64,000 nucleotides of DNA from contig NZ_FOYM01000016.1 of assembly GCF_900115975.1 (NCBI RefSeq), positions 20,871 to 84,870 of the forward strand. Reading direction: 5' to 3'. Position 1 is the first letter of the stretch; every line of letters starts with the position of its first letter. The notes below the pieces were generated by a model. That model was not told the DNA's origin and searched no databases. It was given only the letters and a program-made list of their open reading frames with translations. This document shows positions 1 through 64,000 of the stretch, piece by piece. A program made the position numbers and the translations under genes. This DNA comes from Desulfoscipio geothermicus DSM 3669. Its GTDB lineage: Bacteria; Bacillota; Desulfotomaculia; Desulfotomaculales; Desulfallaceae.

Positions 1-1
1 C

Positions 2-940
2 ACGGCCATGGCGTTTTGCTATTTCCTGGAGGAAAAGGTGGACTATCTGGTGCTGGAAGTGGGGTTGGGCGGCTCCATTGACTCCACCAACGTGGTCGAC
101 CCCATAATTTCCGTAATAACCAACGTGGCCATGGATCACATGGATTACCTTGGTAACACCCTGGTGGAAATCGCCCGGGTTAAAGCGGGGATAATCAAGC
201 CGGGCGTGCCGGTAGTTACCGCGGCCGCCAAGCCCGAGGTGTTGGAAATAATCAAGGAAACCTGCCGGGAAAAAGGGTGCCCGCTGGTTCAGTTGGGCCG
301 GGATGTTCGCTGGGCCTGCGGCGAACACTCGCTGCGCGGGCAATTTTTCGATTATTGCGGCCTGGACCGGAATCTGTCGCAGTTATGGATTCCCTTGATC
401 GGTCGGCACCAGGTCAGCAATGCCGCCACCGCCTTGGCGACGCTGGAGGTTCTGTCCGGTCGGGGAGTGCATTTGCCGGAAAGGGCTTTGCGGGAAGGAT
501 TGCGAAATACGGTGTGGCCCGCGCGGCTGGAACTGATCGGCGACAGCCCGCCTGTATTAATAGACGGGGCGCATAATTACGACGGGGCCCGCAGCCTGCG
601 GCAGGCACTGGATGAATATTTTCCGGAGTATAACGTCATCATGGTGTTGGGTATGCTGGGCGACAAGGAGCGGGCCCGGGTGGTGGCCGAACTGGCGCCC
701 CGTTCCCGGCATGTGGTGATAACCAGGCCCAACAGCCCCCGGGCGGGGGACTGGCAGCAGATGGCCGGAGAAGCGCGCCGCTACGTTGCCCGTGTGGATA
801 CCGTTGAAAATATCGAAAAAGCGGTGCTGGCCGGCATGCAACTGGCCCGGGAAGGCGACCTGGTGTGTGTCACGGGCTCCCTGTATATGGTGGCCGAAGC
901 CCGGGAAGTGGTGCTACGGGCCAACAACCGGCCGGTTTAG
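2..940 (+). CDS. folC: Folylpolyglutamate/dihydrofolate synthase, 5' truncated
   Basis: The C-terminal part of a Mur-ligase-type enzyme that adds glutamate to folates in the cytoplasm. The frame is open to the left edge of the window, so the N-terminal P-loop is missing; the first ATG at 8 is internal. Visible family features are the VLEVGLGGSIDSTNVV segment near the start, the TNVAMDHMDYLG segment, and the DGAHNYDGAR motif in the C-terminal domain. The position ahead of maf-radC-mreBCD matches the Bacillus folC location. Identity is secure; the true start lies outside the window. Confidence 0.93.
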   Translation, partial: TAMAFCYFLEEKVDYLVLEVGLGGSIDSTNVVDPIISVITNVAMDHMDYLGNTLVEIARVKAGIIKPGVPVVTAAAKPEVLEIIKETCREKGCPLVQLGRDVRWACGEHSLRGQFFDYCGLDRNLSQLWIPLIGRHQVSNAATALATLEVLSGRGVHLPERALREGLRNTVWPARLELIGDSPPVLIDGAHNYDGARSLRQALDEYFPEYNVIMVLGMLGDKERARVVAELAPRSRHVVITRPNSPRAGDWQQMAGEARRYVARVDTVENIEKAVLAGMQLAREGDLVCVTGSLYMVAEAREVVLRANNRPV

Positions 941-1117
941 CCCCGGATTGGCATTGGTTCCTATGCAATGATGTGCGTAAAAATGCGTATAATAAACATA
1001 ATGTCTACCACCTGCGGAAAATTTGTTGACGCGACGAACTTTTTGCGTTAGACTTGAACGGAAAAAAGTACCATCCTTGTTTAACGCCAAGTTATCCAAC
1101 GCTGGAGTGAGCAAAAT

Positions 1118-2122
1118 TTGCGAGATATAGCCATTTTAATCATCAGCTTGGGGATTATCCTGATCAGCGCCGGGTTTTTTACCAACGGCGTGGAGTGGTT
1201 GGGTAAAAAAATGAACCTCTCCGAAGGGGCTGTGGGCAGCGTGCTGGCTGCCGTGGGCACTGCATTGCCTGAAACCATCATTCCCCTTATCGCCATATTT
1301 TTCGGAGCCGGTGAAGCGGGCCATGAGATAGGTATCGGAGCCATTCTGGGTGCTCCTTTCATGCTGGGCACCCTGGCGCTTTTCCTGAGCGGGGGGGCGG
1401 TGCTGATGTTCCGCAGCCGGCGCGCGGACAACTACCCCCGCATTGAGCCCGACCCCCACGTATTAAAAAGGGATTTGGGATTTTTTTTGCTGGTGTACAC
1501 CATAGCCATATCCGCCTCCTTTATGAACCAGGCGTTGAAAGTGGCTGTCATTATCGGGCTGATCGGAGCCTACATATATTACGTTTATAAGACTTTTACC
1601 GAAGGGGCCGGATTCAACGAAGAATGTGAAATGGACCCGCTGCTCTTGTGTCGCCGTCATGAGGATCCGCCGTTGTTTATGGTTATATCCCAGGTATTGC
1701 TGGCCTTTGTCGGTATAGTTGCGGGCGCCAAATATTTTGTCGGGGGGATTGAACACCTGTCCTCCAGCCTGGGCGCTTCACCCCTGGTTATTGCGCTGCT
1801 TATAGCACCGATCGCCACAGAAATGCCGGAAAAGTTCAACAGCGTAATCTGGTTGTCACAGCGCAAGGACACCCTGGCCCTGGGCAATATTACCGGAGCC
1901 ATGGTTTTCCAAAGTTCCGTGATTCCGGCCGTGGGTATAGCGCTTACCCCGTGGCAGCTCAATTCGGTGGCTCTTTTAAGCGCTGCGCTGGCCATCTTGT
2001 CTGCGCTGGTGGTCTATATTTTGGTGCGCGTGCGCGGTTACCTGGACAGCCGGGTGATTGTTTGCACCGGCGGGTTGTTTTACGGGGGCTATGTTTACGC
2101 CATTGCCCGGGGGTTGGTTTAA
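1118..2122 (+). CDS. Sodium/calcium exchanger family membrane protein
   Basis: A 334-residue integral membrane protein of the Ca2+/cation antiporter (CaCA) superfamily. Two alpha-repeats face each other: VLAAVGTALPETIIPLIA near residue 43 and LLIAPIATEMPEKFNSVIWL near residue 228. Each carries the acidic residue (E in LPE and E in TEMPE) expected in the ion site. About ten hydrophobic segments are visible. The start is TTG with GGAG upstream. The ion carried cannot be read from sequence. It sits between folC and ridA, a 177-bp gap downstream of folC, so it may have its own promoter. Confidence 0.85.
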   Translation: MRDIAILIISLGIILISAGFFTNGVEWLGKKMNLSEGAVGSVLAAVGTALPETIIPLIAIFFGAGEAGHEIGIGAILGAPFMLGTLALFLSGGAVLMFRSRRADNYPRIEPDPHVLKRDLGFFLLVYTIAISASFMNQALKVAVIIGLIGAYIYYVYKTFTEGAGFNEECEMDPLLLCRRHEDPPLFMVISQVLLAFVGIVAGAKYFVGGIEHLSSSLGASPLVIALLIAPIATEMPEKFNSVIWLSQRKDTLALGNITGAMVFQSSVIPAVGIALTPWQLNSVALLSAALAILSALVVYILVRVRGYLDSRVIVCTGGLFYGGYVYAIARGLV

Positions 2123-2193
2123 TGTACGGGGAACAACCGGCCCCGATTTACTTGGAGGATTTTTCAAGATGATTTTTGGAGGTGCTTGTTTTA

Positions 2194-2658
2194 ATGAAGC
2201 CCGCGGAAAAAATTGCTGCGCTGGGGATCAAGTTGCCGCCGGTGCCGCGCCCGGTGGCGGCTTATGCGCCGGGTGTGCTGGTGGACGGCCTGGTTTATGT
2301 TTCCGGGCAACTGCCCTTTGAAGAAGGGAAGCTGCGTTATGCCGGCAAGGTGGGCGGTGATCTGACGGCGGAAGAGGGGTATGCCGCCGCCCGTATCTGC
2401 GCGGTGAACTGTCTGACCGTGGCTGCCGACCTGGCCGGAGGTATCGACCGTATTGAGCGGGTAGTCAAGGCAACCGGTTATGTTAACAGCGCCCCCGGTT
2501 TTACCGGGCAGCCGGCGGTGATCAACGGGGCATCGGAACTTTTAAAAGAAATTTTCGGCTCCCGGGGCGTGCATGCCCGGGCTGCGGTGGGGGTCGGCGA
2601 ACTGCCCCTGAACGCGGCGGTGGAAGTGGAAATGATTATAAAAGTTTTAACAGATTAA
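2194..2658 (+). CDS. RidA/YjgF family protein
   Basis: A 154-residue protein of the RidA (YjgF/YER057c/UK114) family, whose best-known members hydrolyse reactive enamine/imine intermediates in the cytoplasm. The N-terminal segment GLVYVSGQLPFEEGKL and the later VKATGYVNSAPGF and ARAAVGVGELPLNAAVEVE blocks are typical. The start is set at ATG 2194 because GGAGGTG (2178-2184) lies nine bases upstream; the earlier in-frame TTG at 2176 would place that site inside the gene. This longer subtype carries an N-terminal KPAEKIAALGIKLPP segment. The substrate is not known. Confidence 0.9.
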   Translation: MKPAEKIAALGIKLPPVPRPVAAYAPGVLVDGLVYVSGQLPFEEGKLRYAGKVGGDLTAEEGYAAARICAVNCLTVAADLAGGIDRIERVVKATGYVNSAPGFTGQPAVINGASELLKEIFGSRGVHARAAVGVGELPLNAAVEVEMIIKVLTD

Positions 2659-2753
2659 AATTTTTGCAAAACAGCCATTGGACAAGAAGATATGATACAA
2701 TTATTATGTGTGTTATTAGCCGAGCAGGTACTTACAAGAGTCGGGGTGGTTAA

Positions 2754-3011
2754 ATGAGCAGAGTTCATCGGGGGGGCAAGAGCCCCTGGGTGCTTTTGTT
2801 GTTGTTGCTGGCCGGCGGGCTGGCCGGCAGCGCGCTTTCCGGCACCCTGGCGCAGAGTTTTCCGTTTCTGGCAGCTACCGGCAAAATCGGCCTGCAGCCG
2901 GCAACGCTGAATTTACACTTTATGCAGTTGACCTTCGGGGCAACCGTGGACATGGGACCGGTAACCGCCCTGGGGCTGGTATTGGGTTACCTGATTTATC
3001 GTAAGATTTAA
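2754..3011 (+). CDS. DUF4321 family small membrane protein
   Basis: An 85-residue protein with one hydrophobic helix after a basic N-terminus (residues 11-33) and a second near the C-terminus (LGLVLGYLIYRKI). It resembles the DUF4321 proteins that lie beside maf in many Clostridia. The function is unknown; the position just upstream of maf, radC and mreBCD suggests a link to cell envelope or division genes, by context only. Start ATG with a G-rich site upstream. Confidence 0.75.
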   Translation: MSRVHRGGKSPWVLLLLLLAGGLAGSALSGTLAQSFPFLAATGKIGLQPATLNLHFMQLTFGATVDMGPVTALGLVLGYLIYRKI

Positions 3012-3063
3012 CTTAATTAATCACCAGGTCCACGGTATCTGCGCAATGCTAGGAGGAATGTTC

Positions 3064-3651
3064 TTGCCCACCATATACCTGGCCTCGTCGTCACCCAGGC
3101 GGCGGGATTTGCTGAACCAGATTAACTTGCCTCATATTGTAATCGCCACGGATGTTGACGAAAGCCTACCCGGGGAGATGCCGCCCGCCGAACAGGTAAT
3201 GGAACTTTCCCGGCGCAAAGCCAGGGCTGCGGCCAGGCAACTGGCGGTCGGGGTAATCATTGCCGCCGATACCGTTGTGGTGCTGAATAATGAAGTGCTG
3301 GGCAAACCGGAAAACGAGGCGGATGCGCTGGCCATACTGGAGCGGTTGCAGGGGGCGACCCACGAGGTGTATACCGGCCTGACGGTGCTGGAACTGCCGG
3401 GTGAACGGGTGTTGACTGATTTTGAACGCACAACGGTAAAAATGCGCGAAGCAGACCGTGCGGAATTGATGCGTTATGTGCAAAGCGGCGAGCCGCTGGA
3501 CAAGGCCGGGGCGTACGGTATACAGGGATTGGCGTCTGTATTTGTCGAGGGTATTCGCGGTTGTTACTTTAACGTGGTAGGACTTCCAATTACCAGATTG
3601 GTCTTAATGTTGAAAAAAATGGATATTGACGTTTCCGCGTACTGGAGGTAA
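3064..3651 (+). CDS. maf: Maf family nucleotide pyrophosphatase
   Basis: Maf proteins hydrolyse non-canonical or canonical nucleoside triphosphates and are linked to septum formation arrest. The N-terminal signature IYLASSSPRRRDLL binds the phosphates, and AADTVVVLNNEVLGKP plus DKAGAYGIQG are also family blocks. About 195 residues, the usual size. The start chosen is TTG 3064, six bases after AGGAGGA (3051-3057); the in-frame ATG codons at 3046 and 3058 lie before or too close to that site. The stop codon lies within the SD region of radC, so translation of the two is likely coupled. Confidence 0.93.
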   Translation: MPTIYLASSSPRRRDLLNQINLPHIVIATDVDESLPGEMPPAEQVMELSRRKARAAARQLAVGVIIAADTVVVLNNEVLGKPENEADALAILERLQGATHEVYTGLTVLELPGERVLTDFERTTVKMREADRAELMRYVQSGEPLDKAGAYGIQGLASVFVEGIRGCYFNVVGLPITRLVLMLKKMDIDVSAYWR

Positions 3652-3656
3652 TATTA

Positions 3657-5412
<1,756 letters not shown>

Positions 5413-5433
5413 AAATTAAGGTGTGCATGCCGT

Positions 5434-6291
5434 GTGTCCCGTATGTCAGGTGGTAAGAGATTAATTTTTCTGGCTGTTTTATTGATTGTTATTTTGGTGG
5501 GCCTGCATTATTCCGCGGGTAACGTGGACCGGTTGACGCCCCTGGAATCCGCCTTGCGGGAAACGCTGGCCCCGGTGCAGCGGTTGGCGATGGTTGCCGG
5601 GCGGGAGGTCAGCGGCTTTGTGTCTGCACCGGCCAGGTTGATTAAAGTCTCCCGGCGTAACCAAGCGCTGGAGGAACGTGTTGAAGAGCTGGAGGGGAAG
5701 CTGGCGCAGTACGGGGAGATCAAGGAAGAAAATGCGCGTCTGAAAGAGCTGCTGGCTTTCAAGACCAACCTGGCCTCGCAACTGACCACCGAGGCGGCGG
5801 CGGTGATCGGCCGTACCCCCGGCAACTGGTTTGGCAGTATCATTATTAACAAAGGTGCCAAAGACGGCATTCGTCGCGATATGACAGTTATCACGCCCGC
5901 CGGGCTGGTTGGCCGGGTGATGAGGGTTTCCGACAGCACCGCCGAAGTGTTGCTCATCACTGACCCGCGCAGCGGGGTGGGCGGCCTGGTGCAAGAAACG
6001 CGCGCTCCCGGGATTGTTGAAGGCGTAGCCGGCGGACGGGGAGTTTTGCAAATGGTGCATATACCCAACGACCTGGCGCCTGACAAAGGGCACGGAATCA
6101 TAACATCCGGGTTCGGCAGTGTTTTTCCCAAGGGGATTCCGGTGGGCACCGTTACTGAAGTGCGCCGGGAAAGATCGGGCCTTTTTAAGATGGCGCTGGT
6201 TAAATCAGCCGTGGATTTTAACCGTTTGGAGGAGGTACTGGTAATTACGTCGGTTAATCCGGGCGGGAGCGACAATTCCCGGGGGGGTTAA
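5434..6291 (+). CDS. mreC: Rod-shape protein MreC
   Basis: A 285-residue bitopic protein that connects MreB to penicillin-binding proteins outside the membrane. There is one N-terminal membrane helix (about residues 10-26), then a coiled coil (about 72-105, rich in E, L and K) and a beta-rich domain with the GNWFGSIIINKGAKDGI and ITPAGLVGRV blocks that mark MreC. The start may be GTG 5434 or ATG 5443; the GTG is better spaced from AAGGTG near 5419. It is followed three bases later by mreD. Confidence 0.94.
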   Translation: MSRMSGGKRLIFLAVLLIVILVGLHYSAGNVDRLTPLESALRETLAPVQRLAMVAGREVSGFVSAPARLIKVSRRNQALEERVEELEGKLAQYGEIKEENARLKELLAFKTNLASQLTTEAAAVIGRTPGNWFGSIIINKGAKDGIRRDMTVITPAGLVGRVMRVSDSTAEVLLITDPRSGVGGLVQETRAPGIVEGVAGGRGVLQMVHIPNDLAPDKGHGIITSGFGSVFPKGIPVGTVTEVRRERSGLFKMALVKSAVDFNRLEEVLVITSVNPGGSDNSRGG

Positions 6292-6294
6292 ATA

Positions 6295-6795
6295 TTGCGT
6301 TCACTGTATTTTTTGCTGCTGGTGCTGGGAGCGCTGATCCTGCAGGTTACGGCTTTGCATTTCATTGTGGTGCTCGGCGTTAAACCGGACCTGGTTTTAA
6401 TTCTGGTTATTTTAAACGGCTTCCTCCGGGGTACCCGGGAGGGGGCTTTTTTGGGTTTTGTAGGGGGTATTTTGCAAGATCTGGTGAGCGGCGGGTATTT
6501 TGGCATGCATGCTCTAACGAATATGTTTGCGGGGTATCTGGCCGGCCTGGGCGAAGGCCGTCTTTACCGGGACAACCGGGTTATCGCCGCCGGGCTCAGC
6601 GGTTTTTGCACCCTGGGGGCGCAACTGGTTTATTATTTGTTGCTGGAGCTGGTTGGCGTGCAGGTGCCCGTGTTGACGGCGTTGGTCAGTATTATCATTC
6701 CGCTGGGCGTATACAATGCGCTGGTGGCACTGGTCATCTACGGGTGGTATTATCGCTCTCACCAGCGCGGCATGTTGCGGGGCAGGGAAATTTAA
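6295..6795 (+). CDS. mreD: Rod-shape protein MreD
   Basis: A 166-residue polytopic protein with five or six hydrophobic segments. KPDLVLILVILNGFLRGTREG and FVGGILQDLVSG match the conserved first loop of MreD. It works with MreC and MreB in the elongation complex. Start TTG 6295 directly after the mreC stop, so the two genes are tightly coupled; mrdA follows after 17 bases. Confidence 0.92.
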   Translation: MRSLYFLLLVLGALILQVTALHFIVVLGVKPDLVLILVILNGFLRGTREGAFLGFVGGILQDLVSGGYFGMHALTNMFAGYLAGLGEGRLYRDNRVIAAGLSGFCTLGAQLVYYLLLELVGVQVPVLTALVSIIIPLGVYNALVALVIYGWYYRSHQRGMLRGREI

Positions 6796-6812
6796 ATTGA
6801 AAGGGCGGCAGA

Positions 6813-9650
6813 ATGAAACGAAAACTGGTTGAATATAAAATGAAATTCGTGCTGGGCGCGGTAATGCTGGTGCTGTTGGTGCTGCTGGCCAAAATATCCT
6901 ACCTGCAGCTGGTGCAGACCGAAGAATACCGTACCATGGCCCGGAACAACTATATCCGTATTGTGCCGGTTTTTGCCCCGCGGGGGGAAATATTTGACCG
7001 GGACGGGGAAAAAATTGTCACTAACCGGCCTATTTACACCGTATCCATCAACGATTTGAACTTACAGGGCACCGCTTACCACCTCTACCTGGACCGTACC
7101 GGAGCCGACGCCGTGCGTATGGCCGATACTCTGGCCTGGATACTGGCCGGCGATGAGGAAGCGGTATTATATTTCGAGCAAATAAGTGACCAGGAGTTGG
7201 TGATTGGTGATAATTTCACCGAGGCTGAAGCCTATACGGTTAAAAAGAAATTTATCGAGGAAACTATCAAGGACCGCATAAGCGGCAACAAAGTCAAACT
7301 GGAAACAGGCAAACCCCTGGAAATAGCTGTGGCTTATCATCCAGAAACGGTCAAAACTTTGCGCCGGCAGGACCTGGCCTCCTTTGGCGTGAGGATGGAA
7401 AAGGAAACGGATGAACTGAGCAAGCTGGTGGCTATGCTGTTTGATGCGGGCGTATTTGAAGATGAAACCCCTTACGAGGTGGAATCACGGGTGCGGCAAA
7501 ACATCCGGGACAAGAAATGGTACAGGCCCTATGAGCCGGTGCTGGTGGCGGAAGATATTCCGCCCCAGATGGTGGTGGCATTGCGTGAAAAGCAAATGGA
7601 CCTGCCCGGAGTGGTGGTTGATATCAAGCCTACCCGGGCCTATCCCCACAAAGAACTGCTCAGCCACGTACTGGGTTACGTGCAGAACATCAATGCCGAG
7701 CAGTACCGGGAGCATAAAGATGAAGGTTATTTAATGAACGACCTGTTCGGGCAAAACGGCCTGGAAAAGGTTTATGAAAAATACCTGCGCGGCGAGCACG
7801 GCGCCCGGCAGGTGGAGGTGGACGCCAGCAGCCGCCCGGTGCGCGATTTGGGCATGAAGCAGCCGGTGCCCGGCAACGATCTGGTGCTGACTGTTGACCT
7901 GGAATTGCAAAAGGCGGCGGAACAGGCGCTGGCGGACGGGGTAAAACGGGCCCAGCAGGCGGGTTACGTTTATTCCAAGGGCGGTGCGGCGGTGGTGATG
8001 GATGTGAACACCGGGGCTGTCCTGGCCATGGCCAGTTACCCGGGGTTTGAGCCGCAGCTTTTTGAAGGGGGGCTGTCCGAAACTCAATACCGGGAGCTGC
8101 AGGAATCAAAGGCGCTGATGAACCGCGCCATCACCGGCTTATATCCCCCGGGGTCAACATTTAAGATGGTGACGGCGGCGGCCATACTGGAAAATAAGGT
8201 CGTGGATCCCGAATATAAAATGCCCGACCCGGGTTATTTCATGTTAGGCAAAGGGCGTTTCCGGGACTGGAAGCCCGGCGGGCACGGTTCGGTTGACCTA
8301 CGTGAGGCCCTGGAAGTTTCGTGTGACACATATTTTTACAAATTCGGGCTGCAGGTCGGGGTAAATGCCATTGCCCATTACGCCCGGGAATTCGGGCTTG
8401 GGGAAAAAACCGGCATTAATTTGCCCGGGGAAATGGGCGGCGCGGTACCTACCCCGCAATACAAATATGATAAGGAAAAGTCTTTCCTGGTTTGGACGCA
8501 TAAAGATTTTGCCCGGGTTCGCGAACTGAATGAAGCAATTGATAATGCTGATACCGAAGAGCAAAAGCAGCAATTAAGGCGCTTGCGGGATAAAGAACTG
8601 GAAAAACAGCTGAAGAAATTCGAGTGGAATTTGAACTGGCATGCCTACGATACGGTGAACATGTCCACCGGACAGGGTTACAATATGTACACGCCGCTGC
8701 AGTTGGCTGCATACGTAACGGCCATAGCCAACGGGGGTATCCTGTATCGCCCTTACCTGGTGGATAAGATTGTTTCCCCGGACGGCAAGGTGGTTAAAGA
8801 ATTCGCGCCCAAAGTCAGGCAAAAGGTGGATATTAAACCGGATAACCTGCAGATTATCCGGGAAGGGATGCACATGGTGACCTTACCGCCGGCCGGCACC
8901 GCGGCTGCGGTTTTTGCCGGGGCCAAGTATACGGCGGCGGCTAAAACGGGTACAGCGGAAAACGAAAAGGGAGAAGGTAACGCCCACGCCCTGTTTGTGT
9001 CCTTCGCGCCCTATGAAAAACCCGAAGTGGCAGTGGCTGTGGTGTTGGAGTACGGCCATTCCGGCAGCGGTTACGCCGGACCCATTGCCCGGCAGATCCT
9101 GGACGCTTACTTTGCCGGGCAGGAACCGGTCGAACCCGGTGACGCGACGGCACAGAAACCGGGTGACGCCACGACCGGCGTGGAAACGCCGGACCGGGCG
9201 GAAACTGAACAGGCTGACAATCCGGTAGATTGGGCGGCTATACCGTCTTTAAACTGGCCGGGCTGGGAGCCGGAACCCGGTCCCGAAACGACCGGCCCGG
9301 CATCCCGGCCGGCGATGCCGGGAGCCGGGGAACACGCGCAGCCGGCCTCGCCGGCACAAACCACAGTACGGCCCGAAGTGCCGGCCGGGCAGTCACGGCG
9401 GGTGGTTGTTCCTGCTGAGCGGCAACCTGCCCCTGCAACTGCTCCCGCGCCCGAGGCGGTACCCGGCCTACCGGTGCAGCAGTCTGAGCCGCAGCAAGCC
9501 CACCCGGCCCCGTCGATACCGGACCGGGTGCCGGAGCAGAACCTGCCGCCGCAAACGCCCGCACCGCTGCAGGGCGCGCAGGAACAACCGGCCCCGCCGC
9601 CGGCCGGGCCGGAAGAACAGGCGGAAAACCGGCAAAATATTGATGAGTAA
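6813..9650 (+). CDS. mrdA: Class B penicillin-binding protein 2 with long Pro/Ala tail
   Basis: A transpeptidase that cross-links peptidoglycan during elongation, anchored by one N-terminal helix (residues 12-30). The pedestal domain is followed by the catalytic motifs: STFK at about residue 449, SCD near 504 in place of SxN, and KTGTAE near 711. A normal PBP2 of this group ends near residue 770. Here about 175 more residues follow, very rich in P, A, E, Q and G and with no cysteine or hydrophobic helix, so probably an extended extracellular tail. Start ATG 6813, 17 bases after mreD. Confidence 0.93.
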   Translation: MKRKLVEYKMKFVLGAVMLVLLVLLAKISYLQLVQTEEYRTMARNNYIRIVPVFAPRGEIFDRDGEKIVTNRPIYTVSINDLNLQGTAYHLYLDRTGADAVRMADTLAWILAGDEEAVLYFEQISDQELVIGDNFTEAEAYTVKKKFIEETIKDRISGNKVKLETGKPLEIAVAYHPETVKTLRRQDLASFGVRMEKETDELSKLVAMLFDAGVFEDETPYEVESRVRQNIRDKKWYRPYEPVLVAEDIPPQMVVALREKQMDLPGVVVDIKPTRAYPHKELLSHVLGYVQNINAEQYREHKDEGYLMNDLFGQNGLEKVYEKYLRGEHGARQVEVDASSRPVRDLGMKQPVPGNDLVLTVDLELQKAAEQALADGVKRAQQAGYVYSKGGAAVVMDVNTGAVLAMASYPGFEPQLFEGGLSETQYRELQESKALMNRAITGLYPPGSTFKMVTAAAILENKVVDPEYKMPDPGYFMLGKGRFRDWKPGGHGSVDLREALEVSCDTYFYKFGLQVGVNAIAHYAREFGLGEKTGINLPGEMGGAVPTPQYKYDKEKSFLVWTHKDFARVRELNEAIDNADTEEQKQQLRRLRDKELEKQLKKFEWNLNWHAYDTVNMSTGQGYNMYTPLQLAAYVTAIANGGILYRPYLVDKIVSPDGKVVKEFAPKVRQKVDIKPDNLQIIREGMHMVTLPPAGTAAAVFAGAKYTAAAKTGTAENEKGEGNAHALFVSFAPYEKPEVAVAVVLEYGHSGSGYAGPIARQILDAYFAGQEPVEPGDATAQKPGDATTGVETPDRAETEQADNPVDWAAIPSLNWPGWEPEPGPETTGPASRPAMPGAGEHAQPASPAQTTVRPEVPAGQSRRVVVPAERQPAPATAPAPEAVPGLPVQQSEPQQAHPAPSIPDRVPEQNLPPQTPAPLQGAQEQPAPPPAGPEEQAENRQNIDE

Positions 9651-9667
9651 GGTTTTGAAACACCAGC

Positions 9668-9696
9668 TTGCATGTATCAAAAATATTTGATACAAT
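9668..9696 (+). promoter_or_regulatory. arsR promoter with overlapping ArsR operator
   Basis: TTGCAT (9668-9673) and TACAAT (9691-9696) are separated by 17 bases. The spacer is almost filled by a perfect inverted repeat, TGTATCAAA (9673-9681) and TTTGATACA (9686-9694), with a 4-base centre. An ArsR repressor bound there would block RNA polymerase. The predicted transcription start falls at about 9703, the arsR ATG itself, and no SD sequence precedes it, so the mRNA may be leaderless. Confidence 0.7.
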
Positions 9697-9702
9697 GACA
9701 AC

Positions 9703-10017
9703 ATGTTGGATGCTGTAAGAATTGCCAAAGCGCTGAGTGATCCGGTAAGGTACCAAATTCTACTGATGCTGGCTCGAAGCCAAAAAGAATGTTGTCCGGT
9801 TCCGGGAGCCCGGGACCAAAGGCCGGGATTGTGCAACTGTGAGATCATGGCTGAGTTGGGCCTTATCCAATCCCGCGTGTCATATCATATGAAAGAGCTG
9901 GCGGAGGCGGGCTTGGTTACCGAAGAGCCCAGGGGCAAATGGAAGATGTACTATATCAATCAAAAAACTTTAACTGGTTTCACCCAGCTGTTGAAGTCAG
10001 ATTTTAATCTTAAATAA
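9703..10017 (+). CDS. arsR: ArsR family metalloregulator
   Basis: A 104-residue winged-helix repressor. The N-terminal AKALSDPVRYQILLMLA block and the recognition region GLIQSRVSYHMKELAEAGLV are typical. Cysteines lie at CC (residues 28-29, in KECCPVPGARD) and in GLCNC (about residue 45), suggesting an As(III)/Sb(III)-type thiol sensor, though the spacing differs from the classic CVC motif. It lies 51 bases upstream of arsM and behind a palindromic operator, so it probably represses itself and arsM until arsenite binds. Confidence 0.88.
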   Translation: MLDAVRIAKALSDPVRYQILLMLARSQKECCPVPGARDQRPGLCNCEIMAELGLIQSRVSYHMKELAEAGLVTEEPRGKWKMYYINQKTLTGFTQLLKSDFNLK

Positions 10018-10034
10018 TTTTTTTTATAATTACA

Positions 10035-10052
10035 AATCAAAAAAAATTGATA
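10035..10052 (+). promoter_or_regulatory. Imperfect inverted repeat before arsM, possible second operator
   Basis: ATCAA (10036-10040) and TTGAT (10047-10051) flank six A residues in the arsR-arsM gap. The half-sites match the inner part of the upstream arsR operator (TATCAAA/TTTGATA). It could be a weak second ArsR site, or chance in an A-rich stretch. Confidence 0.35.
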
Positions 10053-10068
10053 TGAACGGAGGTAGAAA

Positions 10069-10893
10069 ATGAAAGAAAATATTCGGGAAGTAGTCAGGCA
10101 AAAATACGCCCGGGCCATTACCGGGAAAAGCAGTTGCTGCGGGGGGAACAGCTGCTGCGGGGGCGGCTCGGAGCAGGTTGACATGATTACGGGTGACCTG
10201 TACAGTGCCGGTGAAATTGACGGCCTGCCCCGGGATATGGTGGCGACTTCCTTTGGCTGCGGCAACCCCACGGCACTGGCTGAGCTGCGTCCCGGTGAAG
10301 TAGTGCTGGATTTGGGCAGCGGGGCGGGGTTGGACGTGCTGCTGTCGGCCCGCCGGGTCGGCCCTGGCGGCAAGGCTTACGGGCTGGACATGACCGGAGA
10401 AATGCTGGAACGGGCCAGAGCCAACCAGAAGCGGGCCGGAATCAACAATGTGGAATTTCTGCAGGGACATATCGAGTCCATACCCCTGCCTGGCGAGAGC
10501 GTGGATGTGATTATTTCCAATTGCGTCATAAACCTGTCCGCCGATAAAGACCGGGTTTTGAGGGAAGCGTACCGGGTATTGAAACCGGGCGGCAGGTTTG
10601 CAGTATCAGATATTGTACTTACAAGGGAACTGCCTCTTAAAGTGCGGCAGGATTTGCTGGCCTGGGCCGGGTGTGTCGCGGGTGCTTTGCGGGAAGAGGA
10701 ATACCGTGACAAGCTTGCTAGTGCCGGTTTCAAAGAAGTAGATGTGCAGGTGACCAGAGTTTATGATTTTAACAGCCCCGGGGCGGAGAATATTTTACCC
10801 GGTTTATCCGAGCCCGAGCTCCGCGAATTGAACGGTGCTGTTGTCAGTGCCTTCATACGCGCCCGAAAGCCGGTTATGAACCCGTCAACATGA
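10069..10893 (+). CDS. arsM: Arsenite S-adenosylmethionine methyltransferase
   Basis: A 274-residue cytoplasmic enzyme that methylates arsenite. Motif I of the SAM fold is [20 protein letters not shown]. Three cysteines expected to bind As(III) are present, in SFGCG (about residue 64), SNCVINLS (about 147) and WAGCVAGAL (about 203). The N-terminus also has two CCGG clusters (residues 23-33), seen in some ArsM proteins and possibly metal-binding. ATG start with GGAGG seven bases upstream. Probably cotranscribed with arsR. The last codons lie inside a long hairpin. Confidence 0.93.
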
Positions 10894-10907
10894 CGGGTTC
10901 ATAACCG
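10871..10907. terminator. 17-bp perfect hairpin overlapping the arsM stop codon
   Basis: The arms 10871-10887 and 10891-10907 are perfectly complementary over 17 bp with a 3-base loop. The arsM stop codon TGA is the first triplet of the right arm. No T-run follows on either strand, so this is not a standard intrinsic terminator. It lies between two converging transcription units and may stop or protect both 3' ends. Confidence 0.55.
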
Positions 10908-10941
10908 GGTACTCCCCCCGGCGGCACCTTATGCTAAAAAG

Positions 10942-11265
10942 TTATTTCTGACAATCACAGCTGATATTGCCGGCAATAATTTCTTGCCAGTCTCCGATTA
11001 CATCATGGGTCCAGCAGTCGTCTGCGCCTGCCGCTTCCCGCATAACCAGGGCCAGGATGTAAGCAAGTTCCTGTACTGTTGCTCCGGCTTCCAGCGCGCC
11101 TTTAAAATGCTTGAGCACGCAAGGTTTGGACCTGGCTTTAATGGAAAGGGCAAAGCAGATAAATTGATATGTTTTTTCATCGATCATTCTTTTCTCTTGA
11201 TATAAGGAGTCTATTTCGTCAAGTTTTTCGGCAAACTCCGGGAAGAATTCCGCCAGCATACGCAT
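10942..11265 (-). CDS. Carboxymuconolactone decarboxylase (AhpD-like) family protein
   Basis: A 107-residue helical protein. ALSIKARSKPCVLKHFKGAL resembles the core helix pair of the CMD/AhpD fold, but only one Cys of the usual CxxC is present, followed by H four residues later; the C-terminus ends in SCDCQK. AhpD relatives take part in thiol redox chemistry. It is the last gene of a unit with a CPKC thioredoxin-like protein and a permease, 26 bases after the former, so a redox role tied to metalloid or thiol handling is likely but unproven. Confidence 0.75.
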   Translation of the reverse strand: MRMLAEFFPEFAEKLDEIDSLYQEKRMIDEKTYQFICFALSIKARSKPCVLKHFKGALEAGATVQELAYILALVMREAAGADDCWTHDVIGDWQEIIAGNISCDCQK

Positions 11266-11291
11266 GGTTACAAAACCTCCTTAATATGCGG

Positions 11292-11534
11292 TTATTTTCG
11301 TTCCTGCTCGATGTATTTTTGCACTTCGCTTTTGCTTAAAACCTTGCCGGTTGATTTGATCTTGCCGTTGATTATCAAACCCGGCGTCAGCATGATCCCG
11401 TGGGCGGCAATTTCTTTGATGCCGGTTATTTTTTTGACCTCGGCGACAATGCCTGTTTCAGCTAAAACTTCCCGCACGGTTTTTTCCAGGGTATGGCACT
11501 TAGGGCATCCGGGTCCCAATACTTTGATTTCCAC
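11292..11534 (-). CDS. Small thioredoxin-like (redox-active disulfide) protein
   Basis: An 80-residue thioredoxin-fold protein with the active-site motif GPGCPKCHTLEK (Cys10 and Cys13) and the cis-proline block MLTPGLIING. Such proteins are commonly encoded beside ArsP/DUF318 permeases and ArsR regulators. It lies 35 bases downstream of the permease in the same operon. It may reduce thiols or pass metal or metalloid ions to the permease; this is inferred from context. Confidence 0.87.
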   Translation of the reverse strand: MEIKVLGPGCPKCHTLEKTVREVLAETGIVAEVKKITGIKEIAAHGIMLTPGLIINGKIKSTGKVLSKSEVQKYIEQERK

Positions 11535-11569
11535 AAGTATACACCTTCCTTCTCGGTTTACTTAATCAA

Positions 11570-12742
11570 TTAACTTACTATTGAGCCGAAAATGAATCCC
11601 GACAGAGTGGACATGACAACTACCAGTGAAATATATATTAATGTTTTTTGGGTACCCATGATGGTTTTAATTGTAATCATGCTGGGCAGGCTGAGCGCCG
11701 GCCCGGCCAACAGCAATGCAAGCGCCGGTCCCTTGCCCATGCCGCTGCCGATTAATCCTTGCAAAATGGGCACTTCAGTCAAGGTGGCAAAGTACATGAA
11801 TGCTCCAAGGACGGAGGCTATCAGGTTGGCACTTAAAGAATTGCCGCCCACCAAACCGGATACATATGAACTGGGTATTATACCGGCGTCCAAGCCGGGT
11901 CTGCCCATTAAAAATCCTGCCGCCAGAACCCCGGCCAGCAATAAAGGAAAGATTTGCTTTACGAAACTCCAGGTGGAATCCGTCCACATGACAAGCTCTT
12001 CTTTATTAAACCACAGCTTGACGATAACACCCAGTATAACCAGGAATAAAGCTGCAATATACCAGTGTACTTCGTAAACCGCGTTAAAAAATCCTACCGG
12101 CTGAGATGGTTTGCCCCAGGCTGCGAAGATTAAAAATAATATCATGGTTCCAAAAAAGATTGCGTACTGCGGGAGCGTTCGGCTGTTTTCGTCGGCATCA
12201 GGCAAATCCAGGGCGGTTTTTTCTTTCTCTTTTTCTTCCTTTAAAAATAGAAAATGCATGATCAAGCCGATGATTATGGAGAAAAAAACTGCTCCCACAG
12301 CCCGGGCCGCACCCAGGTCGGGGCCCAGTATCCTGGCTGTTAGAATAATGGCCAAAATATTTATGGCCGGTCCTGAATACAGAAACGCCGTTGCGGGGCC
12401 GATGCCGGCGCCGCGAGTATAAATGCCCGCGAACAGCGGCAGGACAGTACAGGAACAGACGGCCAGGACGCTGCCTGACACCGAGGCCACGCCGTAGGAT
12501 AATATTTTGTTCGCGCCTGTACCGAAATATTTCAAAACAGATGCCTGTGATATAAATACTGCTATGGCTCCGGCAATGAAAAATGCCGGTATAAGACAGG
12601 CCAGCACGTGCTGCTGCGCGTAATCCTGGAGCATGAAGAACGCTTCAAGAATGGCCGACTGCACTCTTTGATTGCCGAGGGGCAGATAAAAGGCGGTTAA
12701 AAAAACCGCCACTATGATGGCCAGTTTTTTTCTTTCACTCAC
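11570..12742 (-). CDS. ArsP/DUF318 family permease
   Basis: A membrane permease of about 390 residues with eight to ten helices. The conserved block CSCTVLPLFAGIYTRGAG and the repeat-like TEVPILQGLIGSGMGKGPAL mark the DUF318/ArsP permease family, some members of which export methylarsenite. The start is placed at GTG 12742, giving the N-terminus MSERKKLAIIVAV. An upstream TTG at 12820 is also in frame but would add 26 residues without family likeness. The GTG overlaps the stop of a small upstream frame as GTGAGTGA, typical of translational coupling. Confidence 0.87.
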   Translation of the reverse strand: MSERKKLAIIVAVFLTAFYLPLGNQRVQSAILEAFFMLQDYAQQHVLACLIPAFFIAGAIAVFISQASVLKYFGTGANKILSYGVASVSGSVLAVCSCTVLPLFAGIYTRGAGIGPATAFLYSGPAINILAIILTARILGPDLGAARAVGAVFFSIIIGLIMHFLFLKEEKEKEKTALDLPDADENSRTLPQYAIFFGTMILFLIFAAWGKPSQPVGFFNAVYEVHWYIAALFLVILGVIVKLWFNKEELVMWTDSTWSFVKQIFPLLLAGVLAAGFLMGRPGLDAGIIPSSYVSGLVGGNSLSANLIASVLGAFMYFATLTEVPILQGLIGSGMGKGPALALLLAGPALSLPSMITIKTIMGTQKTLIYISLVVVMSTLSGFIFGSIVS

Positions 12743-12851
12743 AACTATCAGCTTCTTTCTCAGAAGGTATAAACCGGGTGTTGCTTTTCGACCGGCTTTG
12801 TTGCCGCGTACCGTCTGCAAGTGCTTTTAAAATTTCTAAGTTATTTTTAAT
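12735..12851 (-). pseudogene. Remnant of a second arsR gene
   Basis: A 38-codon frame starts at ATT (12851-12849), five bases after GGAGGTG, and ends with TGA overlapping the permease GTG. Its first residues, read as IKNNLEILKALADGTRQ, match the N-terminal helix of ArsR regulators (LKALADxTR). The DNA-binding domain that should follow is absent and the rest (SRSKSNTRF...ADSCE) is short and polar. The simplest reading is an internal deletion of an arsR that once headed the permease operon. Expression as a short leader peptide is possible. Confidence 0.6.
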
Positions 12852-12863
12852 TTAAACACCTCC

Positions 12864-12921
12864 TTATATAAACATATTTAAATTTGCTTATATAATAAGA
12901 CTGTATGTTTCTGTCTGTCAA
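12864..12921 (-). promoter_or_regulatory. Promoter and operator-like repeat of the permease operon
   Basis: On the minus strand TTGACA (12921-12916) and TATTAT (12897-12892) are 18 bases apart, a good vegetative promoter. From about 12893 to 12866 lies an imperfect inverted repeat with outer arms TATATAA, ending just before the GGAGGTG site. The position just past the -10 box suits repression by an ArsR family protein. Confidence 0.65.
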
Positions 12922-13082
12922 TAGAAAATTTAAAATTGCTGGCGTAAATTCCACACGGAAAAAAGCTCTTTGTTTTTAGTTTTTTAGCAGGATTTGGTTA
13001 TTGGTCGTAGAAATAATAAAACGTAATGGCATCTGCAAATTAATCATATGATTGAACTTTGTCTCGCAGGGAGGAGTAGAGC

Positions 13083-13499
13083 GTGGCTCCGGATTGGACT
13101 GGCGGTAATCTGGTGCATTTCCCCGGCAAGGGGGAAGCTGGCGATATGATGGACGATAATACTATTCTGGTGCAGCGCACCGTGCGTTCCGGCCAGTCGA
13201 TAAGGTTTGACGGCAACGTGGTTGTTTTGGGAGATGTTAATCCCGGCGGGGAGGTGGTGGCGACCGGCAATGTGGTGGTGATGGGCAATTTGCGCGGCGT
13301 GGTGCACGCCGGCGCCGGCGGAAATGAAAAGGCGGCGGTATATGCTTTTCGCATGCAGCCCACCCAGTTGCGTATCGCCAATCATATAACCCGCGCTCCG
13401 GACGGGGAGGAGCCCGGTTCGCCCGTTCCCGAAATTGCCAGAATAAAAGATGGGATGGTGATTATCGAGGCCTTTATACCAGGTCCGGAACGTCAGTAA
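13083..13499 (+). CDS. minC: MinC C-terminal domain protein (short MinC)
   Basis: A 138-residue protein matching only the C-terminal beta-helix of MinC: TILVQRTVRSGQSIRF, GNVVVLGDVNPGGEVVATGN and GVVHAGAGGN are the repeating glycine-rich turns that bind MinD. A full MinC has about 220 residues, with an N-terminal domain that inhibits FtsZ. That domain is missing; no likeness to it was seen in any frame between 12,860 and 13,080. Start GTG 13083 with GGGAGGAG eight bases upstream. minD follows after 48 bases. Confidence 0.9.
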   Translation: MAPDWTGGNLVHFPGKGEAGDMMDDNTILVQRTVRSGQSIRFDGNVVVLGDVNPGGEVVATGNVVVMGNLRGVVHAGAGGNEKAAVYAFRMQPTQLRIANHITRAPDGEEPGSPVPEIARIKDGMVIIEAFIPGPERQ

Positions 13500-13547
13500 T
13501 GACTTTAACGCCAATGTAAAAGCATAATAAGGGAGGAAATAAATCTT

Positions 13548-14342
13548 ATGGGAGAAGTGATTGTTGTTACTTCCGGCAAGGGAGGGGTGGGTAAAACCAC
13601 CACCACCGCCAACCTGGGCGCCGGTTTGGCCTCGTTGGGAAGTCGGGTGTGCTTGATTGACGCTGACATCGGCCTGCGCAACCTGGATGTGGTCATGGGC
13701 CTGGAAAACCGCATCGTTTATGATTTGGTGGATGTCACCAGCGGTAACTGCCATTTCCGGAAAGCTCTGATCAAGGATAAGCGCTTTGAAAACCTGTTTT
13801 TGTTGCCGGCCGCCCAGACCAAGGACAAGACCGCGGTCAGTCCCGAGCAGATGAAAACTCTCTGTGAGGAAATAAAGGACGAGTTTGATTATGTAATCGT
13901 TGATTGCCCGGCCGGTATTGAGCAGGGGTTCCGCAATGCCATAGCCGGGGCGAACCAGGCGGTGGTGGTTACCACCCCGGAAGTGTCGGCGGTGCGGGAC
14001 GCGGACCGGATCATCGGCCTCTTGGAAAAGGAAGACCTGCGGGAGCCCAAATTGGTAATTAACCGGATGCGTTTTCAAATGGTTAAACACGGGGACATGA
14101 TGAGTATTGACGATATTATTGAGATTCTGGCCGTGGACCTGTTGGGAGTGGTGCCTGAAGACGAGCTGGTGGTGGTGAGTACCAACCGGGGCGAAATGGT
14201 GGTAATGAACAACGCTTCGCGTTCCGGGCAGGCTTATCGTAATATTGTGCGCAGGATTAAGGGTGAAGAGGTGCCCATGATGGATCTTGAGGAAAACAGC
14301 GGTCTTTTTAACAGGTTACGCCGGATGATCGGCCTGAAGTAA
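13548..14342 (+). CDS. minD: Septum site-determining ATPase MinD
   Basis: A 264-residue ParA-type ATPase that binds the membrane at its C-terminus and recruits MinC. The deviant Walker A is TSGKGGVGKTTTTANLG, with DADIGLRNLD after it and DYVIVDCPAGIE as Walker B. The C-terminal amphipathic helix, FNRLRRMIGL, is the usual membrane-targeting sequence. Start ATG after GGGAGG. It forms an operon with minC and minE. Confidence 0.97.
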   Translation: MGEVIVVTSGKGGVGKTTTTANLGAGLASLGSRVCLIDADIGLRNLDVVMGLENRIVYDLVDVTSGNCHFRKALIKDKRFENLFLLPAAQTKDKTAVSPEQMKTLCEEIKDEFDYVIVDCPAGIEQGFRNAIAGANQAVVVTTPEVSAVRDADRIIGLLEKEDLREPKLVINRMRFQMVKHGDMMSIDDIIEILAVDLLGVVPEDELVVVSTNRGEMVVMNNASRSGQAYRNIVRRIKGEEVPMMDLEENSGLFNRLRRMIGLK

Positions 14343-14363
14343 AAAAAGAAGGGAGGAGGCGCT

Positions 14364-14645
14364 GTGCTGGATTTTATCAACCGCATTTTCGGCCGGGAAA
14401 ACCATTCCAGCAGGAACGTGGCCAAGGAAAGATTGCGCCTGGTGCTGGTGCATGATCGCGCCGGTGTTTCACCGGAACTGCTGCAGGCTTTGAAGGCCGA
14501 ATTGATTCAAGTTATTTCCAATTACATGGAAATTGATGAGCAAGCCCTGGAAGTTTCGCTGGACAGCAGTGAAAACCAGGTGGCGCTGGTGGCCAACATA
14601 CCGGTAAAGAGGATGAAAAGAAGGTTTCAAACCGAAAGCGCGTAA
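14364..14645 (+). CDS. minE: Cell division topological specificity factor MinE
   Basis: A 93-residue MinE that stimulates MinD ATPase and drives pole-to-pole oscillation. The N-terminal MLDFINRIFGRENHS and the following AKERLRLVLVHDRAGVSPELL block are typical, and ISNYMEIDEQALEVSLDSSE lies in the topological domain. Start GTG 14364 after GGGAGGAGG. Bacillus lacks MinE, so this Min system is of the oscillating type. A terminator follows. Confidence 0.95.
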   Translation: MLDFINRIFGRENHSSRNVAKERLRLVLVHDRAGVSPELLQALKAELIQVISNYMEIDEQALEVSLDSSENQVALVANIPVKRMKRRFQTESA

Positions 14646-14674
14646 TGGTTGAAAACATGCTCATAAGGATAAGT

Positions 14675-14702
14675 CCGGTAAATTATGTTACCGGCTTTTT
14701 TT
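14675..14702 (+). terminator. Intrinsic terminator after minCDE
   Basis: CCGGTAA (14675-14681) pairs with TTACCGG (14688-14694) around a 6-base loop, followed by CTTTTTTTG. It ends the minCDE unit, so rodA probably has its own promoter. Confidence 0.85.
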
Positions 14703-14775
14703 GTTTTGACGCCTGTTATATAATTGAATACGTGGCGCGTATTTTACTTAAATCAATTAACCGCAAGGCAAGGCG

Positions 14776-15978
14776 GTGGTTTTTTTGGGAACCAGACGAC
14801 TTTTCAAAAACCTTGATTTTACCTTGATCGGGGTTACCGGGGTAATCATCATGTTCGGCCTGGTAATCATCGGCAGTGCCAGCACCGACTACGGGTGGTG
14901 GATGCGTCTCGGGCTGGATATTGACAAGCTGCAGGAGGCCAATATTCTGCAGCGTTTGCTGTGGATGAAAAAAGAATATGTTTTCAAACAGGCTGTCTGG
15001 GCCTTGCTTGGTGCCGGAGTTGCCGCAGCGGTTGTTTATATCCCCTACGAAGATTGGCGTAAATACACCAGGCACTTGTATGTTATAAACCTACTCATGC
15101 TCGGGGCGGTGCTGGTGTTGGGACATACGGCCATGGGGGCGCAGCGCTGGATTAACATCGGGCCGTTTGTATTTCAACCGTCGGAGTTCGCCAAGTTGAT
15201 TATCATTATCACCCTGGCCGATTTTCTGGCCAAAAGGGAAGGAAGACTCCGCAATTTCAAGGAATTGTTGCCCACCTTCATTTTTGTGGGGGTGCCCTTG
15301 ATATTTATTTTGATGCAGCCCGACCTGGGCACTTCCCTGGTATTTATAGCCATTTTGTTCGGCATGCTGTTTACCGCCAGTTCCAAGCCCTGGCTGGTTT
15401 CCGGTCTTTTTGGCGCGGGAGTGGCCGGGGCGGTCGGCCTGGTCTGGGCGCACCTCAAATTCGGCACCTGGATTCCCCTGCACGATTACCAGTTGAAAAG
15501 ACTTACCATATTTCTGGACCCCTGGTCGGATATCCAGGGGGCCGGCTACCACGTTATTCAGTCTCAAATAGCCATTGGTTCCAGCGGTTTATGGGGCAAG
15601 GGGCTGATGCGCGGGACCCAGAGCTTTCTGGAATTTTTGCCTATCAGGCATACGGACTTTATTTTCTCCGTACTGGCTGAAGAGACAGGCTTTCTGGGTG
15701 CCACCCTGATGTTGGTTTTATTTGGTATATTTTTATACCGGGGCGTGCGGATTGCCATAGAATCCAAGGATACATTCGGCACGCTGCTGGCGGTGGGGGT
15801 GGTGAGCATGTTTACCTTCCACATACTGGTCAATGTGGGTATGACCATTGCCATCATGCCCATAACCGGCCTGCCGTTACCCCTGTTCAGTTACGGGGGC
15901 AGCAGCATGATCACCAACATGGCCGCCATAGGCGTACTGCTCAATATTTACCTGCGCAGGCAAAAGATAATTTTTTAG
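14776..15978 (+). CDS. rodA: SEDS family peptidoglycan glycosyltransferase RodA
   Basis: A polytopic SEDS protein of about 400 residues that polymerises glycan strands with its class B PBP partner, probably the mrdA product upstream. SEDS blocks are clear: GAQRWINIGPFVFQPSEFAKL, LMQPDLGTSLVF, GKGLMRGTQSFLEFLPIRHTD and the C-terminal GLPLPLFSYGGSSM. FtsW or SpoVE are alternatives, but the setting in the mre/min region favours RodA. The start is uncertain: GTG 14776 is used, and a TTG a few codons later is possible. Confidence 0.9.
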   Translation: MVFLGTRRLFKNLDFTLIGVTGVIIMFGLVIIGSASTDYGWWMRLGLDIDKLQEANILQRLLWMKKEYVFKQAVWALLGAGVAAAVVYIPYEDWRKYTRHLYVINLLMLGAVLVLGHTAMGAQRWINIGPFVFQPSEFAKLIIIITLADFLAKREGRLRNFKELLPTFIFVGVPLIFILMQPDLGTSLVFIAILFGMLFTASSKPWLVSGLFGAGVAGAVGLVWAHLKFGTWIPLHDYQLKRLTIFLDPWSDIQGAGYHVIQSQIAIGSSGLWGKGLMRGTQSFLEFLPIRHTDFIFSVLAEETGFLGATLMLVLFGIFLYRGVRIAIESKDTFGTLLAVGVVSMFTFHILVNVGMTIAIMPITGLPLPLFSYGGSSMITNMAAIGVLLNIYLRRQKIIF

Positions 15979-15981
15979 AAT

Positions 15982-16036
15982 AAAAAGGGGACAGGCTACT
16001 TTTTCGTTTTTTGAAAAAGTTGCCTGTCCCCTTTTT
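15982..16036. repeat. GGGGACAGG palindromic repeat, copy 1
   Basis: AAAAAGGGGACAGG at the left and the complementary CCTGTCCCCTTTTT at the right frame an inner TTTTTCGTTTTTTGAAAAA palindrome. Nearly the same unit recurs at five other places in the window, always between genes and often just after a 3' end; here it starts four bases after the rodA stop. Partial copies follow at 16041-16068, 16075-16090 and 16417-16432. It could fold as a hairpin in RNA. Confidence 0.85.
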
Positions 16037-16074
16037 ATTCTCTTTTTCGTTTTTTGAAAAAGTTGCCCAGGTAC

Positions 16075-16432
16075 CGTAAAAGGGGACAGACTTTCATGTC
16101 GCTGTTGCGACACCATCAGAGGGTGAAAAGCGTGCAGGTCGGGTTGTTCCCCGCTGCGCTTGCAAATCTCCGCGTCGACGGGACTAAGGTTCGCTTCGGG
16201 CCGAATTTGGCGGTCCTGCATATTGCGCAGAACGGGTAGTTATACTGAGTCATTTATTAACAATAGCTTTCTCTTTTCAAACTATGCCAGTGGTTTCTGC
16301 GCGATTCGTCCCGCCAATTCGGCAGCCTCAGCTTCACCAAGTCCCGTTACCGACGCTCCGATACATCACTTGCGGGGAACAACCCGCCCCGCACCCAATA
16401 TACCTTTTACAGCCTGTCCCCTTTTTTTTGCA
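16075..16432. repeat. Composite intergenic element with ends AAAAGGGGACAG
   Basis: The 16.0-16.5 kb gap has no gene. GTAAAAGGGGACAG at 16075 and CTGTCCCCTTTT ending at 16432 are inverted ends. Inside, GCGGGGAACAACCCG at 16372 is the inverse of the CGGGTTGTTCCCCGC at 16139, and 16141-16238 is a 98-bp segment found again inverted at 37000-37097. The layout resembles a non-coding mobile element (MITE-like), but no target duplication was confirmed. Short open frames here show no coding signals. Confidence 0.55.
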
Positions 16433-16499
16433 TGTATCAGCGGCGTATCTTTTACAAATTATAACTTTGATGATAATTTAAGATTTTATGGAGGCCTAT

Positions 16500-17150
16500 A
16501 TGGGTAAAGAAAATACCGTGCGCCAGGTAGCGAAAAAAGAATACAACTGGTACGGATCCGTCGGGGTGCCGGTGGGGGTGTATAATGTCAATGTACTGGC
16601 TCGGGTGGAGAGCATTCGCCCGCAGCTTTTGGAAAATTCGGTGTTGCGGGTGGGTGTGTTGGTGCGCCTGTTTGTTATATTGCCGAAAAACGGTGTGGAA
16701 CCGGACCATGACCTGGCCTGCAAGAAAATTACCAAGGACATAGATACTACCTTTTTTGTGCAGCTACGGCGTGTGCAGGATTTTGAGAACATAGTTTCCA
16801 TTCATCACCGGATCAGCGTGGATAAAGTGAGTGTCCGCATGGGGCGCGTATCCGTGGTGGGGACCCTCGGGTTGGATGTGACATACCTGGGCTATGTAAT
16901 CCTGGAAGGTATGGTAAGTGAATTCCCAAGGAATACCCCGGTGCGGGGGGCCGCCGTGCATGTAAAGGAATTGGACGGCGGGGAGGTGCTGCATTCCACG
17001 ACCACGGATAAAAACGGTCAGTATGTTTTTAATGAAATCGATCCGGGCACCTACCGGGTGATCGTGGAAGCCGAGGGTTACGAAGGAGGTGAGGATGTGG
17101 CGGTAGTGATGCTGCATGATGAGGTTAATTTTATTCTGCACCGGACATAA
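16500..17150 (+). CDS. Protein with C-terminal carboxypeptidase-regulatory-like domain
   Basis: A 216-residue protein without signal peptide or membrane helix. Residues 15-125 form an unrecognised, beta-rich domain that in places recalls the SPOCS/DUF3794 fold of spore proteins; that likeness is weak. Residues 130-216 match a CarboxypepD_reg-like beta-sandwich: ILEGMVSE, VRGAAVHVKELDGGE, TTTDKNGQYVFNEIDPGTYRV and ILHRT. The start is ATG 16500 because GGAGG (16490-16494) lies five bases upstream, inside any longer frame. Flanked by a repeat cluster and spoIVFA; a role in sporulation is only a guess. Confidence 0.65.
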   Translation: MGKENTVRQVAKKEYNWYGSVGVPVGVYNVNVLARVESIRPQLLENSVLRVGVLVRLFVILPKNGVEPDHDLACKKITKDIDTTFFVQLRRVQDFENIVSIHHRISVDKVSVRMGRVSVVGTLGLDVTYLGYVILEGMVSEFPRNTPVRGAAVHVKELDGGEVLHSTTTDKNGQYVFNEIDPGTYRVIVEAEGYEGGEDVAVVMLHDEVNFILHRT

Positions 17151-17280
17151 GCTTGTCATATTTGTCCACCCCCTGAAATATATATAGCATAGCGACATGA
17201 AAGCCGATGAAAGCCGCGTGGGATTTGTGCATGAAGACAAGCATAGCCCGCGCGCTTTTATATCATAACATTACTATAAT

Positions 17281-17318
17281 TCCGGTGCGGTCAAGTAATT
17301 TGGCGATTGCGCACCGGA
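17281..17318. repeat. Hairpin upstream of spoIVFA
   Basis: TCCGGTGCG (17281-17289) and CGCACCGGA (17310-17318) form a 9-bp perfect stem with a 20-base loop, 38 bases before the spoIVFA start. No T-run follows. It may be a 5' leader structure or an operator; no sporulation-sigma promoter could be assigned with confidence. Confidence 0.4.
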
Positions 17319-17355
17319 TGCAGCAGCCAAAATGCTTTTTTGGGGGGGAAGTATC

Positions 17356-18135
17356 TTGAAATGGGGCAGGTTACCACGCGGGGAAAAACGGAACAAATAC
17401 GGAGCTGATGAATGGGCAAGCTATTATGAATCCGTCACCGGGCGGCGGCCGGGATATTCGCCGGCCAGGCGCAAAAGCAGGCGGAGCGGTGTTTTCCGCA
17501 TCACTGCCGTACTGGTTATACTGACGGTGTTGATGGTGGCGCGCCAGTACCCGCACCCCGTGGGGGACCAGGTACGCGATAATCTGCGCCACATGTTGAC
17601 CGCGGAATGGGATTTTGGGCCGCTGATTAATAAATCGGTGCTCCTGGCCGCCCAATTAGTTAACTGGGACAATCCCGTTATGCCGCCTTCTCCCGGCGTG
17701 GATGGCGACACGAAGCCCGTTGCAGGGTCGGACTTGACGAAAGCGGAGCTTTATGTGCCTGTTTCGGGCAAGGTGGTTGAAGAATTCGGCTGGGTACAAT
17801 CTTCTGTGGATGGCATGGAGAGATATCATGCCGGAATTGATATCAGCGCCCCGCCGGGGGCGAGCGTGGCCGCTGCCATGGACGGTCAGGTGGAAAGAAT
17901 CTCCCGGGATAAAGAGCTGGGACAGTATATTTTAATCAATCACGGCGAGGGAACCTATACTTTGTACGGTGGAGTTGACGACGTCGCTGTGGTGGAGGGA
18001 CAGACGGTCCGGGCGGGCCAGGAGATTGCCGTAGTGGGCGAGGGGGAAGTGCCCGGCGGCGGCCTGCATTTTGAGCTGCGTGAAAACGGCAAACTGGTGG
18101 ACCCGCTGACGCGCCTGCAGGTGAAAGGGAATTGA
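17356..18135 (+). CDS. spoIVFA: SpoIVFA-like M23/LytM-domain membrane protein
   Basis: About 259 residues: a basic N-terminal arm, one membrane helix (about residues 49-62), a linker and a C-terminal LytM/M23 fold. In Bacillus, SpoIVFA holds the SpoIVFB protease inactive in the outer forespore membrane. The domain keeps YHAGIDISAPPG, VAAAMDGQVERI and LVDPL, but the catalytic YxH histidine is G (LYGGVDD) and the first His of HxH is G (GGLHFEL), so it is probably not a peptidase. Start TTG 17356 after GGGGGGGAAG. spoIVFB follows after 13 bases. Confidence 0.85.
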   Translation: MKWGRLPRGEKRNKYGADEWASYYESVTGRRPGYSPARRKSRRSGVFRITAVLVILTVLMVARQYPHPVGDQVRDNLRHMLTAEWDFGPLINKSVLLAAQLVNWDNPVMPPSPGVDGDTKPVAGSDLTKAELYVPVSGKVVEEFGWVQSSVDGMERYHAGIDISAPPGASVAAAMDGQVERISRDKELGQYILINHGEGTYTLYGGVDDVAVVEGQTVRAGQEIAVVGEGEVPGGGLHFELRENGKLVDPLTRLQVKGN

Positions 18136-18148
18136 CGGGGGTGCGGGA

Positions 18149-19024
18149 ATGCGTTTGGGACGTTTAATGGGGGTTGAGCTTTATTTAAACCCCTTCTTTA
18201 TGGCCTTGCTGGCCCTGTTTTTCGTAGCCGGGGTTCTGGGCCGGGGGCTCGTGGCCTTCGGCGTGGTGCTGGTGCATGAAATGGCCCACGCGCTGGCGGC
18301 CCGGCGACTGGGGGTTACATTGGACGACGTGGAGCTTTTGCCCTTCGGTGGGGTGGCCCGGGCGGGCGCCGAACTGGCGGTGGACCCGGTGCGGGAAATA
18401 TACATTGCCGTGGCCGGGCCGGCCAGTAACCTGATCATGCTCGGCATGGGAGTGGCGGCAAAAAATTACGGGCTCTGGCATACTGACCTGGGTCCGTTTT
18501 TTTTGCAATGTAATTTGCTGGTGGCGGCGTTCAACTTGTTGCCCGCGCTGCCCCTGGACGGCGGGCGGATATACCGGGCCTGTCTGTCCGGCCGGGTGGG
18601 GATCAGGCTGGCCACGTACCGGGCGGCCCGGCTGGGGCAGTTTTGGGCCGTGATAATTGCCGTTGCCGGTGCGCTGGGCATGTGGGCCGGCTACTGCGGG
18701 CTGGACATTCCGGTGACGGCGCTTTTTCTTTTTTACGCGGCCACCCGGGAGCAAAAGACGGCCCCGTACCTGTTCATGCAGCTTGTCATGCGCAAGCAGG
18801 AAGAAATGGCCCGGGAAGGGGTGCTGCCAGCCAACTGGTTGGCGGCCATGGAATACGTGCCCCTGGGGCAGTTGGTGCGCCCCTTTGTGCCCCGCCGTTT
18901 TCACCTGGTGACGGTGCTGGACCGCCAGGGACGGTTCCGGGGCACGGTAACGGAAACGATCGTTATTGATGCCCTTTTACACCGGGGCGCGGATGTTCCG
19001 GTGGGCGAACTGCTGGAAGGGTGA
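18149..19024 (+). CDS. spoIVFB: Site-2 protease SpoIVFB-like
   Basis: A 291-residue membrane metalloprotease of the M50 family; SpoIVFB cleaves pro-sigma-K during spore formation. The zinc motif HEMAHALAARRLG (HExxH) lies in the second helix and ALPLDGGRI supplies the third ligand (LDG). The last 60 residues (PLGQLVRPF...HLVTVLDRQGRF) resemble a CBS half, as in Bacillus SpoIVFB. Start ATG 18149. The pairing with spoIVFA upstream makes the call firm; control by a sporulation sigma factor is likely but not shown here. Confidence 0.9.
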   Translation: MRLGRLMGVELYLNPFFMALLALFFVAGVLGRGLVAFGVVLVHEMAHALAARRLGVTLDDVELLPFGGVARAGAELAVDPVREIYIAVAGPASNLIMLGMGVAAKNYGLWHTDLGPFFLQCNLLVAAFNLLPALPLDGGRIYRACLSGRVGIRLATYRAARLGQFWAVIIAVAGALGMWAGYCGLDIPVTALFLFYAATREQKTAPYLFMQLVMRKQEEMAREGVLPANWLAAMEYVPLGQLVRPFVPRRFHLVTVLDRQGRFRGTVTETIVIDALLHRGADVPVGELLEG

Positions 19025-19030
19025 GATTGC

Positions 19031-19117
19031 AGAATACAGAATTCAGAATTTAGAATTTAGAATGAAAAACATAATAAATCCTATCTCCTGAATTCTGAAT
19101 TCTGACTTCTGTATTCT
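19031..19117. repeat. AGAATTCAGAATT-type inverted repeat
   Basis: The left part (19031-19063) is a run of AGAATnCAG/TTAGAAT units; the right part (19086-19117) is its inverse with a few mismatches (TGAATTCTGAATTCTG, then CTGTATTCT). About 22 bases of A/T-rich sequence separate them. It follows spoIVFB directly. The structure is a degenerate large hairpin; only one copy occurs in this window. Confidence 0.7.
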
Positions 19118-19251
19118 TATACAAATGTGTCTTTTGTCGGAAATCGGGTAAAATAAAAGTAGATAATCCGGTAATCGCTTGATTTTTTTAATAAATAATG
19201 TTATTTATCTTGGGAAGGTATTTTAAAGGCAATTTTTGGAGGAAAGTATAA

Positions 19252-21129
19252 ATGGACAAACAGCTGGAAAAAATATTGCGCCGGGTGCAAAAGCCGGGCC
19301 GCTATGCCGGAGGAGAATGGAATGCCGTGCGCAAGGACTGGAGCAGCACTTACATAAAAATGGCCTTCGCCTTTCCCGATGTCTATGAGGTGGGCATGAG
19401 TCACCTGGGCATGCAGATTTTATACGGTGCGGTGAACGAGCGCGAGGATGCCCTGCTGGAAAGGGTGTTTGCTCCCTGGCCGGACATGGAGGAGCAGATG
19501 CGCAAAACGGGCCTGCCGCTGTTCAGCCTGGAATCCCGCAAACCGGTGCGGGATTTTGACATTATAGGATTTACCCTGCAATATGAACTGAGCTTTACCA
19601 ATATACTGAATATGCTGGACCTGGCCGGTATTCCCCTGCGCACGGAGGACCGCGCCGGGGACGATTTCCCCCTGGTGGTGGCCGGGGGACCCTGCGCCTT
19701 CAATCCCGAGCCGCTGGCCGAGTTTATTGATGCCTTTGTGCTCGGCGAGGGGGAGGAAATCGTCAATGAATTGCTGGACGCCTACCTGGAATCGCGCCGG
19801 CGGGGCGAGGGGTGGCGGGAAATGCTGCTGCGGCTGGCGCGAATCGACGGAATTTACGTGCCTTCATTCTATGAAGTGGAGTATAATGAAGACGGAGGGA
19901 TAAAGTCGGTGACTCCAACGGTCGGCGGGGTGCCGGCCCTGGTGAAAAAAAGGGTGGTTGCCGATATTGAAAACGTATATTTCCCCACCCGTCCGGTGGT
20001 GCCGGCCATTGAGTCGGTGCATGACCGGGCCATGCTGGAGGTGCAGCGGGGCTGCACCCGCGGCTGCCGGTTTTGCCAGGCCGGCGTGATATACCGGCCG
20101 GTGCGCGAAAAGGAACCGGAAACGCTGTTGCGCCATGCCCGGGAAATAATCGGCGCCACCGGCTATGGCGAAATATCGCTTACCTCGCTGAGCACTTCGG
20201 ATTACTCCCGGGTGCGCCCGCTGGTCAGCGATCTGACCCGTAAGCACGGGGACACAGGAGTAAATGTATCACTGCCCTCCCTGCGGGTGGACGCCTTTTC
20301 GGTGGACCTGGCCAAGGAAGTGCAGAAAGTGCGTCGCTCCAGCCTGACTTTCGCACCCGAAGCGGGCACCCAACGCCTGCGGGATGTAATCAACAAGGGA
20401 GTTACCGAAGAAAACCTGATGGAGGCGGTTACGGCGGCTTTTTCCGGCGGCTGGCAGGCCATTAAACTGTACTTCATGATCGGGCTGCCCACGGAAACCG
20501 ACGCTGACCTGGCCGGAATTGTAGAACTGGCCCGCCGGGTGCTGCAGCGGGGTCGCGAACTGGTTACAGCCAGGGGGCGGCTGAAAGTCACCGTCAGCGT
20601 ATCATCGTTTGTGCCCAAGTCCCATACTCCTTTCCAGTGGGAGCCCCAGGATACCATGGAAGAGCTCAGGCGCAAGCAGGCGTTCCTGCGCGAGCGGCTG
20701 CGGGGCAAGGGGCTGGTGTTCAATTGGCACGATCCCGAAACCAGTTTTATTGAGGCGGTGCTCTCCCGGGGCGACCGGCGCCTGGCCGGTGCCATTGAGG
20801 CCGCTTGGCGCAAGGGTTCCCGTTTTGACGGCTGGTCCGAATTTTTTGACCTCAATAAGTGGCTGGCCGCTTTTGATGAGACGGGAATTGAACCGGGGCG
20901 GTACGCACACCGCCGTTATAATTACGAAGATATTTTACCCTGGGACCATATCGGCGCCGGGGTCAGTAAAAAATACCTGGTCAAAGAACATCGCCGGGCC
21001 ATGGACGGGCAAACCACCCATGATTGCCGAGGCGGGCGATGCCCGGGGTGCGGGCTGTGCCCCACCCTGGCAGTCAAGCCGTACATGGCGGGAGGTGAAA
21101 CCGTTGCCCCGGTACAGGATAATCTATAG
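19252..21129 (+). CDS. TIGR03960-type B12-binding-like radical SAM protein
   Basis: A 625-residue protein with the radical SAM cluster motif CTRGCRFCQAG (about residue 266) and an N-terminal half resembling the B12-binding fold of related enzymes (FPDVYEVGMSHLGMQILY). The C-terminal DCRGGRCPGCGLC may bind a second cluster or metal. The reaction is unknown. The family almost always pairs with a DUF2344 protein, as here, and lies near rng and rplU in Clostridia, which suggests a role in RNA or ribosome modification. Start ATG with GGAGG eight bases before. Confidence 0.88.
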   Translation: MDKQLEKILRRVQKPGRYAGGEWNAVRKDWSSTYIKMAFAFPDVYEVGMSHLGMQILYGAVNEREDALLERVFAPWPDMEEQMRKTGLPLFSLESRKPVRDFDIIGFTLQYELSFTNILNMLDLAGIPLRTEDRAGDDFPLVVAGGPCAFNPEPLAEFIDAFVLGEGEEIVNELLDAYLESRRRGEGWREMLLRLARIDGIYVPSFYEVEYNEDGGIKSVTPTVGGVPALVKKRVVADIENVYFPTRPVVPAIESVHDRAMLEVQRGCTRGCRFCQAGVIYRPVREKEPETLLRHAREIIGATGYGEISLTSLSTSDYSRVRPLVSDLTRKHGDTGVNVSLPSLRVDAFSVDLAKEVQKVRRSSLTFAPEAGTQRLRDVINKGVTEENLMEAVTAAFSGGWQAIKLYFMIGLPTETDADLAGIVELARRVLQRGRELVTARGRLKVTVSVSSFVPKSHTPFQWEPQDTMEELRRKQAFLRERLRGKGLVFNWHDPETSFIEAVLSRGDRRLAGAIEAAWRKGSRFDGWSEFFDLNKWLAAFDETGIEPGRYAHRRYNYEDILPWDHIGAGVSKKYLVKEHRRAMDGQTTHDCRGGRCPGCGLCPTLAVKPYMAGGETVAPVQDNL

Positions 21130-21781
21130 CAAAAGGGGACCGGCCCGCTACATTTCACACCTGGACCTGGTGCGCGCGCTGGAGCGGTCCATGCGCCGGG
21201 CCGGATTGCCTATCGCCTTTTCCGAGGGTTTTAATCCCCACCCCCGTATGAGTTTTGCCGCCCCTCTGCCCGTTGGCATTGAAGGATTGGCGGAAGTGAT
21301 GGACGTAGAAATGACCGCACCGGTGCCGCGCCGGGACCTGGCGGACCGGCTGAATGCAGCGCTGCCGCCGGGGCTGGCGGTCAAGGAAGTGCTTGAAGTG
21401 GCGGATAATGCCCCGGCGCCCATGGCCGTGCTGGATAAGGCCGCTTACATAGTGCACCTGGATGCTGACGACCTGCCCGCCCCGCTGTTCGAGTGCACAG
21501 TGGAGGAATTTCTGGCCCTGGACAAGGTGGAAGTGAGCCGCAGGGGTAAGAACGGCCGGGAAAAAACGCGCGACATCCGGCCCGGGATTATAAAGATGGA
21601 GGTGCAGTCCAGGGTTTGCGGTTTGACTATGCGCCTGGAACTGAAAACCGGCAGCGCCATGAACGTGCGCCCGGAAGAGGCCATGACAGCCCTTTTCCGG
21701 CACGCCGGCATACCGGTGGACCCGGTTGAACTGGAAATCACCCGGATGAAACTGTTTGCCGGGGACAGCGGGCTGGATTAG
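21104..21781 (+). CDS. TIGR03936/DUF2344 radical-SAM-associated protein
   Basis: A 225-residue partner of the upstream radical SAM protein. It begins PRYRIIYSKRGPARYISHLD and contains FSEGFNPHPRMSFAAPLPVG, both hallmarks of DUF2344; it ends with a long beta-rich section. The frame is open much further upstream, but that part is a shadow of the radical SAM gene. The start is TTG 21104, six bases after GGGAGGTG, inside the end of the upstream gene (26-base overlap), so the two are translationally coupled. Function unknown. Confidence 0.88.
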   Translation: MPRYRIIYSKRGPARYISHLDLVRALERSMRRAGLPIAFSEGFNPHPRMSFAAPLPVGIEGLAEVMDVEMTAPVPRRDLADRLNAALPPGLAVKEVLEVADNAPAPMAVLDKAAYIVHLDADDLPAPLFECTVEEFLALDKVEVSRRGKNGREKTRDIRPGIIKMEVQSRVCGLTMRLELKTGSAMNVRPEEAMTALFRHAGIPVDPVELEITRMKLFAGDSGLD

Positions 21782-21811
21782 TTTTTCATATATAGATTGT
21801 GGGGAAAAGAA

Positions 21812-23506
21812 ATGTTTAAAGAGATACTGATTAATGTTGGTGAAGAAGAGACCAGGGTAGCCGTACTGGAAAACAAGATACTGGTGGAAATGTATATTGA
21901 GCGTTCGCCCAACCAGCGCCTGGTCGGGAACATATACAAAGGTCGGGTGGAAAACGTGCTGCCCGGTATGCAGGCGGCCTTTGTGGATATCGGACTGGAA
22001 AAAAACGCATTCCTATACGTGGAGGACGCTATCCCCGCCCGTGCCCCCGATGCCGGGCAGGGCCAAGGCAACTCGGCCCTGGGTACCAATATATGCGATA
22101 TACTGAAACACGGCCAGGAAGTAATTGTCCAGATTATTAAAGAGCCCATAGGCACCAAGGGGGCCCGGGTGACCACCCATATTACACTGCCCGGCCGCTA
22201 CCTGGTGCTGATGCCCACCGCGGAATACATCGGCATTTCCCGGCGCATCGAGGACGAGCGGGAAAGGGACCGCCTGCGGGAAATGGCTGCCCGGATTAAA
22301 CCCCCGGGCATGGGCGTTATTGTGCGCACCGTGGCCGAAGGGGTCGATGAAGACGAACTGTGCCTGGATGTCAACCTGCTCACCAACCTTTGGCAAAAGA
22401 TCATTAACCGCTCCAACCACGGTCCGGTCCCCAACTTGCTGCACCGCGATTTGGAACTGGTCCAGCGTATTTTGCGCGACATTTTTACCGAAGATGTGGA
22501 CCGGCTGATCATTGATTCCCGGTACGAATACGAAAAGATCCTGGATTTACTGGATATTGTCGGGCCGCGCCTGAAAGTCAAAGTTTTCCTGGAAGAGCGC
22601 AATCAGCTGTTTGAAGATAACAATGTGGACGTTGAGCTGGAAAAGGCCCTGAAGCGCAAAGTCTGGCTTAAATGCGGCGGTTATATCGTCATCGATCAGG
22701 CCGAGGCGCTAACCGCCATAGATGTCAATACCGGCAAGTACGTGGGCACCACCAATCTTGAGGATACGGTGTTGAAAACCAACCTGGACGCGGCGGTGGA
22801 AATCGCGCGCCAGCTGCGCCTGCGTAACATCGGCGGCATCATCATTGTTGATTTTATTGACATGAGCCGGGAAGAGCACCGCCGGCAGGTACTGGAAGTG
22901 CTGGAGGAGGAAATTCGCAAGGACAAGACCAAAACCAATATTCTGGGTATTACCCAGCTGGGTTTGGTAGAAATGACCAGGAAAAAGGTACGCCCCAGCC
23001 TGGCCGAGGTGCTGCAGAAGGTCTGCCCGTACTGCGACGGGCGGGGCAAGGTGCTTTCCGAGGAAACCGTGGGGATCAGCATCAAGCAGCAAATTTACCA
23101 GATGGCCAGGCAGACCGCGGCTGAAACCATTTTGGTGGAGGCCAACCCGCTGGTGGCCGCCCGGCTCATCGGCAGCGGGGGGGCCAACCTGCGGGAACTG
23201 GAGGCCCGTACCGGTAAAAACGTGTACATCAGGGGCTGCGCGGAACATCATATAGAATCGGTTGCCATGCGCCCGATATACGACCAGGCCGATATCCAGG
23301 CGCAAACTTTACCTGTTAAACCGGGGCAGGTGCTGGAAGTTAAGGTCGAAGAACCGCATGTCAACAACTTCAACGACGGGATTGCCCGGGTCAACGGATT
23401 TATCCTGGATATCGAAGGAGCGGGCGCCCTGGTGGGGGAAATTATACCCGTGGAAGTCAGCAAGGTGTTCCGCACCTACGCCAAGGCCAAAATGATTAGA
23501 ACTTAG
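21812..23506 (+). CDS. rng: Ribonuclease E/G family protein
   Basis: A 564-residue endoribonuclease for rRNA and mRNA processing. The order is an S1 domain (about 35-125, LVGNIYKGRVENVLPGMQAA), the RNase H-like and DNase I-like catalytic part with TAIDVNTGKYVG and IIIVDFIDM carrying the acidic metal ligands, and the Zn-link KVCPYCDGRGKV (CxxC) that joins subunits. No long E-type scaffold tail is present, so RNase G type. Start ATG 21812 after GGGGAAAAGA; TTG 21797 is less likely. It lies upstream of rplU, as in many Clostridia. Confidence 0.93.
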   Translation: MFKEILINVGEEETRVAVLENKILVEMYIERSPNQRLVGNIYKGRVENVLPGMQAAFVDIGLEKNAFLYVEDAIPARAPDAGQGQGNSALGTNICDILKHGQEVIVQIIKEPIGTKGARVTTHITLPGRYLVLMPTAEYIGISRRIEDERERDRLREMAARIKPPGMGVIVRTVAEGVDEDELCLDVNLLTNLWQKIINRSNHGPVPNLLHRDLELVQRILRDIFTEDVDRLIIDSRYEYEKILDLLDIVGPRLKVKVFLEERNQLFEDNNVDVELEKALKRKVWLKCGGYIVIDQAEALTAIDVNTGKYVGTTNLEDTVLKTNLDAAVEIARQLRLRNIGGIIIVDFIDMSREEHRRQVLEVLEEEIRKDKTKTNILGITQLGLVEMTRKKVRPSLAEVLQKVCPYCDGRGKVLSEETVGISIKQQIYQMARQTAAETILVEANPLVAARLIGSGGANLRELEARTGKNVYIRGCAEHHIESVAMRPIYDQADIQAQTLPVKPGQVLEVKVEEPHVNNFNDGIARVNGFILDIEGAGALVGEIIPVEVSKVFRTYAKAKMIRT

Positions 23507-23558
23507 GGTAGCCGGCTTAACAAACGCTGCAGGGGACCGGCGAAACCGTAAAGCAGCC

Positions 23559-23586
23559 TTGACAATATTAGTCTTTATGATAAAAT
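23559..23586 (+). promoter_or_regulatory. Promoter of the rplU-rpmA unit
   Basis: TTGACA (23559-23564) and TAAAAT (23581-23586) are spaced by 16 bases, in the gap after rng. This would start transcription near 23593, just ahead of the L21 leader fold. Confidence 0.65.
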
Positions 23587-23604
23587 ACTTGTGTTGTTAA
23601 TCTT

Positions 23605-23685
23605 GTTATAAGTACCGCACGGAACGGGTCGCTAAAAGGTAAAACCTTACCCGGCTCCGGCGAGTCCTGTATTAAGGGGGGAACT
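23605..23685 (+). ncRNA. Ribosomal protein L21 leader
   Basis: The 5' region of rplU holds GGGTCGCTAAAAGGTAAAACC, then TTACCCGGCTCCGGCGAGTCC. The GGTCGC...GGTAAAACC...TACC...GAGTC order matches the L21 leader described in Firmicutes, which is thought to let L21 control its own mRNA. GGGT and ACCC close a hairpin around the AAGGTAAAACCTT loop. The call is from remembered motif order, not a covariance search. Confidence 0.65.
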
Positions 23686-23689
23686 AACT

Positions 23690-24001
23690 ATGTACGCAAT
23701 TATGGAAACCGGCGGCAAACAATACAAGGTCAGCGAAGGGGATACCCTGTATATTGAAAAACTGCCGGCTGACGCGGGTGAAACCTATGAAGTAAACAAG
23801 GTGCTGGCCGTGGAAAAGGACGGTCAACTGCAGATGGGCACTCCCTTGCTGGAGGGCGCCAAGGTGATTCTCAAAGTGGAAAAGCACGGCAAGGGCAAGA
23901 AGATTATTGTCTTCAAGTACAAGCCCAAGAAGAATTACCGGCGTAAAAAAGGCCACCGCCAACCTTTTACCAGGGTTGTGGTGGAAAAAATACAGGCCTG
24001 A
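23690..24001 (+). CDS. rplU: 50S ribosomal protein L21
   Basis: A 103-residue ribosomal protein. It begins [18 protein letters not shown] and ends with the basic [22 protein letters not shown], both diagnostic. ATG start with GGGGGG upstream, behind the L21 leader. In Bacillus the protease gene ysxB (prp) lies between rplU and rpmA; here only 18 bases separate them. Confidence 0.97.
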
Positions 24002-24019
24002 TTTCGGAGGTGAAATAAA

Positions 24020-24292
24020 TTGGCACATAAGAAAGGTGTAGGCAGTTCGCGTAACGGTCGTGATTCCAATCCCAAGATGCTTGGTGTCAAGCGGGGCGAC
24101 GGTCAGTTTGTCACCGCCGGCAGCATCCTGGTTCGCCAGCGGGGCACACGGATACACCCGGGCAACAATGTCGGCCGCGGGGGCGACGATACCCTGTTTG
24201 CCAAGGTGGACGGCATTGTAACTTTTCAGACCAAGGGCAAGGATAAAAAAGTGGTCAGCGTCCGGGAAGTTGAGGAAGCCGCTGTGTCATAA
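24020..24292 (+). CDS. rpmA: 50S ribosomal protein L27
   Basis: A 90-residue L27 starting [19 protein letters not shown]. The N-terminal tail reaches the peptidyl transferase centre. Many Firmicutes make L27 with a nine-residue extension ending in FF-A that is removed by Prp; this protein starts directly at the mature AHKKG end, fitting the absence of prp next door. Start TTG 24020 with GGAGGTG upstream. Confidence 0.96.
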
Positions 24293-24312
24293 CAATAAGT
24301 ATAAAGTTGGAA

Positions 24313-24336
24313 GCAGCCCAATACGGGCTGCTTTGT
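24313..24336 (+). terminator. Terminator after rpmA
   Basis: GCAGCCC and GGGCTGC (24313-24331) form a 7-bp stem with the loop AATAC, followed by TTTGTGTTTT. It ends the rplU-rpmA unit. Confidence 0.8.
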
Positions 24337-24353
24337 GTTTTAAGGAAAGAACG

Positions 24354-24387
24354 CAAAAAGGGGCCCCCTTTTACGGGGCCCCTTTTT
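24354..24387. repeat. AAAAGGGGCCCC hairpin
   Basis: AAAAAGGGGCCCC and GGGGCCCCTTTTT enclose a short CTTTTAC loop. The A/T tails make it a bidirectional terminator-like hairpin, second in line after the rpmA terminator. Confidence 0.65.
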
Positions 24388-24403
24388 ACGGAGCCTAATA
24401 AGC

Positions 24404-24458
24404 AAAAAGGGGACAGGCACTTTTTTCAAAATACGAAAAAAGAGCCAGTCCCCTTTTT
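24404..24458. repeat. GGGGACAGG palindromic repeat, copy 2
   Basis: AAAAAGGGGACAGGCAC at the left and GCCAGTCCCCTTTTT at the right flank a CTTTTTTCAAAATACGAAAAAAG centre. The right arm has CAGTCCCC instead of CTGTCCCC. A further partial arm, CCGGTCCCCTTTTTATTC, follows at 24460-24477. Confidence 0.85.
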
Positions 24459-24510
24459 GCCGGTCCCCTTTTTATTCTTCGCCATAATTTAGTGCAAAAA
24501 TTTAATAATA

Positions 24511-24520
24511 CTGGTATAAT
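24511..24520 (+). promoter_or_regulatory. Extended -10 promoter of spo0B
   Basis: TGGTATAAT includes a perfect TATAAT (24515-24520) with the TGn extension; a -35 box is weak (GTGCAA, about 17 bases upstream). It would start transcription near 24527, 50 bases before spo0B. Confidence 0.55.
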
Positions 24521-24577
24521 GCTTACTATATGCCAATTCTAACGTGATTACATACATGCAAAAGGGGAGAGTTCCCG

Positions 24578-25141
24578 GTGGATATGGCTAGAATGCTGGA
24601 ATTATTGTCCTTGCAGCGGCATGATTTTCTCAACCACCTGCAGGTAATATCCGGCCTGCTGCAGTTAAACAAGGAAGACCGGGCGAGGGAATATATACGC
24701 GAAGTCACCCGTGATATTGTCCGCCTGAGCAGGGTGGTGCACTTAAAAGTGCCGGAGGTGGCGGCAGCCTTTTTAATCGCCCATCACCGGTTTGCGGACC
24801 ATGATATAGAGGTGCATTACGATGTGCAGGCCGACCTGGCCGGATGCGCAGTGCCCGGCAAAGAACTGGGCCCGGTGCTGGAGGATGTACTGCAGAACAT
24901 TGTGGAATACCTGGCTCCGGTGGAAAATACCGAGCGCGACCTGTTTATCAAGATAAACAGGTCGGGCCGGGATTACGAGTGCATATTCAGTTTTAATACC
25001 ATGTCCGGCGGGCGTTGCTATAATGGCCGGGAAACGATTCAGCGGGTGGAAGAAAGGCTCGCGCCTTACTGGGGTAAACTGGACGGCAATGTGGGCGATC
25101 GAAAGTGTCATATAGTAATGTTTCTGCCCGCCGGGGAGTAG
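24578..25141 (+). CDS. spo0B: Spo0B-like sporulation phosphotransferase
   Basis: A 187-residue protein with a Spo0B-type helical hairpin at the N-terminus: LQRHDFLNHLQVISGLLQL holds the phospho-accepting His (RHDFLNH). In Bacillus, Spo0B passes phosphate from Spo0F to Spo0A. The C-terminal 120 residues form a weak ATPase-like fold without clear N or G boxes. Gene position between rpmA and obg is the same as in Bacillus. Start GTG 24578, eight bases after GGGGAGA; ATG 24584 is possible. A sensor kinase-like role is the alternative. Confidence 0.8.
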   Translation: MDMARMLELLSLQRHDFLNHLQVISGLLQLNKEDRAREYIREVTRDIVRLSRVVHLKVPEVAAAFLIAHHRFADHDIEVHYDVQADLAGCAVPGKELGPVLEDVLQNIVEYLAPVENTERDLFIKINRSGRDYECIFSFNTMSGGRCYNGRETIQRVEERLAPYWGKLDGNVGDRKCHIVMFLPAGE

Positions 25142-25233
25142 AAAAAACGTGGGTTTTTCCGATCAATGCCTGAACAGGCGCTTTAATGAGCATAATATGG
25201 GTAATAATTTATCAAAAATTCAGGTGAGTGAGC

Positions 25234-26499
25234 ATGTTTTACGACAGGGCGAGGATTTATGTCAAGGGCGGCGACGGCGGCAATGGTTGCGCCGCCTTCC
25301 GGCGTGAAAAATACGTGGCCGAGGGCGGTCCCTGGGGCGGCGACGGCGGCAAGGGCGGCGATGTCATCTTTATGGGTGACGGGGGCCTGCGCACCCTGGT
25401 GGACTTTCGCTACCAGCGTCATTACAAGGCCGGGCGGGGCCGGCACGGGCGCGGTAAAAACATGCACGGTCGTACCGGGGAGGACCTGGTGGTCCGGGTC
25501 CCCCTGGGCACCGTGATCCGGGCGGAGGACAGCGGTCGGTTGCTGGGCGATATCACCCGGGACGGCCAGAGATTGGTGGTGGCCCGCGGTGGGCGCGGCG
25601 GCAGGGGCAACGCCCGGTTTGCCGGCCCGCATAACAAAGCGCCCACCATGGCGGAAAAGGGCGAGCCCGGTGAAGAACTCTGGCTCATGCTGGAACTGAA
25701 GTTACTGGCCGATGTGGGCCTGATCGGTTACCCCAATGCCGGCAAATCCACGTTGATTTCCCGTGTTTCGGCGGCCCGGCCCAAAATTGCCGATTATCCC
25801 TTCACCACCCTGACGCCAAATTTGGGCGTGGTCAGCCTGGGCGAGGGAAAAAGTTTTGTCATGGCCGACATTCCGGGTTTGATCGAGGGGGCCCACGGCG
25901 GGGCGGGCCTGGGGCATGATTTTTTGCGCCACGTCGAACGCACCAGGCTTTTGGTGCATGTTTTGGATACGGCGGGTACCGAGGGGCGTGATCCGTTGGC
26001 TGATTTTCAGGTGATCAACCGGGAACTGGCTCTGTATAATGAAGCGCTGGCCGGCCGGCCGCAGATAGTGGTACCCAATAAAATGGATTTGCCGGAAAGC
26101 GAGGACAACCTGGCCAGAATAAAGGACGCGCTGGCCGGCAAGTATGAAATATTTCCCATTTCCGCGGTCACTGGAGCGGGGACGGCGGAATTGATCGGGC
26201 GCATTTACGATCTTTTGCAGGAAATACCGGCGGAGCCGCTGCACGCGGAAGAACCGGCGGAAGTGGTGCATCATGCCGGCCCCAGGTTTGAAATTTACCG
26301 GGAGGACGGCATGCTGGTGGTTACCGGCCGGGAAATAGAGAAACACGTGGCTATGACCGACCTGGACAACGAGGAAGCGGTAGAGCGCCTGCAGCGTATC
26401 ATGCACCTGATGGGGCTGGAACAGGCCCTGCGCGACCAAGGAGCCAGGAATGGCGACCTGGTGCGGATCAGAGATTTTACTTTTGAATTTGTGGATTAA
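25234..26499 (+). CDS. obg: GTPase Obg
   Basis: A 421-residue GTPase for 50S assembly and stress signalling. The N-terminal glycine-rich Obg fold starts MFYDRARIYVKGGDGGNGC; the G domain has GYPNAGKSTLI (G1), DIPGLIEGAHGGAGLGHDFL (G3) and NKMDLP (G4); the C-terminal OCT domain covers about the last 80 residues. The start is ATG 25234 with AGGTGAG five bases upstream; the upstream GTG 25228 falls within that site. proB follows after 13 bases. Confidence 0.96.
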   Translation: MFYDRARIYVKGGDGGNGCAAFRREKYVAEGGPWGGDGGKGGDVIFMGDGGLRTLVDFRYQRHYKAGRGRHGRGKNMHGRTGEDLVVRVPLGTVIRAEDSGRLLGDITRDGQRLVVARGGRGGRGNARFAGPHNKAPTMAEKGEPGEELWLMLELKLLADVGLIGYPNAGKSTLISRVSAARPKIADYPFTTLTPNLGVVSLGEGKSFVMADIPGLIEGAHGGAGLGHDFLRHVERTRLLVHVLDTAGTEGRDPLADFQVINRELALYNEALAGRPQIVVPNKMDLPESEDNLARIKDALAGKYEIFPISAVTGAGTAELIGRIYDLLQEIPAEPLHAEEPAEVVHHAGPRFEIYREDGMLVVTGREIEKHVAMTDLDNEEAVERLQRIMHLMGLEQALRDQGARNGDLVRIRDFTFEFVD

Positions 26500-26512
26500 A
26501 GCGGAGTGGATT

Positions 26513-27628
26513 ATGAGTAAAAGAGACTTCAGCCGGATGCAAAGGCTGGTGGTGAAGGTGGGTTCCAGCTCGCTGACCTATGCCACCGGCAAACTTAATA
26601 TAGAACAAATCGAACGCCTGGTGCGCCAGCTGGTCGACCTGCACAACCGGGGGATGGACGTGCTGCTGGTCACTTCCGGGGCCGTCGGCGCCGGCATGGG
26701 TAAACTGGGTTTTACCGCCCGCCCCCGCACCATCCCCGAAAAACAGGCGGCGGCCGCCGTGGGGCAGGGCATATTGCTGCATATGTATGAAAAAATATTT
26801 GCGGAATACGGTATAGTGGTGGGGCAGGTGCTGCTGACCCGGGAGGACTTCGCCGACCGGCGGCGCTTTTTAAACGCCCGTCACACCCTGCAGGCGATGC
26901 TGGGCCTGCATGTTATACCGGTTATCAATGAAAATGACACCGTGGCCGTGGATGAAATCAAGCTGGGGGACAATGATAACCTGGCCGCGTTGGTGGCGGG
27001 GCTGGTGGACGCAGACTTGCTGGTGCTGCTCTCGGACGTGGACGGGCTTTACGACGGTAAGCCTGGGGCTGCCGGGGCCCGGGTGATTAAAGAAATTCAT
27101 GAAATTAATGATAAGATTGAGGCGCTGGCCGGGGGCGTCGGTTCCAACGTGGGCACCGGCGGCATGGCGACCAAAATTCAGGCCGCCCGCATTGCCATGC
27201 ATTCCGGGCTGGTGACCATTATCGCCCGGGCGTCGGAAACAGACGTGCTGCGCCGGCTGGTGGCCGGTGAGCCGCTGGGCACGGCCTTCTGGCCCTCGGT
27301 TAAGCTGGTCAATAAAAAAAGGTGGATTGCTTACGGCGCCACGGTGTGCGGGCGTATTCACATTGACGAGGGGGCGGTGCGGGCCCTGCGGCAAAACGGT
27401 AAAAGCCTGCTGCCCTCCGGTGTTACCGGCGTGGAGGGCAGCTTTGAAATGGGCAATACCGTAAGCGTTATTGCCCCGGACGGCAGGGAAATAGCCCGGG
27501 GGATAGTCAATTATTCGGCTATCGAGGTGGAAAAAATCAAGGGCAAAAAGACCGGCGAAATAGCGGCATTGCTGGGCTACAAGGACTACGATGAAATAAT
27601 CCACCGGGACAACCTGGCCCTGGAATAA
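26513..27628 (+). CDS. proB: Glutamate 5-kinase
   Basis: A 371-residue enzyme that phosphorylates glutamate, the first step of proline synthesis. The amino acid kinase domain starts RLVVKVGSSSLTYATGKLN, with VTSGAVGAGM and NENDTVAVDEIKLGDNDNL as substrate-binding blocks; a PUA domain fills the last 80 residues. Start ATG 26513 after CGGAGTGG; the longer in-frame start lies inside obg. In relatives proA often follows proB, but here a palindromic repeat and then nadD follow, so proA must be elsewhere. Confidence 0.95.
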   Translation: MSKRDFSRMQRLVVKVGSSSLTYATGKLNIEQIERLVRQLVDLHNRGMDVLLVTSGAVGAGMGKLGFTARPRTIPEKQAAAAVGQGILLHMYEKIFAEYGIVVGQVLLTREDFADRRRFLNARHTLQAMLGLHVIPVINENDTVAVDEIKLGDNDNLAALVAGLVDADLLVLLSDVDGLYDGKPGAAGARVIKEIHEINDKIEALAGGVGSNVGTGGMATKIQAARIAMHSGLVTIIARASETDVLRRLVAGEPLGTAFWPSVKLVNKKRWIAYGATVCGRIHIDEGAVRALRQNGKSLLPSGVTGVEGSFEMGNTVSVIAPDGREIARGIVNYSAIEVEKIKGKKTGEIAALLGYKDYDEIIHRDNLALE

Positions 27629-27633
27629 AAGAC

Positions 27634-27694
27634 GGTGCCGGGTGTTGAAAGTTGAAAGTTAATTATTGACTTTCAACTTTCAACACCCGGCACC
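27634..27694. repeat. 26-bp perfect palindrome (GTTGAAAGTTGAAAG type), copy 1
   Basis: The arms 27634-27659 and 27669-27694 are perfectly complementary over 26 bp around a 9-base loop. It begins six bases after proB, and the nadD SD GGAGGA starts at the base after the right arm. A second copy lies at 37251-37308 and a half copy at 45989-46002. Confidence 0.9.
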
Positions 27695-27707
27695 GGAGGA
27701 GTTGTAC

Positions 27708-28343
27708 ATGTTTAAGGATACCGGTCAAAAGAAAGGCACAAAAAGAATCGGTTTAATGGGGGGAACATTCGACCCCATCCACCACGGCCATCTGGTCACA
27801 GCGGAAGAAGCGCGCTGCCAGTTCGGTATGGAGAAAGTCATTTTTATCCCGGCCGCCATGCCGCCCCATAAGACCAGAAAAGGTATTTCCCACCCGCAAC
27901 ACAGGCTGGAAATGACCCAAAGCGCGGTGCGGACCAATTCTTACTTTACCGTTTCGGATATAGAAATAAAAAGGGAAGGACTTTCTTATACCATAGATAC
28001 GGTGCAGGAAATGCGGGAAATATATGCCGGCTGGGAATTGTTTTTTATTACCGGTGCGGATGCCGTGCTGGAGATTTTAACCTGGAAAAATGTTATCGGA
28101 CTGTTGGAGCAATGTTATTTTGTGGCGGCCACCCGCCCGGGATTTAAACTGGAAAGTATAGGCGATAAGTTGGACAACCTGCCGGAGAACTGCCTGGCCA
28201 GGATCAAGACCATGGAAGTGCCCGCCCTGGCTATATCCTCTACCGAGATCAGGCGCCGGGTGCGCGAGGGCAGACCTATCAAATACCTGCTGCCGGAAGC
28301 GGTGGAGGAATATATTTATCAAAAAAGATTATATCAAGGTTAA
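27708..28343 (+). CDS. nadD: Nicotinate-nucleotide adenylyltransferase
   Basis: A 211-residue enzyme forming deamido-NAD+ from nicotinate mononucleotide and ATP. The nucleotidyltransferase signature GLMGGTFDPIHHGHL and the C-terminal ISSTEIRRRVREGRPIKYL block are clear. The start is ATG 27708 with GGAGGA (27695-27700) seven bases upstream; earlier in-frame starts fall in the palindrome. It belongs to the nadD-yqeK-rsfS cluster common in Firmicutes, here split by an RRM gene. Confidence 0.95.
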   Translation: MFKDTGQKKGTKRIGLMGGTFDPIHHGHLVTAEEARCQFGMEKVIFIPAAMPPHKTRKGISHPQHRLEMTQSAVRTNSYFTVSDIEIKREGLSYTIDTVQEMREIYAGWELFFITGADAVLEILTWKNVIGLLEQCYFVAATRPGFKLESIGDKLDNLPENCLARIKTMEVPALAISSTEIRRRVREGRPIKYLLPEAVEEYIYQKRLYQG

Positions 28344-28439
28344 AAACTTGGCAAAGTTTAATTGTATTATGATTTTTCCTTTTGCAAATAATACATTACA
28401 CACCACGAAATGCAGTACTGGAAAAGAGGTGATCAATCA

Positions 28440-28706
28440 ATGGCTCGTACACTCTATGTAGGCAACCTTCCGTGGGCAACCAAAGCCGAGGATCTGGCTG
28501 AAGCTTTTGCAAATTATGGTGAAGTCTTGGACAGCCGAATTATTACTGACAGGGAAACCGGGCGTTCGCGCGGGTTCGGTTTTGTAGAGGTAAACGACGA
28601 GGATGCCGACGGAATGATCGAGGCACTTAACGGCACCGAATTTGGCGGGCGGATAATTACCGTCAACGAAGCCCGGGCCAAAGAAAACAATAACCCAGCT
28701 CATTAA
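28440..28706 (+). CDS. RRM-domain RNA-binding protein
   Basis: An 88-residue protein made of one RNA recognition motif. RNP2 is TLYVGNLPW at the N-terminus and RNP1 is RSRGFGFVEV near residue 47, with the aromatic residues for RNA stacking present. Such small RRM proteins occur in cyanobacteria and some Clostridia, often cold-induced; its targets are unknown. Start ATG 28440 after AGAGGTG; a terminator overlaps the stop. It separates nadD from yqeK. Confidence 0.92.
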   Translation: MARTLYVGNLPWATKAEDLAEAFANYGEVLDSRIITDRETGRSRGFGFVEVNDEDADGMIEALNGTEFGGRIITVNEARAKENNNPAH

Positions 28707-28730
28707 CCTCCTTAGCGGGAGGTTTTCTTT
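28705..28730 (+). terminator. Terminator after the RRM gene
   Basis: AACCTCC (28705-28711) pairs with GGAGGTT (28718-28724), and the T-rich tail TTTTCTTT runs from 28723. The stem begins within the stop codon. Confidence 0.85.
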
Positions 28731-28788
28731 CAGTGCACAGCGTAATTTAAAAAAAGTTAACGGAGCTATAGGGACGGTTTTAAGGTAC

Positions 28789-28819
28789 GGGGACACACCT
28801 CCTTTGGAGGAATGTCCCC
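28789..28819. repeat. GGGGACACACCTC hairpin, copy 1
   Basis: GGGGACA (28789-28795) pairs with TGTCCCC (28813-28819), and inside it CCTCC pairs with GGAGG around TTT. The same core occurs at 61862-61890. This hairpin ends 34 bases before yqeK. Confidence 0.75.
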
Positions 28820-28853
28820 AACTAATATATGTTTACGGGGAGAAGAAGATTGT

Positions 28854-29447
28854 ATGGAGGTTTATTTACAGCGGTTAAAGGGTATGCTTGACAGTAAAAG
28901 ATACGCTCATTCACTGAGGGTCATGGACACCGCGGTGCGCTTGGCCGGCATATACGGCGCCGACCGGGAAAAGGCGGCGGTGGCGGGTCTGTTGCACGAC
29001 TGCGCCAGGGATATGCCGGGGGAAAGGCTTTTGGCGCTGGCCCGGCAGCACGCCCTGGAAATTACCGAAGTGGAAGAGATTTTGCCGGTATTGCTGCACG
29101 CGCCGGTGGGCGCCCTTATGGCCCGGCTGGAATTCGGCGTACATAATATTGCGGTCCTTCGCGCCATTTCCCGGCATACGCTTGGTGGCGTCAGTATGAG
29201 TTTGTTGGATAAGATTGTGTTTGTAGCGGATAAGGTGGAGCCGGGCCGCCGTTTTCCCGGTGTGCAAAAGCTGCGGGAAGAGGCGGAACAAAACCTGGAC
29301 CGGACGTTGTTGCGCTGTTTTGACATGGCTATAAACCTTTCCGTGCAAAAAGGGGAGCCGGTTCACCCCTTGACGGTAATGGCACGCAACCAGTTGATTT
29401 TTGCGGTTGAGGTTTCAGAAAAAAAATTCGCTTCTATTGAATTTTAA
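28854..29447 (+). CDS. yqeK: YqeK-type HD-domain hydrolase
   Basis: A 197-residue HD-domain protein. The metal ligands are in AHSLRVMDTAVRLA (first H), LLHDCARD (HD) and VADKVEPGR (D). YqeK family members hydrolyse diadenosine tetraphosphate symmetrically. Start ATG 28854 with GGGGAGAAGAAG upstream; the longer frame from 28812 begins in the upstream hairpin and is unlikely. rsfS follows. Confidence 0.92.
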   Translation: MEVYLQRLKGMLDSKRYAHSLRVMDTAVRLAGIYGADREKAAVAGLLHDCARDMPGERLLALARQHALEITEVEEILPVLLHAPVGALMARLEFGVHNIAVLRAISRHTLGGVSMSLLDKIVFVADKVEPGRRFPGVQKLREEAEQNLDRTLLRCFDMAINLSVQKGEPVHPLTVMARNQLIFAVEVSEKKFASIEF

Positions 29448-29518
29448 CGTTTTAGCAGGAACTTTTGGCCGGTGCGCGAATATCCATTTATTATAAAGAA
29501 AATTGGGGGGACTGCTTG

Positions 29519-29875
29519 TTGATAATTGAACCACAGGTTCTGGCGCAGGTTGCAGTTGAAGCGGCGGAGGAAAAGAAAGCCATGGATATCACCGTATTAA
29601 ACATCGGTGGTGTGTCCGTAGTTGCCGAATATTTTGTTATCTGCAGCAGCCGTTCGCCCGTGCATGCCCGGGCTATAGCCGAGGAGATTGAAAAAAGACT
29701 TCAACAGCTTAATGTCGCCCGACCCCGTAGGGAAGGTCTGAGGACGGGGCAGTGGGTGCTGCTGGATTACGGTTCAGTGGTGGTGCACATCTTTCAGGAA
29801 GAGCAGCGCCGTTTTTACAACCTTGAACACCTGTGGGGGGATGCTCCGGTAGTCAGGTCCCCGATAAGTATTTAA
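29519..29875 (+). CDS. rsfS: Ribosomal silencing factor RsfS
   Basis: A protein of about 118 residues that binds L14 on the 50S subunit and blocks subunit joining under starvation. Family blocks are AVEAAEEKKAMDITVLNI, EYFVICSSRSPVHARAIAEEI, GLRTGQWVLLDYGSVVVHIF and RRFYNLEHLWGDA. The start is TTG 29519 (or TTG 29516), five to eight bases after GGGGGG; the frame from 29465 has no good SD. It closes the nadD-yqeK-rsfS run. Confidence 0.94.
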   Translation: MIIEPQVLAQVAVEAAEEKKAMDITVLNIGGVSVVAEYFVICSSRSPVHARAIAEEIEKRLQQLNVARPRREGLRTGQWVLLDYGSVVVHIFQEEQRRFYNLEHLWGDAPVVRSPISI

Positions 29876-29892
29876 TACTTATAATTTTTACA

Positions 29893-29921
29893 TTGACTTT
29901 ATGGATTGAATATCTTATAAT
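29893..29921 (+). promoter_or_regulatory. Strong promoter of the T-box leader
   Basis: TTGACT (29893-29898) and a perfect TATAAT (29916-29921) are separated by 17 bases, 18 bases after the rsfS stop. Transcription would begin near 29928, 26 bases before the first helix of T-box stem I. Confidence 0.85.
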
Positions 29922-29927
29922 AAGGCT

Positions 29928-30255
29928 CAGGTTTAATAATGAAAAACATTGAAGGGGAGTAGTAATCCATAGCATTATCCCCAGAGAGCCGCCGGTTGGT
30001 GCGAGGCGGTGGGTAATGCGGGTGAACTCGCCCCGGAGTTGCCCGGGGGAAAGCTGTCAAGTACACCGGGCCGGTGCGTGCCGTTAGCACGTTGAGCGGT
30101 TAAAGTTATGGGGATGTAGCTCAGATGGGAGAGCGCCTGAATGGCATTCAGGAGGTCAGGGGTTCGATCCCCCTCATCTCCACCACATAACTTTATCAAT
30201 TAGGGTGGTACCGCGAGTAAACCTCTCGTCCCTAAACAGGACAAGGGGTTTTTTG
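29928..30255 (+). promoter_or_regulatory. Leucine-type T-box leader interrupted by a tRNA
   Basis: Stem I begins with GGGG (29954-29957) paired to CCCC (30031-30034), enclosing the AGTA loop-E motif (29958-29961) and the specifier loop GTGAACTCG; the specifier reads CTC (Leu, 30027-30029). GCATTA/TAATGC forms the upper stem, and AGAGAGCCGCCGGTTGGTG (29983-30001) gives the AG bulge and distal loop. The T-box AGGGTGGTACCGCG (30202-30215) pairs as AGGG...CCCT and CGAG...CTCG, with TGGT to bind the tRNA ACCA end. The competing terminator ends in TTTTTT (30249-30254). Stem III is replaced by a tRNA-Ala gene on a 9-bp helix. Confidence 0.9.
30110..30185 (+). tRNA. tRNA-Ala (anticodon GGC) inside the T-box leader
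   Basis: A full 76-base cloverleaf with encoded CCA. The acceptor stem GGGGATG/CATCTCC contains the G3-U70 pair that marks tRNA-Ala; the D arm is GCTC/GAGC, the anticodon arm CCTGA-ATGGCAT-TCAGG gives anticodon GGC, the T arm is AGGGG-TTCGATC-CCCCT, and the discriminator base is A. It is flanked by TAAAGTTAT (30101-30109) and ATAACTTTA (30187-30195), a perfect 9-bp helix that would present the tRNA as a domain of the leader RNA. It lies upstream of the terminator, so it is transcribed whether or not read-through occurs. Confidence 0.95.
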
Positions 30256-30378
30256 TTTTCTAATATACCCGTGCCGCCGGCGCGGCAAAATCAGAAGGGT
30301 GATATGTTTTACTTTCAAGGCATTGTAGATTCTATATTCTTTAATGCGTTAACTCGATAAAGGATTAGGGGTGACAAC

Positions 30379-32043
30379 ATGATTAAAAATTGGGACCAGA
30401 TAACCATCGGGGACTTGCTGGACCGGGCGGCGGGCCGTTACCCGCACAATGAAGCCTTGGTTTACCCGGACCGGAATCTCAGGTATACATACCGGCAGTT
30501 TCAACAGAAATGCAACCGGGTGGCCAAAGGGTTAATGGCTTTGGGGATCAAACGGGGCGAGCATATCGCCATCCTGGCGCCCAATGTGCCGGAGTGGGTG
30601 ATTTGCCAGTTTGCCAGCGCTAAAATGGGCGCTGTCCTTACAACGGTCAATACCAATTACAAATTATTTGAGTTGGAGTACCTGCTTCGCCAGTCCGATG
30701 CCACCACCTTGATTTTTACCGGCGGGACCAAAGAAACTAACTATATAAATATGGTATATGAACTTTGCCCGGAACTTTATGACAGCATGCCCGGCCGGTT
30801 AAACAGCAAAAAGCTGCCCATGCTGAAAAATCTGATATTTATCGGCGAAGAATCAATGCCGGGAATGTTTACCTGGGAACAAATGCTGGCCCTGGGTGAG
30901 AGAATTTCCGGCGAGGAACTGATAGCCCGGCAGCTTTCCCTGGAGCCGGACGATGTGGCCAACATGCAGTATACCTCGGGTACCACCGGCTTCCCCAAGG
31001 GAGTTATGCTTACGCACCGCAACCTGGTGGGGAATGCTTTGGGTATAGGCAAGTGCATGAATTTCAGTCCCGACGACCGCCTGTGTATCCCGGTGCCGCT
31101 GTTCCATTGCTTCGGTTGTGTGCTGGGCACTTTGTCCTGTGTTTCTTATGCGTCCACCATGGTAGTGCTGGAAACATTCAACCCGGTCAAGGTTCTGGAA
31201 GCGGTGGAGAAAGAGCGGTGTACCGCGCTGCACGGGGTGCCTACCATGTTTATCACCGAGCTGGAGGTGCTGGAAAATCAGCCCTATGACACTTCTTCCC
31301 TGCGCACCGGCATTATGGCCGGAGCGCCGTGCCCCATTGAAGTGATGCGGGCCGTGGTGGAGAAAATGGGCATGCGTGAAATAGTGATCACTTACGGCCA
31401 GACCGAAGCCGCACCGGGCATTACCATGACCAAGACGGATGACCCGCTGGAAGTGAGGGTGGCCACGGTGGGTAAAGCTCTGGACGGGGTGGAGGTCAAA
31501 GTAGTGGACCCGGCCAGCGGAGAAGAACTGCCCCCGGGCCGCCAGGGAGAAATATGCGCCCGCGGTTACAACGTAATGAAGGGGTATTACAAAATGCCCG
31601 AAGCGACCGCTGCCGCCATTGACAAGGACGGCTGGCTGCACACAGGTGACCTGGGAATCATGGATGAAAAAGGTTACCTGCGCATTACCGGCAGGATCAA
31701 GGATATGATCATCCGGGGCGGGGAGAACATTTATCCCCGGGAAATTGAAGAATTCCTCTATACCCACCCGCAGATCAAAGATGTGCAGGTGGTTGGCGTG
31801 CCAAGCAAGAAGTACGGGGAAGAAGTGATGGCCTTTATCCAGTTAAAAGAGGGGGCCGGGGTAACCGATGAGGATGTCAAGAATTATTGCGCGGGTAAGA
31901 TAGCCCGGTATAAAATTCCCTCGTACATCCAATTTGTAGATAGTTACCCCACCACCGCCAACGGCAAAGTGCAAAAATTCAAGCTGCGGGAAATGGGTAT
32001 CAAAAGAATATCCAAAGGGGATGGGACAGCGGGGATAGTTTAA
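30379..32043 (+). CDS. AMP-forming acyl-CoA synthetase
   Basis: A 554-residue adenylate-forming enzyme that activates a carboxylic acid with ATP and CoA. The phosphate loop is YTSGTTGFPKGVMLTH, followed by ITYGQTEAAPG, GWLHTGDLGIMDEKGYL and the C-terminal catalytic lysine in ANGKVQKFKLRE. It resembles medium/long-chain fatty acyl-CoA synthetases; the acid used cannot be read. It is the first gene behind the leucine T-box, 124 bases after the terminator, so leucyl-tRNA supply should control it. A branched-chain acid substrate would fit but is a guess. Start ATG after AGGGGTGA. Confidence 0.88.
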   Translation: MIKNWDQITIGDLLDRAAGRYPHNEALVYPDRNLRYTYRQFQQKCNRVAKGLMALGIKRGEHIAILAPNVPEWVICQFASAKMGAVLTTVNTNYKLFELEYLLRQSDATTLIFTGGTKETNYINMVYELCPELYDSMPGRLNSKKLPMLKNLIFIGEESMPGMFTWEQMLALGERISGEELIARQLSLEPDDVANMQYTSGTTGFPKGVMLTHRNLVGNALGIGKCMNFSPDDRLCIPVPLFHCFGCVLGTLSCVSYASTMVVLETFNPVKVLEAVEKERCTALHGVPTMFITELEVLENQPYDTSSLRTGIMAGAPCPIEVMRAVVEKMGMREIVITYGQTEAAPGITMTKTDDPLEVRVATVGKALDGVEVKVVDPASGEELPPGRQGEICARGYNVMKGYYKMPEATAAAIDKDGWLHTGDLGIMDEKGYLRITGRIKDMIIRGGENIYPREIEEFLYTHPQIKDVQVVGVPSKKYGEEVMAFIQLKEGAGVTDEDVKNYCAGKIARYKIPSYIQFVDSYPTTANGKVQKFKLREMGIKRISKGDGTAGIV

Positions 32044-32047
32044 AAAC

Positions 32048-32177
32048 TTGTTACCCATAACAAAATATGATAATATAAATTCGGTTTGCGAAGGTGTAAA
32101 CCGAAAATGCTCCGATTCCTGGTAGATTGAGCCGGCGGGCCTGTTTTGACATGTTGGTTAAACAGGAGGCCGGTTTT
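32048..32177 (+). promoter_or_regulatory. Candidate promoter and attenuator-like hairpin before leuS
   Basis: TTGTTA (32048-32053) and TAATAT (32071-32076) are 17 bases apart. Downstream, TCGGTTT/AAACCGA (32081-32104) makes a small hairpin, then CCGG and CCTGTTT (32132-32146) pair with AAACAGG and CCGG (32160-32173), followed by TTTTATT. The last looks like a terminator lying 32 bases before leuS. It may end the acyl-CoA synthetase transcript or attenuate leuS; no T-box motif is present here. Confidence 0.5.
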
Positions 32178-32208
32178 ATTCATATAAATTTTATGTCGGG
32201 AGGATGCC

Positions 32209-34692
32209 ATGAAGGACCGTTATGATTTTAAGGAAATAGAAGCCAAGTGGCAACAAAAGTGGGCTGAACAGGATATTTACGCTGTTCCTGATTTCAGCGA
32301 CCGGCCCAAGTATTACTGCCTGGAGATGTTCCCCTACCCCTCGGGAAAACTGCACATGGGGCACGTGCGCAATTATTCCATTGGCGACGTGGTGGCCCGT
32401 TATAAAACCATGCAGGGTTTCAATGTGCTGCACCCCATGGGGTGGGACGCCTTCGGCCTGCCGGCGGAAAACGCGGCCATCAAGCACGGGGCGCTGCACC
32501 CGGCCCAGTGGACCAAGGACAATATAGACGCCATGCGCGCGCAGTTGAAACAGCTGGGCATCAGTTACGACTGGAACCGGGAGGTGGCCACCTGTCATCC
32601 CGGTTACTACAAGTGGACCCAGTGGTTGTTCCTGCAGTTGTATCACAAAGGGCTGGCTTACAAAAAGAAAGCGGCCGTCAACTGGTGTCCTTCCTGCGCT
32701 ACTGTACTGGCCAACGAGCAGGTCAAGGAGGGTATATGCGAGCGCTGCGCCAGTGATGTGGAGAAAAGGGAACTGGAACAGTGGTTCTTTAAGATCACCG
32801 ACTACGCCGACCGGCTGCTGGCCGACCTGGACAAGTTGCAGGGATGGCCGGACAAGGTCAAGATCATGCAGGAGAACTGGATCGGGCGCAGCGAAGGCGC
32901 TGAGATTACTTTTACCATAGACGGGTTTGATGAAACCATCACGGTTTTCACCACCCGGCCGGATACGATATACGGTGTCACTTACATGGTGCTGGCGCCG
33001 GAGCATCCGCTGGTGGAAAAACTGATCGCGGGCCGGCCCCAGGCTGAACAAGTTAAAGAATTTGTAGCCCGGGTACGCAACCAGAGCGAGCTGGCCCGCA
33101 CCTCCACCGAGACGGAGAAAATCGGCCTGCCAACCGGCGCTTACTGTGTCAACCCGCTGAGCGGGGAAAAGGTGCCCATCCTGGTGGCCAACTACGTGCT
33201 TTTGGAGTACGGCACCGGCGCGGTGATGGGCGTGCCGGCGCACGACCAGCGTGACTTTGAATTCGCCCGTAAATACAACCTGCCCATCCGGGTGGTTATT
33301 CAGCCCGAGGGTGCGGAACTGGAACCGGATTCCATGACCGAGGCGTACGACGGCGAGGGCTTGATGGTCAATTCCGGGCCCTTTGACGGCACTCCCAACC
33401 GGGAAGGCATTGCCGCCGTCACCCGTTACCTGGAGGAAAGGGGTCTGGGCAAAGGCCGCGTTAATTACCGCCTGCGGGACTGGCTTATTTCCCGGCAGCG
33501 TTACTGGGGTGCACCCATCCCCATAATTTACTGTGACCGGTGCGGCGTGGTGCCGGTGCCCGAAGAGGATTTGCCCGTCATGCTGCCCATGGATGTGGCC
33601 TTCAAGCCCACCGGTCGTTCACCGCTGGAGGAACACCGGGACTTTGTCAATACCGCCTGCCCGTCCTGCGGCGGTCCGGCCCGCCGGGAAACGGACACCA
33701 TGGACACCTTCATGTGTTCATCATGGTATTACTACCGGTACACCAGCCCGCGGGACGAAGACAACGCCTGGGACCCGGACAAAGTCCGCCGGTGGCTGCC
33801 GGTGGACCAGTACATCGGCGGCGTGGAGCACGCCATATTGCACCTGCTGTACAGCCGGTTCTTTACCAAGGTGCTGTGCGACCTGAAACTGGTGGATAAC
33901 GACGAGCCCTTTACCAACCTGCTCACCCAGGGCATGGTGCTCAAGGACGGGGCTAAAATGAGCAAGTCCAAAGGCAATGTAGTGAGCCCGGAAGATATTG
34001 TGGCCGCCTACGGGGCCGATACCGCCCGGCTGTTCATTCTGTTTGCTTCGCCGCCCGAGCGGGACCTGGAATGGAGCGACCAGGGCGTGGAGGGCTGTTA
34101 CCGCTTCCTGAACCGGGTCTGGCGGTTGGTGGCGCCGCTGGGCGATACGCCGGCGGGCGCGCCATTGCCCGGGAACGCCAAGCTGGCCGGGGTTAACAAG
34201 GACATGCGCCGGGTGACCCACCAGGCTATCAAGAAGGTTACCGAGGATGTGGGCAACCGGTTCAACTTCAATACGGCGGTCAGCGCCATCATGGAACTGG
34301 TCAACGCCATGTACCAGTACCGGGAAGTGCCCGAATGCGACCGCGACGCCGGGGTATTGCGCGAGGCGGTGGATGCGCTGCTGCTGTTGCTGGCTCCCTT
34401 TGCTCCGCATATCACCGAGGAATTATGGGCTGTTACGGGTCACGAGGGCAGCATCCACGCCATGCCGTGGCCGGCTTACGACCCGGAGGCCATTGTAGAG
34501 GACGAAATTACCATCGTGGTGCAGATCAACGGCAAGGTACGGGACCGCATGCTGGTGCCGGCCGGCATGGAGCCGGATGCCATGCAGGAGCTGGTGATGC
34601 AGCAGGAGCGGGTTCAGCAATTGATTGGGGACAAAAAAGTTCTTAAGGTGATTCCCGTGCCCGGTAAGCTGGTAAATATTGTAGTAAAATAA
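32209..34692 (+). CDS. leuS: Leucyl-tRNA synthetase
   Basis: An 827-residue class I synthetase. The HIGH motif is in [23 protein letters not shown] in [18 protein letters not shown]; the CP1 editing domain retains [20 protein letters not shown] and [14 protein letters not shown] with its key Asp. A zinc-type CxxC pair (CPSC near 152, CERC near 173) is present. Start ATG 32209 with GGGAGGA upstream. It is the second gene after a T-box with a Leu specifier, so leucine starvation probably raises its expression, unless the intervening terminator isolates it. Confidence 0.97.
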
Positions 34693-34710
34693 AATCTATA
34701 AATAAAAAAA

Positions 34711-34769
34711 GCAAAAAGGGGACAGGCAACTTTTTTCGCATTTTGAAAAAAGAGCCTGTCCCCTTTTGC
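34711..34769. repeat. GGGGACAGG palindromic repeat, copy 3
   Basis: GCAAAAAGGGGACAGGCAAC and the complementary GAGCCTGTCCCCTTTTGC flank TTTTTTCGCATTTTGAAAAAA. It lies 18 bases after leuS and could act as its terminator-like hairpin. Confidence 0.87.
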
Positions 34770-34850
34770 TTTTTGGGGTCAGACTTAAACTTGTTTAAAC
34801 TAACCATAATATTTATATATACTGCTTAAAAGTTTAATGCAATCACCAAT

Positions 34851-35573
34851 TTACGAAGTCACTTCCTTTAATGTCCTCGACCATGTGTCCGGCTCAACCC
34901 GGCGGTACTTGCGGTTGCCGATCATGCAGTCACGGCCCGGCACCGCCTTTTTTTGCAGCACGCCGGAGCCCCGGTATCGCAGCACATGGTAAAATGCCAT
35001 CACGTGTTGCGGGCCGATATTGCTGTCAATTTGCCGGCAAAAAATCCAGATAACCTCCGGTAGTTTCAACAACACTGCCGGCGTCAACAAGGCATCGGCC
35101 AGTTGCCTGATTTCCACCTGCAGGTTTACCGGGCCGTCGGTATAATTACCTTCAAAAACATCCCTGAGGGTTGTTTTTCTGCCGGCCATTTCTATGTTGC
35201 CGATTACATCACTGACATTGACCAGCGCCTGCTGGTCAATGGTGATGTAGGCCCCTATGGAGGTTTTAAATAAGTCCTCCATTTGCCGAATCAATTTATC
35301 CCTGCCGTATTTATAATAACATTCACTCACCGTTGTTTCCTGTTTTTCGCTGTCAAGCCAGGTGTAAACGGGTACGGAAACGATCCCGATGGGCCCGGCC
35401 CGGTCGGGGAAGAAAGTCAGGTTCACCGCTTTCAGTTTGGGGCCGTCGGTCCAGAAAATAATCACGCTGTCCGGCGTACCGGTGTCGGCCTGTGCCGCAA
35501 AACCGGGTGTGGATAAAAAACCCGACAAAAATATCAAGGACAACATCAACACGGTGATTTGCAACGTCCGCAA
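34851..35573 (-). CDS. Secreted LCP (LytR-CpsA-Psr)-like protein
   Basis: A 240-residue protein with a signal peptide (about residues 1-27, ending GFA-AQA). The body recalls the LCP fold: DSVIIFWTDGPKLKAVNLTFF, IVSVPVYTWLD, a YKYGRDKL segment and IGAYITIDQQALVNVSDVIGNIEM, which in LCP enzymes surround the polyprenyl-phosphate pocket. Several of the usual arginine and aspartate residues are not obvious, so it may be inactive or divergent. LCP enzymes attach polymers to the cell wall. Start TTG 35573 with AAGGAG upstream. Monocistronic by appearance. Confidence 0.6.
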   Translation of the reverse strand: MRTLQITVLMLSLIFLSGFLSTPGFAAQADTGTPDSVIIFWTDGPKLKAVNLTFFPDRAGPIGIVSVPVYTWLDSEKQETTVSECYYKYGRDKLIRQMEDLFKTSIGAYITIDQQALVNVSDVIGNIEMAGRKTTLRDVFEGNYTDGPVNLQVEIRQLADALLTPAVLLKLPEVIWIFCRQIDSNIGPQHVMAFYHVLRYRGSGVLQKKAVPGRDCMIGNRKYRRVEPDTWSRTLKEVTS

Positions 35574-35750
35574 TGATGGTTCTCCTTTCAGTAAAAAGTG
35601 TCGCGGATATTGGTGGTGGCAACAAAATCTGCAACTGGTCGCAGTTGTTATGCCATGCTTATTTTTGCCGGGTTGCCTGACAATTATTATTATTTATTAA
35701 AAAAGGGCGCTTTAGCCAATTGCACCGCTTTCCCGGTTGTAGCAAACATT

Positions 35751-35966
35751 TTAAGTGTAAAACTCCACGGGCGGGTTGGTGCTGTAATTTTTAACGCACC
35801 GGCCGCGAGAGGAACGGAACAGGTCCTGGAACAGGCGGTGAAAATCTTCCACCGGTAGGCAGAGATAACCGTCCGTATTGGCCAGGGAACCATTGACATA
35901 AAAATTAAAGAAAATGTGATGTTTGGTGACTTTAACCATGGAAAGCCTGTATTCATTGGTACTCAC
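35751..35966 (-). CDS. Small protein of unknown function, 71 residues
   Basis: Not recognised. The frame starts at GTG 35966, six bases after AAGGTG, and reads as a soluble mixed protein with FNFYVNGSLANTDGYLCLP and EDFHRLFQDLFRSSRGRC. The amino acid mix is sensible and lacks the arginine/proline excess of shadow frames. An overlapping minus-strand frame (35690-35956) is less protein-like. It lies alone between the LCP-like gene and hisG. Confidence 0.5.
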   Translation of the reverse strand: MSTNEYRLSMVKVTKHHIFFNFYVNGSLANTDGYLCLPVEDFHRLFQDLFRSSRGRCVKNYSTNPPVEFYT

Positions 35967-36032
35967 GTTTATCACCTTGTGCCTGTAATTTTTTATATTT
36001 TACGTGATAAAGTTAAAATAGTCCATAGACCC

Positions 36033-36061
36033 TTGACAGTTGCCGGGCAGGGGTATATACT
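36033..36061 (+). promoter_or_regulatory. Promoter of hisG
   Basis: TTGACA (36033-36038) and TATACT (36056-36061) are separated by 17 bases, with the transcription start expected near 36068, about 54 bases before hisG. Confidence 0.82.
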
Positions 36062-36121
36062 GAATAAAGTGCTTTAATACGCTAAATAGATAACGAGATA
36101 AAGTAAAGGGGATGGCTAAAT

Positions 36122-36997
36122 ATGCAAAAAAAGTTACGTTTGGGATTACCCAAAGGGAGCTTGCAAGAATCAACTTTTCAGCTGTTCAAGCGAGCGGGCT
36201 TTAACATTTCCGTGCGCAGCCGCTCTTACTTTCCGTCCATAGACGACCCGGAAATAGAAGTGGTGCTGATGCGCGCCCAGGAAATTCCCCGCTATGTCAA
36301 CGAGGGTGTACTGGATGCTGGATTAAGCGGTCTGGACTGGATTTTGGAGAATGAAGCCGATGTGGTGGAAGTGGCCAACCTGGCCTATTCCAAGCAGACC
36401 AACAACCCTATCCGGGTGGTGCTGGCGGTTTCCGAATACAGCGATATCCAAACGGTTAAGGACCTGGAGGGTAAACGCATCGCCACCGAACTGGTGCGGC
36501 TTACCCGCAACTACCTGAAAAAGAACGGTGTCACCGCCTCGGTGGAATTCAGCTACGGGGCCACGGAGGTCAAGGTGCCGCACCTGGTGGACGCCATTGT
36601 CGATCTCACCGAAACCGGCAGTTCCTTGCGTGCCAACAAGCTCAAGGTGATTGACACCTTACTGGAGTCCACTACCAGGCTGCACGCCAACAAGCAGGCC
36701 TGGGACGACCCCTTCAAAAAGGAAAAATTGCAAAACCTGGCGGTATTGCTGCTGGGCGCGCTGCGCGCCGATTCCAAGGTGGGCCTGAAAATGAACCTGC
36801 CCAAGGACAAGCTGGACGACATCCTGACTATTCTGCCCGCCATGAAGCACCCCACGGTGTCGCAGTTGATCAACAGCGACTGGCTGGCCCTGGAGACCAT
36901 ATTGGACGAAAAACAGGTGCGCGACCTGATCCCCTCCCTGCGCCGGGCCGGCGCCCAGGACATCATCGAATACCCGCTCAACAAGGTAATCCCGTAA
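36122..36997 (+). CDS. hisG: ATP phosphoribosyltransferase, long form
   Basis: A 291-residue enzyme for the first step of histidine synthesis, joining ATP and [22 protein letters not shown] opens the catalytic part, [19 protein letters not shown] is a conserved block, and [20 protein letters not shown] is the PRPP-binding loop. The C-terminal 75 residues form the ACT-like regulatory domain of the long (hexameric) type, which does not need HisZ. No other his gene is near, so it is an isolated transcription unit with its own promoter. Confidence 0.93.
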
Positions 36998-36999
36998 AA

Positions 37000-37097
37000 C
37001 TGCCACGTTGCGCGCATTATGCAGGACCACCGGAGCCGGTCCGAAACGAACCAAAGTCCTGTCGGAGCGGAGATTCGCAAGCGCAGCAGGGACTACC
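37000..37097 (-). repeat. 98-bp dispersed repeat, inverted copy
   Basis: The minus strand of this stretch matches the plus strand of 16141-16238 over nearly its full length: CTGCGCTTGC, AATCTCCGC, GACxGGACT, GGTTCG and GGTCCTGCAT are shared in order. Both copies adjoin a GGGGACAGG-type arm. No coding frame is conserved between them, so it looks like a non-coding repeat. Confidence 0.75.
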
Positions 37098-37104
37098 AAT
37101 CCGC

Positions 37105-37178
37105 AAAAAGGGGACTGAAAAAAAGGGACTGGCTCCTTTTTCGCATTTTGAAAAAGGTGCCTGTCCCCCTTTTTTTTC
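37105..37178. repeat. GGGGACAGG palindromic repeat, copy 4 (with extra half)
   Basis: A half unit AAAAAGGGGACTG at 37105 is followed by a full unit (37117-37178) with AAAAGGGACTGGCTCC and GGTGCCTGTCCCCCTTTTT around CTTTTTCGCATTTTGAAAAAG. The 37.0-37.5 kb gap before the rhomboid gene is otherwise filled by the 98-bp repeat and a second palindrome; no gene was seen. Confidence 0.8.
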
Positions 37179-37250
37179 CTGTCTCCTTTTACGGTGCCTT
37201 TTTTATTCTTGAGGTTGTTCGAAAAGTTCACGCGAGACACACGTTTGATA

Positions 37251-37308
37251 GGTGCCAGGTGTTGAAAGTTGAAAAATCTTCGATTTTCAACTTTCAACAC
37301 CTGGCACC
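37251..37308. repeat. 25-bp perfect palindrome (GTTGAAAGTTGAAAA type), copy 2
   Basis: Arms 37251-37275 and 37284-37308 are perfectly complementary around an 8-base loop. Compared with the copy at 27634, the seventh position of the left arm changes from G to A, and the right arm changes from C to T to match, so pairing is kept. It lies 185 bases upstream of the rhomboid gene. Confidence 0.9.
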
Positions 37309-37493
37309 AAAGCTAACTACACCGACTTGGCAAACTTTGTTCAAATGCTGCACTAGCACCTACATGCTCCTTTTCGAACACACACTTCTTGTTTACAACC
37401 AAAAGCCAAATTTTTTTAATATAGCCGCGCGCAATTTGGTGAATTATAATATTATTAAGGTAATCGCTTTGCACGACGGAAGGGGAGAAATCA

Positions 37494-38180
37494 TTGATTC
37501 CGCTCAGAGACAGCGTCAGATCGCGAACTTTTCCCATTGTCAACCTGACCATTATAGTATTGAACCTAATTGTATATTTTTTGGAAGTTTCGGTCGAACC
37601 GTACCAATTGAACCAGATTTACTATACTTTTGGTTTGACTCCGGCTGAAGTGTTGAATACAATTTTTACGGGGGCGTCCCTGACGCCGGTGCTGGTAAGT
37701 TTTATTACCGCCATGTTTATACACGGCGGGTGGGTGCATGTAATAGGTAACATGCTGTTCTTATGGGTTTTTGGGGATAATGTCGAGGACCGGCTGGGGC
37801 ATTTCAAGTACCTGCTTTTTTACCTGGCTGCCGGGATAGTTGGCAGCGTGGCCCATATTATGACCAATCCCACTTCCACCGTTCCGGTGGTGGGGGCCAG
37901 CGGCGCCGTGGCCGGGGTGCTGGGCGCTTACATTATTGCCTTTCCACGCTCGCGCATTCTCGCCCTGGTACCCATTATAATCATCTTTACCCTTATGGAA
38001 ATTCCGGCGGTTGTATTCATTGCTCTGTGGTTTTTAATCCAGCTGTTCAACGGTGTGGCGTCCCTGGGCGGCGCGGCCAACCCGGTGGCTTACTGGGCCC
38101 ATGTGGGTGGTTTTATCATGGGCGCTGTGCTGATTAAAATAATGGCCCCGCGCGTGGCTAAAGGTTATTTTCGTCCATAA
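37494..38180 (+). CDS. Rhomboid family intramembrane serine protease
   Basis: A 228-residue membrane protein with six to seven helices. The catalytic serine is in GASGAVAGVLGAY (about residue 132) and the histidine in AYWAHVGGFIMG (about 203); HGGWVHVIGNMLFLWVFGDNVED gives the conserved loop and helix 2 residues. The substrate is unknown. Start TTG 37494 with AAGGGGAGAA upstream. A PspC-domain gene follows after 70 bases. Confidence 0.92.
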   Translation: MIPLRDSVRSRTFPIVNLTIIVLNLIVYFLEVSVEPYQLNQIYYTFGLTPAEVLNTIFTGASLTPVLVSFITAMFIHGGWVHVIGNMLFLWVFGDNVEDRLGHFKYLLFYLAAGIVGSVAHIMTNPTSTVPVVGASGAVAGVLGAYIIAFPRSRILALVPIIIIFTLMEIPAVVFIALWFLIQLFNGVASLGGAANPVAYWAHVGGFIMGAVLIKIMAPRVAKGYFRP

Positions 38181-38250
38181 TGCCGACAAGCCGTGGCGAC
38201 AAGATGCCCCGCGGCTTATAAGTTCCACCGATCAAAGGAGATTTGTGCAT

Positions 38251-38451
38251 ATGGCCCGACAAATTAAACGATTATACCGATCCAGCCGCAATTACATGAT
38301 AGGCGGGGTTTGCGGCGGGCTGGCGGAATATTTGGGTCTGGACCCCGCCCTGGTACGCCTGGGATATGTGCTGCTTTCCGTGCTTTCTGCAGCTTTTCCG
38401 GGTATTCTTGTTTATTTGATTGCTTGGCTGGTAATCCCCAGGGACTTGTAA
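38251..38451 (+). CDS. PspC-domain small membrane protein
   Basis: A 66-residue protein consisting of the PspC domain: RLYRSSRNYMIGGVCGGLAEY then LDPALVRLGYVLLSVL and a membrane helix through AWLVIPRDL. PspC domains are linked to envelope stress responses. Start ATG 38251 (GTG 38245 is also possible) behind AAAGGAG. Likely cotranscribed with the rhomboid gene. Confidence 0.92.
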   Translation: MARQIKRLYRSSRNYMIGGVCGGLAEYLGLDPALVRLGYVLLSVLSAAFPGILVYLIAWLVIPRDL

Positions 38452-38581
38452 AAGTCGAGAAGGACAGCTCTTTGGGGGGGGTTAAAAACTACCTGGTTAC
38501 GCAAGCCTTCGTAAAACTGCACGTATTCATTATAGACGGTAATAATGTCGTAAAGTTCCCAATACGCTGTTCCCTTTGGAT

Positions 38582-38623
38582 AAAAAAGCCTTAACCTTAT
38601 ATATATAGGAACCGGTTAAGGCT
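38582..38623 (-). terminator. Terminator of the rubrerythrin-type gene
   Basis: Read on the minus strand, AGCCTTAACC (38623-38614) and GGTTAAGGCT (38596-38587) form a 10-bp stem with a 17-base loop, followed by TTTTTT. It lies 63 bases after the gene ending at 38686. Confidence 0.85.
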
Positions 38624-38685
38624 ATGCATATATTGGTGTAAAAGTAATTGGAGATTGCTTTCTGACCAGGTTCCTGGTTGCCTGC

Positions 38686-39111
38686 TTACTTAAAATATCT
38701 ATCCAGCAGCCCCTTTAGGGCTCGGGCGTGCCTGGCCTCATCCTTGGCGGCTTCGTCAAAAAAGTCGTGCGCCTCGTCAATGTTATCCTGCTTGGCCTTC
38801 ACGGCAGCTTCACGCTTCATCTGGTTTGATTTTTGTTCTCCGGCTAAAGCCTTTTCAATGTTTTCTTTGGTACTGGCGGAAATTTCACCGTTGAGTTCGC
38901 CGAAGCGAGCGGCGTGCATAGCTTCTTCCCAGGCAATTCGAATCAGCACTTCGCCAACCTCGGGGTAACCCTCGCGCTGCGCCTGGCGGGCAGCTGCCAG
39001 ATACCAGCCCACCTCCCAGTTTTCGCCGCTGAAGTTATCTTTCACCGCCTGTTCCAGGGCTGTGCCTTTAGTAACCCCCAGTTTAACTTCTGTAGCAAAA
39101 CTTAAATCCAT
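38686..39111 (-). CDS. Rubrerythrin-family diiron protein without rubredoxin domain
   Basis: A 141-residue four-helix-bundle protein. Diiron-type ExxH pairs are visible in WEEAMHAARFGE and KDEARHARALKGL, with other ligand glutamates in FSGENWEVGW. Rubrerythrins detoxify peroxide in anaerobes; the usual rubredoxin domain (two CxxC) is absent at both ends, so electrons must come from another protein. The start is ATG 39111 with GGGAGGG upstream. The frame stays open upstream into a decayed methyltransferase, but that longer product is not believed. Confidence 0.85.
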   Translation of the reverse strand: MDLSFATEVKLGVTKGTALEQAVKDNFSGENWEVGWYLAAARQAQREGYPEVGEVLIRIAWEEAMHAARFGELNGEISASTKENIEKALAGEQKSNQMKREAAVKAKQDNIDEAHDFFDEAAKDEARHARALKGLLDRYFK

Positions 39112-39120
39112 TTTTAACCC

Positions 39121-39755
39121 TCCCAATAGTATTTTGTGATTATTTTCCCCACAACCACCCCAGCGCATACTAAATAGGTCAGTTAGGGCGTTACGAATTT
39201 TAGAACTCAAAGGAGCGGATATATCACCAACAAAGGTCATTGCAGTAGTTTCTTGAAAACCTGCTTGTTTAAACCATTCACGGGCACGCATGATATGCCT
39301 CTCCGGTTTCATAGTTTTTTTAAATGGAGCAATTCCCGCCGAAGTTGCATTTAATTGAGCTTCCAACAGTGGATATCCAGGAAGTAGCATCTGTGACGAC
39401 CATATTAGAATAAATACCAAAGGTGTTGTCACTGTAAGGAATTGCATTGACATCACCCACCTTAAACGTAATCCTGTCTTTTAAGCCGGACTTAGATACT
39501 AAACAATAAGCTTCTTCCAAAAATTCCTTAGTTATGTCAAGACCCACTATGTGTCCGCTTGGCCCCACCACTTCTGCTAACAGCAGGGAATACAGCCCAA
39601 TACCGCACCCTGCATCCAGCCCATAACTTGATAAAGGAATAGGTAGTTCTTTTAGTATCTTTCTAACAACTGGCTCCCTAAGAGCATTTGATAAGCGTAA
39701 CCTTGTAGAATATTGGTTAAATGTTGCTCATATTTTATCACCACCACTATGAATA
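39121..39755 (-). pseudogene. Decayed SAM-dependent methyltransferase
   Basis: Pieces of a class I methyltransferase lie in order but in different frames. The first, upstream of about 39430, includes TRLRLSNALREPVVRKIL, motif I as LDAGCGIGLYSLLLAE, VGPSGHIVGLDITKEFLEEAY and the KVGDVNAIPYSDNTF block. The second, in another frame, gives WSSQMLLPGYPLLEA, then MRAREWFKQAGFQETTAMTF. At least one frameshift lies near 39430-39450, the middle is shortened after LNATSAG, and no start codon was found: an in-frame stop precedes the first conserved residues. Confidence 0.75.
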
Positions 39756-39794
39756 TTGATCATGGTAGCGATATCTGGTAAGAAAAAGGTTTAA

Positions 39795-40682
39795 TCAGTT
39801 AAACAATTCAGAAATAGGCACCGGTTCCAGATCACGTTCCCTTAATTTTTGAATGATTTCGGGTAGGGCCTGCAGCGTATTCTTATGCCCTTCGTGCAAA
39901 ACAATAATTGAGCCGGGTATAGTCTGATTCAATATTTTAGCGACTATTTCTTCCGGGGGCGGGTCTTCCCAGTCCCGGGGATCAACATCCCACAGGATCA
40001 ACTGCTGGTTTAACTCCTGAGCTGCCGCAACCATGGCTTCGGAGTGGCGGCCATAGGGAGGGCGCAAAAGGCTTACCTCTTTGCCCACAATATCGTAAAC
40101 CTGCTCTGCCACGCTCTGCAGGTCTGCAAACACCTGCCCCGTCTCCAGTTGATCCAACCGGCCATGCCACCAGGAATGACTGCCGATTTCGCTTCCCTGT
40201 TCTATAACTTTACGAGCTAACTCGGGGTAAAGACTCACCCGCTGTCCCACCATGAAAAAAGTAGCCCGCGTATCATATTTTTCAAGGACGTCAAGATACT
40301 GTTCGGTCATCCCCGGAAAAGGGCCGTCATCAAAGCTTATCCCCACTTTGCCCTTAACCTCAACTCGTTTCATTATTTGTGGATACTCTACCGGGGGAGG
40401 ATCCACCGCTGTAGACTGTCGCGGCAGAGGCAGCATTTTTTCCGGCTGCGATGATATTTGCGGGGATTTACCTTTGTTACCTGCCTGCGGAAGCTTAGTT
40501 TCAGCCGATTGCTGGCCGGTAACGGAAAGGGATGATGCTGCCGTTGACTTGCTCGTTTGTTGATTTAACTCCTGCCACGAGTGATATCCGAGTGATTGTC
40601 TTGATAATGTAAACTGAAAAGGATAGAAAAAAACGCCAAGAAAAACCAGCGCCCCGATTACTGCCCGTAAGGCAGCTAACAT
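39795..40682 (-). CDS. Polysaccharide deacetylase (NodB domain)
   Basis: A 295-residue membrane-anchored or secreted protein: N-terminal hydrophobic helix (residues 3-21), a Ser/Gln/Pro-rich linker to about residue 110, and a NodB domain. Motifs are VGISFDDGPFPGMTEQY (catalytic base and metal Asp), SHSWWHGRLD (HxxxH type metal site), LRPPYGR and WDVDPRDW, with VLHEGHKN near the end. It probably removes acetyl groups from peptidoglycan or another surface glycan. Start ATG 40682 with GGGGAGGG upstream; a longer frame to 40739 is less likely. Confidence 0.9.
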   Translation of the reverse strand: MLAALRAVIGALVFLGVFFYPFQFTLSRQSLGYHSWQELNQQTSKSTAASSLSVTGQQSAETKLPQAGNKGKSPQISSQPEKMLPLPRQSTAVDPPPVEYPQIMKRVEVKGKVGISFDDGPFPGMTEQYLDVLEKYDTRATFFMVGQRVSLYPELARKVIEQGSEIGSHSWWHGRLDQLETGQVFADLQSVAEQVYDIVGKEVSLLRPPYGRHSEAMVAAAQELNQQLILWDVDPRDWEDPPPEEIVAKILNQTIPGSIIVLHEGHKNTLQALPEIIQKLRERDLEPVPISELFN

Positions 40683-40845
40683 TTTACTTCGCCCTCCCCG
40701 ATATATTAATACCTTATATTTATAGACGAATTTTCTCATATTTTTGTTGCATCTTATGGAATGATTTTCATATGTATAACTCCTCTCTAATATAAAAGCT
40801 AATATCAGGGCTTGTAGTTTAGCTTTCTGACAGGTTACTTAATAA

Positions 40846-41181
40846 TCAAAGGGAGGCCTTTTCTTCCACCGTGTTAGGTTTTAGGTCAAAACGAGCTACT
40901 TCTTCATCTCCTAAAGTAACAATCAAGTTAGCATTTAGGGCTTCTCGTTCTAATTGTTGCATTTCTTCAGGAGGGGGCAACAGTTTGACCTCCTGGTTTT
41001 CCTCTGCAGCACCTAAGTCGAAATGAAGGGTATATACCCCTTTTTGGCCTGGTTTGAGAACTGAAGTAAAAGTATGGCTGTGTCCTAATCCAGTCCCGCT
41101 ATACCCCTCTGGATGATTAAATATGTCAAATCCCATTGTCCTTTTTGAAACAGATAGGCGGGTTTGATTGTTTACGCCCAA
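40846..41181 (-). CDS. Hypothetical protein, possibly a fragment
   Basis: Not recognised. A 111-residue frame whose C-terminal 90 residues (from TMGFDIFNHPEGYSG onward) look like a beta-rich domain; TFTSVLKPGQKGVYTLHFDLG reads like an Ig-type fold strand pair. No signal peptide, and no good SD before TTG 41181 or the internal ATG, so it may be the tail of a longer gene whose start has been lost. Codon and residue use look real. No partner gene is adjacent on the strand. Confidence 0.45.
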   Translation of the reverse strand: MGVNNQTRLSVSKRTMGFDIFNHPEGYSGTGLGHSHTFTSVLKPGQKGVYTLHFDLGAAEENQEVKLLPPPEEMQQLEREALNANLIVTLGDEEVARFDLKPNTVEEKASL

Positions 41182-41498
41182 TTGCGGAAGAAGAGAAATG
41201 CGCGATGCCGTTTTTTCCCGTATTGGTCAACTGCTTTAACTCATGGCCGTCTGGTGCCGCCATTCCCTTTTTTCCTTCAAGTGGCAACCGGCTTGTTCTC
41301 ATTGAATTGATAGATTTCAAGATAGTGTGCTTTTTCTGTCTATTGTTAATTATTTTAAAAAATGAACTTCAACCCAAGTGGTTTACTATCGCTATCCTTA
41401 CTGGATATAATGTTACCAAACAATAAAGACCTAATATTTTAAAACCTGTTGGTTGCTTGGCGGGTTGATTAAAGAGGTGTAATAGCGAGGTGAGGATA
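41182..41498. other. Intergenic region without recognised gene
   Basis: About 317 bases, lower in GC than the flanks, between the hypothetical fragment and the ADP-forming acyl-CoA synthetase. Short frames on both strands show no SD or family likeness. It may hold lost 5' sequence of the fragment and the promoter of the synthetase; neither could be assigned. Confidence 0.5.
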
Positions 41499-43601
41499 GT
41501 GAACGATCTCACAAGCATGGTCAGGCCGGAATCGGTTGCCGTGGTCGGAGCTACACCAAAGCCGGGGAAAATTGGCCACACTATTTTTAACAATGTCATT
41601 AACAGCGGTTATCAGGGGAAAATATTTCCCATTAATCCCAAGGAAAAGGAAATCGCTGGATTGCAAGCCTACCCAGCTGTATCCGAAGTGCCCGAACAGG
41701 TAGACATGGCGGTAATTGCCGTACCTGCGGCCCGGGTGTTGGATGTGGCGGAAGATTGCGGCCGGGCCGGCGTAAAAAGCCTGGCGGTGATTACCGCGGG
41801 CTTTAAGGAAGTTGGCTCGGAAGGACTGGAACTGGAAAAACGGCTGGTACAAACTTGTAAAAATTACGGTATGCGCATGCTGGGTCCCAACGTAGTGGGG
41901 CTTATTGATACGCATACACCCATCAACGCTTCATTTTCAGCTACATTCCCCAAAAAGGGAGAAATCGCCTTCCTGTCACAGAGCGGTGCGATGCTGGTGG
42001 CCATTTTGGACTGGAGCATTGCGGTGGGGCTGGGCTTCAGCAAGGTGGTCAGCCTGGGTAACAAGGCTGACTTGTCCGAAATAGACTTTATCGAAGAAGC
42101 CGCCAACGACCCCAACACCAAGGTTATTCTTTGTTACATTGAAGATATCGTAGACGGTCCCAGGTTTCTTGATGTAGCCTCCCGGGCGGCGCGCAAAAAG
42201 CCGGTGATCGTAATCAAGTCCGGGACCAGCCAGGCCGGGGCGCAGGCCGCGTCGTCCCACACCGGTGCTCTGGCGGGCAGTGACCTGGCCTACGATGTGG
42301 CTTTCCGCCAGTGCGGTATCATCAGGGCCAAAAGTATGACGGAATTATTCGACCTGGCGGTAGCTTTCGCCAAGGCCCCGGTGCCCAAGGGCAACCGGGT
42401 GGCCATTGTTACCAACTCCGGCGGCCCCGGGATTATCGCTACGGATAACGTGGAGGCCATGGGTCTCACCATGGCCCGGTTTGAAAAGGAAACCATTGAT
42501 GAATTGCGGGAAAACCTGCCGGCGGAATCCAACATCTACAACCCGGTGGATGTGCTGGGTGACGCCAAGGCCGATCGCTACCGGTTCGCGCTGCAAAAAG
42601 TGTGCGCCGACCCCAATGTGGACAGCGTGGTAGTGTTGATGTGCCCGGTGGGGGTTACCCAACCCATTGAAACCACCGAGGCCATCCTGGAGATGCGGGA
42701 AGCTTTCCCCGACAAGCCCATTTTCGGGGCTTACATGGGCGGTGAGACTCTGGCCGGGGGAGCGAACATGCTGGCTAAAGCCGGAGTGCCCTGCTTTACC
42801 TTCCCGGAACCGGCTATAGCGTCTATCAGCGGCCTGGTGCACTATAATGAAGTATTGCGGACTCCGGAGGAGGACAGCGCTGCTGATTTGCCGAATATTG
42901 ACCGTAAAGGTGTAAAGGCTATATTTTATGATGTGTTAAAAGACAACCGGCTGGTGCTGCTGGGCAGTGAAACTGCGGAAATAGCCAAATGTTACGGTAT
43001 CCCGGCGGCGCCGGTGGCGCTGGCCACTTCACCGGATGAGGCCGTGGAAGAGGCGGAAAAAATGGGTTTCCCGGTGGTGCTGAAGGTGGCTTCCCCGAAA
43101 ATTATGCACAAGACAGATGTGGGTGGAGTTAAAATAGGTTTACAGACGGCGGAGGAAGTGCGCCAGGCTTATATAGAAATCATGGATAACGTGCACGGGT
43201 ATATGCCCCAGGCGGTGATTTACGGTATTGAGGTGCAGAAGATGATGCCCAAGGGCACGGAACTGATTATCGGGATGACCCGGGATGTCCAGTTCGGCCC
43301 GCTTATAGCCTTCGGTCTGGGCGGCATCTATGTCAACCTGCTCAAGGACGTCAGTTTCCGGCTGGCCCGGGGGTTGACCGCGCGGGAAATCGAAAACATG
43401 CTGCGGGAGACCAAAGCTTATACCTTACTGCGGGGTTACCGTGGTGAAAAACCCCGGGATATGGCGGCCCTGGTGGATGTCATTAGAAGAGTGGCGGCGC
43501 TGGTCAATGATTTTCCGGAAATTGCCGAAATGGATATCAACCCGGTGTTTGCATATGAAGACGGGCTATCCGCCCTGGATATAAAAATCACCATATCGTG
43601 A
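41499..43601 (+). CDS. ADP-forming acyl-CoA synthetase (fused alpha-beta)
   Basis: A 700-residue NDP-forming enzyme that interconverts acyl-CoA, ADP and phosphate with acid, CoA and ATP. The order is a CoA-binding domain (MVRPESVAVVGATPKPGKIG), a succinyl-CoA-ligase-like part with the phosphohistidine in SSHTGALAGSD, and a C-terminal ATP-grasp domain (GFPVVLKVASPKIMHKTDVGG). It can save ATP in acetate or propionate formation, fitting an anaerobe. Start GTG 41499 with GAGGTG six bases upstream; GTG 41490 is possible. It overlaps the SD of the next gene. Confidence 0.92.
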   Translation: MNDLTSMVRPESVAVVGATPKPGKIGHTIFNNVINSGYQGKIFPINPKEKEIAGLQAYPAVSEVPEQVDMAVIAVPAARVLDVAEDCGRAGVKSLAVITAGFKEVGSEGLELEKRLVQTCKNYGMRMLGPNVVGLIDTHTPINASFSATFPKKGEIAFLSQSGAMLVAILDWSIAVGLGFSKVVSLGNKADLSEIDFIEEAANDPNTKVILCYIEDIVDGPRFLDVASRAARKKPVIVIKSGTSQAGAQAASSHTGALAGSDLAYDVAFRQCGIIRAKSMTELFDLAVAFAKAPVPKGNRVAIVTNSGGPGIIATDNVEAMGLTMARFEKETIDELRENLPAESNIYNPVDVLGDAKADRYRFALQKVCADPNVDSVVVLMCPVGVTQPIETTEAILEMREAFPDKPIFGAYMGGETLAGGANMLAKAGVPCFTFPEPAIASISGLVHYNEVLRTPEEDSAADLPNIDRKGVKAIFYDVLKDNRLVLLGSETAEIAKCYGIPAAPVALATSPDEAVEEAEKMGFPVVLKVASPKIMHKTDVGGVKIGLQTAEEVRQAYIEIMDNVHGYMPQAVIYGIEVQKMMPKGTELIIGMTRDVQFGPLIAFGLGGIYVNLLKDVSFRLARGLTAREIENMLRETKAYTLLRGYRGEKPRDMAALVDVIRRVAALVNDFPEIAEMDINPVFAYEDGLSALDIKITIS

Positions 43602-43612
43602 GGTGTTTACTG

Positions 43613-44671
43613 ATGAAAAACCTGTTAGTTATGGGTAACCCGGGTAGTGGAAAAACTGCTATAGCCCTGGGTTTAGCGTTAAAATTCAAAGACATGGGCT
43701 ACCGGGTGGGGTATTTTAAGCCGGTGGACAACGGTAGAAAGTCAGCCTCCGGGAAGGTACCCGGCGGGGATGCCGTTTTGATGAAGCATGTGCTGGATAT
43801 GGAAGTCCCGGTGGGAATTATCAGCCCGGTTATGGCGGGACCGTCTTACCTGACCCGGTTTGGCGAAAACGCTACCAATTTGCAAGATATCAAGGGCGCC
43901 TATTCAGAAGTGGCCCGCGATTGTGACATCGTGCTGGTGGAGGGGGCCGTTTACCCATACGCCCTGGCTGCCGTCGGCCTGGATGCGACCGCGATGGCTC
44001 GCGAACTTGATGCCAAAATATTGACTGTCCAGCAGGTGGAAGACGATTACAGCCTGGATCAGGCGCTGTTTTACAACCGGTACCTGGCCGGACAGCAGGT
44101 GCCGTCTGCAGGCACAGTTTTCAGCAATGTGCCCCGGCCGCTGCTGGCCAAAACGGAGGGCGTTTTCCGCCCGGCCATGGAAGAAGACGGGTTTAACATT
44201 ACCGGTATTATTCCCAGCCGGCCGGAAATTTCCTCACCAACCGTTGAAGAATACCGGGAGAGGCTGGGCGGTGAAGTCCTGGTGGGCCAGGAAAAGATGG
44301 GCCGGCTGGTGGAAGATGTCGTGGTAGGCGCCATGACCATGGAAAGTGCCCTTTCTTACCTGCGCCGGGCGGCCAACAAGGCCGTGGTCATGGGCGGGGA
44401 CCGGTCGGACCTGGCCCTGGCGGCGCTGGAGACCCACACTTCGGTGTTGATTCTTACCGGCGGGCTATACCCCGACGTACGAGTACTGGCTCGGGCCGGG
44501 GAAAAGGGAGTGCCCGTGATCCTGACTTACCAGGATACCTATACGGTGATCGAAATGGTCTCCCACCTGTCCAGGCACCTCAAGCCCAATGACAAAGTCG
44601 GCATAGCCATAGCCAAAGAAAATGTCGAACAGTATTGCGACTACCAATCTGTTCTTGAATCATTGGCGTAG
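43613..44671 (+). CDS. P-loop/DRTGG-domain protein (BioD-Pta N-terminal-like)
   Basis: A 352-residue protein. The N-terminal half is a dethiobiotin-synthetase-like P-loop fold (LLVMGNPGSGKTAIALGLA, GYFKPVDNG, VLVEGAV); the C-terminal half from about residue 210 resembles the DRTGG domain found before phosphotransacetylase in Pta (VVVGAMTMESALSYLRR...KAVVMGGDRSDLALAAL). It has no catalytic Pta domain. Start ATG 43613, seven bases after GAGGTG that overlaps the upstream stop. Tight coupling to the acyl-CoA synthetase suggests a sensor or regulator of acyl-phosphate/CoA metabolism. Confidence 0.85.
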   Translation: MKNLLVMGNPGSGKTAIALGLALKFKDMGYRVGYFKPVDNGRKSASGKVPGGDAVLMKHVLDMEVPVGIISPVMAGPSYLTRFGENATNLQDIKGAYSEVARDCDIVLVEGAVYPYALAAVGLDATAMARELDAKILTVQQVEDDYSLDQALFYNRYLAGQQVPSAGTVFSNVPRPLLAKTEGVFRPAMEEDGFNITGIIPSRPEISSPTVEEYRERLGGEVLVGQEKMGRLVEDVVVGAMTMESALSYLRRAANKAVVMGGDRSDLALAALETHTSVLILTGGLYPDVRVLARAGEKGVPVILTYQDTYTVIEMVSHLSRHLKPNDKVGIAIAKENVEQYCDYQSVLESLA

Positions 44672-44681
44672 TGGAACCTGC

Positions 44682-44737
44682 AAAAAGGGGACTGGCTTCT
44701 TTTTCGTTTTTTGAAAAAGGTACCTGTCCCCTTTTTG
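44682..44737. repeat. GGGGACAGG palindromic repeat, copy 5
   Basis: AAAAAGGGGACTGGC at the left and TACCTGTCCCCTTTTT at the right flank TCTTTTTCGTTTTTTGAAAAAG. It starts 11 bases after the P-loop/DRTGG gene. Confidence 0.87.
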
Positions 44738-44799
44738 CTTTTTACTTCTGAAGGAAAGCGGGCCAACAATTAAAATGTGATTTTCCTATACCTGCCCGG

Positions 44800-45036
44800 T
44801 CAACGCTGCTCTGCGATATACCGGGTGGCCGCCTCCACGATTTGTCTTTTAACTTCTTCCCGGTACGCCGGGGGAATGTTTTCGCTGACCGGTATGTTGT
44901 TATGTTCAGCTTGCCTGTGGTATTCTACAATGCCGTCGCCTATCAGGCGTTCACCTTCGGTGACCCGGTAATGTATAATATAGCTGGGGTCGATGGAATT
45001 ATCTTTGTCTACCCGGACGGAAACATTGTATGTCAT
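44800..45036 (-). CDS. Small protein of unknown function, 78 residues
   Basis: Not recognised. The start is ATG 45036 with AGGAGGT upstream, which makes it a real gene candidate. It reads MTYNVSVRVDKDNSIDPSY, then a YRVTEGERLIGDGIVEYH strand pair and a C-terminal helix PPAYREEVKRQIVEAATRYI. No membrane helix or cysteine. It stands alone between a palindromic repeat and a divergent HAD gene. Confidence 0.7.
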   Translation of the reverse strand: MTYNVSVRVDKDNSIDPSYIIHYRVTEGERLIGDGIVEYHRQAEHNNIPVSENIPPAYREEVKRQIVEAATRYIAEQR

Positions 45037-45216
45037 TTTCGTCAAACCTCCTGTTTTTCTCATATTGTTTCCTGGCGGCCGGTTTTCATAAACATGCTTT
45101 TAACTCGGCTTAATTGGGTTGACCAATTAAAAAGGAAATAACGGGCGGGGCAGCGAAAGTAAGTTTTGGCTTGATATTTTGAAGCAGGTCAATGTTACAG
45201 GTAAGGGGGATCACAA

Positions 45217-45975
45217 TTGCCTTTACTGAAGGCGGGTAGTAAAGAATTTAACTGTCAAGCAGTGTTGTTTGATAAAGACGGTACTTTGCTGGATTTTAAG
45301 GTAATGTGGTTGGAGTGGTCCAGGTATATGATAGATGAAATCCTGGCTGCCGTTAACCACGGGGTGTTGTCGCGGGAGGTTTTGGAGCAGGCCATGGGGA
45401 TTGATATGGCGAACTGGCACGTGGACCCGGATGGTCCGCTGGCGGGGGGGACGATGTCCGGCTTGCGGTCTGCCCTTGTCATGGTAATGCGGGAATCCGG
45501 AATGTCTGAAGAAACGGCACATGATTTGGTCACCGAAGTGTCCCGGCGTTCTGAAACAGCCATGGATTGGGAGTCGCTGACCAGGCCGGTGCCGGGGCTG
45601 AAGGTACAACTGGAAAGTTTGCGGCGCAACGGTTTCAGGCTGGCGGTGGTGACGGCGGATGTAACTGAACGGGCACAATTGTCCATGGTTTCTTTGCAAT
45701 TAAATGATTTCTTTGACGTTGTGATCGGAGCGGACCTGGTGAAAAACTCCAAGCCCGCCCCGGATATGGCCCTGCTGGCCTGCCGCCTGCTGGGCGTGGC
45801 GCCGGGACAGGCGGTGGTAATCGGTGATACGCCGCGGGATATCCAGATGGCCAGAGACGCCGGCGCAGGCAGTATCGGGGTGCTGTCGGGGGTCTGCACC
45901 CGGGAACAACTGGCCGGCGCCGGCGCGGATGCTGTAATTGAATCAGTGGCGGCACTGGGTTGGCAGAATGCGTAG
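45217..45975 (+). CDS. HAD family phosphatase
   Basis: A 252-residue haloacid dehalogenase-type hydrolase. Motif I is VLFDKDGTLLDF (nucleophile Asp), motif II VVTAD, motif III lysine near LVKNSKPAPD, and motif IV VIGDTPRDIQMARDAG. An alpha-helical cap lies between residues 30 and 105. It resembles phosphoglycolate phosphatase-like enzymes, but the substrate is not certain. Start TTG 45217 after AGGTAAGGGGG. Downstream is a half palindrome of the GTTGAAAG family. Confidence 0.9.
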   Translation: MPLLKAGSKEFNCQAVLFDKDGTLLDFKVMWLEWSRYMIDEILAAVNHGVLSREVLEQAMGIDMANWHVDPDGPLAGGTMSGLRSALVMVMRESGMSEETAHDLVTEVSRRSETAMDWESLTRPVPGLKVQLESLRRNGFRLAVVTADVTERAQLSMVSLQLNDFFDVVIGADLVKNSKPAPDMALLACRLLGVAPGQAVVIGDTPRDIQMARDAGAGSIGVLSGVCTREQLAGAGADAVIESVAALGWQNA

Positions 45976-45988
45976 AATCGCAACCATG

Positions 45989-46002
45989 CAACACCCGGCA
46001 CC
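45989..46002. repeat. Half copy of the GTTGAAAG palindrome family
   Basis: CAACACCCGGCACC matches the outer 14 bases of the right arm of the 27634-27694 palindrome. The inner part and the left arm are missing. It lies between the converging HAD and DUF815 genes. Confidence 0.6.
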
Positions 46003-46007
46003 AAAGT

Positions 46008-47348
46008 TTAATTCCTTTCCAGGGCCAGTTGCCCTTCCAGGTGGTCGATGAACTGGCGGGCGGCCCGGGGTGAGCGTCCGTTATGCCACATCGACCATTG
46101 CAGCGCGCGCCGGCGCAATTCATCCTGCTCCAACGCGAGGTCGCGCTGTCGGGCCAGCCCGACAGCGATTTGCAGAAAAAGTTCCTGGTCCGGAGTGGGA
46201 AAAATGACGGTCATGCCAAAACGGTCGGCCAGGGACAGCTTTTCCTGCACCGAGTCCATGGCGTGGATTTCCCGCCCGGCGGTGTTTCGTTCCCGGTCAG
46301 CGAAGGTTTCCCGTACCAGATGGCGGCGGTTGGATGTGGCGTAAATTATTACGTTGTCGGGCCGCGCTTCGACGCCTCCCTCCAGCAGCGCTTTGAGGTC
46401 CTTGTAAACCGTTTCGTTTTCTTCAAAGGACAAGTCGTCCACAAACAAGATAAACCGGTGTTTGCGCCGGCGCAATTCTTCAATTATGGCCGGGAATTGT
46501 GCCAGCTGCCGCCTGGGTACTTCCACCAGACGCAGGCCCCGGGGCCAGTATTCGTTGAGCAGTGCCTTAACTGTGGAGGATTTTCCGGTGCCCCGGTCGC
46601 CGTAAAGCAGGATGTTGTTTGCGGGGTAGCCGTGCAAAAACTGCCGGGTGTTGTTGATGATTTCTTCCCGGATGTCCCGGTACCCGATCAATTTATCCAG
46701 GCTGACCGGGTCGGGCCGGCTGATGCCGTGCAGGGAACCGTTTTGCCACTTGAAGGCGATGTAACGGCTGTAAATGCCGCAGCCGCAGGCGGCGTAATGA
46801 TCTCCCAGCAGGCCGGCGAGCCTGTCCCACTGTGATTCGGCGGCCATTTTTTCTTTTACTTGCAGCAGCCGGCGGGCGAAGGCGGCGGGCTGTTCCGGCA
46901 AAGGCGGGGGAGCTGTCCACAACGGTAATTGCCCGGCTTCGCCGGGTAAGGCTGAAGACCGGTGGATCAACTGCTCGGTGGCGTCCCGTATAATTACTGT
47001 ATTTAATTGAAAAGCCTGTTGTAAAATCAGCAAATCCCTTTTAACCGCCGGCAAAAAAACTGTGTAATCGGCTCCCGGCGTATATGCCGCCCGGCTAAAA
47101 GGGTTGTCGTCGTGAATTATCAGATTCAGCAAGTGGTTCTGCCAGGCATCGCATCCTTCCAGGGGGTTGCAGGTCCCGGCCAGCAGGTGATATACCCCGG
47201 CGTAGGTTTGGGCCGGGTGTGCCGTTTCGCCCGGGCCGGCGAGTGCTTCCAGGTGTTCTTGAAAGGCCTGCATAACACAATCCCGTAAAATGTTGCGATA
47301 AAGGGTTAAACTTTTTAAGTTAAATAAAATGGTACGTAAACCGGGCAT
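46008..47348 (-). CDS. DUF815 family ATP-binding protein
   Basis: A 446-residue AAA-type protein. Walker A is LLYGDRGTGKSSTVKALL, Walker B is FILFVDDLSFEENE, and IIYATSNRRHLVRE is the sensor region, all matching DUF815. The first 180 residues are poorly conserved and helical. The function is unknown. Start ATG 47348 with AAAGAGGT seven bases upstream; a GTG six codons earlier lies in front of that site. Single gene, converging on the HAD gene. Confidence 0.88.
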   Translation of the reverse strand: MPGLRTILFNLKSLTLYRNILRDCVMQAFQEHLEALAGPGETAHPAQTYAGVYHLLAGTCNPLEGCDAWQNHLLNLIIHDDNPFSRAAYTPGADYTVFLPAVKRDLLILQQAFQLNTVIIRDATEQLIHRSSALPGEAGQLPLWTAPPPLPEQPAAFARRLLQVKEKMAAESQWDRLAGLLGDHYAACGCGIYSRYIAFKWQNGSLHGISRPDPVSLDKLIGYRDIREEIINNTRQFLHGYPANNILLYGDRGTGKSSTVKALLNEYWPRGLRLVEVPRRQLAQFPAIIEELRRRKHRFILFVDDLSFEENETVYKDLKALLEGGVEARPDNVIIYATSNRRHLVRETFADRERNTAGREIHAMDSVQEKLSLADRFGMTVIFPTPDQELFLQIAVGLARQRDLALEQDELRRRALQWSMWHNGRSPRAARQFIDHLEGQLALERN

Positions 47349-47426
47349 TGATAATACCTCTTTCACTGGTAATATAACTTTATACTAAACCATTATATAA
47401 CTGTACCGGTGAAATTAACAATGGAG

Positions 47427-47485
47427 AAAAAAGGGGGACAGGCACCTTTTTCAAAATGCGAAAAAGGAGCCAGTCCCCTTTTTTT
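47427..47485. repeat. GGGGACAGG palindromic repeat, copy 6
   Basis: AAAAAAGGGGGACAGGCACC at the left and GGAGCCAGTCCCCTTTTTTT at the right flank TTTTTCAAAATGCGAAAAA. It lies between the DUF815 gene and the CBS-domain gene. Confidence 0.87.
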
Positions 47486-47557
47486 GGTTAAGCTCATAAT
47501 GAGGGATTTGTAAGGGATGGCTTTTTTTTGTTGACCCGTGCAGTAAAAGGAAAACGT

Positions 47558-47581
47558 AAAAACCCCGGTCCGGCACCGGGG
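47558..47581 (-). terminator. Terminator of the CBS-domain gene
   Basis: On the minus strand CCCCGGT and ACCGGGG (47581-47563) form a 7-bp stem with a 5-base loop, followed by TTTTTACGTTTT. It starts right at the stop codon of the gene. Confidence 0.85.
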
Positions 47582-47582
47582 A

Positions 47583-48092
47583 TTACTTTGGCGGGGCATT
47601 ATCAAACAGTTTTTTTATAAAGGGTATCAGGTCAATGGGTCTGACAACACCCACTACTTCATTCTGGCTGTTAACCACCGGTGTTATGGTTATGCGGTGG
47701 CTCAGGATAATTTCCGCCACTTTTCCGGGAGAATCATTTTCATGCACGGAAACTTGCACCATCGGCTTAATGCATTTCTTGATCGGGGTGTCCTTAATTA
47801 ACTGTATCCCCTCCAGGAAAAAGAAATCAGGACGGCTGACAGTGCTGAAAATGCCCAATAATCCCCCCGCTCTGGGGGCTAATTTGCTTATGGCCTCAAA
47901 TATGTTTCTCAATGTCAGAAACCCTGCTATGTTGTTGTTATCGTTCATCACAACCAGCCAGCGATACCCCTTTTCCTTGGACATCCGGTGGATGATATTG
48001 ACAGCTTCATGCAGGGTTGTGTTATCGTTGACGTGCGGGTAATCGGATAACGGGATCATGTAGTCTTTGATTGTTTTTGCTTTTTCTTTCAC
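47583..48092 (-). CDS. CBS-domain pair protein
   Basis: A 169-residue protein of two CBS repeats: DYMIPLSDYPHVNDNTTLHEAVN to AGFLTLRNIFEAI, then CIKPMVQVSVHENDSPGKVAEI to VVGVVRPIDLIPFIKKLF. CBS pairs bind adenine nucleotides. A hydrophobic stretch between them (GGLLGIFSTVSRPDFFFLEG) is unusual in length. Its partner is unknown. Start GTG 48092 after AAGGAGGT, with its own terminator, so monocistronic. Confidence 0.9.
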   Translation of the reverse strand: MKEKAKTIKDYMIPLSDYPHVNDNTTLHEAVNIIHRMSKEKGYRWLVVMNDNNNIAGFLTLRNIFEAISKLAPRAGGLLGIFSTVSRPDFFFLEGIQLIKDTPIKKCIKPMVQVSVHENDSPGKVAEIILSHRITITPVVNSQNEVVGVVRPIDLIPFIKKLFDNAPPK

Positions 48093-48285
48093 CCCGGGTA
48101 CCTCCTTGTAAAGTTTATATATGTGTTAAACTATAAAGAAATGTTGTTTTGCTGGCAATACTTATCCTTTTTAAAGCATTTATTTCAATGTAAATTGTGA
48201 TTTTCGGGTGTCGATATTTTCACAAGATTTTATAAAAACAGTGGGAACGGTTTACCGGGTTGAGCTGCCTGTTGGGGGGGGGAAT

Positions 48286-49170
48286 ATGCAAGAGCTGGTT
48301 TATCATATTGATCAAGACGATGCCGGCGGGACAGTGGGCGGTTTGCTTCGCCGAAAAGGATTTTCCCGCACTTTAATCCGCGGGCTGAAGAGGGCGGGGG
48401 AGGTGTTGCTGAATGACGTGCCGGTGTATATGCGGGAGCGGGTGAGCGCGGGGGATGTATTGACGGTTAAACTGCCGCCCGACGGGGCAACTAAACTGGA
48501 GCCGGAAAGGCACCCGCTGGAAATATTGTACGAAGATGCGGACTTACTGGCGGTAAACAAACCGGCGGGTATGCTGGTGCACCCGGTTGGCTGCGAGCAG
48601 CGCGGCACCCTGGCCAACGCTGTGCTTTATCACTGGCGGGTAAGGGGAGTGGAGGCCCGGTTCAGGCCGGTTTATCGCCTGGACCGGGATACTTCGGGCA
48701 TTGTGTTGGTGGCCGTCGGGCATTTTGCGGCACAGCAGCTGGCCCGCCAGTTGACAACGGGAACCCTGTGCCGGCGTTACCTGGCGGTGGTGGAAGGCTT
48801 ACCCGGCTCCCGGGGGACCATAGATTTGCCCCTGGCCTTGCAGCCCGGCGCCACGGCCCGGTGGATGGTGGCGCCGGGTGGAAAGAGGGCGGTCACCCAC
48901 TACCGGGTGGTCAGGAAGCTCCGGGGGGCCGCGCTACTGTCCCTGGAACTGGAAACCGGACGCACCCATCAAATTCGGGTGCACATGAGCCACGGCGGTC
49001 ACCCTTTGGTGGGGGACGCCCTGTACGGTGGGGATACCGCGCTGCTGGACAGGCAGGCCCTGCATGCTGCCTTCATTGCCTTCAATCACCCGCGCACCGG
49101 CGTACCGGTCAAACTGTGCAGCCCGCTTCCGGCGGACATGCGTGGACTGGTACAGCAGTTGCTGCCCTGA
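48286..49170 (+). CDS. RluA/RluD family pseudouridine synthase
   Basis: A 294-residue RNA pseudouridine synthase. An S4-like N-terminal part (GLLRRKGFSRTLIRGLKR) precedes the catalytic domain with YRLDRDTSGIVLVA (catalytic Asp) and LETGRTHQIRVHMSHGGHPLVGD. It could modify 23S rRNA or tRNA; the site cannot be told. Start ATG 48286 after GGGGGGGG; the frame extends further upstream without an SD. Confidence 0.92.
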   Translation: MQELVYHIDQDDAGGTVGGLLRRKGFSRTLIRGLKRAGEVLLNDVPVYMRERVSAGDVLTVKLPPDGATKLEPERHPLEILYEDADLLAVNKPAGMLVHPVGCEQRGTLANAVLYHWRVRGVEARFRPVYRLDRDTSGIVLVAVGHFAAQQLARQLTTGTLCRRYLAVVEGLPGSRGTIDLPLALQPGATARWMVAPGGKRAVTHYRVVRKLRGAALLSLELETGRTHQIRVHMSHGGHPLVGDALYGGDTALLDRQALHAAFIAFNHPRTGVPVKLCSPLPADMRGLVQQLLP

Positions 49171-49180
49171 AAATTACTGC

Positions 49181-49483
49181 CTAGTACCAGCTAAAAATAT
49201 AAATCAGTACAAAAATTACCCCGGCCAGGATGGTGAGCAGAAAACACAGGCCGTTGCGCAGCAGTTTTCGCAAAAGGGCCAGTTCGCTTTCCAGCCTGGC
49301 CAGCTTTTCATGCACGCCCAGCCGATTGGTCTCTGTTTCTTTTTTCAGGGCGATAATTTCCATTTCCATGCTGCTGAATTTCTTTTCCGCCGGTAAGAAG
49401 AAGCCGTTTCTTAATGACTGGGCCAGTGAACTGGTCAATTCCGGCGGACTTGTATCCCTATTGAATTCATAAAGCTGGGCCAT
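49181..49483 (-). CDS. Tail-anchored coiled-coil small protein of the dynamin operon
   Basis: A 100-residue protein, last in the dynamin-like operon. The middle (about 38-75) is a charged heptad-like helix (MEMEIIALKKETETNRLGVHE) and the C-terminus is a single hydrophobic segment (residues 78-100, FLLTILAGVIFVLIYIFSWY), so it is likely tail-anchored in the membrane. Not recognised as a family. It starts five bases after the upstream gene, suggesting translational coupling. It could recruit the soluble GTPase to the membrane; that is inference. Confidence 0.75.
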   Translation of the reverse strand: MAQLYEFNRDTSPPELTSSLAQSLRNGFFLPAEKKFSSMEMEIIALKKETETNRLGVHEKLARLESELALLRKLLRNGLCFLLTILAGVIFVLIYIFSWY

Positions 49484-49488
49484 GTGTT

Positions 49489-49764
49489 TTACACTCCCCC
49501 GGATGCCTGGTTGATGGCGTCCCTGATGGCGGACAGTACCAGCAGTGGTATTTCTTCCACTTTTTGTTCCAGACCGGTAACTCGTTCTTTGAGTTCCTCA
49601 ATACCGGCCTGGTCCTGCTTGCGCATTTCCTCCAGCATGCTCATCAACCTGCTGTTTTCAGTTAATACCGGCTGGACAAATTTCGCCTTGAGGCCTATTA
49701 AAATATCGGTTAAAATAGTCTGCACCTCGTCTTTTTGTCCCTGAAACAGGTTTGCTGCCGTCAT
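49489..49764 (-). CDS. Phasin-like helical small protein of the dynamin operon
   Basis: A 91-residue, almost wholly helical protein. MTAANLFQGQKDEVQTIL leads into a heptad pattern (LMSMLEEMRKQDQAGIEELKERV, then GLEQKVEEI) and ends in an amphipathic helix. Not recognised; it recalls phasin-type helices only in general character. Start ATG 49764 with AAAGGAGG upstream. Second-last gene of the operon headed by the double dynamin. Confidence 0.75.
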   Translation of the reverse strand: MTAANLFQGQKDEVQTILTDILIGLKAKFVQPVLTENSRLMSMLEEMRKQDQAGIEELKERVTGLEQKVEEIPLLVLSAIRDAINQASGGV

Positions 49765-49787
49765 TAGAATCCTCCTTTGCCCCAATT

Positions 49788-49973
49788 TTATATTTTTTTA
49801 AGCGCCTGTTTGAAAGACTCCAGGAAATCCCTGGTTTGTCGCATGCGGTTTTCATGGATAACCCGGGCCAGTTCCTCCGTTAAATCGCGTTTAATTTCCT
49901 GGCCGGTGCTGTCGCTGACCTCCCTGATAATTTTGCGCAGCCGTTCATCGAGTGCTCGGGCGTTCTGCATCAT
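49788..49973 (-). CDS. Small helical protein of the dynamin operon
   Basis: A 61-residue helical protein with balanced charge (MMQNARALDERLRKIIREV...LARVIHENRMRQTRDFLESF). Not recognised. Start ATG 49973 with GGGAGGGA upstream. It lies 64 bases after the dynamin-like gene and 23 bases before the next small gene. Together the three small genes look like partners of the GTPase. Confidence 0.7.
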   Translation of the reverse strand: MMQNARALDERLRKIIREVSDSTGQEIKRDLTEELARVIHENRMRQTRDFLESFKQALKKI

Positions 49974-50037
49974 TGATCCCTCCCGGTGAGTTGCGGGCAA
50001 GCCGCTAAAATATACCGGCTTGTTGAACCCCTATTCT

Positions 50038-52806
50038 TTAATGTTCCGTTATTGTTTCCTCCAATGCCCTCAGTTCAGCGATATAACGGTTAATGACAGC
50101 CAGTACGGCCGGTGATAATATTTTCGGCTCCGGCGTCGCGACCGGTTGTTTTAACCTGCTTGCCGTTTGCCGGGCCAGAGATCTGACGGTCCCGGCAATG
50201 CGTAATTCTTCCCCGGTCAACAACGCGCATAGCGTATCGCGGGTTTCCCGGGGACTGCTTTTGTTTTTTAACAGCCGGTCAATGGCCGATACCAGTTCGT
50301 GCATCCCGAATTCAGGCACCGCCTGACCCGCTGCTGCAACCCCCCACCGGTGATAGAATCGGGACAAAGGGGCATTAATGCTCCGGGCCAGGTCGCGGCA
50401 GGAGGGCACTGTTTCCGCCTGGCGGGAAAGCCTTAAAAAACCTTTTTTTATTAAGCGCTTTCCATCCCTGAAACCACGCAGATCTTCCGGGCTGCTGAAG
50501 GTGGCGATTTTTTTCCGCCAGTCGGCCAGTTCAGCTTTTATTTGCGCCAGCAGTTCTTCGGCTTCGCGCTGCATCTGGGATTTTTTTTGAGCGTCTTTTT
50601 CCTGGGGGGATTCTTCCCGGCCGGCTGCATGCAATATTTCAGCGGCCCGGCGGATAAACAGCCGGTAATTGCCGGCGCAGCGCGACTGCCAGATTTGGTC
50701 CTTCAAGTGCTGTAACAGCCGGGAAAAATTATTTTGGTCCCGCCCGGTCAGGGCTTCAAGGGCGGAAATAAAATGTATTCGGGCCGGATCCGCCCGCCCC
50801 TCGGAAAGTTTGGCCAGGTTTTCCCGCAGGTAGTTATGCGCCCTTTCCCGCTGCCGAGGTGTCAGGGTGTCGGCAAAGTTTATAATGACAAACAATTTGC
50901 GGGAAAAATCAGGTGTTTGGGGGGCGGCCTGAAAAATCATACGCAGGATGCCCGTATCCGGCCTGGTTAAAATATGTTTGCCGTTCAGGAAAAGTAGAAA
51001 ACAATCTGAATCCGGCAGGTAGCGGGCGGTAATTTCCCGGTGCCGGTGGTAGACCGAATCCAGGCCGGGGGTGTCTACAAAGGTGGCCGTACGCAGTAAG
51101 TCCGCCGGGTGCTGGATGGTTATATTTTCCACTCGCAGGGCCAGATGCGTACCGGAAATTTGTGCCAGGGCTTTGCGGCCTGCTTCGCTTTCCAGGTCCA
51201 GTTCCAATATGTCCGTTTTTTTAAAGCGTACCACGAAGTAATCCGCCAGTTGGCTGTCTGTGAATTTATTCCAGGGTATTTTTTTAAATAATGTCTTCCA
51301 CGGGCGCTTGCCGCCTGAAAAATCCCGCTTTACCCGGGCAAAGGATTTTTTCAGCGCTTCCAGTTCCCGGAGCAGTTCGGCGGCGGTTATTTTTAATAAT
51401 TTACCATTTGCGCTTTTTTCCAGGGAGTGGATTTGTTTTTGCAGTTCCCCGTCACCCAGCCAGCGTTCCAGGGTGGCCAGTTCATGCCGGCAGATTACGG
51501 CGTGCTGGCCTTCCCGGTAGTGGGTGGGAATGGTTGCCTGTTGCGCAAAGGTAATGGTGACTCGACGGGGAGCGCCGTGGATGAGCCGGGTGACGGCGAA
51601 AGTGGTGGGGCGGCTTTCCGCGGGCAGCAGCGGCTCCCCCATTATTGCGTTGAAAAAAGTGGATTTGCCGCTGGAAAAGCTGCCGGCGGCAGTTACCAGG
51701 TATTTTTCCCCGGCCAGTTCACCGGAAAGTGTTTTTAATTGCCGGGTTATATCCTGATAAGGCTTCAGCGCCGGTTCAGCTGCGACCTGTGCCAGAAGGG
51801 TCCGGATTTTTTCCTTTATTACCGCCGGGTCCGGCATGCTGCCGACGGTTTGATAAACCACCGGGATACCGCCGGGATAAATCGCCGGTTCGGGAGATTG
51901 CTTCAGCAGGGCCCCGATTTGCTGCGCGACCGGAGGCAAAGTTTTAATCAGGTCCACGCCCCTGATGACCTGGCGGGCGTGCTCCCGGGCCTGCCAGAAA
52001 CGCACTAAAAAGTCCGCGTCACCGGCTTCCCGCTGGGAGGCGGCGACGATATCCGGGATGCGGCGGTCCAGACCGCTCAGTTTGCCGGTGATGTGCTGCA
52101 GCGCCAGTGCGGCTGCGCGTTCCTCGATAAACAGCCGAAATTTATCCACCGCTTCGGGGTCCAAGGTATTGGTCCGCTGCAATGTAATTTCACCGCCGCA
52201 GATTTGGCGCAGGACCCGGCCCGCTTCCCGGAAAGAAGACCCGTCATAATGACCCAGGTTGCAGTTGATCACAAAAGAAATCTGCCCCGGGGCGTATTTT
52301 TTTATCAGTTTTTGAATGGCTTGCCGGTCGGCCTCGCCCGGCCCCCGCTGGTGCAAAAGGTAAATAATGTGGTTTGCAACCGGCAGCCGTTCCGGGGAAA
52401 ATGCCGGCCCTGTTAAGGCATCAATCCCCGGGGTGTCGACAATTTGCATTTTTTGCAGCAAGTTGTGCGTGAGCCGTACTTCAACTTTTTGTATTTCCCG
52501 GCCATACAGCGGTTTTTGCGCCAGCAGGGCGGTTAATTCCCCTTCGGCCAGCGTGTTAACCTGCCGGTCGGCAAAATAAACCCGTGCCAGAAAGCGCTTG
52601 CCGTAACTGAAGCGTACCGGGGCGGGGGTAGTGGGAATGATGTCCACCGGTGCAATGGTTTTTTCCAGCAGGTTGTTAACCAGGGTGGACTTGCCGGTGT
52701 TATACGGCCCCATAAATACAATGGTCGGCGCTTCTTCGGGCGATAGGTATGATGCGCGCAGTTCATCAACCCGGGAGAAATATTCGGCTATGTTCTGGTT
52801 TTGCAT
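50038..52806 (-). CDS. Dynamin-like protein with two GTPase domains
   Basis: A 922-residue protein with two dynamin-type G domains in tandem. The first has GPYNTGKST (residues 33-41) and DTPGIDAL (about 120); the second has GSFSSGKST (about 378-386), a RPTTFAVTRL switch and DTPGLDSVYHRH (about 579). Helical stalk segments follow each. Tandem bacterial dynamins such as DynA tether and fuse membranes. No clear membrane helix was seen, so membrane contact may need a partner. Start ATG with AGGAGGGGG upstream; heads an operon with three small helical genes. Confidence 0.9.
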   Translation of the reverse strand: MQNQNIAEYFSRVDELRASYLSPEEAPTIVFMGPYNTGKSTLVNNLLEKTIAPVDIIPTTPAPVRFSYGKRFLARVYFADRQVNTLAEGELTALLAQKPLYGREIQKVEVRLTHNLLQKMQIVDTPGIDALTGPAFSPERLPVANHIIYLLHQRGPGEADRQAIQKLIKKYAPGQISFVINCNLGHYDGSSFREAGRVLRQICGGEITLQRTNTLDPEAVDKFRLFIEERAAALALQHITGKLSGLDRRIPDIVAASQREAGDADFLVRFWQAREHARQVIRGVDLIKTLPPVAQQIGALLKQSPEPAIYPGGIPVVYQTVGSMPDPAVIKEKIRTLLAQVAAEPALKPYQDITRQLKTLSGELAGEKYLVTAAGSFSSGKSTFFNAIMGEPLLPAESRPTTFAVTRLIHGAPRRVTITFAQQATIPTHYREGQHAVICRHELATLERWLGDGELQKQIHSLEKSANGKLLKITAAELLRELEALKKSFARVKRDFSGGKRPWKTLFKKIPWNKFTDSQLADYFVVRFKKTDILELDLESEAGRKALAQISGTHLALRVENITIQHPADLLRTATFVDTPGLDSVYHRHREITARYLPDSDCFLLFLNGKHILTRPDTGILRMIFQAAPQTPDFSRKLFVIINFADTLTPRQRERAHNYLRENLAKLSEGRADPARIHFISALEALTGRDQNNFSRLLQHLKDQIWQSRCAGNYRLFIRRAAEILHAAGREESPQEKDAQKKSQMQREAEELLAQIKAELADWRKKIATFSSPEDLRGFRDGKRLIKKGFLRLSRQAETVPSCRDLARSINAPLSRFYHRWGVAAAGQAVPEFGMHELVSAIDRLLKNKSSPRETRDTLCALLTGEELRIAGTVRSLARQTASRLKQPVATPEPKILSPAVLAVINRYIAELRALEETITEH

Positions 52807-53234
52807 TCAACCCCCTCCTGGGATGTCCAATTTCCTTTTTCCTTGTTGGAATATATTAAAAGGGCGGCGCCGTTATGACGGCTTATTATAAAAAAAATTG
52901 TCAAAAATAATTTTTGCAAGGAAGGAAAACTTTTTTTGAGTATGGAATAATATTAATTACAGTAATTAATATTTTTGCCTGTTAAGAAGTAATTGTTTGT
53001 CAATTAAGTGCAATGACAGCATTTTTAAAAATGGTCCCATGGTTAGTACGGGTACGGTTGAGTTTTAAAAGGTAGGACAGTTATACGGTAGGAAAAAGCA
53101 GATGCGGTATTTTCCCGGCTGTTTCCGGTTTTTTTTCACTGGGGAAAGGGGCGGGAGTGAGTTGCATTTCTTTTTAAACTCCTACGGGGGTTTTTTTATT
53201 TTAACAATGAAAATTTTGAAGGAGGTATTAAGCA
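52807..53234. promoter_or_regulatory. Divergent control region between the dynamin and TRAP operons
   Basis: A 428-bp AT-rich gap with no gene. It contains a perfect 12-bp inverted repeat with a one-base centre, AATATTAATTAC (52949-52960) and GTAATTAATATT (52962-52973), typical of a dimeric regulator site, and a shorter palindrome CATTTTTAAAAATG near 53018. The SD AAGGAGGT before dctP is at 53219-53226. Promoters for either operon could not be assigned firmly. Confidence 0.6.
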
Positions 53235-54308
53235 TTGAAAGGGTTTCGTTTTGGTTATGGTTGGAAAGTACTGCTGTTATCGGTGTTGATGGTATCATTC
53301 GCATTAACTGGTTGTTCATCATCGACACCTTCACCGAAACAAGATAAACCGGCAGCGGTTGAACTTAAGCTGGCTCATTTCTTTCCCAGCACCCACCCTG
53401 CTGAGACGGAGTTAATCCAGCCCTGGGCAAAAGCTATTGAGGAAGCCACCGGCGGGCAGGTGAAAATCACCAGTTACCCCGGCCAAACCTTGCTGACAGC
53501 AGATGCTATTTACGATGGAGTGGTTACCGGCATTGCCGATATCGGCATGTCTTGTTTTTCCTATACCCGGGGGCGTTTTCCGGTTTTAGAGGCTTTCGAA
53601 CTGCCCGGTATTACTTACAATAACTCCAAGGTAGCCAGTAAAGTTGCCTGGGAAGGTATTCAACAGCTTAACCCCCAAGAAGTACAGGACACTAAACTGA
53701 TGATGGTGCTTACCACCGGCCCGGGGGATTTATTCACCAAGGTTCCGGTTCGCAGCCTGAGCGATCTGCAGGGATTGGAGATCAGGGCCACCGGGTTGAG
53801 CGCTAAAACGCTGGAGATACTGGGGGCGACTCCGGTGGCCATGCCCCAGTCGGAAGCTTACGAAGCTTTATCCAAGGGAGTTGTCCAGGGGAATCTTTCC
53901 CCGGTCGAGGTATTGCAAGGTTGGCGACACGCTGAGGTAACCGACTATTTAACTCGCACACCCTTCCTTTACAACACCTTGTTTTTCATAACCATGAACC
54001 TGGATAAATGGAACTCCCTGACCCCGGATACGCAAAAGGCCATTGAAGAAGTTAATAAAAAGTATTTTGAAGAAGTAGCCATGGGGTTATGGGATAAACA
54101 AAACGAATCCGCGTTAAAATGGGCGGTGGAAGAGACCGGTATGGAAGTTATTGAACTGCCTCAAGCGGAAGCGGAACGCTGGATAAGTTTGGTTAAACCG
54201 ATCCAGGACGATTTTGTGGCCAAAATGAATGAAAAAGGGCTTGACGGCCAGCAAATTTTAGAAACAGTTAAAAAGTTAGCTGATAAATATAATCAAGAAT
54301 ACAAGTAA
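53235..54308 (+). CDS. dctP: TRAP transporter substrate-binding lipoprotein DctP
   Basis: A 357-residue extracytoplasmic solute-binding protein. The signal peptide ends in the lipobox LTGC (Cys27). The DctP fold is shown by FFPSTHPAETELIQPWAKAIEEATGGQVKI, LEIRATGLSAKTLEILGATPVAMPQSEAYEAL and GVVQGNLSPVE; the Arg in GLEIRATG normally binds the substrate carboxylate. The ligand is a carboxylic acid of unknown identity. Start TTG 53235 after AAGGAGGT. First gene of dctPQM. Confidence 0.92.
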   Translation: MKGFRFGYGWKVLLLSVLMVSFALTGCSSSTPSPKQDKPAAVELKLAHFFPSTHPAETELIQPWAKAIEEATGGQVKITSYPGQTLLTADAIYDGVVTGIADIGMSCFSYTRGRFPVLEAFELPGITYNNSKVASKVAWEGIQQLNPQEVQDTKLMMVLTTGPGDLFTKVPVRSLSDLQGLEIRATGLSAKTLEILGATPVAMPQSEAYEALSKGVVQGNLSPVEVLQGWRHAEVTDYLTRTPFLYNTLFFITMNLDKWNSLTPDTQKAIEEVNKKYFEEVAMGLWDKQNESALKWAVEETGMEVIELPQAEAERWISLVKPIQDDFVAKMNEKGLDGQQILETVKKLADKYNQEYK

Positions 54309-54331
54309 CTTCTTTTGGGGGTTTTTGAGCC

Positions 54332-54823
54332 ATGAAAAAATTTTCAGGCTTGGTTGCGGGGCTGAGCCGCCTCCTGGACAGAATAGCCGCTCTTTGTATT
54401 GTGTCCGTCATGGTTTTAGTGGTAGCCAACATTCTTTTACGCGCTTTACTGGGCCGCCCCATTTTGGGCACCTATGAATACGTGGGCTTTTTGACGGCGG
54501 CAATGATAGGCCTGGCATTGGCTTCCTGTGCCCTGCAAAACGGCCATATTGCGGTGAGCTTTGTGATGGAAAAGTTACCGGCCAGGATACAGGCTTGCGT
54601 TGATATAATTATTAATGTTTTTGCACTGTGTTTTTGGGGATTGGCTGCCTGGTACACCGGTAAATATGCCAACGGCATGACGGTTAGCGGCGTGGTTTCT
54701 CCCACCACGCAGACGCCCTTTTACCCATTTGTATACCTCGTTTCTTTTGGTTTGCTGGCTCTGTGTCTGGTATTGCTTGCCGGGTTGGTGGAATCTATAA
54801 AGAGGGCGGCAATTAACAAATGA
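54332..54823 (+). CDS. dctQ: TRAP transporter small permease DctQ
   Basis: A 163-residue protein with four membrane helices. LGTYEYVGFLTAAMIGLALASC matches the DctQ signature, with TPFYPFVYLVSFGLLALCLVLL at the last helix. It forms a complex with DctM. Its stop overlaps the dctM start as ATGA, so translation is coupled. Confidence 0.9.
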   Translation: MKKFSGLVAGLSRLLDRIAALCIVSVMVLVVANILLRALLGRPILGTYEYVGFLTAAMIGLALASCALQNGHIAVSFVMEKLPARIQACVDIIINVFALCFWGLAAWYTGKYANGMTVSGVVSPTTQTPFYPFVYLVSFGLLALCLVLLAGLVESIKRAAINK

Positions 54824-56130
54824 ACCCACAATTTGTTGGTTTAGCCGGTATACTGGCTTTTTTTGCCCTGTTAATTTTACGCATGCCCATAGCTTATGCC
54901 ATGGCCCTGGTGGGTTTCGCCGGTTTTAGCTTACTGGCGTCACCCACCGCGGCCTTCAGCATGGTAGCCAAGGAAACCTATTTAACCTTTTCTTCCTATT
55001 CGCTGAGCGTTATTGCCATGTTTGTCTGGATGGGGTTCCTCGCTTATTACTCCGGCATTGGATCCAGGCTGTATGTTTTAGCGTATAAGTTAATCGGGCA
55101 TTACCCCGCCGGGTTGGCCATTGCCACCCAGGCGGCGTGCGCTGTTTTTGGGGCTATTTGCGGTTCAAACACGGCCACGGCGGCAACCATGGGCGCCATA
55201 GCCCTACCGGAGATGAAGAAATATAAATATGATATTTCCCTGGCCACGGCCAGTGTCGCTGCCGGCGGGGTCCTTGGAGTTTTAATTCCCCCCAGTGTTA
55301 TCATGATTGTTTACGGTATGGCCACTGAGCAGTCGGTTGGCAAACTCTTTATGGCCGGTATTGTGCCGGGAATGCTGCTTATGGCTTTGTATATGGCGGC
55401 CATATTTATTCTGGCTGCCCGTAACCCCGACCTCGGGCCGGCCGGGCCCAAGGCCGGTTGGGAGGAAAGGATAAATGCGCTCCGTGGGGGGCTGGGGGAG
55501 GTCTTGATTGTTTTTTCCCTGTCCATAGGAGGCCTTTTTGCCGGGTGGTTTACCCCTACGGAGGCGGGTGCTGTAGGCGCAGCCGGGGTCCTGGCCGTGG
55601 CTCTGGTTAAAAAGCGCCTCAACTGGGAGGGGTTTAAAAAGTCCCTGTTTGACGCTACCCGGACCACGGCCATGATCATGCTGATGGTCGCCGGGGCGGT
55701 TATTTTCGGGCGCTTCATGGCCATCAGCCGGGTTCCCTTTGAACTGGCCAACTGGGCCGGTGCCCTGCCGTTTCCGCCATTTGTCATTATGGCCGTTATC
55801 TTGCTTATTTACTTGGTGCTTGGCTGTTTTATTGACGCGCTGGCACTGGTTCTCCTTACCATTCCCATCTTCTACCCCGTTGCGGTTACCACACTGGGCT
55901 ACGACCCCATATGGTTCGGCGTGATAATCGTTATGGTGGTGGCCATGGGTGTGATTACGCCTCCGGTGGGTATGAATGTTTATGTTATTAAAGGAGTCGC
56001 TCCGGATATACCCCTGGAAACCATTTTTAAAGGGATATGGCCGTTCCTGCTGGCTTTGGTTATCTGCCTGGGTATATTGATAGCCTTCCCGCAAATCGCT
56101 ACCTTTTTACCGAATATTCTTTTAGGGTAG
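54820..56130 (+). CDS. dctM: TRAP transporter large permease DctM
   Basis: A 436-residue protein with about 12 helices that drives sodium-coupled uptake. Conserved blocks are ILRMPIAYAMALVGFAGF at the N-terminus, AICGSNTATAATMGAIALPEM, GVLIPPSVIMIVYG, GWFTPTEAGAVGAAG and GVITPPVGMNVYVIKGV. Start ATG overlapping the dctQ stop by four bases. A strong terminator follows the operon. Confidence 0.93.
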   Translation: MNPQFVGLAGILAFFALLILRMPIAYAMALVGFAGFSLLASPTAAFSMVAKETYLTFSSYSLSVIAMFVWMGFLAYYSGIGSRLYVLAYKLIGHYPAGLAIATQAACAVFGAICGSNTATAATMGAIALPEMKKYKYDISLATASVAAGGVLGVLIPPSVIMIVYGMATEQSVGKLFMAGIVPGMLLMALYMAAIFILAARNPDLGPAGPKAGWEERINALRGGLGEVLIVFSLSIGGLFAGWFTPTEAGAVGAAGVLAVALVKKRLNWEGFKKSLFDATRTTAMIMLMVAGAVIFGRFMAISRVPFELANWAGALPFPPFVIMAVILLIYLVLGCFIDALALVLLTIPIFYPVAVTTLGYDPIWFGVIIVMVVAMGVITPPVGMNVYVIKGVAPDIPLETIFKGIWPFLLALVICLGILIAFPQIATFLPNILLG

Positions 56131-56145
56131 TCTTACCAAAAATAT

Positions 56146-56182
56146 ACGCAGGAGCCTACTTGCTTCCTGCGTGTTTTGTTTC
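56146..56182 (+). terminator. Terminator after dctPQM
   Basis: ACGCAGGA (56146-56153) pairs with TCCTGCGT (56165-56172), followed by GTTTTGTTTCT. It lies 15 bases after dctM. Confidence 0.87.
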
Positions 56183-56256
56183 TATACGGCATAAGAAAGA
56201 CCAATGCAGCGGTCCGTACAATGAATGCGCTGCTTTGTAGATTCTTTTTGATAAAG

Positions 56257-56907
56257 TCAGGTCGTAAACTTAAACTTGTCCTCCAGTATTAATCTAATGC
56301 AGGCTTTTACTATAGTTTCGTCATATAAGGTTCCGCTGTTATCACTTATTTCTTGTATGGCCGTGTCCATTCCAAGGGAACTCCGGTAAGGTCGGTGTGA
56401 ACTAATGGCTTCGACAACATCAGCTACGGCAATAATTTTTGCTTCGAATAAAATGTCTTCCCCTAACAGGCCAACAGGATAACCGGTACCGTCTAATCTC
56501 TCATGGTGTTGCAGGACCATTTTATGTACCGGCCATGGGAATTTTATTTTGCTTAATATTTTATAACCATTTTGCGGGTGACACTTAATAATACCAAATT
56601 CATGCTCGCTGATGGCACCGTATTTGGACAAGATATGATTGGGAATTGCAATTTTGCCGATGTCATGTAAGAGGGAGCCGATTTTAATTCCTTCTATTCG
56701 ATGTTCAGGCAGGCCTAATTTTTCTGCAATGGCGCAAGCCAGTTGAGATACTCTCTGCTGGTGGTTGGTCGTATATGAATCAATTAACGAACTAATGGTG
56801 ATTAATACATCAACAGTGCCATTTAAAACTTTTAGTACCTCATCTTTTATGTTTAAATCTTCTTTTATGCCTGAATCCAAATTTAATAAATTCGCAGCTC
56901 TTTCCAT
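56257..56907 (-). CDS. HD-GYP domain protein
   Basis: A 216-residue protein that is almost only an HD-GYP domain, the type that degrades cyclic di-GMP. The metal motifs SLLHDIGKIAIPNHIL and LQHHERLDGTGYPVGLLGEDI (the GYP triad) are intact, as are HQQRVSQLACAIAEKLGL and the D in VADVVEAI. No receiver or sensor domain is attached, so its input signal is unknown. Start ATG 56907 with AAGGTTGGA upstream. Single gene. Confidence 0.9.
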   Translation of the reverse strand: MERAANLLNLDSGIKEDLNIKDEVLKVLNGTVDVLITISSLIDSYTTNHQQRVSQLACAIAEKLGLPEHRIEGIKIGSLLHDIGKIAIPNHILSKYGAISEHEFGIIKCHPQNGYKILSKIKFPWPVHKMVLQHHERLDGTGYPVGLLGEDILFEAKIIAVADVVEAISSHRPYRSSLGMDTAIQEISDNSGTLYDETIVKACIRLILEDKFKFTT

Positions 56908-57026
56908 AATTCATCCAACCTTTATTCCAATTTTAAATGCTATTTTCTATAAATTTTAGATTATTTGCAAAAAACAAGCAAGGTATTTTTGGTAAAAAGG
57001 AAGACTGGGCGTGGGTTTTTGCCATG

Positions 57027-57983
57027 CTACTTTAACAGCCGGGCCAGACACTCCTCCGCGTAACGCTGGATTTCGTTCGGGGACCAGAACGACATGGCCT
57101 TGGAAGCCACCAGCTTGGCCCTGGGCATAGTCAGGCGACTGACGATTTCCCGGGCCTGCTCAATTTGTTCGGGCGCCATGACCAGTTCGTTGGCGCCGAT
57201 GGCCACCAGGAGGGGCACCGCGGGCATCCGCCCCGCCAGGGGGGCCGTTACGGACACTGTTTTCCGCCTTTTGCGAACTTCTTCCGCCAGGTGGCTGATT
57301 TGAAACAGGAAAGACGGCGTGTAATCGTGCAGCAGCCCGCCATTAAGATTATGGCTGTTATTGAGTAACAGGGTATTGTAAATAAGTTTTTCACTGATAC
57401 TGAAAAATGCCACTTCAAATGCCAATACCGGAGCCATCACCGCCGCCGCCGGGATTTCCACTTCCACGCCCAGTTCGGGCATGGCCACGTGGGGGATGTT
57501 TTGCCCGGCCAGTTCGTGGTGGATGTCATTGATCATCTCCTTTATGCGGAGGACTTCTGATACATCCGCCACCACGGGCAGCAGCAGGCGCAAGTTCCCT
57601 GCCGCGCCGGCCCGCATAAAGGCCCGTAGTTGCGGCAGCAGCATGTCGGGCCGGGCCAGTCCCAGGCGCACGCCCCGGTATTCATCGGATAGCCCGGCAT
57701 CCTTTATGGCGGTTATCCGGCTCGGAGGCAATTGCATCAGGCGTATTGTGACCGGGCGGCCACCCATTTTCCGGCTGATGCGGCAGAACGTTTCGTACAG
57801 TTCCTCCTCGCCAGGCAGGTTATTCCGGTCAAGGTACATGAAATCGGTGCTTAACAGGCCCAGGCCGTCCGCCCCGGATTCTGCCGCCCTTTCTACATCA
57901 TCCGGTGTATAAGCGGGGGTGTTTATTAAAACAGCTTGCCCGTCTTTAGTTTGCGTATAAGGTTGCATCTCTGTTTCACTCAA
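57027..57983 (-). CDS. PtsI-like PEP-binding barrel protein lacking the catalytic Cys
   Basis: A 318-residue protein similar to the C-terminal (PEP-binding) half of PTS enzyme I. ESGADGLGLLSTDFMYLDRNNLPGEEE matches the start of that barrel, with RGVRLGLARPDMLLPQLRA and GVEVEIPAA later. The N-terminal phosphohistidine domain is absent. The usual GMCGE site is replaced by SVTAPLAG and the FxSIGTNDL block by FFSISEKLI, so ordinary enzyme I activity is unlikely. It may bind PEP as a sensor. Start TTG 57983. No PTS gene is nearby. Confidence 0.75.
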   Translation of the reverse strand: MSETEMQPYTQTKDGQAVLINTPAYTPDDVERAAESGADGLGLLSTDFMYLDRNNLPGEEELYETFCRISRKMGGRPVTIRLMQLPPSRITAIKDAGLSDEYRGVRLGLARPDMLLPQLRAFMRAGAAGNLRLLLPVVADVSEVLRIKEMINDIHHELAGQNIPHVAMPELGVEVEIPAAAVMAPVLAFEVAFFSISEKLIYNTLLLNNSHNLNGGLLHDYTPSFLFQISHLAEEVRKRRKTVSVTAPLAGRMPAVPLLVAIGANELVMAPEQIEQAREIVSRLTMPRAKLVASKAMSFWSPNEIQRYAEECLARLLK

Positions 57984-58047
57984 GTTGGATCACCTTTCCT
58001 GGGAGTATGCGATGTTAGGTTAAGGGTATCACATTCGCTGGAAAATG

Positions 58048-58797
58048 TTAAGTCAGGGCTTTTTCAATATCTTTCAGGGCGGCGAGCACGTTGTCGTTGG
58101 TGACCCGGAAAAATTCCGCCAGGTCATCTTCCACCTGTTCGGCGGCCGCTTCGATGAGCCGGGCTACTTTGGCGGTGTTGATGTTAATGCGGTGCCGCGC
58201 GAACATTTGAATGCGATACTTGTTGGCCAGCGACTGGGGGGTGGCTTGAAAGATTTCAATGTAATCGGGAAAACCGGCAATGCGTGATTTGAGCTGATAC
58301 CTGTCGTACCCCGTAATGTCTGCCAATAAGTTGCCAATCTGGTTAATCAGCCGGTGGTTGTTGAAGGCCCGGCGAATGGTTTGTCCGAAGGGTCCGCGGT
58401 TGCTGACCCGCAGTTCGATACCCATTTCCACAATATTGTGCGCCTTCCACCAGCCCATTTCCGCCGGAATATTGCAGGCGTCAATGGTTTGTTCCACCAG
58501 GGAGCGGCCTTTTTCAAAGCAGTAACCGCGTTCGCAACCCGGGAACTTTTCATCACCGTAGTAATCCAGGCCGCGGGGGGAGATGCCGTGCGTCACCACA
58601 CCCCGGGCGAAATCCAGCAGTTTGGAGTTGTCTTTGCATATCTGCAGTATTTTTTTGCCCATACTGTGGGCCATGGTATGGGTCATTCTGGCGTTGATGG
58701 CCATATCAGGAAAAAGGCTGCCCAGGGTAATGGAATCGGAGGTGCGGCCCAATACTTTTTCAGCAAAATAGACATGTGTTTGCGGGTAAACGGTAAT
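58048..58797 (-). CDS. Zinc-dependent phospholipase C-like family protein
   Basis: A protein of about 249 residues resembling the zinc-dependent phospholipase C family: the N-terminal QTHVYFAEKVL segment, LGSLFPDMAI, MTHTMAHSMG and VTHGISPRGLDYYGDE supply His/Asp ligands. The conserved segment lies upstream of the first common start codon (TTG 58752); the only start near AAGGGGGGAG is ATT 58797, so a rare ATT start is proposed. Function unknown. It is divergent from murJ. Confidence 0.65.
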   Translation of the reverse strand: MTVYPQTHVYFAEKVLGRTSDSITLGSLFPDMAINARMTHTMAHSMGKKILQICKDNSKLLDFARGVVTHGISPRGLDYYGDEKFPGCERGYCFEKGRSLVEQTIDACNIPAEMGWWKAHNIVEMGIELRVSNRGPFGQTIRRAFNNHRLINQIGNLLADITGYDRYQLKSRIAGFPDYIEIFQATPQSLANKYRIQMFARHRININTAKVARLIEAAAEQVEDDLAEFFRVTNDNVLAALKDIEKALT

Positions 58798-58916
58798 CTC
58801 CCCCCTTGCTGAAAAATGTGCTATTATAGTAATTGTTCTAAAAAGTTCTTTTTAACTGTGTTAATGAGGCATTTATAATACCGTTGTTTTTAATATATTT
58901 ACGGAGGCGCCGGCAG

Positions 58917-60443
58917 ATGTCAAGGCAAAATTTATTCAGAGCTTCTTCCATATTGCTCGTCTTATTTGTCGCCAGCCGGGTACTGGGCTTTGTTCGGGAG
59001 CAAGTCATTGCCGCCCTTTTAGGCACCTCATTGCAAGCGGACGCCTTTGTGGTGGCGGCCACCATCCCGTTTACACTGTCTTTTATTATCGGCGTTTCCG
59101 CCGGCAACGCATTGCTGCCGGTTTATACGGGGCGGCTGCAGGACGACGGCCGGTCTTATCTGGCCAGCACCGTTATGTACGTTACCGGTGCCATGATTGC
59201 TCTGCTCACCTTGTTGGGATTGTTTTTTACTCCGCAGGTGGTGGACTTTCTTGCCCCCGGCTTTACCGGCGAGGCCCGGCGGGTGGCGCTTTTGTGCACC
59301 CAAATCATGCTGCCGTCAACGGTTTTTCTGACCATGGGGTTTATGGCCAAGGCGGTGCTCAACGCCCACCGCGAGTTTAACGTACCGGCGCTGGCTCCGG
59401 TGTGGCAAAACTTTGTTTTTTTAATATTAATCGTTCCGCTGGGCAAGTACCTGGGCCCCGGCCTGGCCTGGTGCACCCTGGCCGGGGCGCTGGTGTTTTA
59501 CTTATACAACCTGCCGGCCCTGGGACGCTTCGGGGTACCGGTGCGACCGCTTTTGAACATCCGGGACCCGGAAGTGCGCCGGGTGCTCCTTATGGCCGTT
59601 CCGGTAGTCCTGACAACGCTGGCCGGCCGGGGGTTTGTGTTTGTGGATCGCTGGTTCGGCTCGCACCTGGTGGAGGGAAGTATTGCCGCTTTAAACTTTG
59701 CCAACCGGGTACGTGAACTGCCCTATGGTCTTTTTGTGGCCGTGGTTTCCTCGGTTCTTTTCCCGGCCCTGGCCGCGGCGGCGGGCCGTCGGGACATGGA
59801 ACTGCTGCGGGAAAGGACGGCCATGGGGCTGCGCCTGGTGGCGCTGGTAACCTACCCCTGCGCCGCGCTGCTGTTGGTGTTGGCCGCACCGGTGGTGCGC
59901 CTGCTTTTTGAACGGGGCGCCTTTGATGCCGCCGCCACGGCCGCCACTGCCACGGCCCTTGGTTTTTACGCGCTGTCGGTGGCCGCCATGTCAGCGAATT
60001 CGGTGCTGACCTATACTTTTTTAAGCCTGCGGGACGCCCTGCTGCCCCTGGGGGTGGGAGTGGCCGGGCTGGCCGTAAATATCGTACTGGATTACCTGCT
60101 GGTTGCTCCCATGGGACATGCCGGTCTGGCTCTGGGCAATACGGTGGGCTTTTTTGTCACCGCAATTCTTTTCCTGGCTTTTTTAACCCGCCGCCTGCGA
60201 GGATTTGACTGGCGCCGGCTGCTGGTGGACCAGTTCAAGATAATAACAGCCACTCTGGCGTTTGCCGCTGTGTTGCGGCTGGTTGGGGGATATGCCGGGC
60301 TGTACGCCGGTGCAATCTCCCTGGCCGGTCAGCTATGGGGCATGACGCTGGCGGTGGGGGCGGCGGTATCGGTATACCTTTTGCTGCTTTTAGTGCTGAA
60401 TGTGGAAGAAATCGCGCCCTTAAGACAAAGATTCATAAAATAG
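58917..60443 (+). CDS. murJ: Lipid II flippase MurJ
   Basis: A 508-residue MviN/MurJ protein with about 14 membrane helices that moves lipid II across the membrane. FRASSILLVLFVASRVLGFVRE and TIPFTLSFIIGVSAGNALLPVY hold the conserved arginines and the first helices, and LPYGLFVAVVSSVLFPALA lies near helix 8. The start is ATG 58917, nine bases after GGAGG; the in-frame TTG at 58884 would include that site. It joins the other wall genes here by function, not operon. Confidence 0.9.
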   Translation: MSRQNLFRASSILLVLFVASRVLGFVREQVIAALLGTSLQADAFVVAATIPFTLSFIIGVSAGNALLPVYTGRLQDDGRSYLASTVMYVTGAMIALLTLLGLFFTPQVVDFLAPGFTGEARRVALLCTQIMLPSTVFLTMGFMAKAVLNAHREFNVPALAPVWQNFVFLILIVPLGKYLGPGLAWCTLAGALVFYLYNLPALGRFGVPVRPLLNIRDPEVRRVLLMAVPVVLTTLAGRGFVFVDRWFGSHLVEGSIAALNFANRVRELPYGLFVAVVSSVLFPALAAAAGRRDMELLRERTAMGLRLVALVTYPCAALLLVLAAPVVRLLFERGAFDAAATAATATALGFYALSVAAMSANSVLTYTFLSLRDALLPLGVGVAGLAVNIVLDYLLVAPMGHAGLALGNTVGFFVTAILFLAFLTRRLRGFDWRRLLVDQFKIITATLAFAAVLRLVGGYAGLYAGAISLAGQLWGMTLAVGAAVSVYLLLLLVLNVEEIAPLRQRFIK

Positions 60444-60507
60444 TATTGTATTAAACATAATATTATAATATATTATTTCATAAAAAGACCCTCGGGGGTA
60501 ATGCAAA

Positions 60508-60801
60508 TTGAAGGATTTAAACAAGTATGAAGAGCCCGCCAGGTTATTAAAGGCGCTTGCCCATCCCACCCGCCTATGCATTGTGGCAGGTTTAATGAAT
60601 GACAGCTGCAATGTCAATAAAATGAAAGGTTGCTTAAACTTGCCGCAGTCCACGGTCTCTCAGCAGTTGGCCATTTTACGCGCCCAGGGAATTGTGGACG
60701 GTGTGCGCAGCGGCACCGAAGTTTTTTACCGGGTAACCAACGAAAAAGTTAAAGAAGTGGTAAAAGTGCTCCTCGGCGATGATGCGGAAATTTTCAAGTA
60801 A
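60508..60801 (+). CDS. ArsR family transcriptional regulator
   Basis: A 97-residue winged-helix protein. ARLLKALAHPTRLCIVAGLM and NLPQSTVSQQLAILRAQGIVDG are typical ArsR helices. Cysteines lie at RLCIV, DSCNV and KGCLN, so thiol or metal sensing is possible; no full CVC motif is present. No metal-handling gene is adjacent: murJ is upstream and a radical SAM gene converges downstream. Start TTG 60508 behind GGGGGTAA. Confidence 0.85.
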   Translation: MKDLNKYEEPARLLKALAHPTRLCIVAGLMNDSCNVNKMKGCLNLPQSTVSQQLAILRAQGIVDGVRSGTEVFYRVTNEKVKEVVKVLLGDDAEIFK

Positions 60802-60813
60802 ATCCTTTACTGT

Positions 60814-61773
60814 TCAACGCCTGGACCATTTAAGGGCACTGCCGTTCAAGTAATTGAACTTTTTGCCCTGCCAGGTGTCTTCCTGTTTCAGGAGCCGCTC
60901 CAGTTCGGTTTTAATTTTCCACCAACTGGCATCCCAATTGCAAAAAAGTACTTCGTTTTGCGGGCCCTTGCCCACCAGGCGTTGAATGACAACTTCAGGG
61001 TCAAGGTATTCAAGGAAAGTAATAATTCTCCGCACATACTCTTCCATGGAAATCACGTCGAACTCGCCGCGCTCATACATTTCTCCCAGTTTGGTACCGC
61101 GTACGATATACAGGGAATGCAGTTTGACGTATCGTACTTGCAGCGCGGATAATATTTTGGCGTTTTCTATAACATCGGACATATTGTCCCACGGTAGGTT
61201 CAAAATCAGGTGGGCGCAAATTTCAAATTCTCTCCGGTGCGCGCGCAGTACCGCGTCGATAAATTCAGCCAGGGTGTGACCCCGGTTTATTTTTATTAAA
61301 GTATGATAATTGACGGTTTGCAACCCCAGTTCGATATTGATGTCCAGACCTTTTTCCACCTGTACTTCGGTCAGGATGTCCAGATAATCTTCGTTGATGC
61401 AGTCGGGCCGTGTGGATACCGATATGCCCACGATGTCTTTTCCCGCTGCCGTCGCCCTGATATTGGCGGCGAAAACATCGGGTGGCAGGTAAGTATTGGT
61501 GAAGGCCTGGAAATAAGCGATGAATTTTTCGGCCCCAAAACGCCGGTGGAAATAGTCCCTGTTGCGCCGCAGTTGCTCAGTTACTGACAGCGTGTTTGGC
61601 AAGGCATCGAACCCCGCCCCCTGCTCATCGCAAAAAATACATCCGCCGCGGCCTACCGTGCCGTCCCGGTTGGGGCAGGTGCCCGGTAGATTTATGGGTA
61701 GTTTGTAAACCTTTTGACCAAATTTTTTTATCAAATGTTCCGAATAAATATTGTACCTGCTTTTCGCTGGCAT
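60814..61773 (-). CDS. TIGR01212/YhcC-type radical SAM protein
   Basis: A 319-residue radical SAM protein. The cluster cysteines are in LPGTCPNRDGTVGRGGCIFC, with FIAYFQAFTNTYLP, ISVSTRPDCI and ELGLQTVNYHTLIKINRGHT as family blocks. The reaction is unknown. Start ATG 61773, six bases after AGGTG; the GTG at 61782 lies in that site. It ends 12 bases from the ArsR gene on the other strand. Confidence 0.92.
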   Translation of the reverse strand: MPAKSRYNIYSEHLIKKFGQKVYKLPINLPGTCPNRDGTVGRGGCIFCDEQGAGFDALPNTLSVTEQLRRNRDYFHRRFGAEKFIAYFQAFTNTYLPPDVFAANIRATAAGKDIVGISVSTRPDCINEDYLDILTEVQVEKGLDINIELGLQTVNYHTLIKINRGHTLAEFIDAVLRAHRREFEICAHLILNLPWDNMSDVIENAKILSALQVRYVKLHSLYIVRGTKLGEMYERGEFDVISMEEYVRRIITFLEYLDPEVVIQRLVGKGPQNEVLFCNWDASWWKIKTELERLLKQEDTWQGKKFNYLNGSALKWSRR

Positions 61774-61846
61774 ATTTTTCACCTGGTTTCATTTTATGCA
61801 ATTTTACCATAGCCGTCGGTATTAATGAATCACTTCAAATATTATA

Positions 61847-61905
61847 TCCTGGCCATACATTGGGGACACACCTCTTCGAGGAATGTCCCCAATGTATGGC
61901 CAGGA
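61847..61905. repeat. GGGGACACACCTC hairpin, copy 2, with 21-bp arms
   Basis: Arms 61847-61867 and 61885-61905 are perfectly complementary over 21 bp. The central part, GGGGACACACCTC...GAGGAATGTCCCC, is the same as in the copy at 28789-28819, but here the stem extends by 14 bp. It lies between the TIGR01212 gene and gap. Confidence 0.87.
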
Positions 61906-61922
61906 CAAAGGAATGAAGTACT

Positions 61923-61962
61923 GAAAGGCGCGCAATAAGGGAACTGAATGAGCGCGCCTTTC
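61923..61962. repeat. 11-bp inverted repeat near the 3' end of gap
   Basis: GAAAGGCGCGC (61923-61933) and GCGCGCCTTTC (61952-61962) are perfectly complementary with an 18-base loop. It lies 38 bases after the gap stop on the minus strand. No T-run follows, so terminator function is unsure. Confidence 0.55.
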
Positions 61963-61974
61963 TTGCAAATGAAT

Positions 61975-61996
61975 CGGAGCCAGTCCCTCTTTTTGT
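61975..61996. repeat. Half copy of the GGGGACAGG palindrome
   Basis: GGAGCCAGTCCCTCTTTTT matches the right half of copy 6 with one added base; the left arm is missing. It abuts the gap stop codon. Confidence 0.5.
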
Positions 61997-61999
61997 TTT

Positions 62000-63088
62000 T
62001 TACTTGGGGACGTAGGCGGCGGAAACGCTGCGGTACAGGTTATCCCGGTTTATGCCGGTCCAGGTTATTTTGGGGACGCTGCCCGCTTCCCGCTTGGCCA
62101 TGTACAGCGCCAGGTCCAGCACCCGGCAGGAATAGCCCCACTCGTTGTCGTACCAGGCCAGCACCTTGACCATATTATCTCCCAGGGTGATGGTTGAGGG
62201 GGCGTCCACAATGGATGAGTGCGAATCCCCGTAGTAATCCTTGGATACCAGCGGCGCGTCGCTGTACGCCATTATTCCCTTTAATTCCCCTTCGGCAGCG
62301 CTGTGCAGCGCCTGGTTCACTTCTTCCGCCGTGGTGGAGCGTTCCAAAACGGCGACAAAATCCACCACCGATACGTTGGGAGTGGGCACCCGCATGGCCA
62401 GACCGTTCAGCTTGCCCTGTAGTTCGGGGATAACCAGTCCCACGGCCTTGGCTGCGCCGGTTGTGGTGGGAATTATGGAAACGCCGGCGGCCCGGGCCCG
62501 CCGCAAATCCTTGTGCGGCAGGTCCAAAATTTGCTGGTCATTGGTGTAAGAATGTACCGTGGTCATCATCCCGTGCTTGATGCTGAAATGATCGTGTAAT
62601 ACTTTGACGATGGGCGCCAGACAGTTGGTAGTGCAAGAAGCGTTGGAAACCACATTGTGTTTTTCCGGGTCATAATCGTTATGGTTGACGCCCATTACAA
62701 TGGTGGCATCCACATTTTTGCCCGGAGCGCTGATGATGACTTTTCCGGCTCCGGCCTTTAAGTGACCCGCCGCATCCTCTCCTTTGGTAAAGCGCCCGGT
62801 TGATTCAATCACCATACTTACACCCAGGTCGCCCCAGGGAAGCGCCGACGGCTCTTTTTCACTAAGTACCCTCACTTTTTTGCCGTTAACGGAAAACCCG
62901 CCTTCTTCCACCCGGACATCCGCGTTGAGTACACCGTGCACAGAATCGTATTTCAACAGGTGGGCCAGCGTTTTTGCGTCAGTGAGGTCGTTTACCGCCA
63001 CTACATCCACTTCCGGGTTGTCCAGCGCCGCCCGAAAAACATTACGTCCAATGCGGCCAAATCCGTTAATACCTATTTTAATCGTCAT
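62000..63088 (-). CDS. gap: Glyceraldehyde-3-phosphate dehydrogenase, type I
   Basis: A 362-residue glycolytic enzyme. The NAD-binding start is [20 protein letters not shown], the catalytic cysteine is in [16 protein letters not shown], and [15 protein letters not shown] is the C-terminal signature. Usual enzymes end about 10-15 residues after that; this one has about 30 more ([13 protein letters not shown]...AYVPK). Start ATG 63088 with AAAGGGG upstream. No pgk or tpi gene follows in the window. Confidence 0.95.
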
Positions 63089-63350
63089 AAAAAACGGCAA
63101 CCCCTTTCCAACCTAATAATAAAATATATTCAAAAATAGTTTTACCGCTATATTAAAAGGTATGAATGCCAAATGAATCAATCTTTAATGAAATAAGTGG
63201 CAGCTTGATTTGTTTAACATTCTACACATTAATTTATGTCCAGTCCACAGGTTTTACTTAAAATAATTATTTATTTCACAAATATTTTGTATACAATAAC
63301 TGATTTTGCCTGTGATAATATATAATTAGCTCATTAAAGGGGGATTGCAA

Positions 63351-63776
63351 GTGGGGAAATCGGAGATAAATATTAGTAATAATCTGGCGGCTTTTATAAA
63401 GGACGATCCCTTTCCCAACCACCTGGGGGTGAAAATTATCGAGCTTTCCCCCGGGTATGCCAGGGTATCCTTGCAGGTACAGGATTACATGACCAATATA
63501 CACCGGATTACTCACGGTGGTTTAGTATTTACCCTGGCAGACGTGGCCCTTGGTATTGCCAGCAACGCCCGGGGGCAAACCGCGGTGGCGGTTAGCGTCA
63601 ATATTAATTATATTAAGGCCAGTAAGCCCGGTGATACTTTAATCGCAACCGCTGTGGAAGAGCACCTGGGACGAAGCGCGGCAAACTATCGGGTAACAGT
63701 TGAAGACGGGCAGGGACGTTTAATAGCCTCAGCCCAGGGGCTGGTATTTATCAAAGCTGGTAAATCAAATGAGTAA
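63351..63776 (+). CDS. PaaI-type hotdog thioesterase
   Basis: A 141-residue hotdog-fold protein. HRITHGGLVFTLADVALGIASN is the PaaI-type helix and active-site block (HGG and D), followed by AVSVNINYIKASKPGDTLIA. Members hydrolyse aryl- or acyl-CoA thioesters. Start GTG 63351, seven bases after AAAGGGGG; the TTG at 63345 is too close to that site. Single gene. Confidence 0.9.
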   Translation: MGKSEINISNNLAAFIKDDPFPNHLGVKIIELSPGYARVSLQVQDYMTNIHRITHGGLVFTLADVALGIASNARGQTAVAVSVNINYIKASKPGDTLIATAVEEHLGRSAANYRVTVEDGQGRLIASAQGLVFIKAGKSNE

Positions 63777-63839
63777 ACCTGCTATACTTACCACAAACTA
63801 CATATTGCACAGTGTCAAAAAAAGTGATATATTAATAAG

Positions 63840-63861
63840 CGTCGCTGCTGCGACAGCGACG
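63840..63861. repeat. CGTCGCTG hairpin
   Basis: CGTCGCTG (63840-63847) pairs with CAGCGACG (63854-63861) around a 6-base loop, followed by AAAAAAGG. A shorter relative, GTCGC-TGTT-GCGAC, occurs at 16098-16111. Its place 64 bases after the thioesterase gene may mark a 3' end. Confidence 0.5.
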
Positions 63862-63926
63862 AAAAAAGGCAATAATGGCGGTAGTGGCGCGGCGAACAGC
63901 CCCCTATTCCCACCAGAAATTGCCGG

Positions 63927-63956
63927 TTGACGAAAAGTCAGCAAAAGTGATACAAT
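63927..63956 (+). promoter_or_regulatory. Promoter near the right edge
   Basis: TTGACG (63927-63932) and TACAAT (63951-63956) are 18 bases apart. The transcript would begin near 63963 and open with GGCGC-GAGG-GCGCC (63965-63978), a small hairpin. The gene it serves lies outside the window. Confidence 0.6.
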
Positions 63957-64000
63957 AAAGATCCTGGCGCGAGGGCGCCACCTGAAAAGTTCCTTGAAAA

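Follow-up and report, generated by a model that had tools for sequence, protein, structure and literature searches.

A tRNA gene at the head of a protein operon is known from Escherichia coli, where metY lies ahead of nusA. T-boxes are usually viewed as regulators of mRNA, and their terminated leaders as waste. The leuS-type transcriptional T-box of synthetase genes (RF00230) is made up of stem I with its specifier, stem II, stem III with the RRRNG and AA motifs, the T-box bulge and a terminator, with the synthetase gene downstream, and its stem III ends in a short loop. Insertions are stated to occur in every T-box domain, with unknown function, in section 18 of a T-box review (PMC7583486). 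Here we describe a leader that shares these parts with the leuS type (the terminator as a hairpin predicted by folding) but differs from it in that stem III ends in a whole tRNA-Ala gene. From sequence analysis we hold with good confidence that this leucine T-box leader before leuS bears a complete tRNA-Ala(GGC) on the tip of stem III and that the leader transcript is likely to be a tRNA precursor as well.

The stretch of DNA analysed (the window) comprises 64,000 nt of Desulfoscipio geothermicus DSM 3669 (NZ_FOYM01000016.1, positions 20,871–84,870, forward strand), and the features of the locus all lie on its + strand. The leader occupies the gap between rsfS (29465–29875) and a gene pair, acs and leuS. 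The first gene behind the leader, acs (30379–32043), encodes an AMP-binding acyl-CoA synthetase-like protein (Pfam PF00501), and leuS (32209–34692) encodes leucyl-tRNA synthetase (PF13603, PF00133). A sigma-70-type promoter, TTGACT-17-TATAAT (11 of 12 matches), is predicted from the sequence at 29893–29921. The + strand promoter scan gave no second strong site ahead of the T-box, and as the sole other site listed (9 of 12) overlaps this promoter, there is no promoter-like site between the T-box start and the tRNA. The single promoter claimed in a preliminary description of this DNA thus holds as a prediction. Ahead of leuS (31950–32300) neither a + strand promoter-like site nor a terminator was listed. 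The position of acs, behind the leucine T-box and before leuS, should put it under the same leucine control. An acyl-CoA synthetase-like gene, which is an unusual partner for leuS, stands between the two in the window and in loci L064, L079, L118, L127, L140, L146 and L166.

Rfam RF00230 accepts a full-length T-box at 29940–30236 (134.7 bits against a cut-off of 93; E 8.7e-30); the match spans model positions 1–219, and the surplus bases fall in the loop of stem III. By sequence reading, an AGTA motif is found at 29961–29964. The specifier CTC (Leu), placed at 30027–30029 from the sequence and the Rfam alignment, matches the downstream gene leuS and has as its partner tRNA-Leu(GAG), which is present in the genome of the window; the RF00230 score, the specifier and leuS downstream together bear out the leucine T-box of the preliminary description. 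The sequence GAGCG at 30094–30098, 5' of stem III, reads as the RRRNG motif of the T-box discriminator as defined in excerpts of PMC7778990 and PMC7583486. Stem III, supported by sequence, predicted fold and covariation in relatives, has its 5' strand at 30099–30109 and its 3' strand at 30187–30197, followed by AA at 30198–30199. The T-box sequence AGGGTGGTACCGCG (sequence, Rfam) lies at 30202–30215, with the bulge TGGT at 30206–30209. A terminator hairpin with a T run, rival of the antiterminator strand CTCTCGTCCCT, is predicted by folding at about 30221–30255; the terminator described earlier was therefore recovered in the predicted fold but is absent from the sites listed by a strict terminator scan.

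ARAGORN called tRNA-Ala(GGC), with G3:U70 and an encoded CCA, at 30110–30185 (+), and Rfam gave a tRNA match of 65.2 bits inside the T-box at 30110–30182, which agrees with the complete gene first described. The tRNA had been thought to stand in place of stem III, and this needs correction: it caps a retained stem III, with the discriminator flanks RRRNG and AA in place. The perfect 9-bp helix reported to present it (30101–30109 with 30187–30195) is exact in the sequence and also appears in the predicted fold. The minimum-energy fold of 30094–30206 retained stem III and did not retain the cloverleaf, which was 6.9 kcal/mol less stable than the non-cloverleaf form preferred by ViennaRNA; minimum-energy folding thus fails as proof of the cloverleaf. 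Elsewhere in the window (9521–9604, - strand) an ARAGORN call of tRNA-Cys has no Rfam match at cut-off and is probably false.

The genome of the window has 49 Rfam tRNA matches and 12 Rfam T-box matches, ten of the latter over cut-off. Its Ala anticodons, from ARAGORN on loci with Rfam tRNAs, are CGC, GGC and TGC; GCC makes up 124 of the 246 Ala codons in eight window ORFs. The preliminary description had asked whether another tRNA-Ala(GGC) exists in the genome, and the embedded gene is the only one found among the 49 tRNA matches. ARAGORN called no tRNA in the 11 other T-box matches. An unusually strong promoter was considered as a sign of tRNA-level output, and this argument was dropped because other T-boxes in the same genome have similar promoters (8–12 of 12 matches, of a quality like that of the leuS leader). 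On contig C27 (13657–13748) of the same genome (G000), next to an ordinary tRNA-Lys, a gene called as tRNA-Cys(GCA) has a peculiar long arm and lacks an encoded CCA; another, ordinary tRNA-Cys is also present.

Public genome contigs were scanned for any tRNA 3' half with CCA followed by GGGTGGNACCGCG within about 60 nt. The anticodon was left free; the pattern requires an encoded CCA and a near-consensus T motif, and other arrangements could escape it. This yielded at least 119 stretches, with a called tRNA-Ala(GGC) in 101 of those listed, and 133 loci were examined, comprising the 119 listed stretches, the window and 13 class relatives. Among the matches listed, ARAGORN found a tRNA on the pattern in 120 of the 133 loci: 115 were Ala(GGC) and five were single others, one each of Arg(CCG), Glu(TTC), Pro(GGG), Tyr(GTA) and Ala(CGC). 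These five, with no leuS match in their loci, were treated as chance. Among the 13 listed loci without a tRNA call, L066 and L092 share their tRNA end with the Ala(GGC) loci, but it lies near the end of the locus. Insertion of any tRNA was rejected as an explanation, given that the pattern was anticodon-free and yet only Ala(GGC) recurs among the matches listed. By tblastn, leuS lies downstream in 103 of the 115 loci among these matches (at ≤350 nt in 84); the 12 loci without a leuS match have ≤1173 nt of downstream DNA each, with acs there in five and L162 having 395 nt without a match.

The record titles of the matches listed name Bacillota, Chloroflexota, Thermomicrobiota, Armatimonadota, Actinomycetota, Caldisericota and Coprothermobacterota. 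The titles of L071 and L168 (Proteobacteria) and L135 (Desulfovibrio) conflict with their tree neighbours; the first two come from genomes placed with the phylum of Sphaerobacter. The junction is also present in records titled as isolates, namely Desulfofundulus thermosubterraneus, D. thermobenzoicus, Syntrophomonas palmitatica, S. wolfei, Desulfovirgula thermocuniculi, Orenia metallireducens and Carboxydothermus islandicus. In the class sample the strict pattern was found in 25 of 85 genomes, and in every one a GGC match coincided with it; inspection of 40 further tRNA loci, out of 55 candidates, added 13 embedded loci with variant T motifs, giving at least 38 of 85. Counted by pattern only, and not by ARAGORN calls, there were 41 matches in 199 for the phylum sample, G613 among them being chance-like, and 28 in 300 for the phylum of Sphaerobacter. 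A phage origin was rejected, as a scan of viral contigs gave two matches, neither with a called tRNA. In loci L060, L097 and L098 another tRNA precedes the embedded one by about 290 nt, and an additional hairpin separates the embedded tRNA from the 3' strand of stem III.

Both halves of the leader are conserved. Among the matches listed, G3:U70 and ACCA occur in all 115 called tRNA-Ala(GGC) loci, the T-box bulge is TGGT in 110 and TGGC in five, and the CCA end lies 10–50 nt (median 18) ahead of GGGTGG. The TGGC form would fit a tRNA whose position 73 is G. The CTC specifier was found by strict regex in 105 of these 115 listed loci and by eye in six more (L068, L119, L125, L127, L151 and L168); in the remaining four it is unclear (L129), cut off (L130) or accompanied by no recognisable stem I (L152, L171). 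Nine of 19 diverse embedded loci reached the RF00230 cut-off and ten fell below it. In L069 and L086 (titled Coprothermobacterota and Caldisericota, respectively) the part of stem I ahead of the specifier is very short. In L152 and L171 the embedded tRNA and the T-box sequence are both present; L152 also has a promoter of 12 of 12 matches no more than about 110 nt from the tRNA, which gives it the look of a half-lost T-box.

The tRNA flanks were analysed in 113 listed loci (L086 and L130 were left out for short flanks). AA stands at its place in 107 of these, and RRRNG, by a loose test, within 40 nt before the tRNA in 112. At least five positions of the six-pair base of stem III are paired in 88 of the 113 listed loci, against a mean of 43.9 and a maximum of 55 in 500 partner swaps; the 88 loci have 52 versions of the helix, and the other 25 pair fewer than five of the six positions. 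With one row per 3' strand, the base is paired in 31 of 47 (partner swaps: mean 11.1, maximum 17), and an unanchored helix score gave a weaker contrast, averaging 7.54 for the real partners and 6.15 (maximum 6.38) for swapped ones. A promoter of at least 10 of 12 matches precedes the T-box in 86 of 106 listed loci, against a mean of 2.55 and a maximum of 6 in 20 base shuffles. An internal promoter for the embedded tRNA was rejected, since sites of this quality occur within 110 nt of the tRNA in two of the 106 listed loci, L150 and L152.

The embedded gene is also, as a rule, the only copy found. A GGC-tRNA pattern matched 44 of 50 genomes that hold an embedded locus; loops outside the pattern, such as TGGCG in L087 and L089, are taken as the cause of the six failures. 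A second real GGC copy was present in one of the 50 (G016), and second matches in G013, G021 and G042 were chance-like by eye. Within the class, a second real copy, judged by eye, was found in two of the 38 embedded genomes (G058 and G124), the embedded gene being the only GGC tRNA-Ala found in the other 36.

Other loci of the class separate the two modules. Fifteen of the 40 inspected class loci have tRNA-Ala(GGC) before leuS with its own promoter (10–12 of 12) within about 45 nt and no T-box motif; three of them (L208, L228 and L241) were tested with Rfam at E 0.01 and gave no T-box. In the 12 that are neither of this kind nor embedded, the tRNA lies away from leuS or there is no GGC call (11 loci), or leuS is 895 nt away (L227). 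The tRNA thus does occur as an independent gene, which the preliminary description had counted against its own proposal, but on a quick LeuS tree (99 rows, midpoint root) the 15 T-box-less loci fall inside the embedded group, where two changes are needed. On account of this placement we read them as later T-box losses, although midpoint-rooted trees cannot prove direction. In loci L208–L212 and L228–L233, all lacking a T-box motif, a GC-rich hairpin-like stretch separates the tRNA from leuS downstream.

The converse arrangement was sought by reading the leuS leaders of 16 class genomes chosen for the absence of a found embedded tRNA. Seven have a leuS T-box with a short empty stem III (G076, G077, G090, G091, G092, G095 and G107) and three have one with a decayed tRNA in stem III (G056, G118 and G126); of the rest, one is at the end of a contig, and in the other five the stretch read contains no T-box motif. 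These ten leuS T-boxes without an intact tRNA score 103.3–152.3 bits with Rfam. An intact GGC tRNA was found elsewhere in eight of the ten genomes; in G056 and G107 neither an intact embedded nor another GGC tRNA-Ala was found. In two genomes the embedded tRNA is decaying while another copy is present. The five states require 10 changes on a careful LeuS tree of 55 rows; shuffled states required 26.6 on average. As T-box and tRNA each occur without the other, the modules do not need each other, and a role for the tRNA within sensing appears unlikely given the empty and decayed forms of stem III.

A leader that doubles as tRNA-Ala precursor, as the preliminary description proposed, is supported by the sole GGC copy found, by the lack of a promoter-like site of its own and by recurrence at at least 115 loci, and we regard it as likely. 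The one promoter ahead of stem I would start every transcript and, because the tRNA precedes the terminator, terminated and read-through RNAs would both contain it. With leucine plentiful, transcription would end at the T-box terminator, and RNase P together with 3' nucleases would process the short terminated RNA to tRNA-Ala(GGC). Following established T-box knowledge, uncharged tRNA-Leu(GAG) would bind both CTC and TGGT, the antiterminator would be kept and polymerase would reach acs and leuS. The two modules would in this way share promoter and transcript without needing each other. The arrangement probably pays off by allowing a promoter that is strong enough for a sole-copy tRNA to precede a synthetase gene, since the attenuator would hold that gene down. 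Pairing of the tRNA flanks in stem III could hinder RNase P, and may delay it until the 3' trailer has been trimmed. We give about an even chance to a wider reading: an old RNA, crossing phyla, would be riboswitch and tRNA gene in one, the cell would draw its tRNA-Ala for GCC from the terminated product, a single transcript would unite the sensing of leucine with the decoding of alanine, and RNase P, in maturing the nested tRNA, would sever the sensor from the switch.

The embedded tRNA might instead contribute to the switching itself: its ACCA end could meet the TGGT bulge in cis, as the preliminary description suggested, or its fold could act as antiterminator scaffold or timer. Its fixed position on stem III in the 115 listed loci, the complementarity of ACCA to the TGGT found in 110 of them and the short distance from CCA to GGGTGG are all in keeping with this. 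The cis pairing, and any part of the tRNA in sensing, are nonetheless weakened by the relatives that keep a well-scoring leuS T-box with an empty (seven) or decayed (three) stem III; five of the 115 listed loci have TGGC, an incomplete match to ACCA, and full tRNA-Ala identity is kept, which a spacer would not need. We therefore consider a switch role improbable. A regulatory cut by RNase P, which would part stem I from the antiterminator, reset or weaken leucine sensing and tie leuS to tRNA maturation, is similarly a slim prospect. It is conceivable from the order of parts, in which the tRNA separates stem I from the T-box, and excerpts of PMC4919913, in which no interplay between the two is described, have both T-box and RNase P taking hold of the tRNA elbow; against it, the decision should fall in the short time that polymerase takes to cover the remaining 50–70 nt, and both flanks of the tRNA are paired by stem III.

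It is less easy to set aside neutral cohabitation, whereby a tRNA gene, having entered a tolerant loop on one occasion, was carried along on a shared transcript without benefit, though we think it rather unlikely. The modules have been lost independently, and the linkage to leuS persists even without a T-box motif; but, by record titles, several phyla have retained the arrangement, in which the embedded gene is the main or sole GGC copy, and a tRNA without its own promoter depends on the leader transcript and is therefore at least functionally coupled to it. That the junction is an artefact, through misassembly or a false tRNA or T-box call, has a vanishingly small probability in our view. Many records are metagenome-assembled, and three carry titles in conflict with their placement, but the covariance scores of T-box and tRNA in the window lie far above cut-off, and an assembly error was rejected because the junction recurs in independent genomes, including those titled as isolates. 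The reading that we prefer remains that of a T-box leader which is at the same time the precursor of its embedded tRNA-Ala.

Under this precursor reading, one transcript likely serves as both gene switch and tRNA precursor. Attenuation would have a useful product whichever way it goes, since termination, too, would supply the precursor of a sole-copy tRNA. The structure also suggests that stem III can carry an entire tRNA without harm to the aminoacylation sensor. The question of insertions in T-box domains, as raised in section 18 of PMC7583486, becomes directly testable in cultured species through this case, with natural controls among relatives that have the insert, an empty stem III, a decaying tRNA, or the tRNA without a T-box motif. 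A literature search met no title or abstract start describing a tRNA inside a T-box (the older T-box surveys of 2008 in RNA and 2009 in MMBR were outside its scope), and the available portions of PMC7778990, PMC7583486, PMC4919913, PMC2494555 and PMC3766115 make no mention of the nested arrangement, which we provisionally regard as undescribed.

Compared with known systems, the leader resembles the metY–nusA type in having a tRNA before a protein gene, probably cut from the same transcript; it differs in that metY stands alone, whereas the tRNA here is nested in a riboswitch that decides on read-through, and the 15 relatives without a T-box motif come closer to the metY arrangement. With the tandem of T-box and ppGpp riboswitch, as outlined in section 18 of PMC7583486, it shares the presence of two RNA modules in one leader; in that tandem the modules stand in series and both are regulatory, whereas in the present leader the tRNA sits inside the T-box, and its predicted role is that of a product rather than a regulator.
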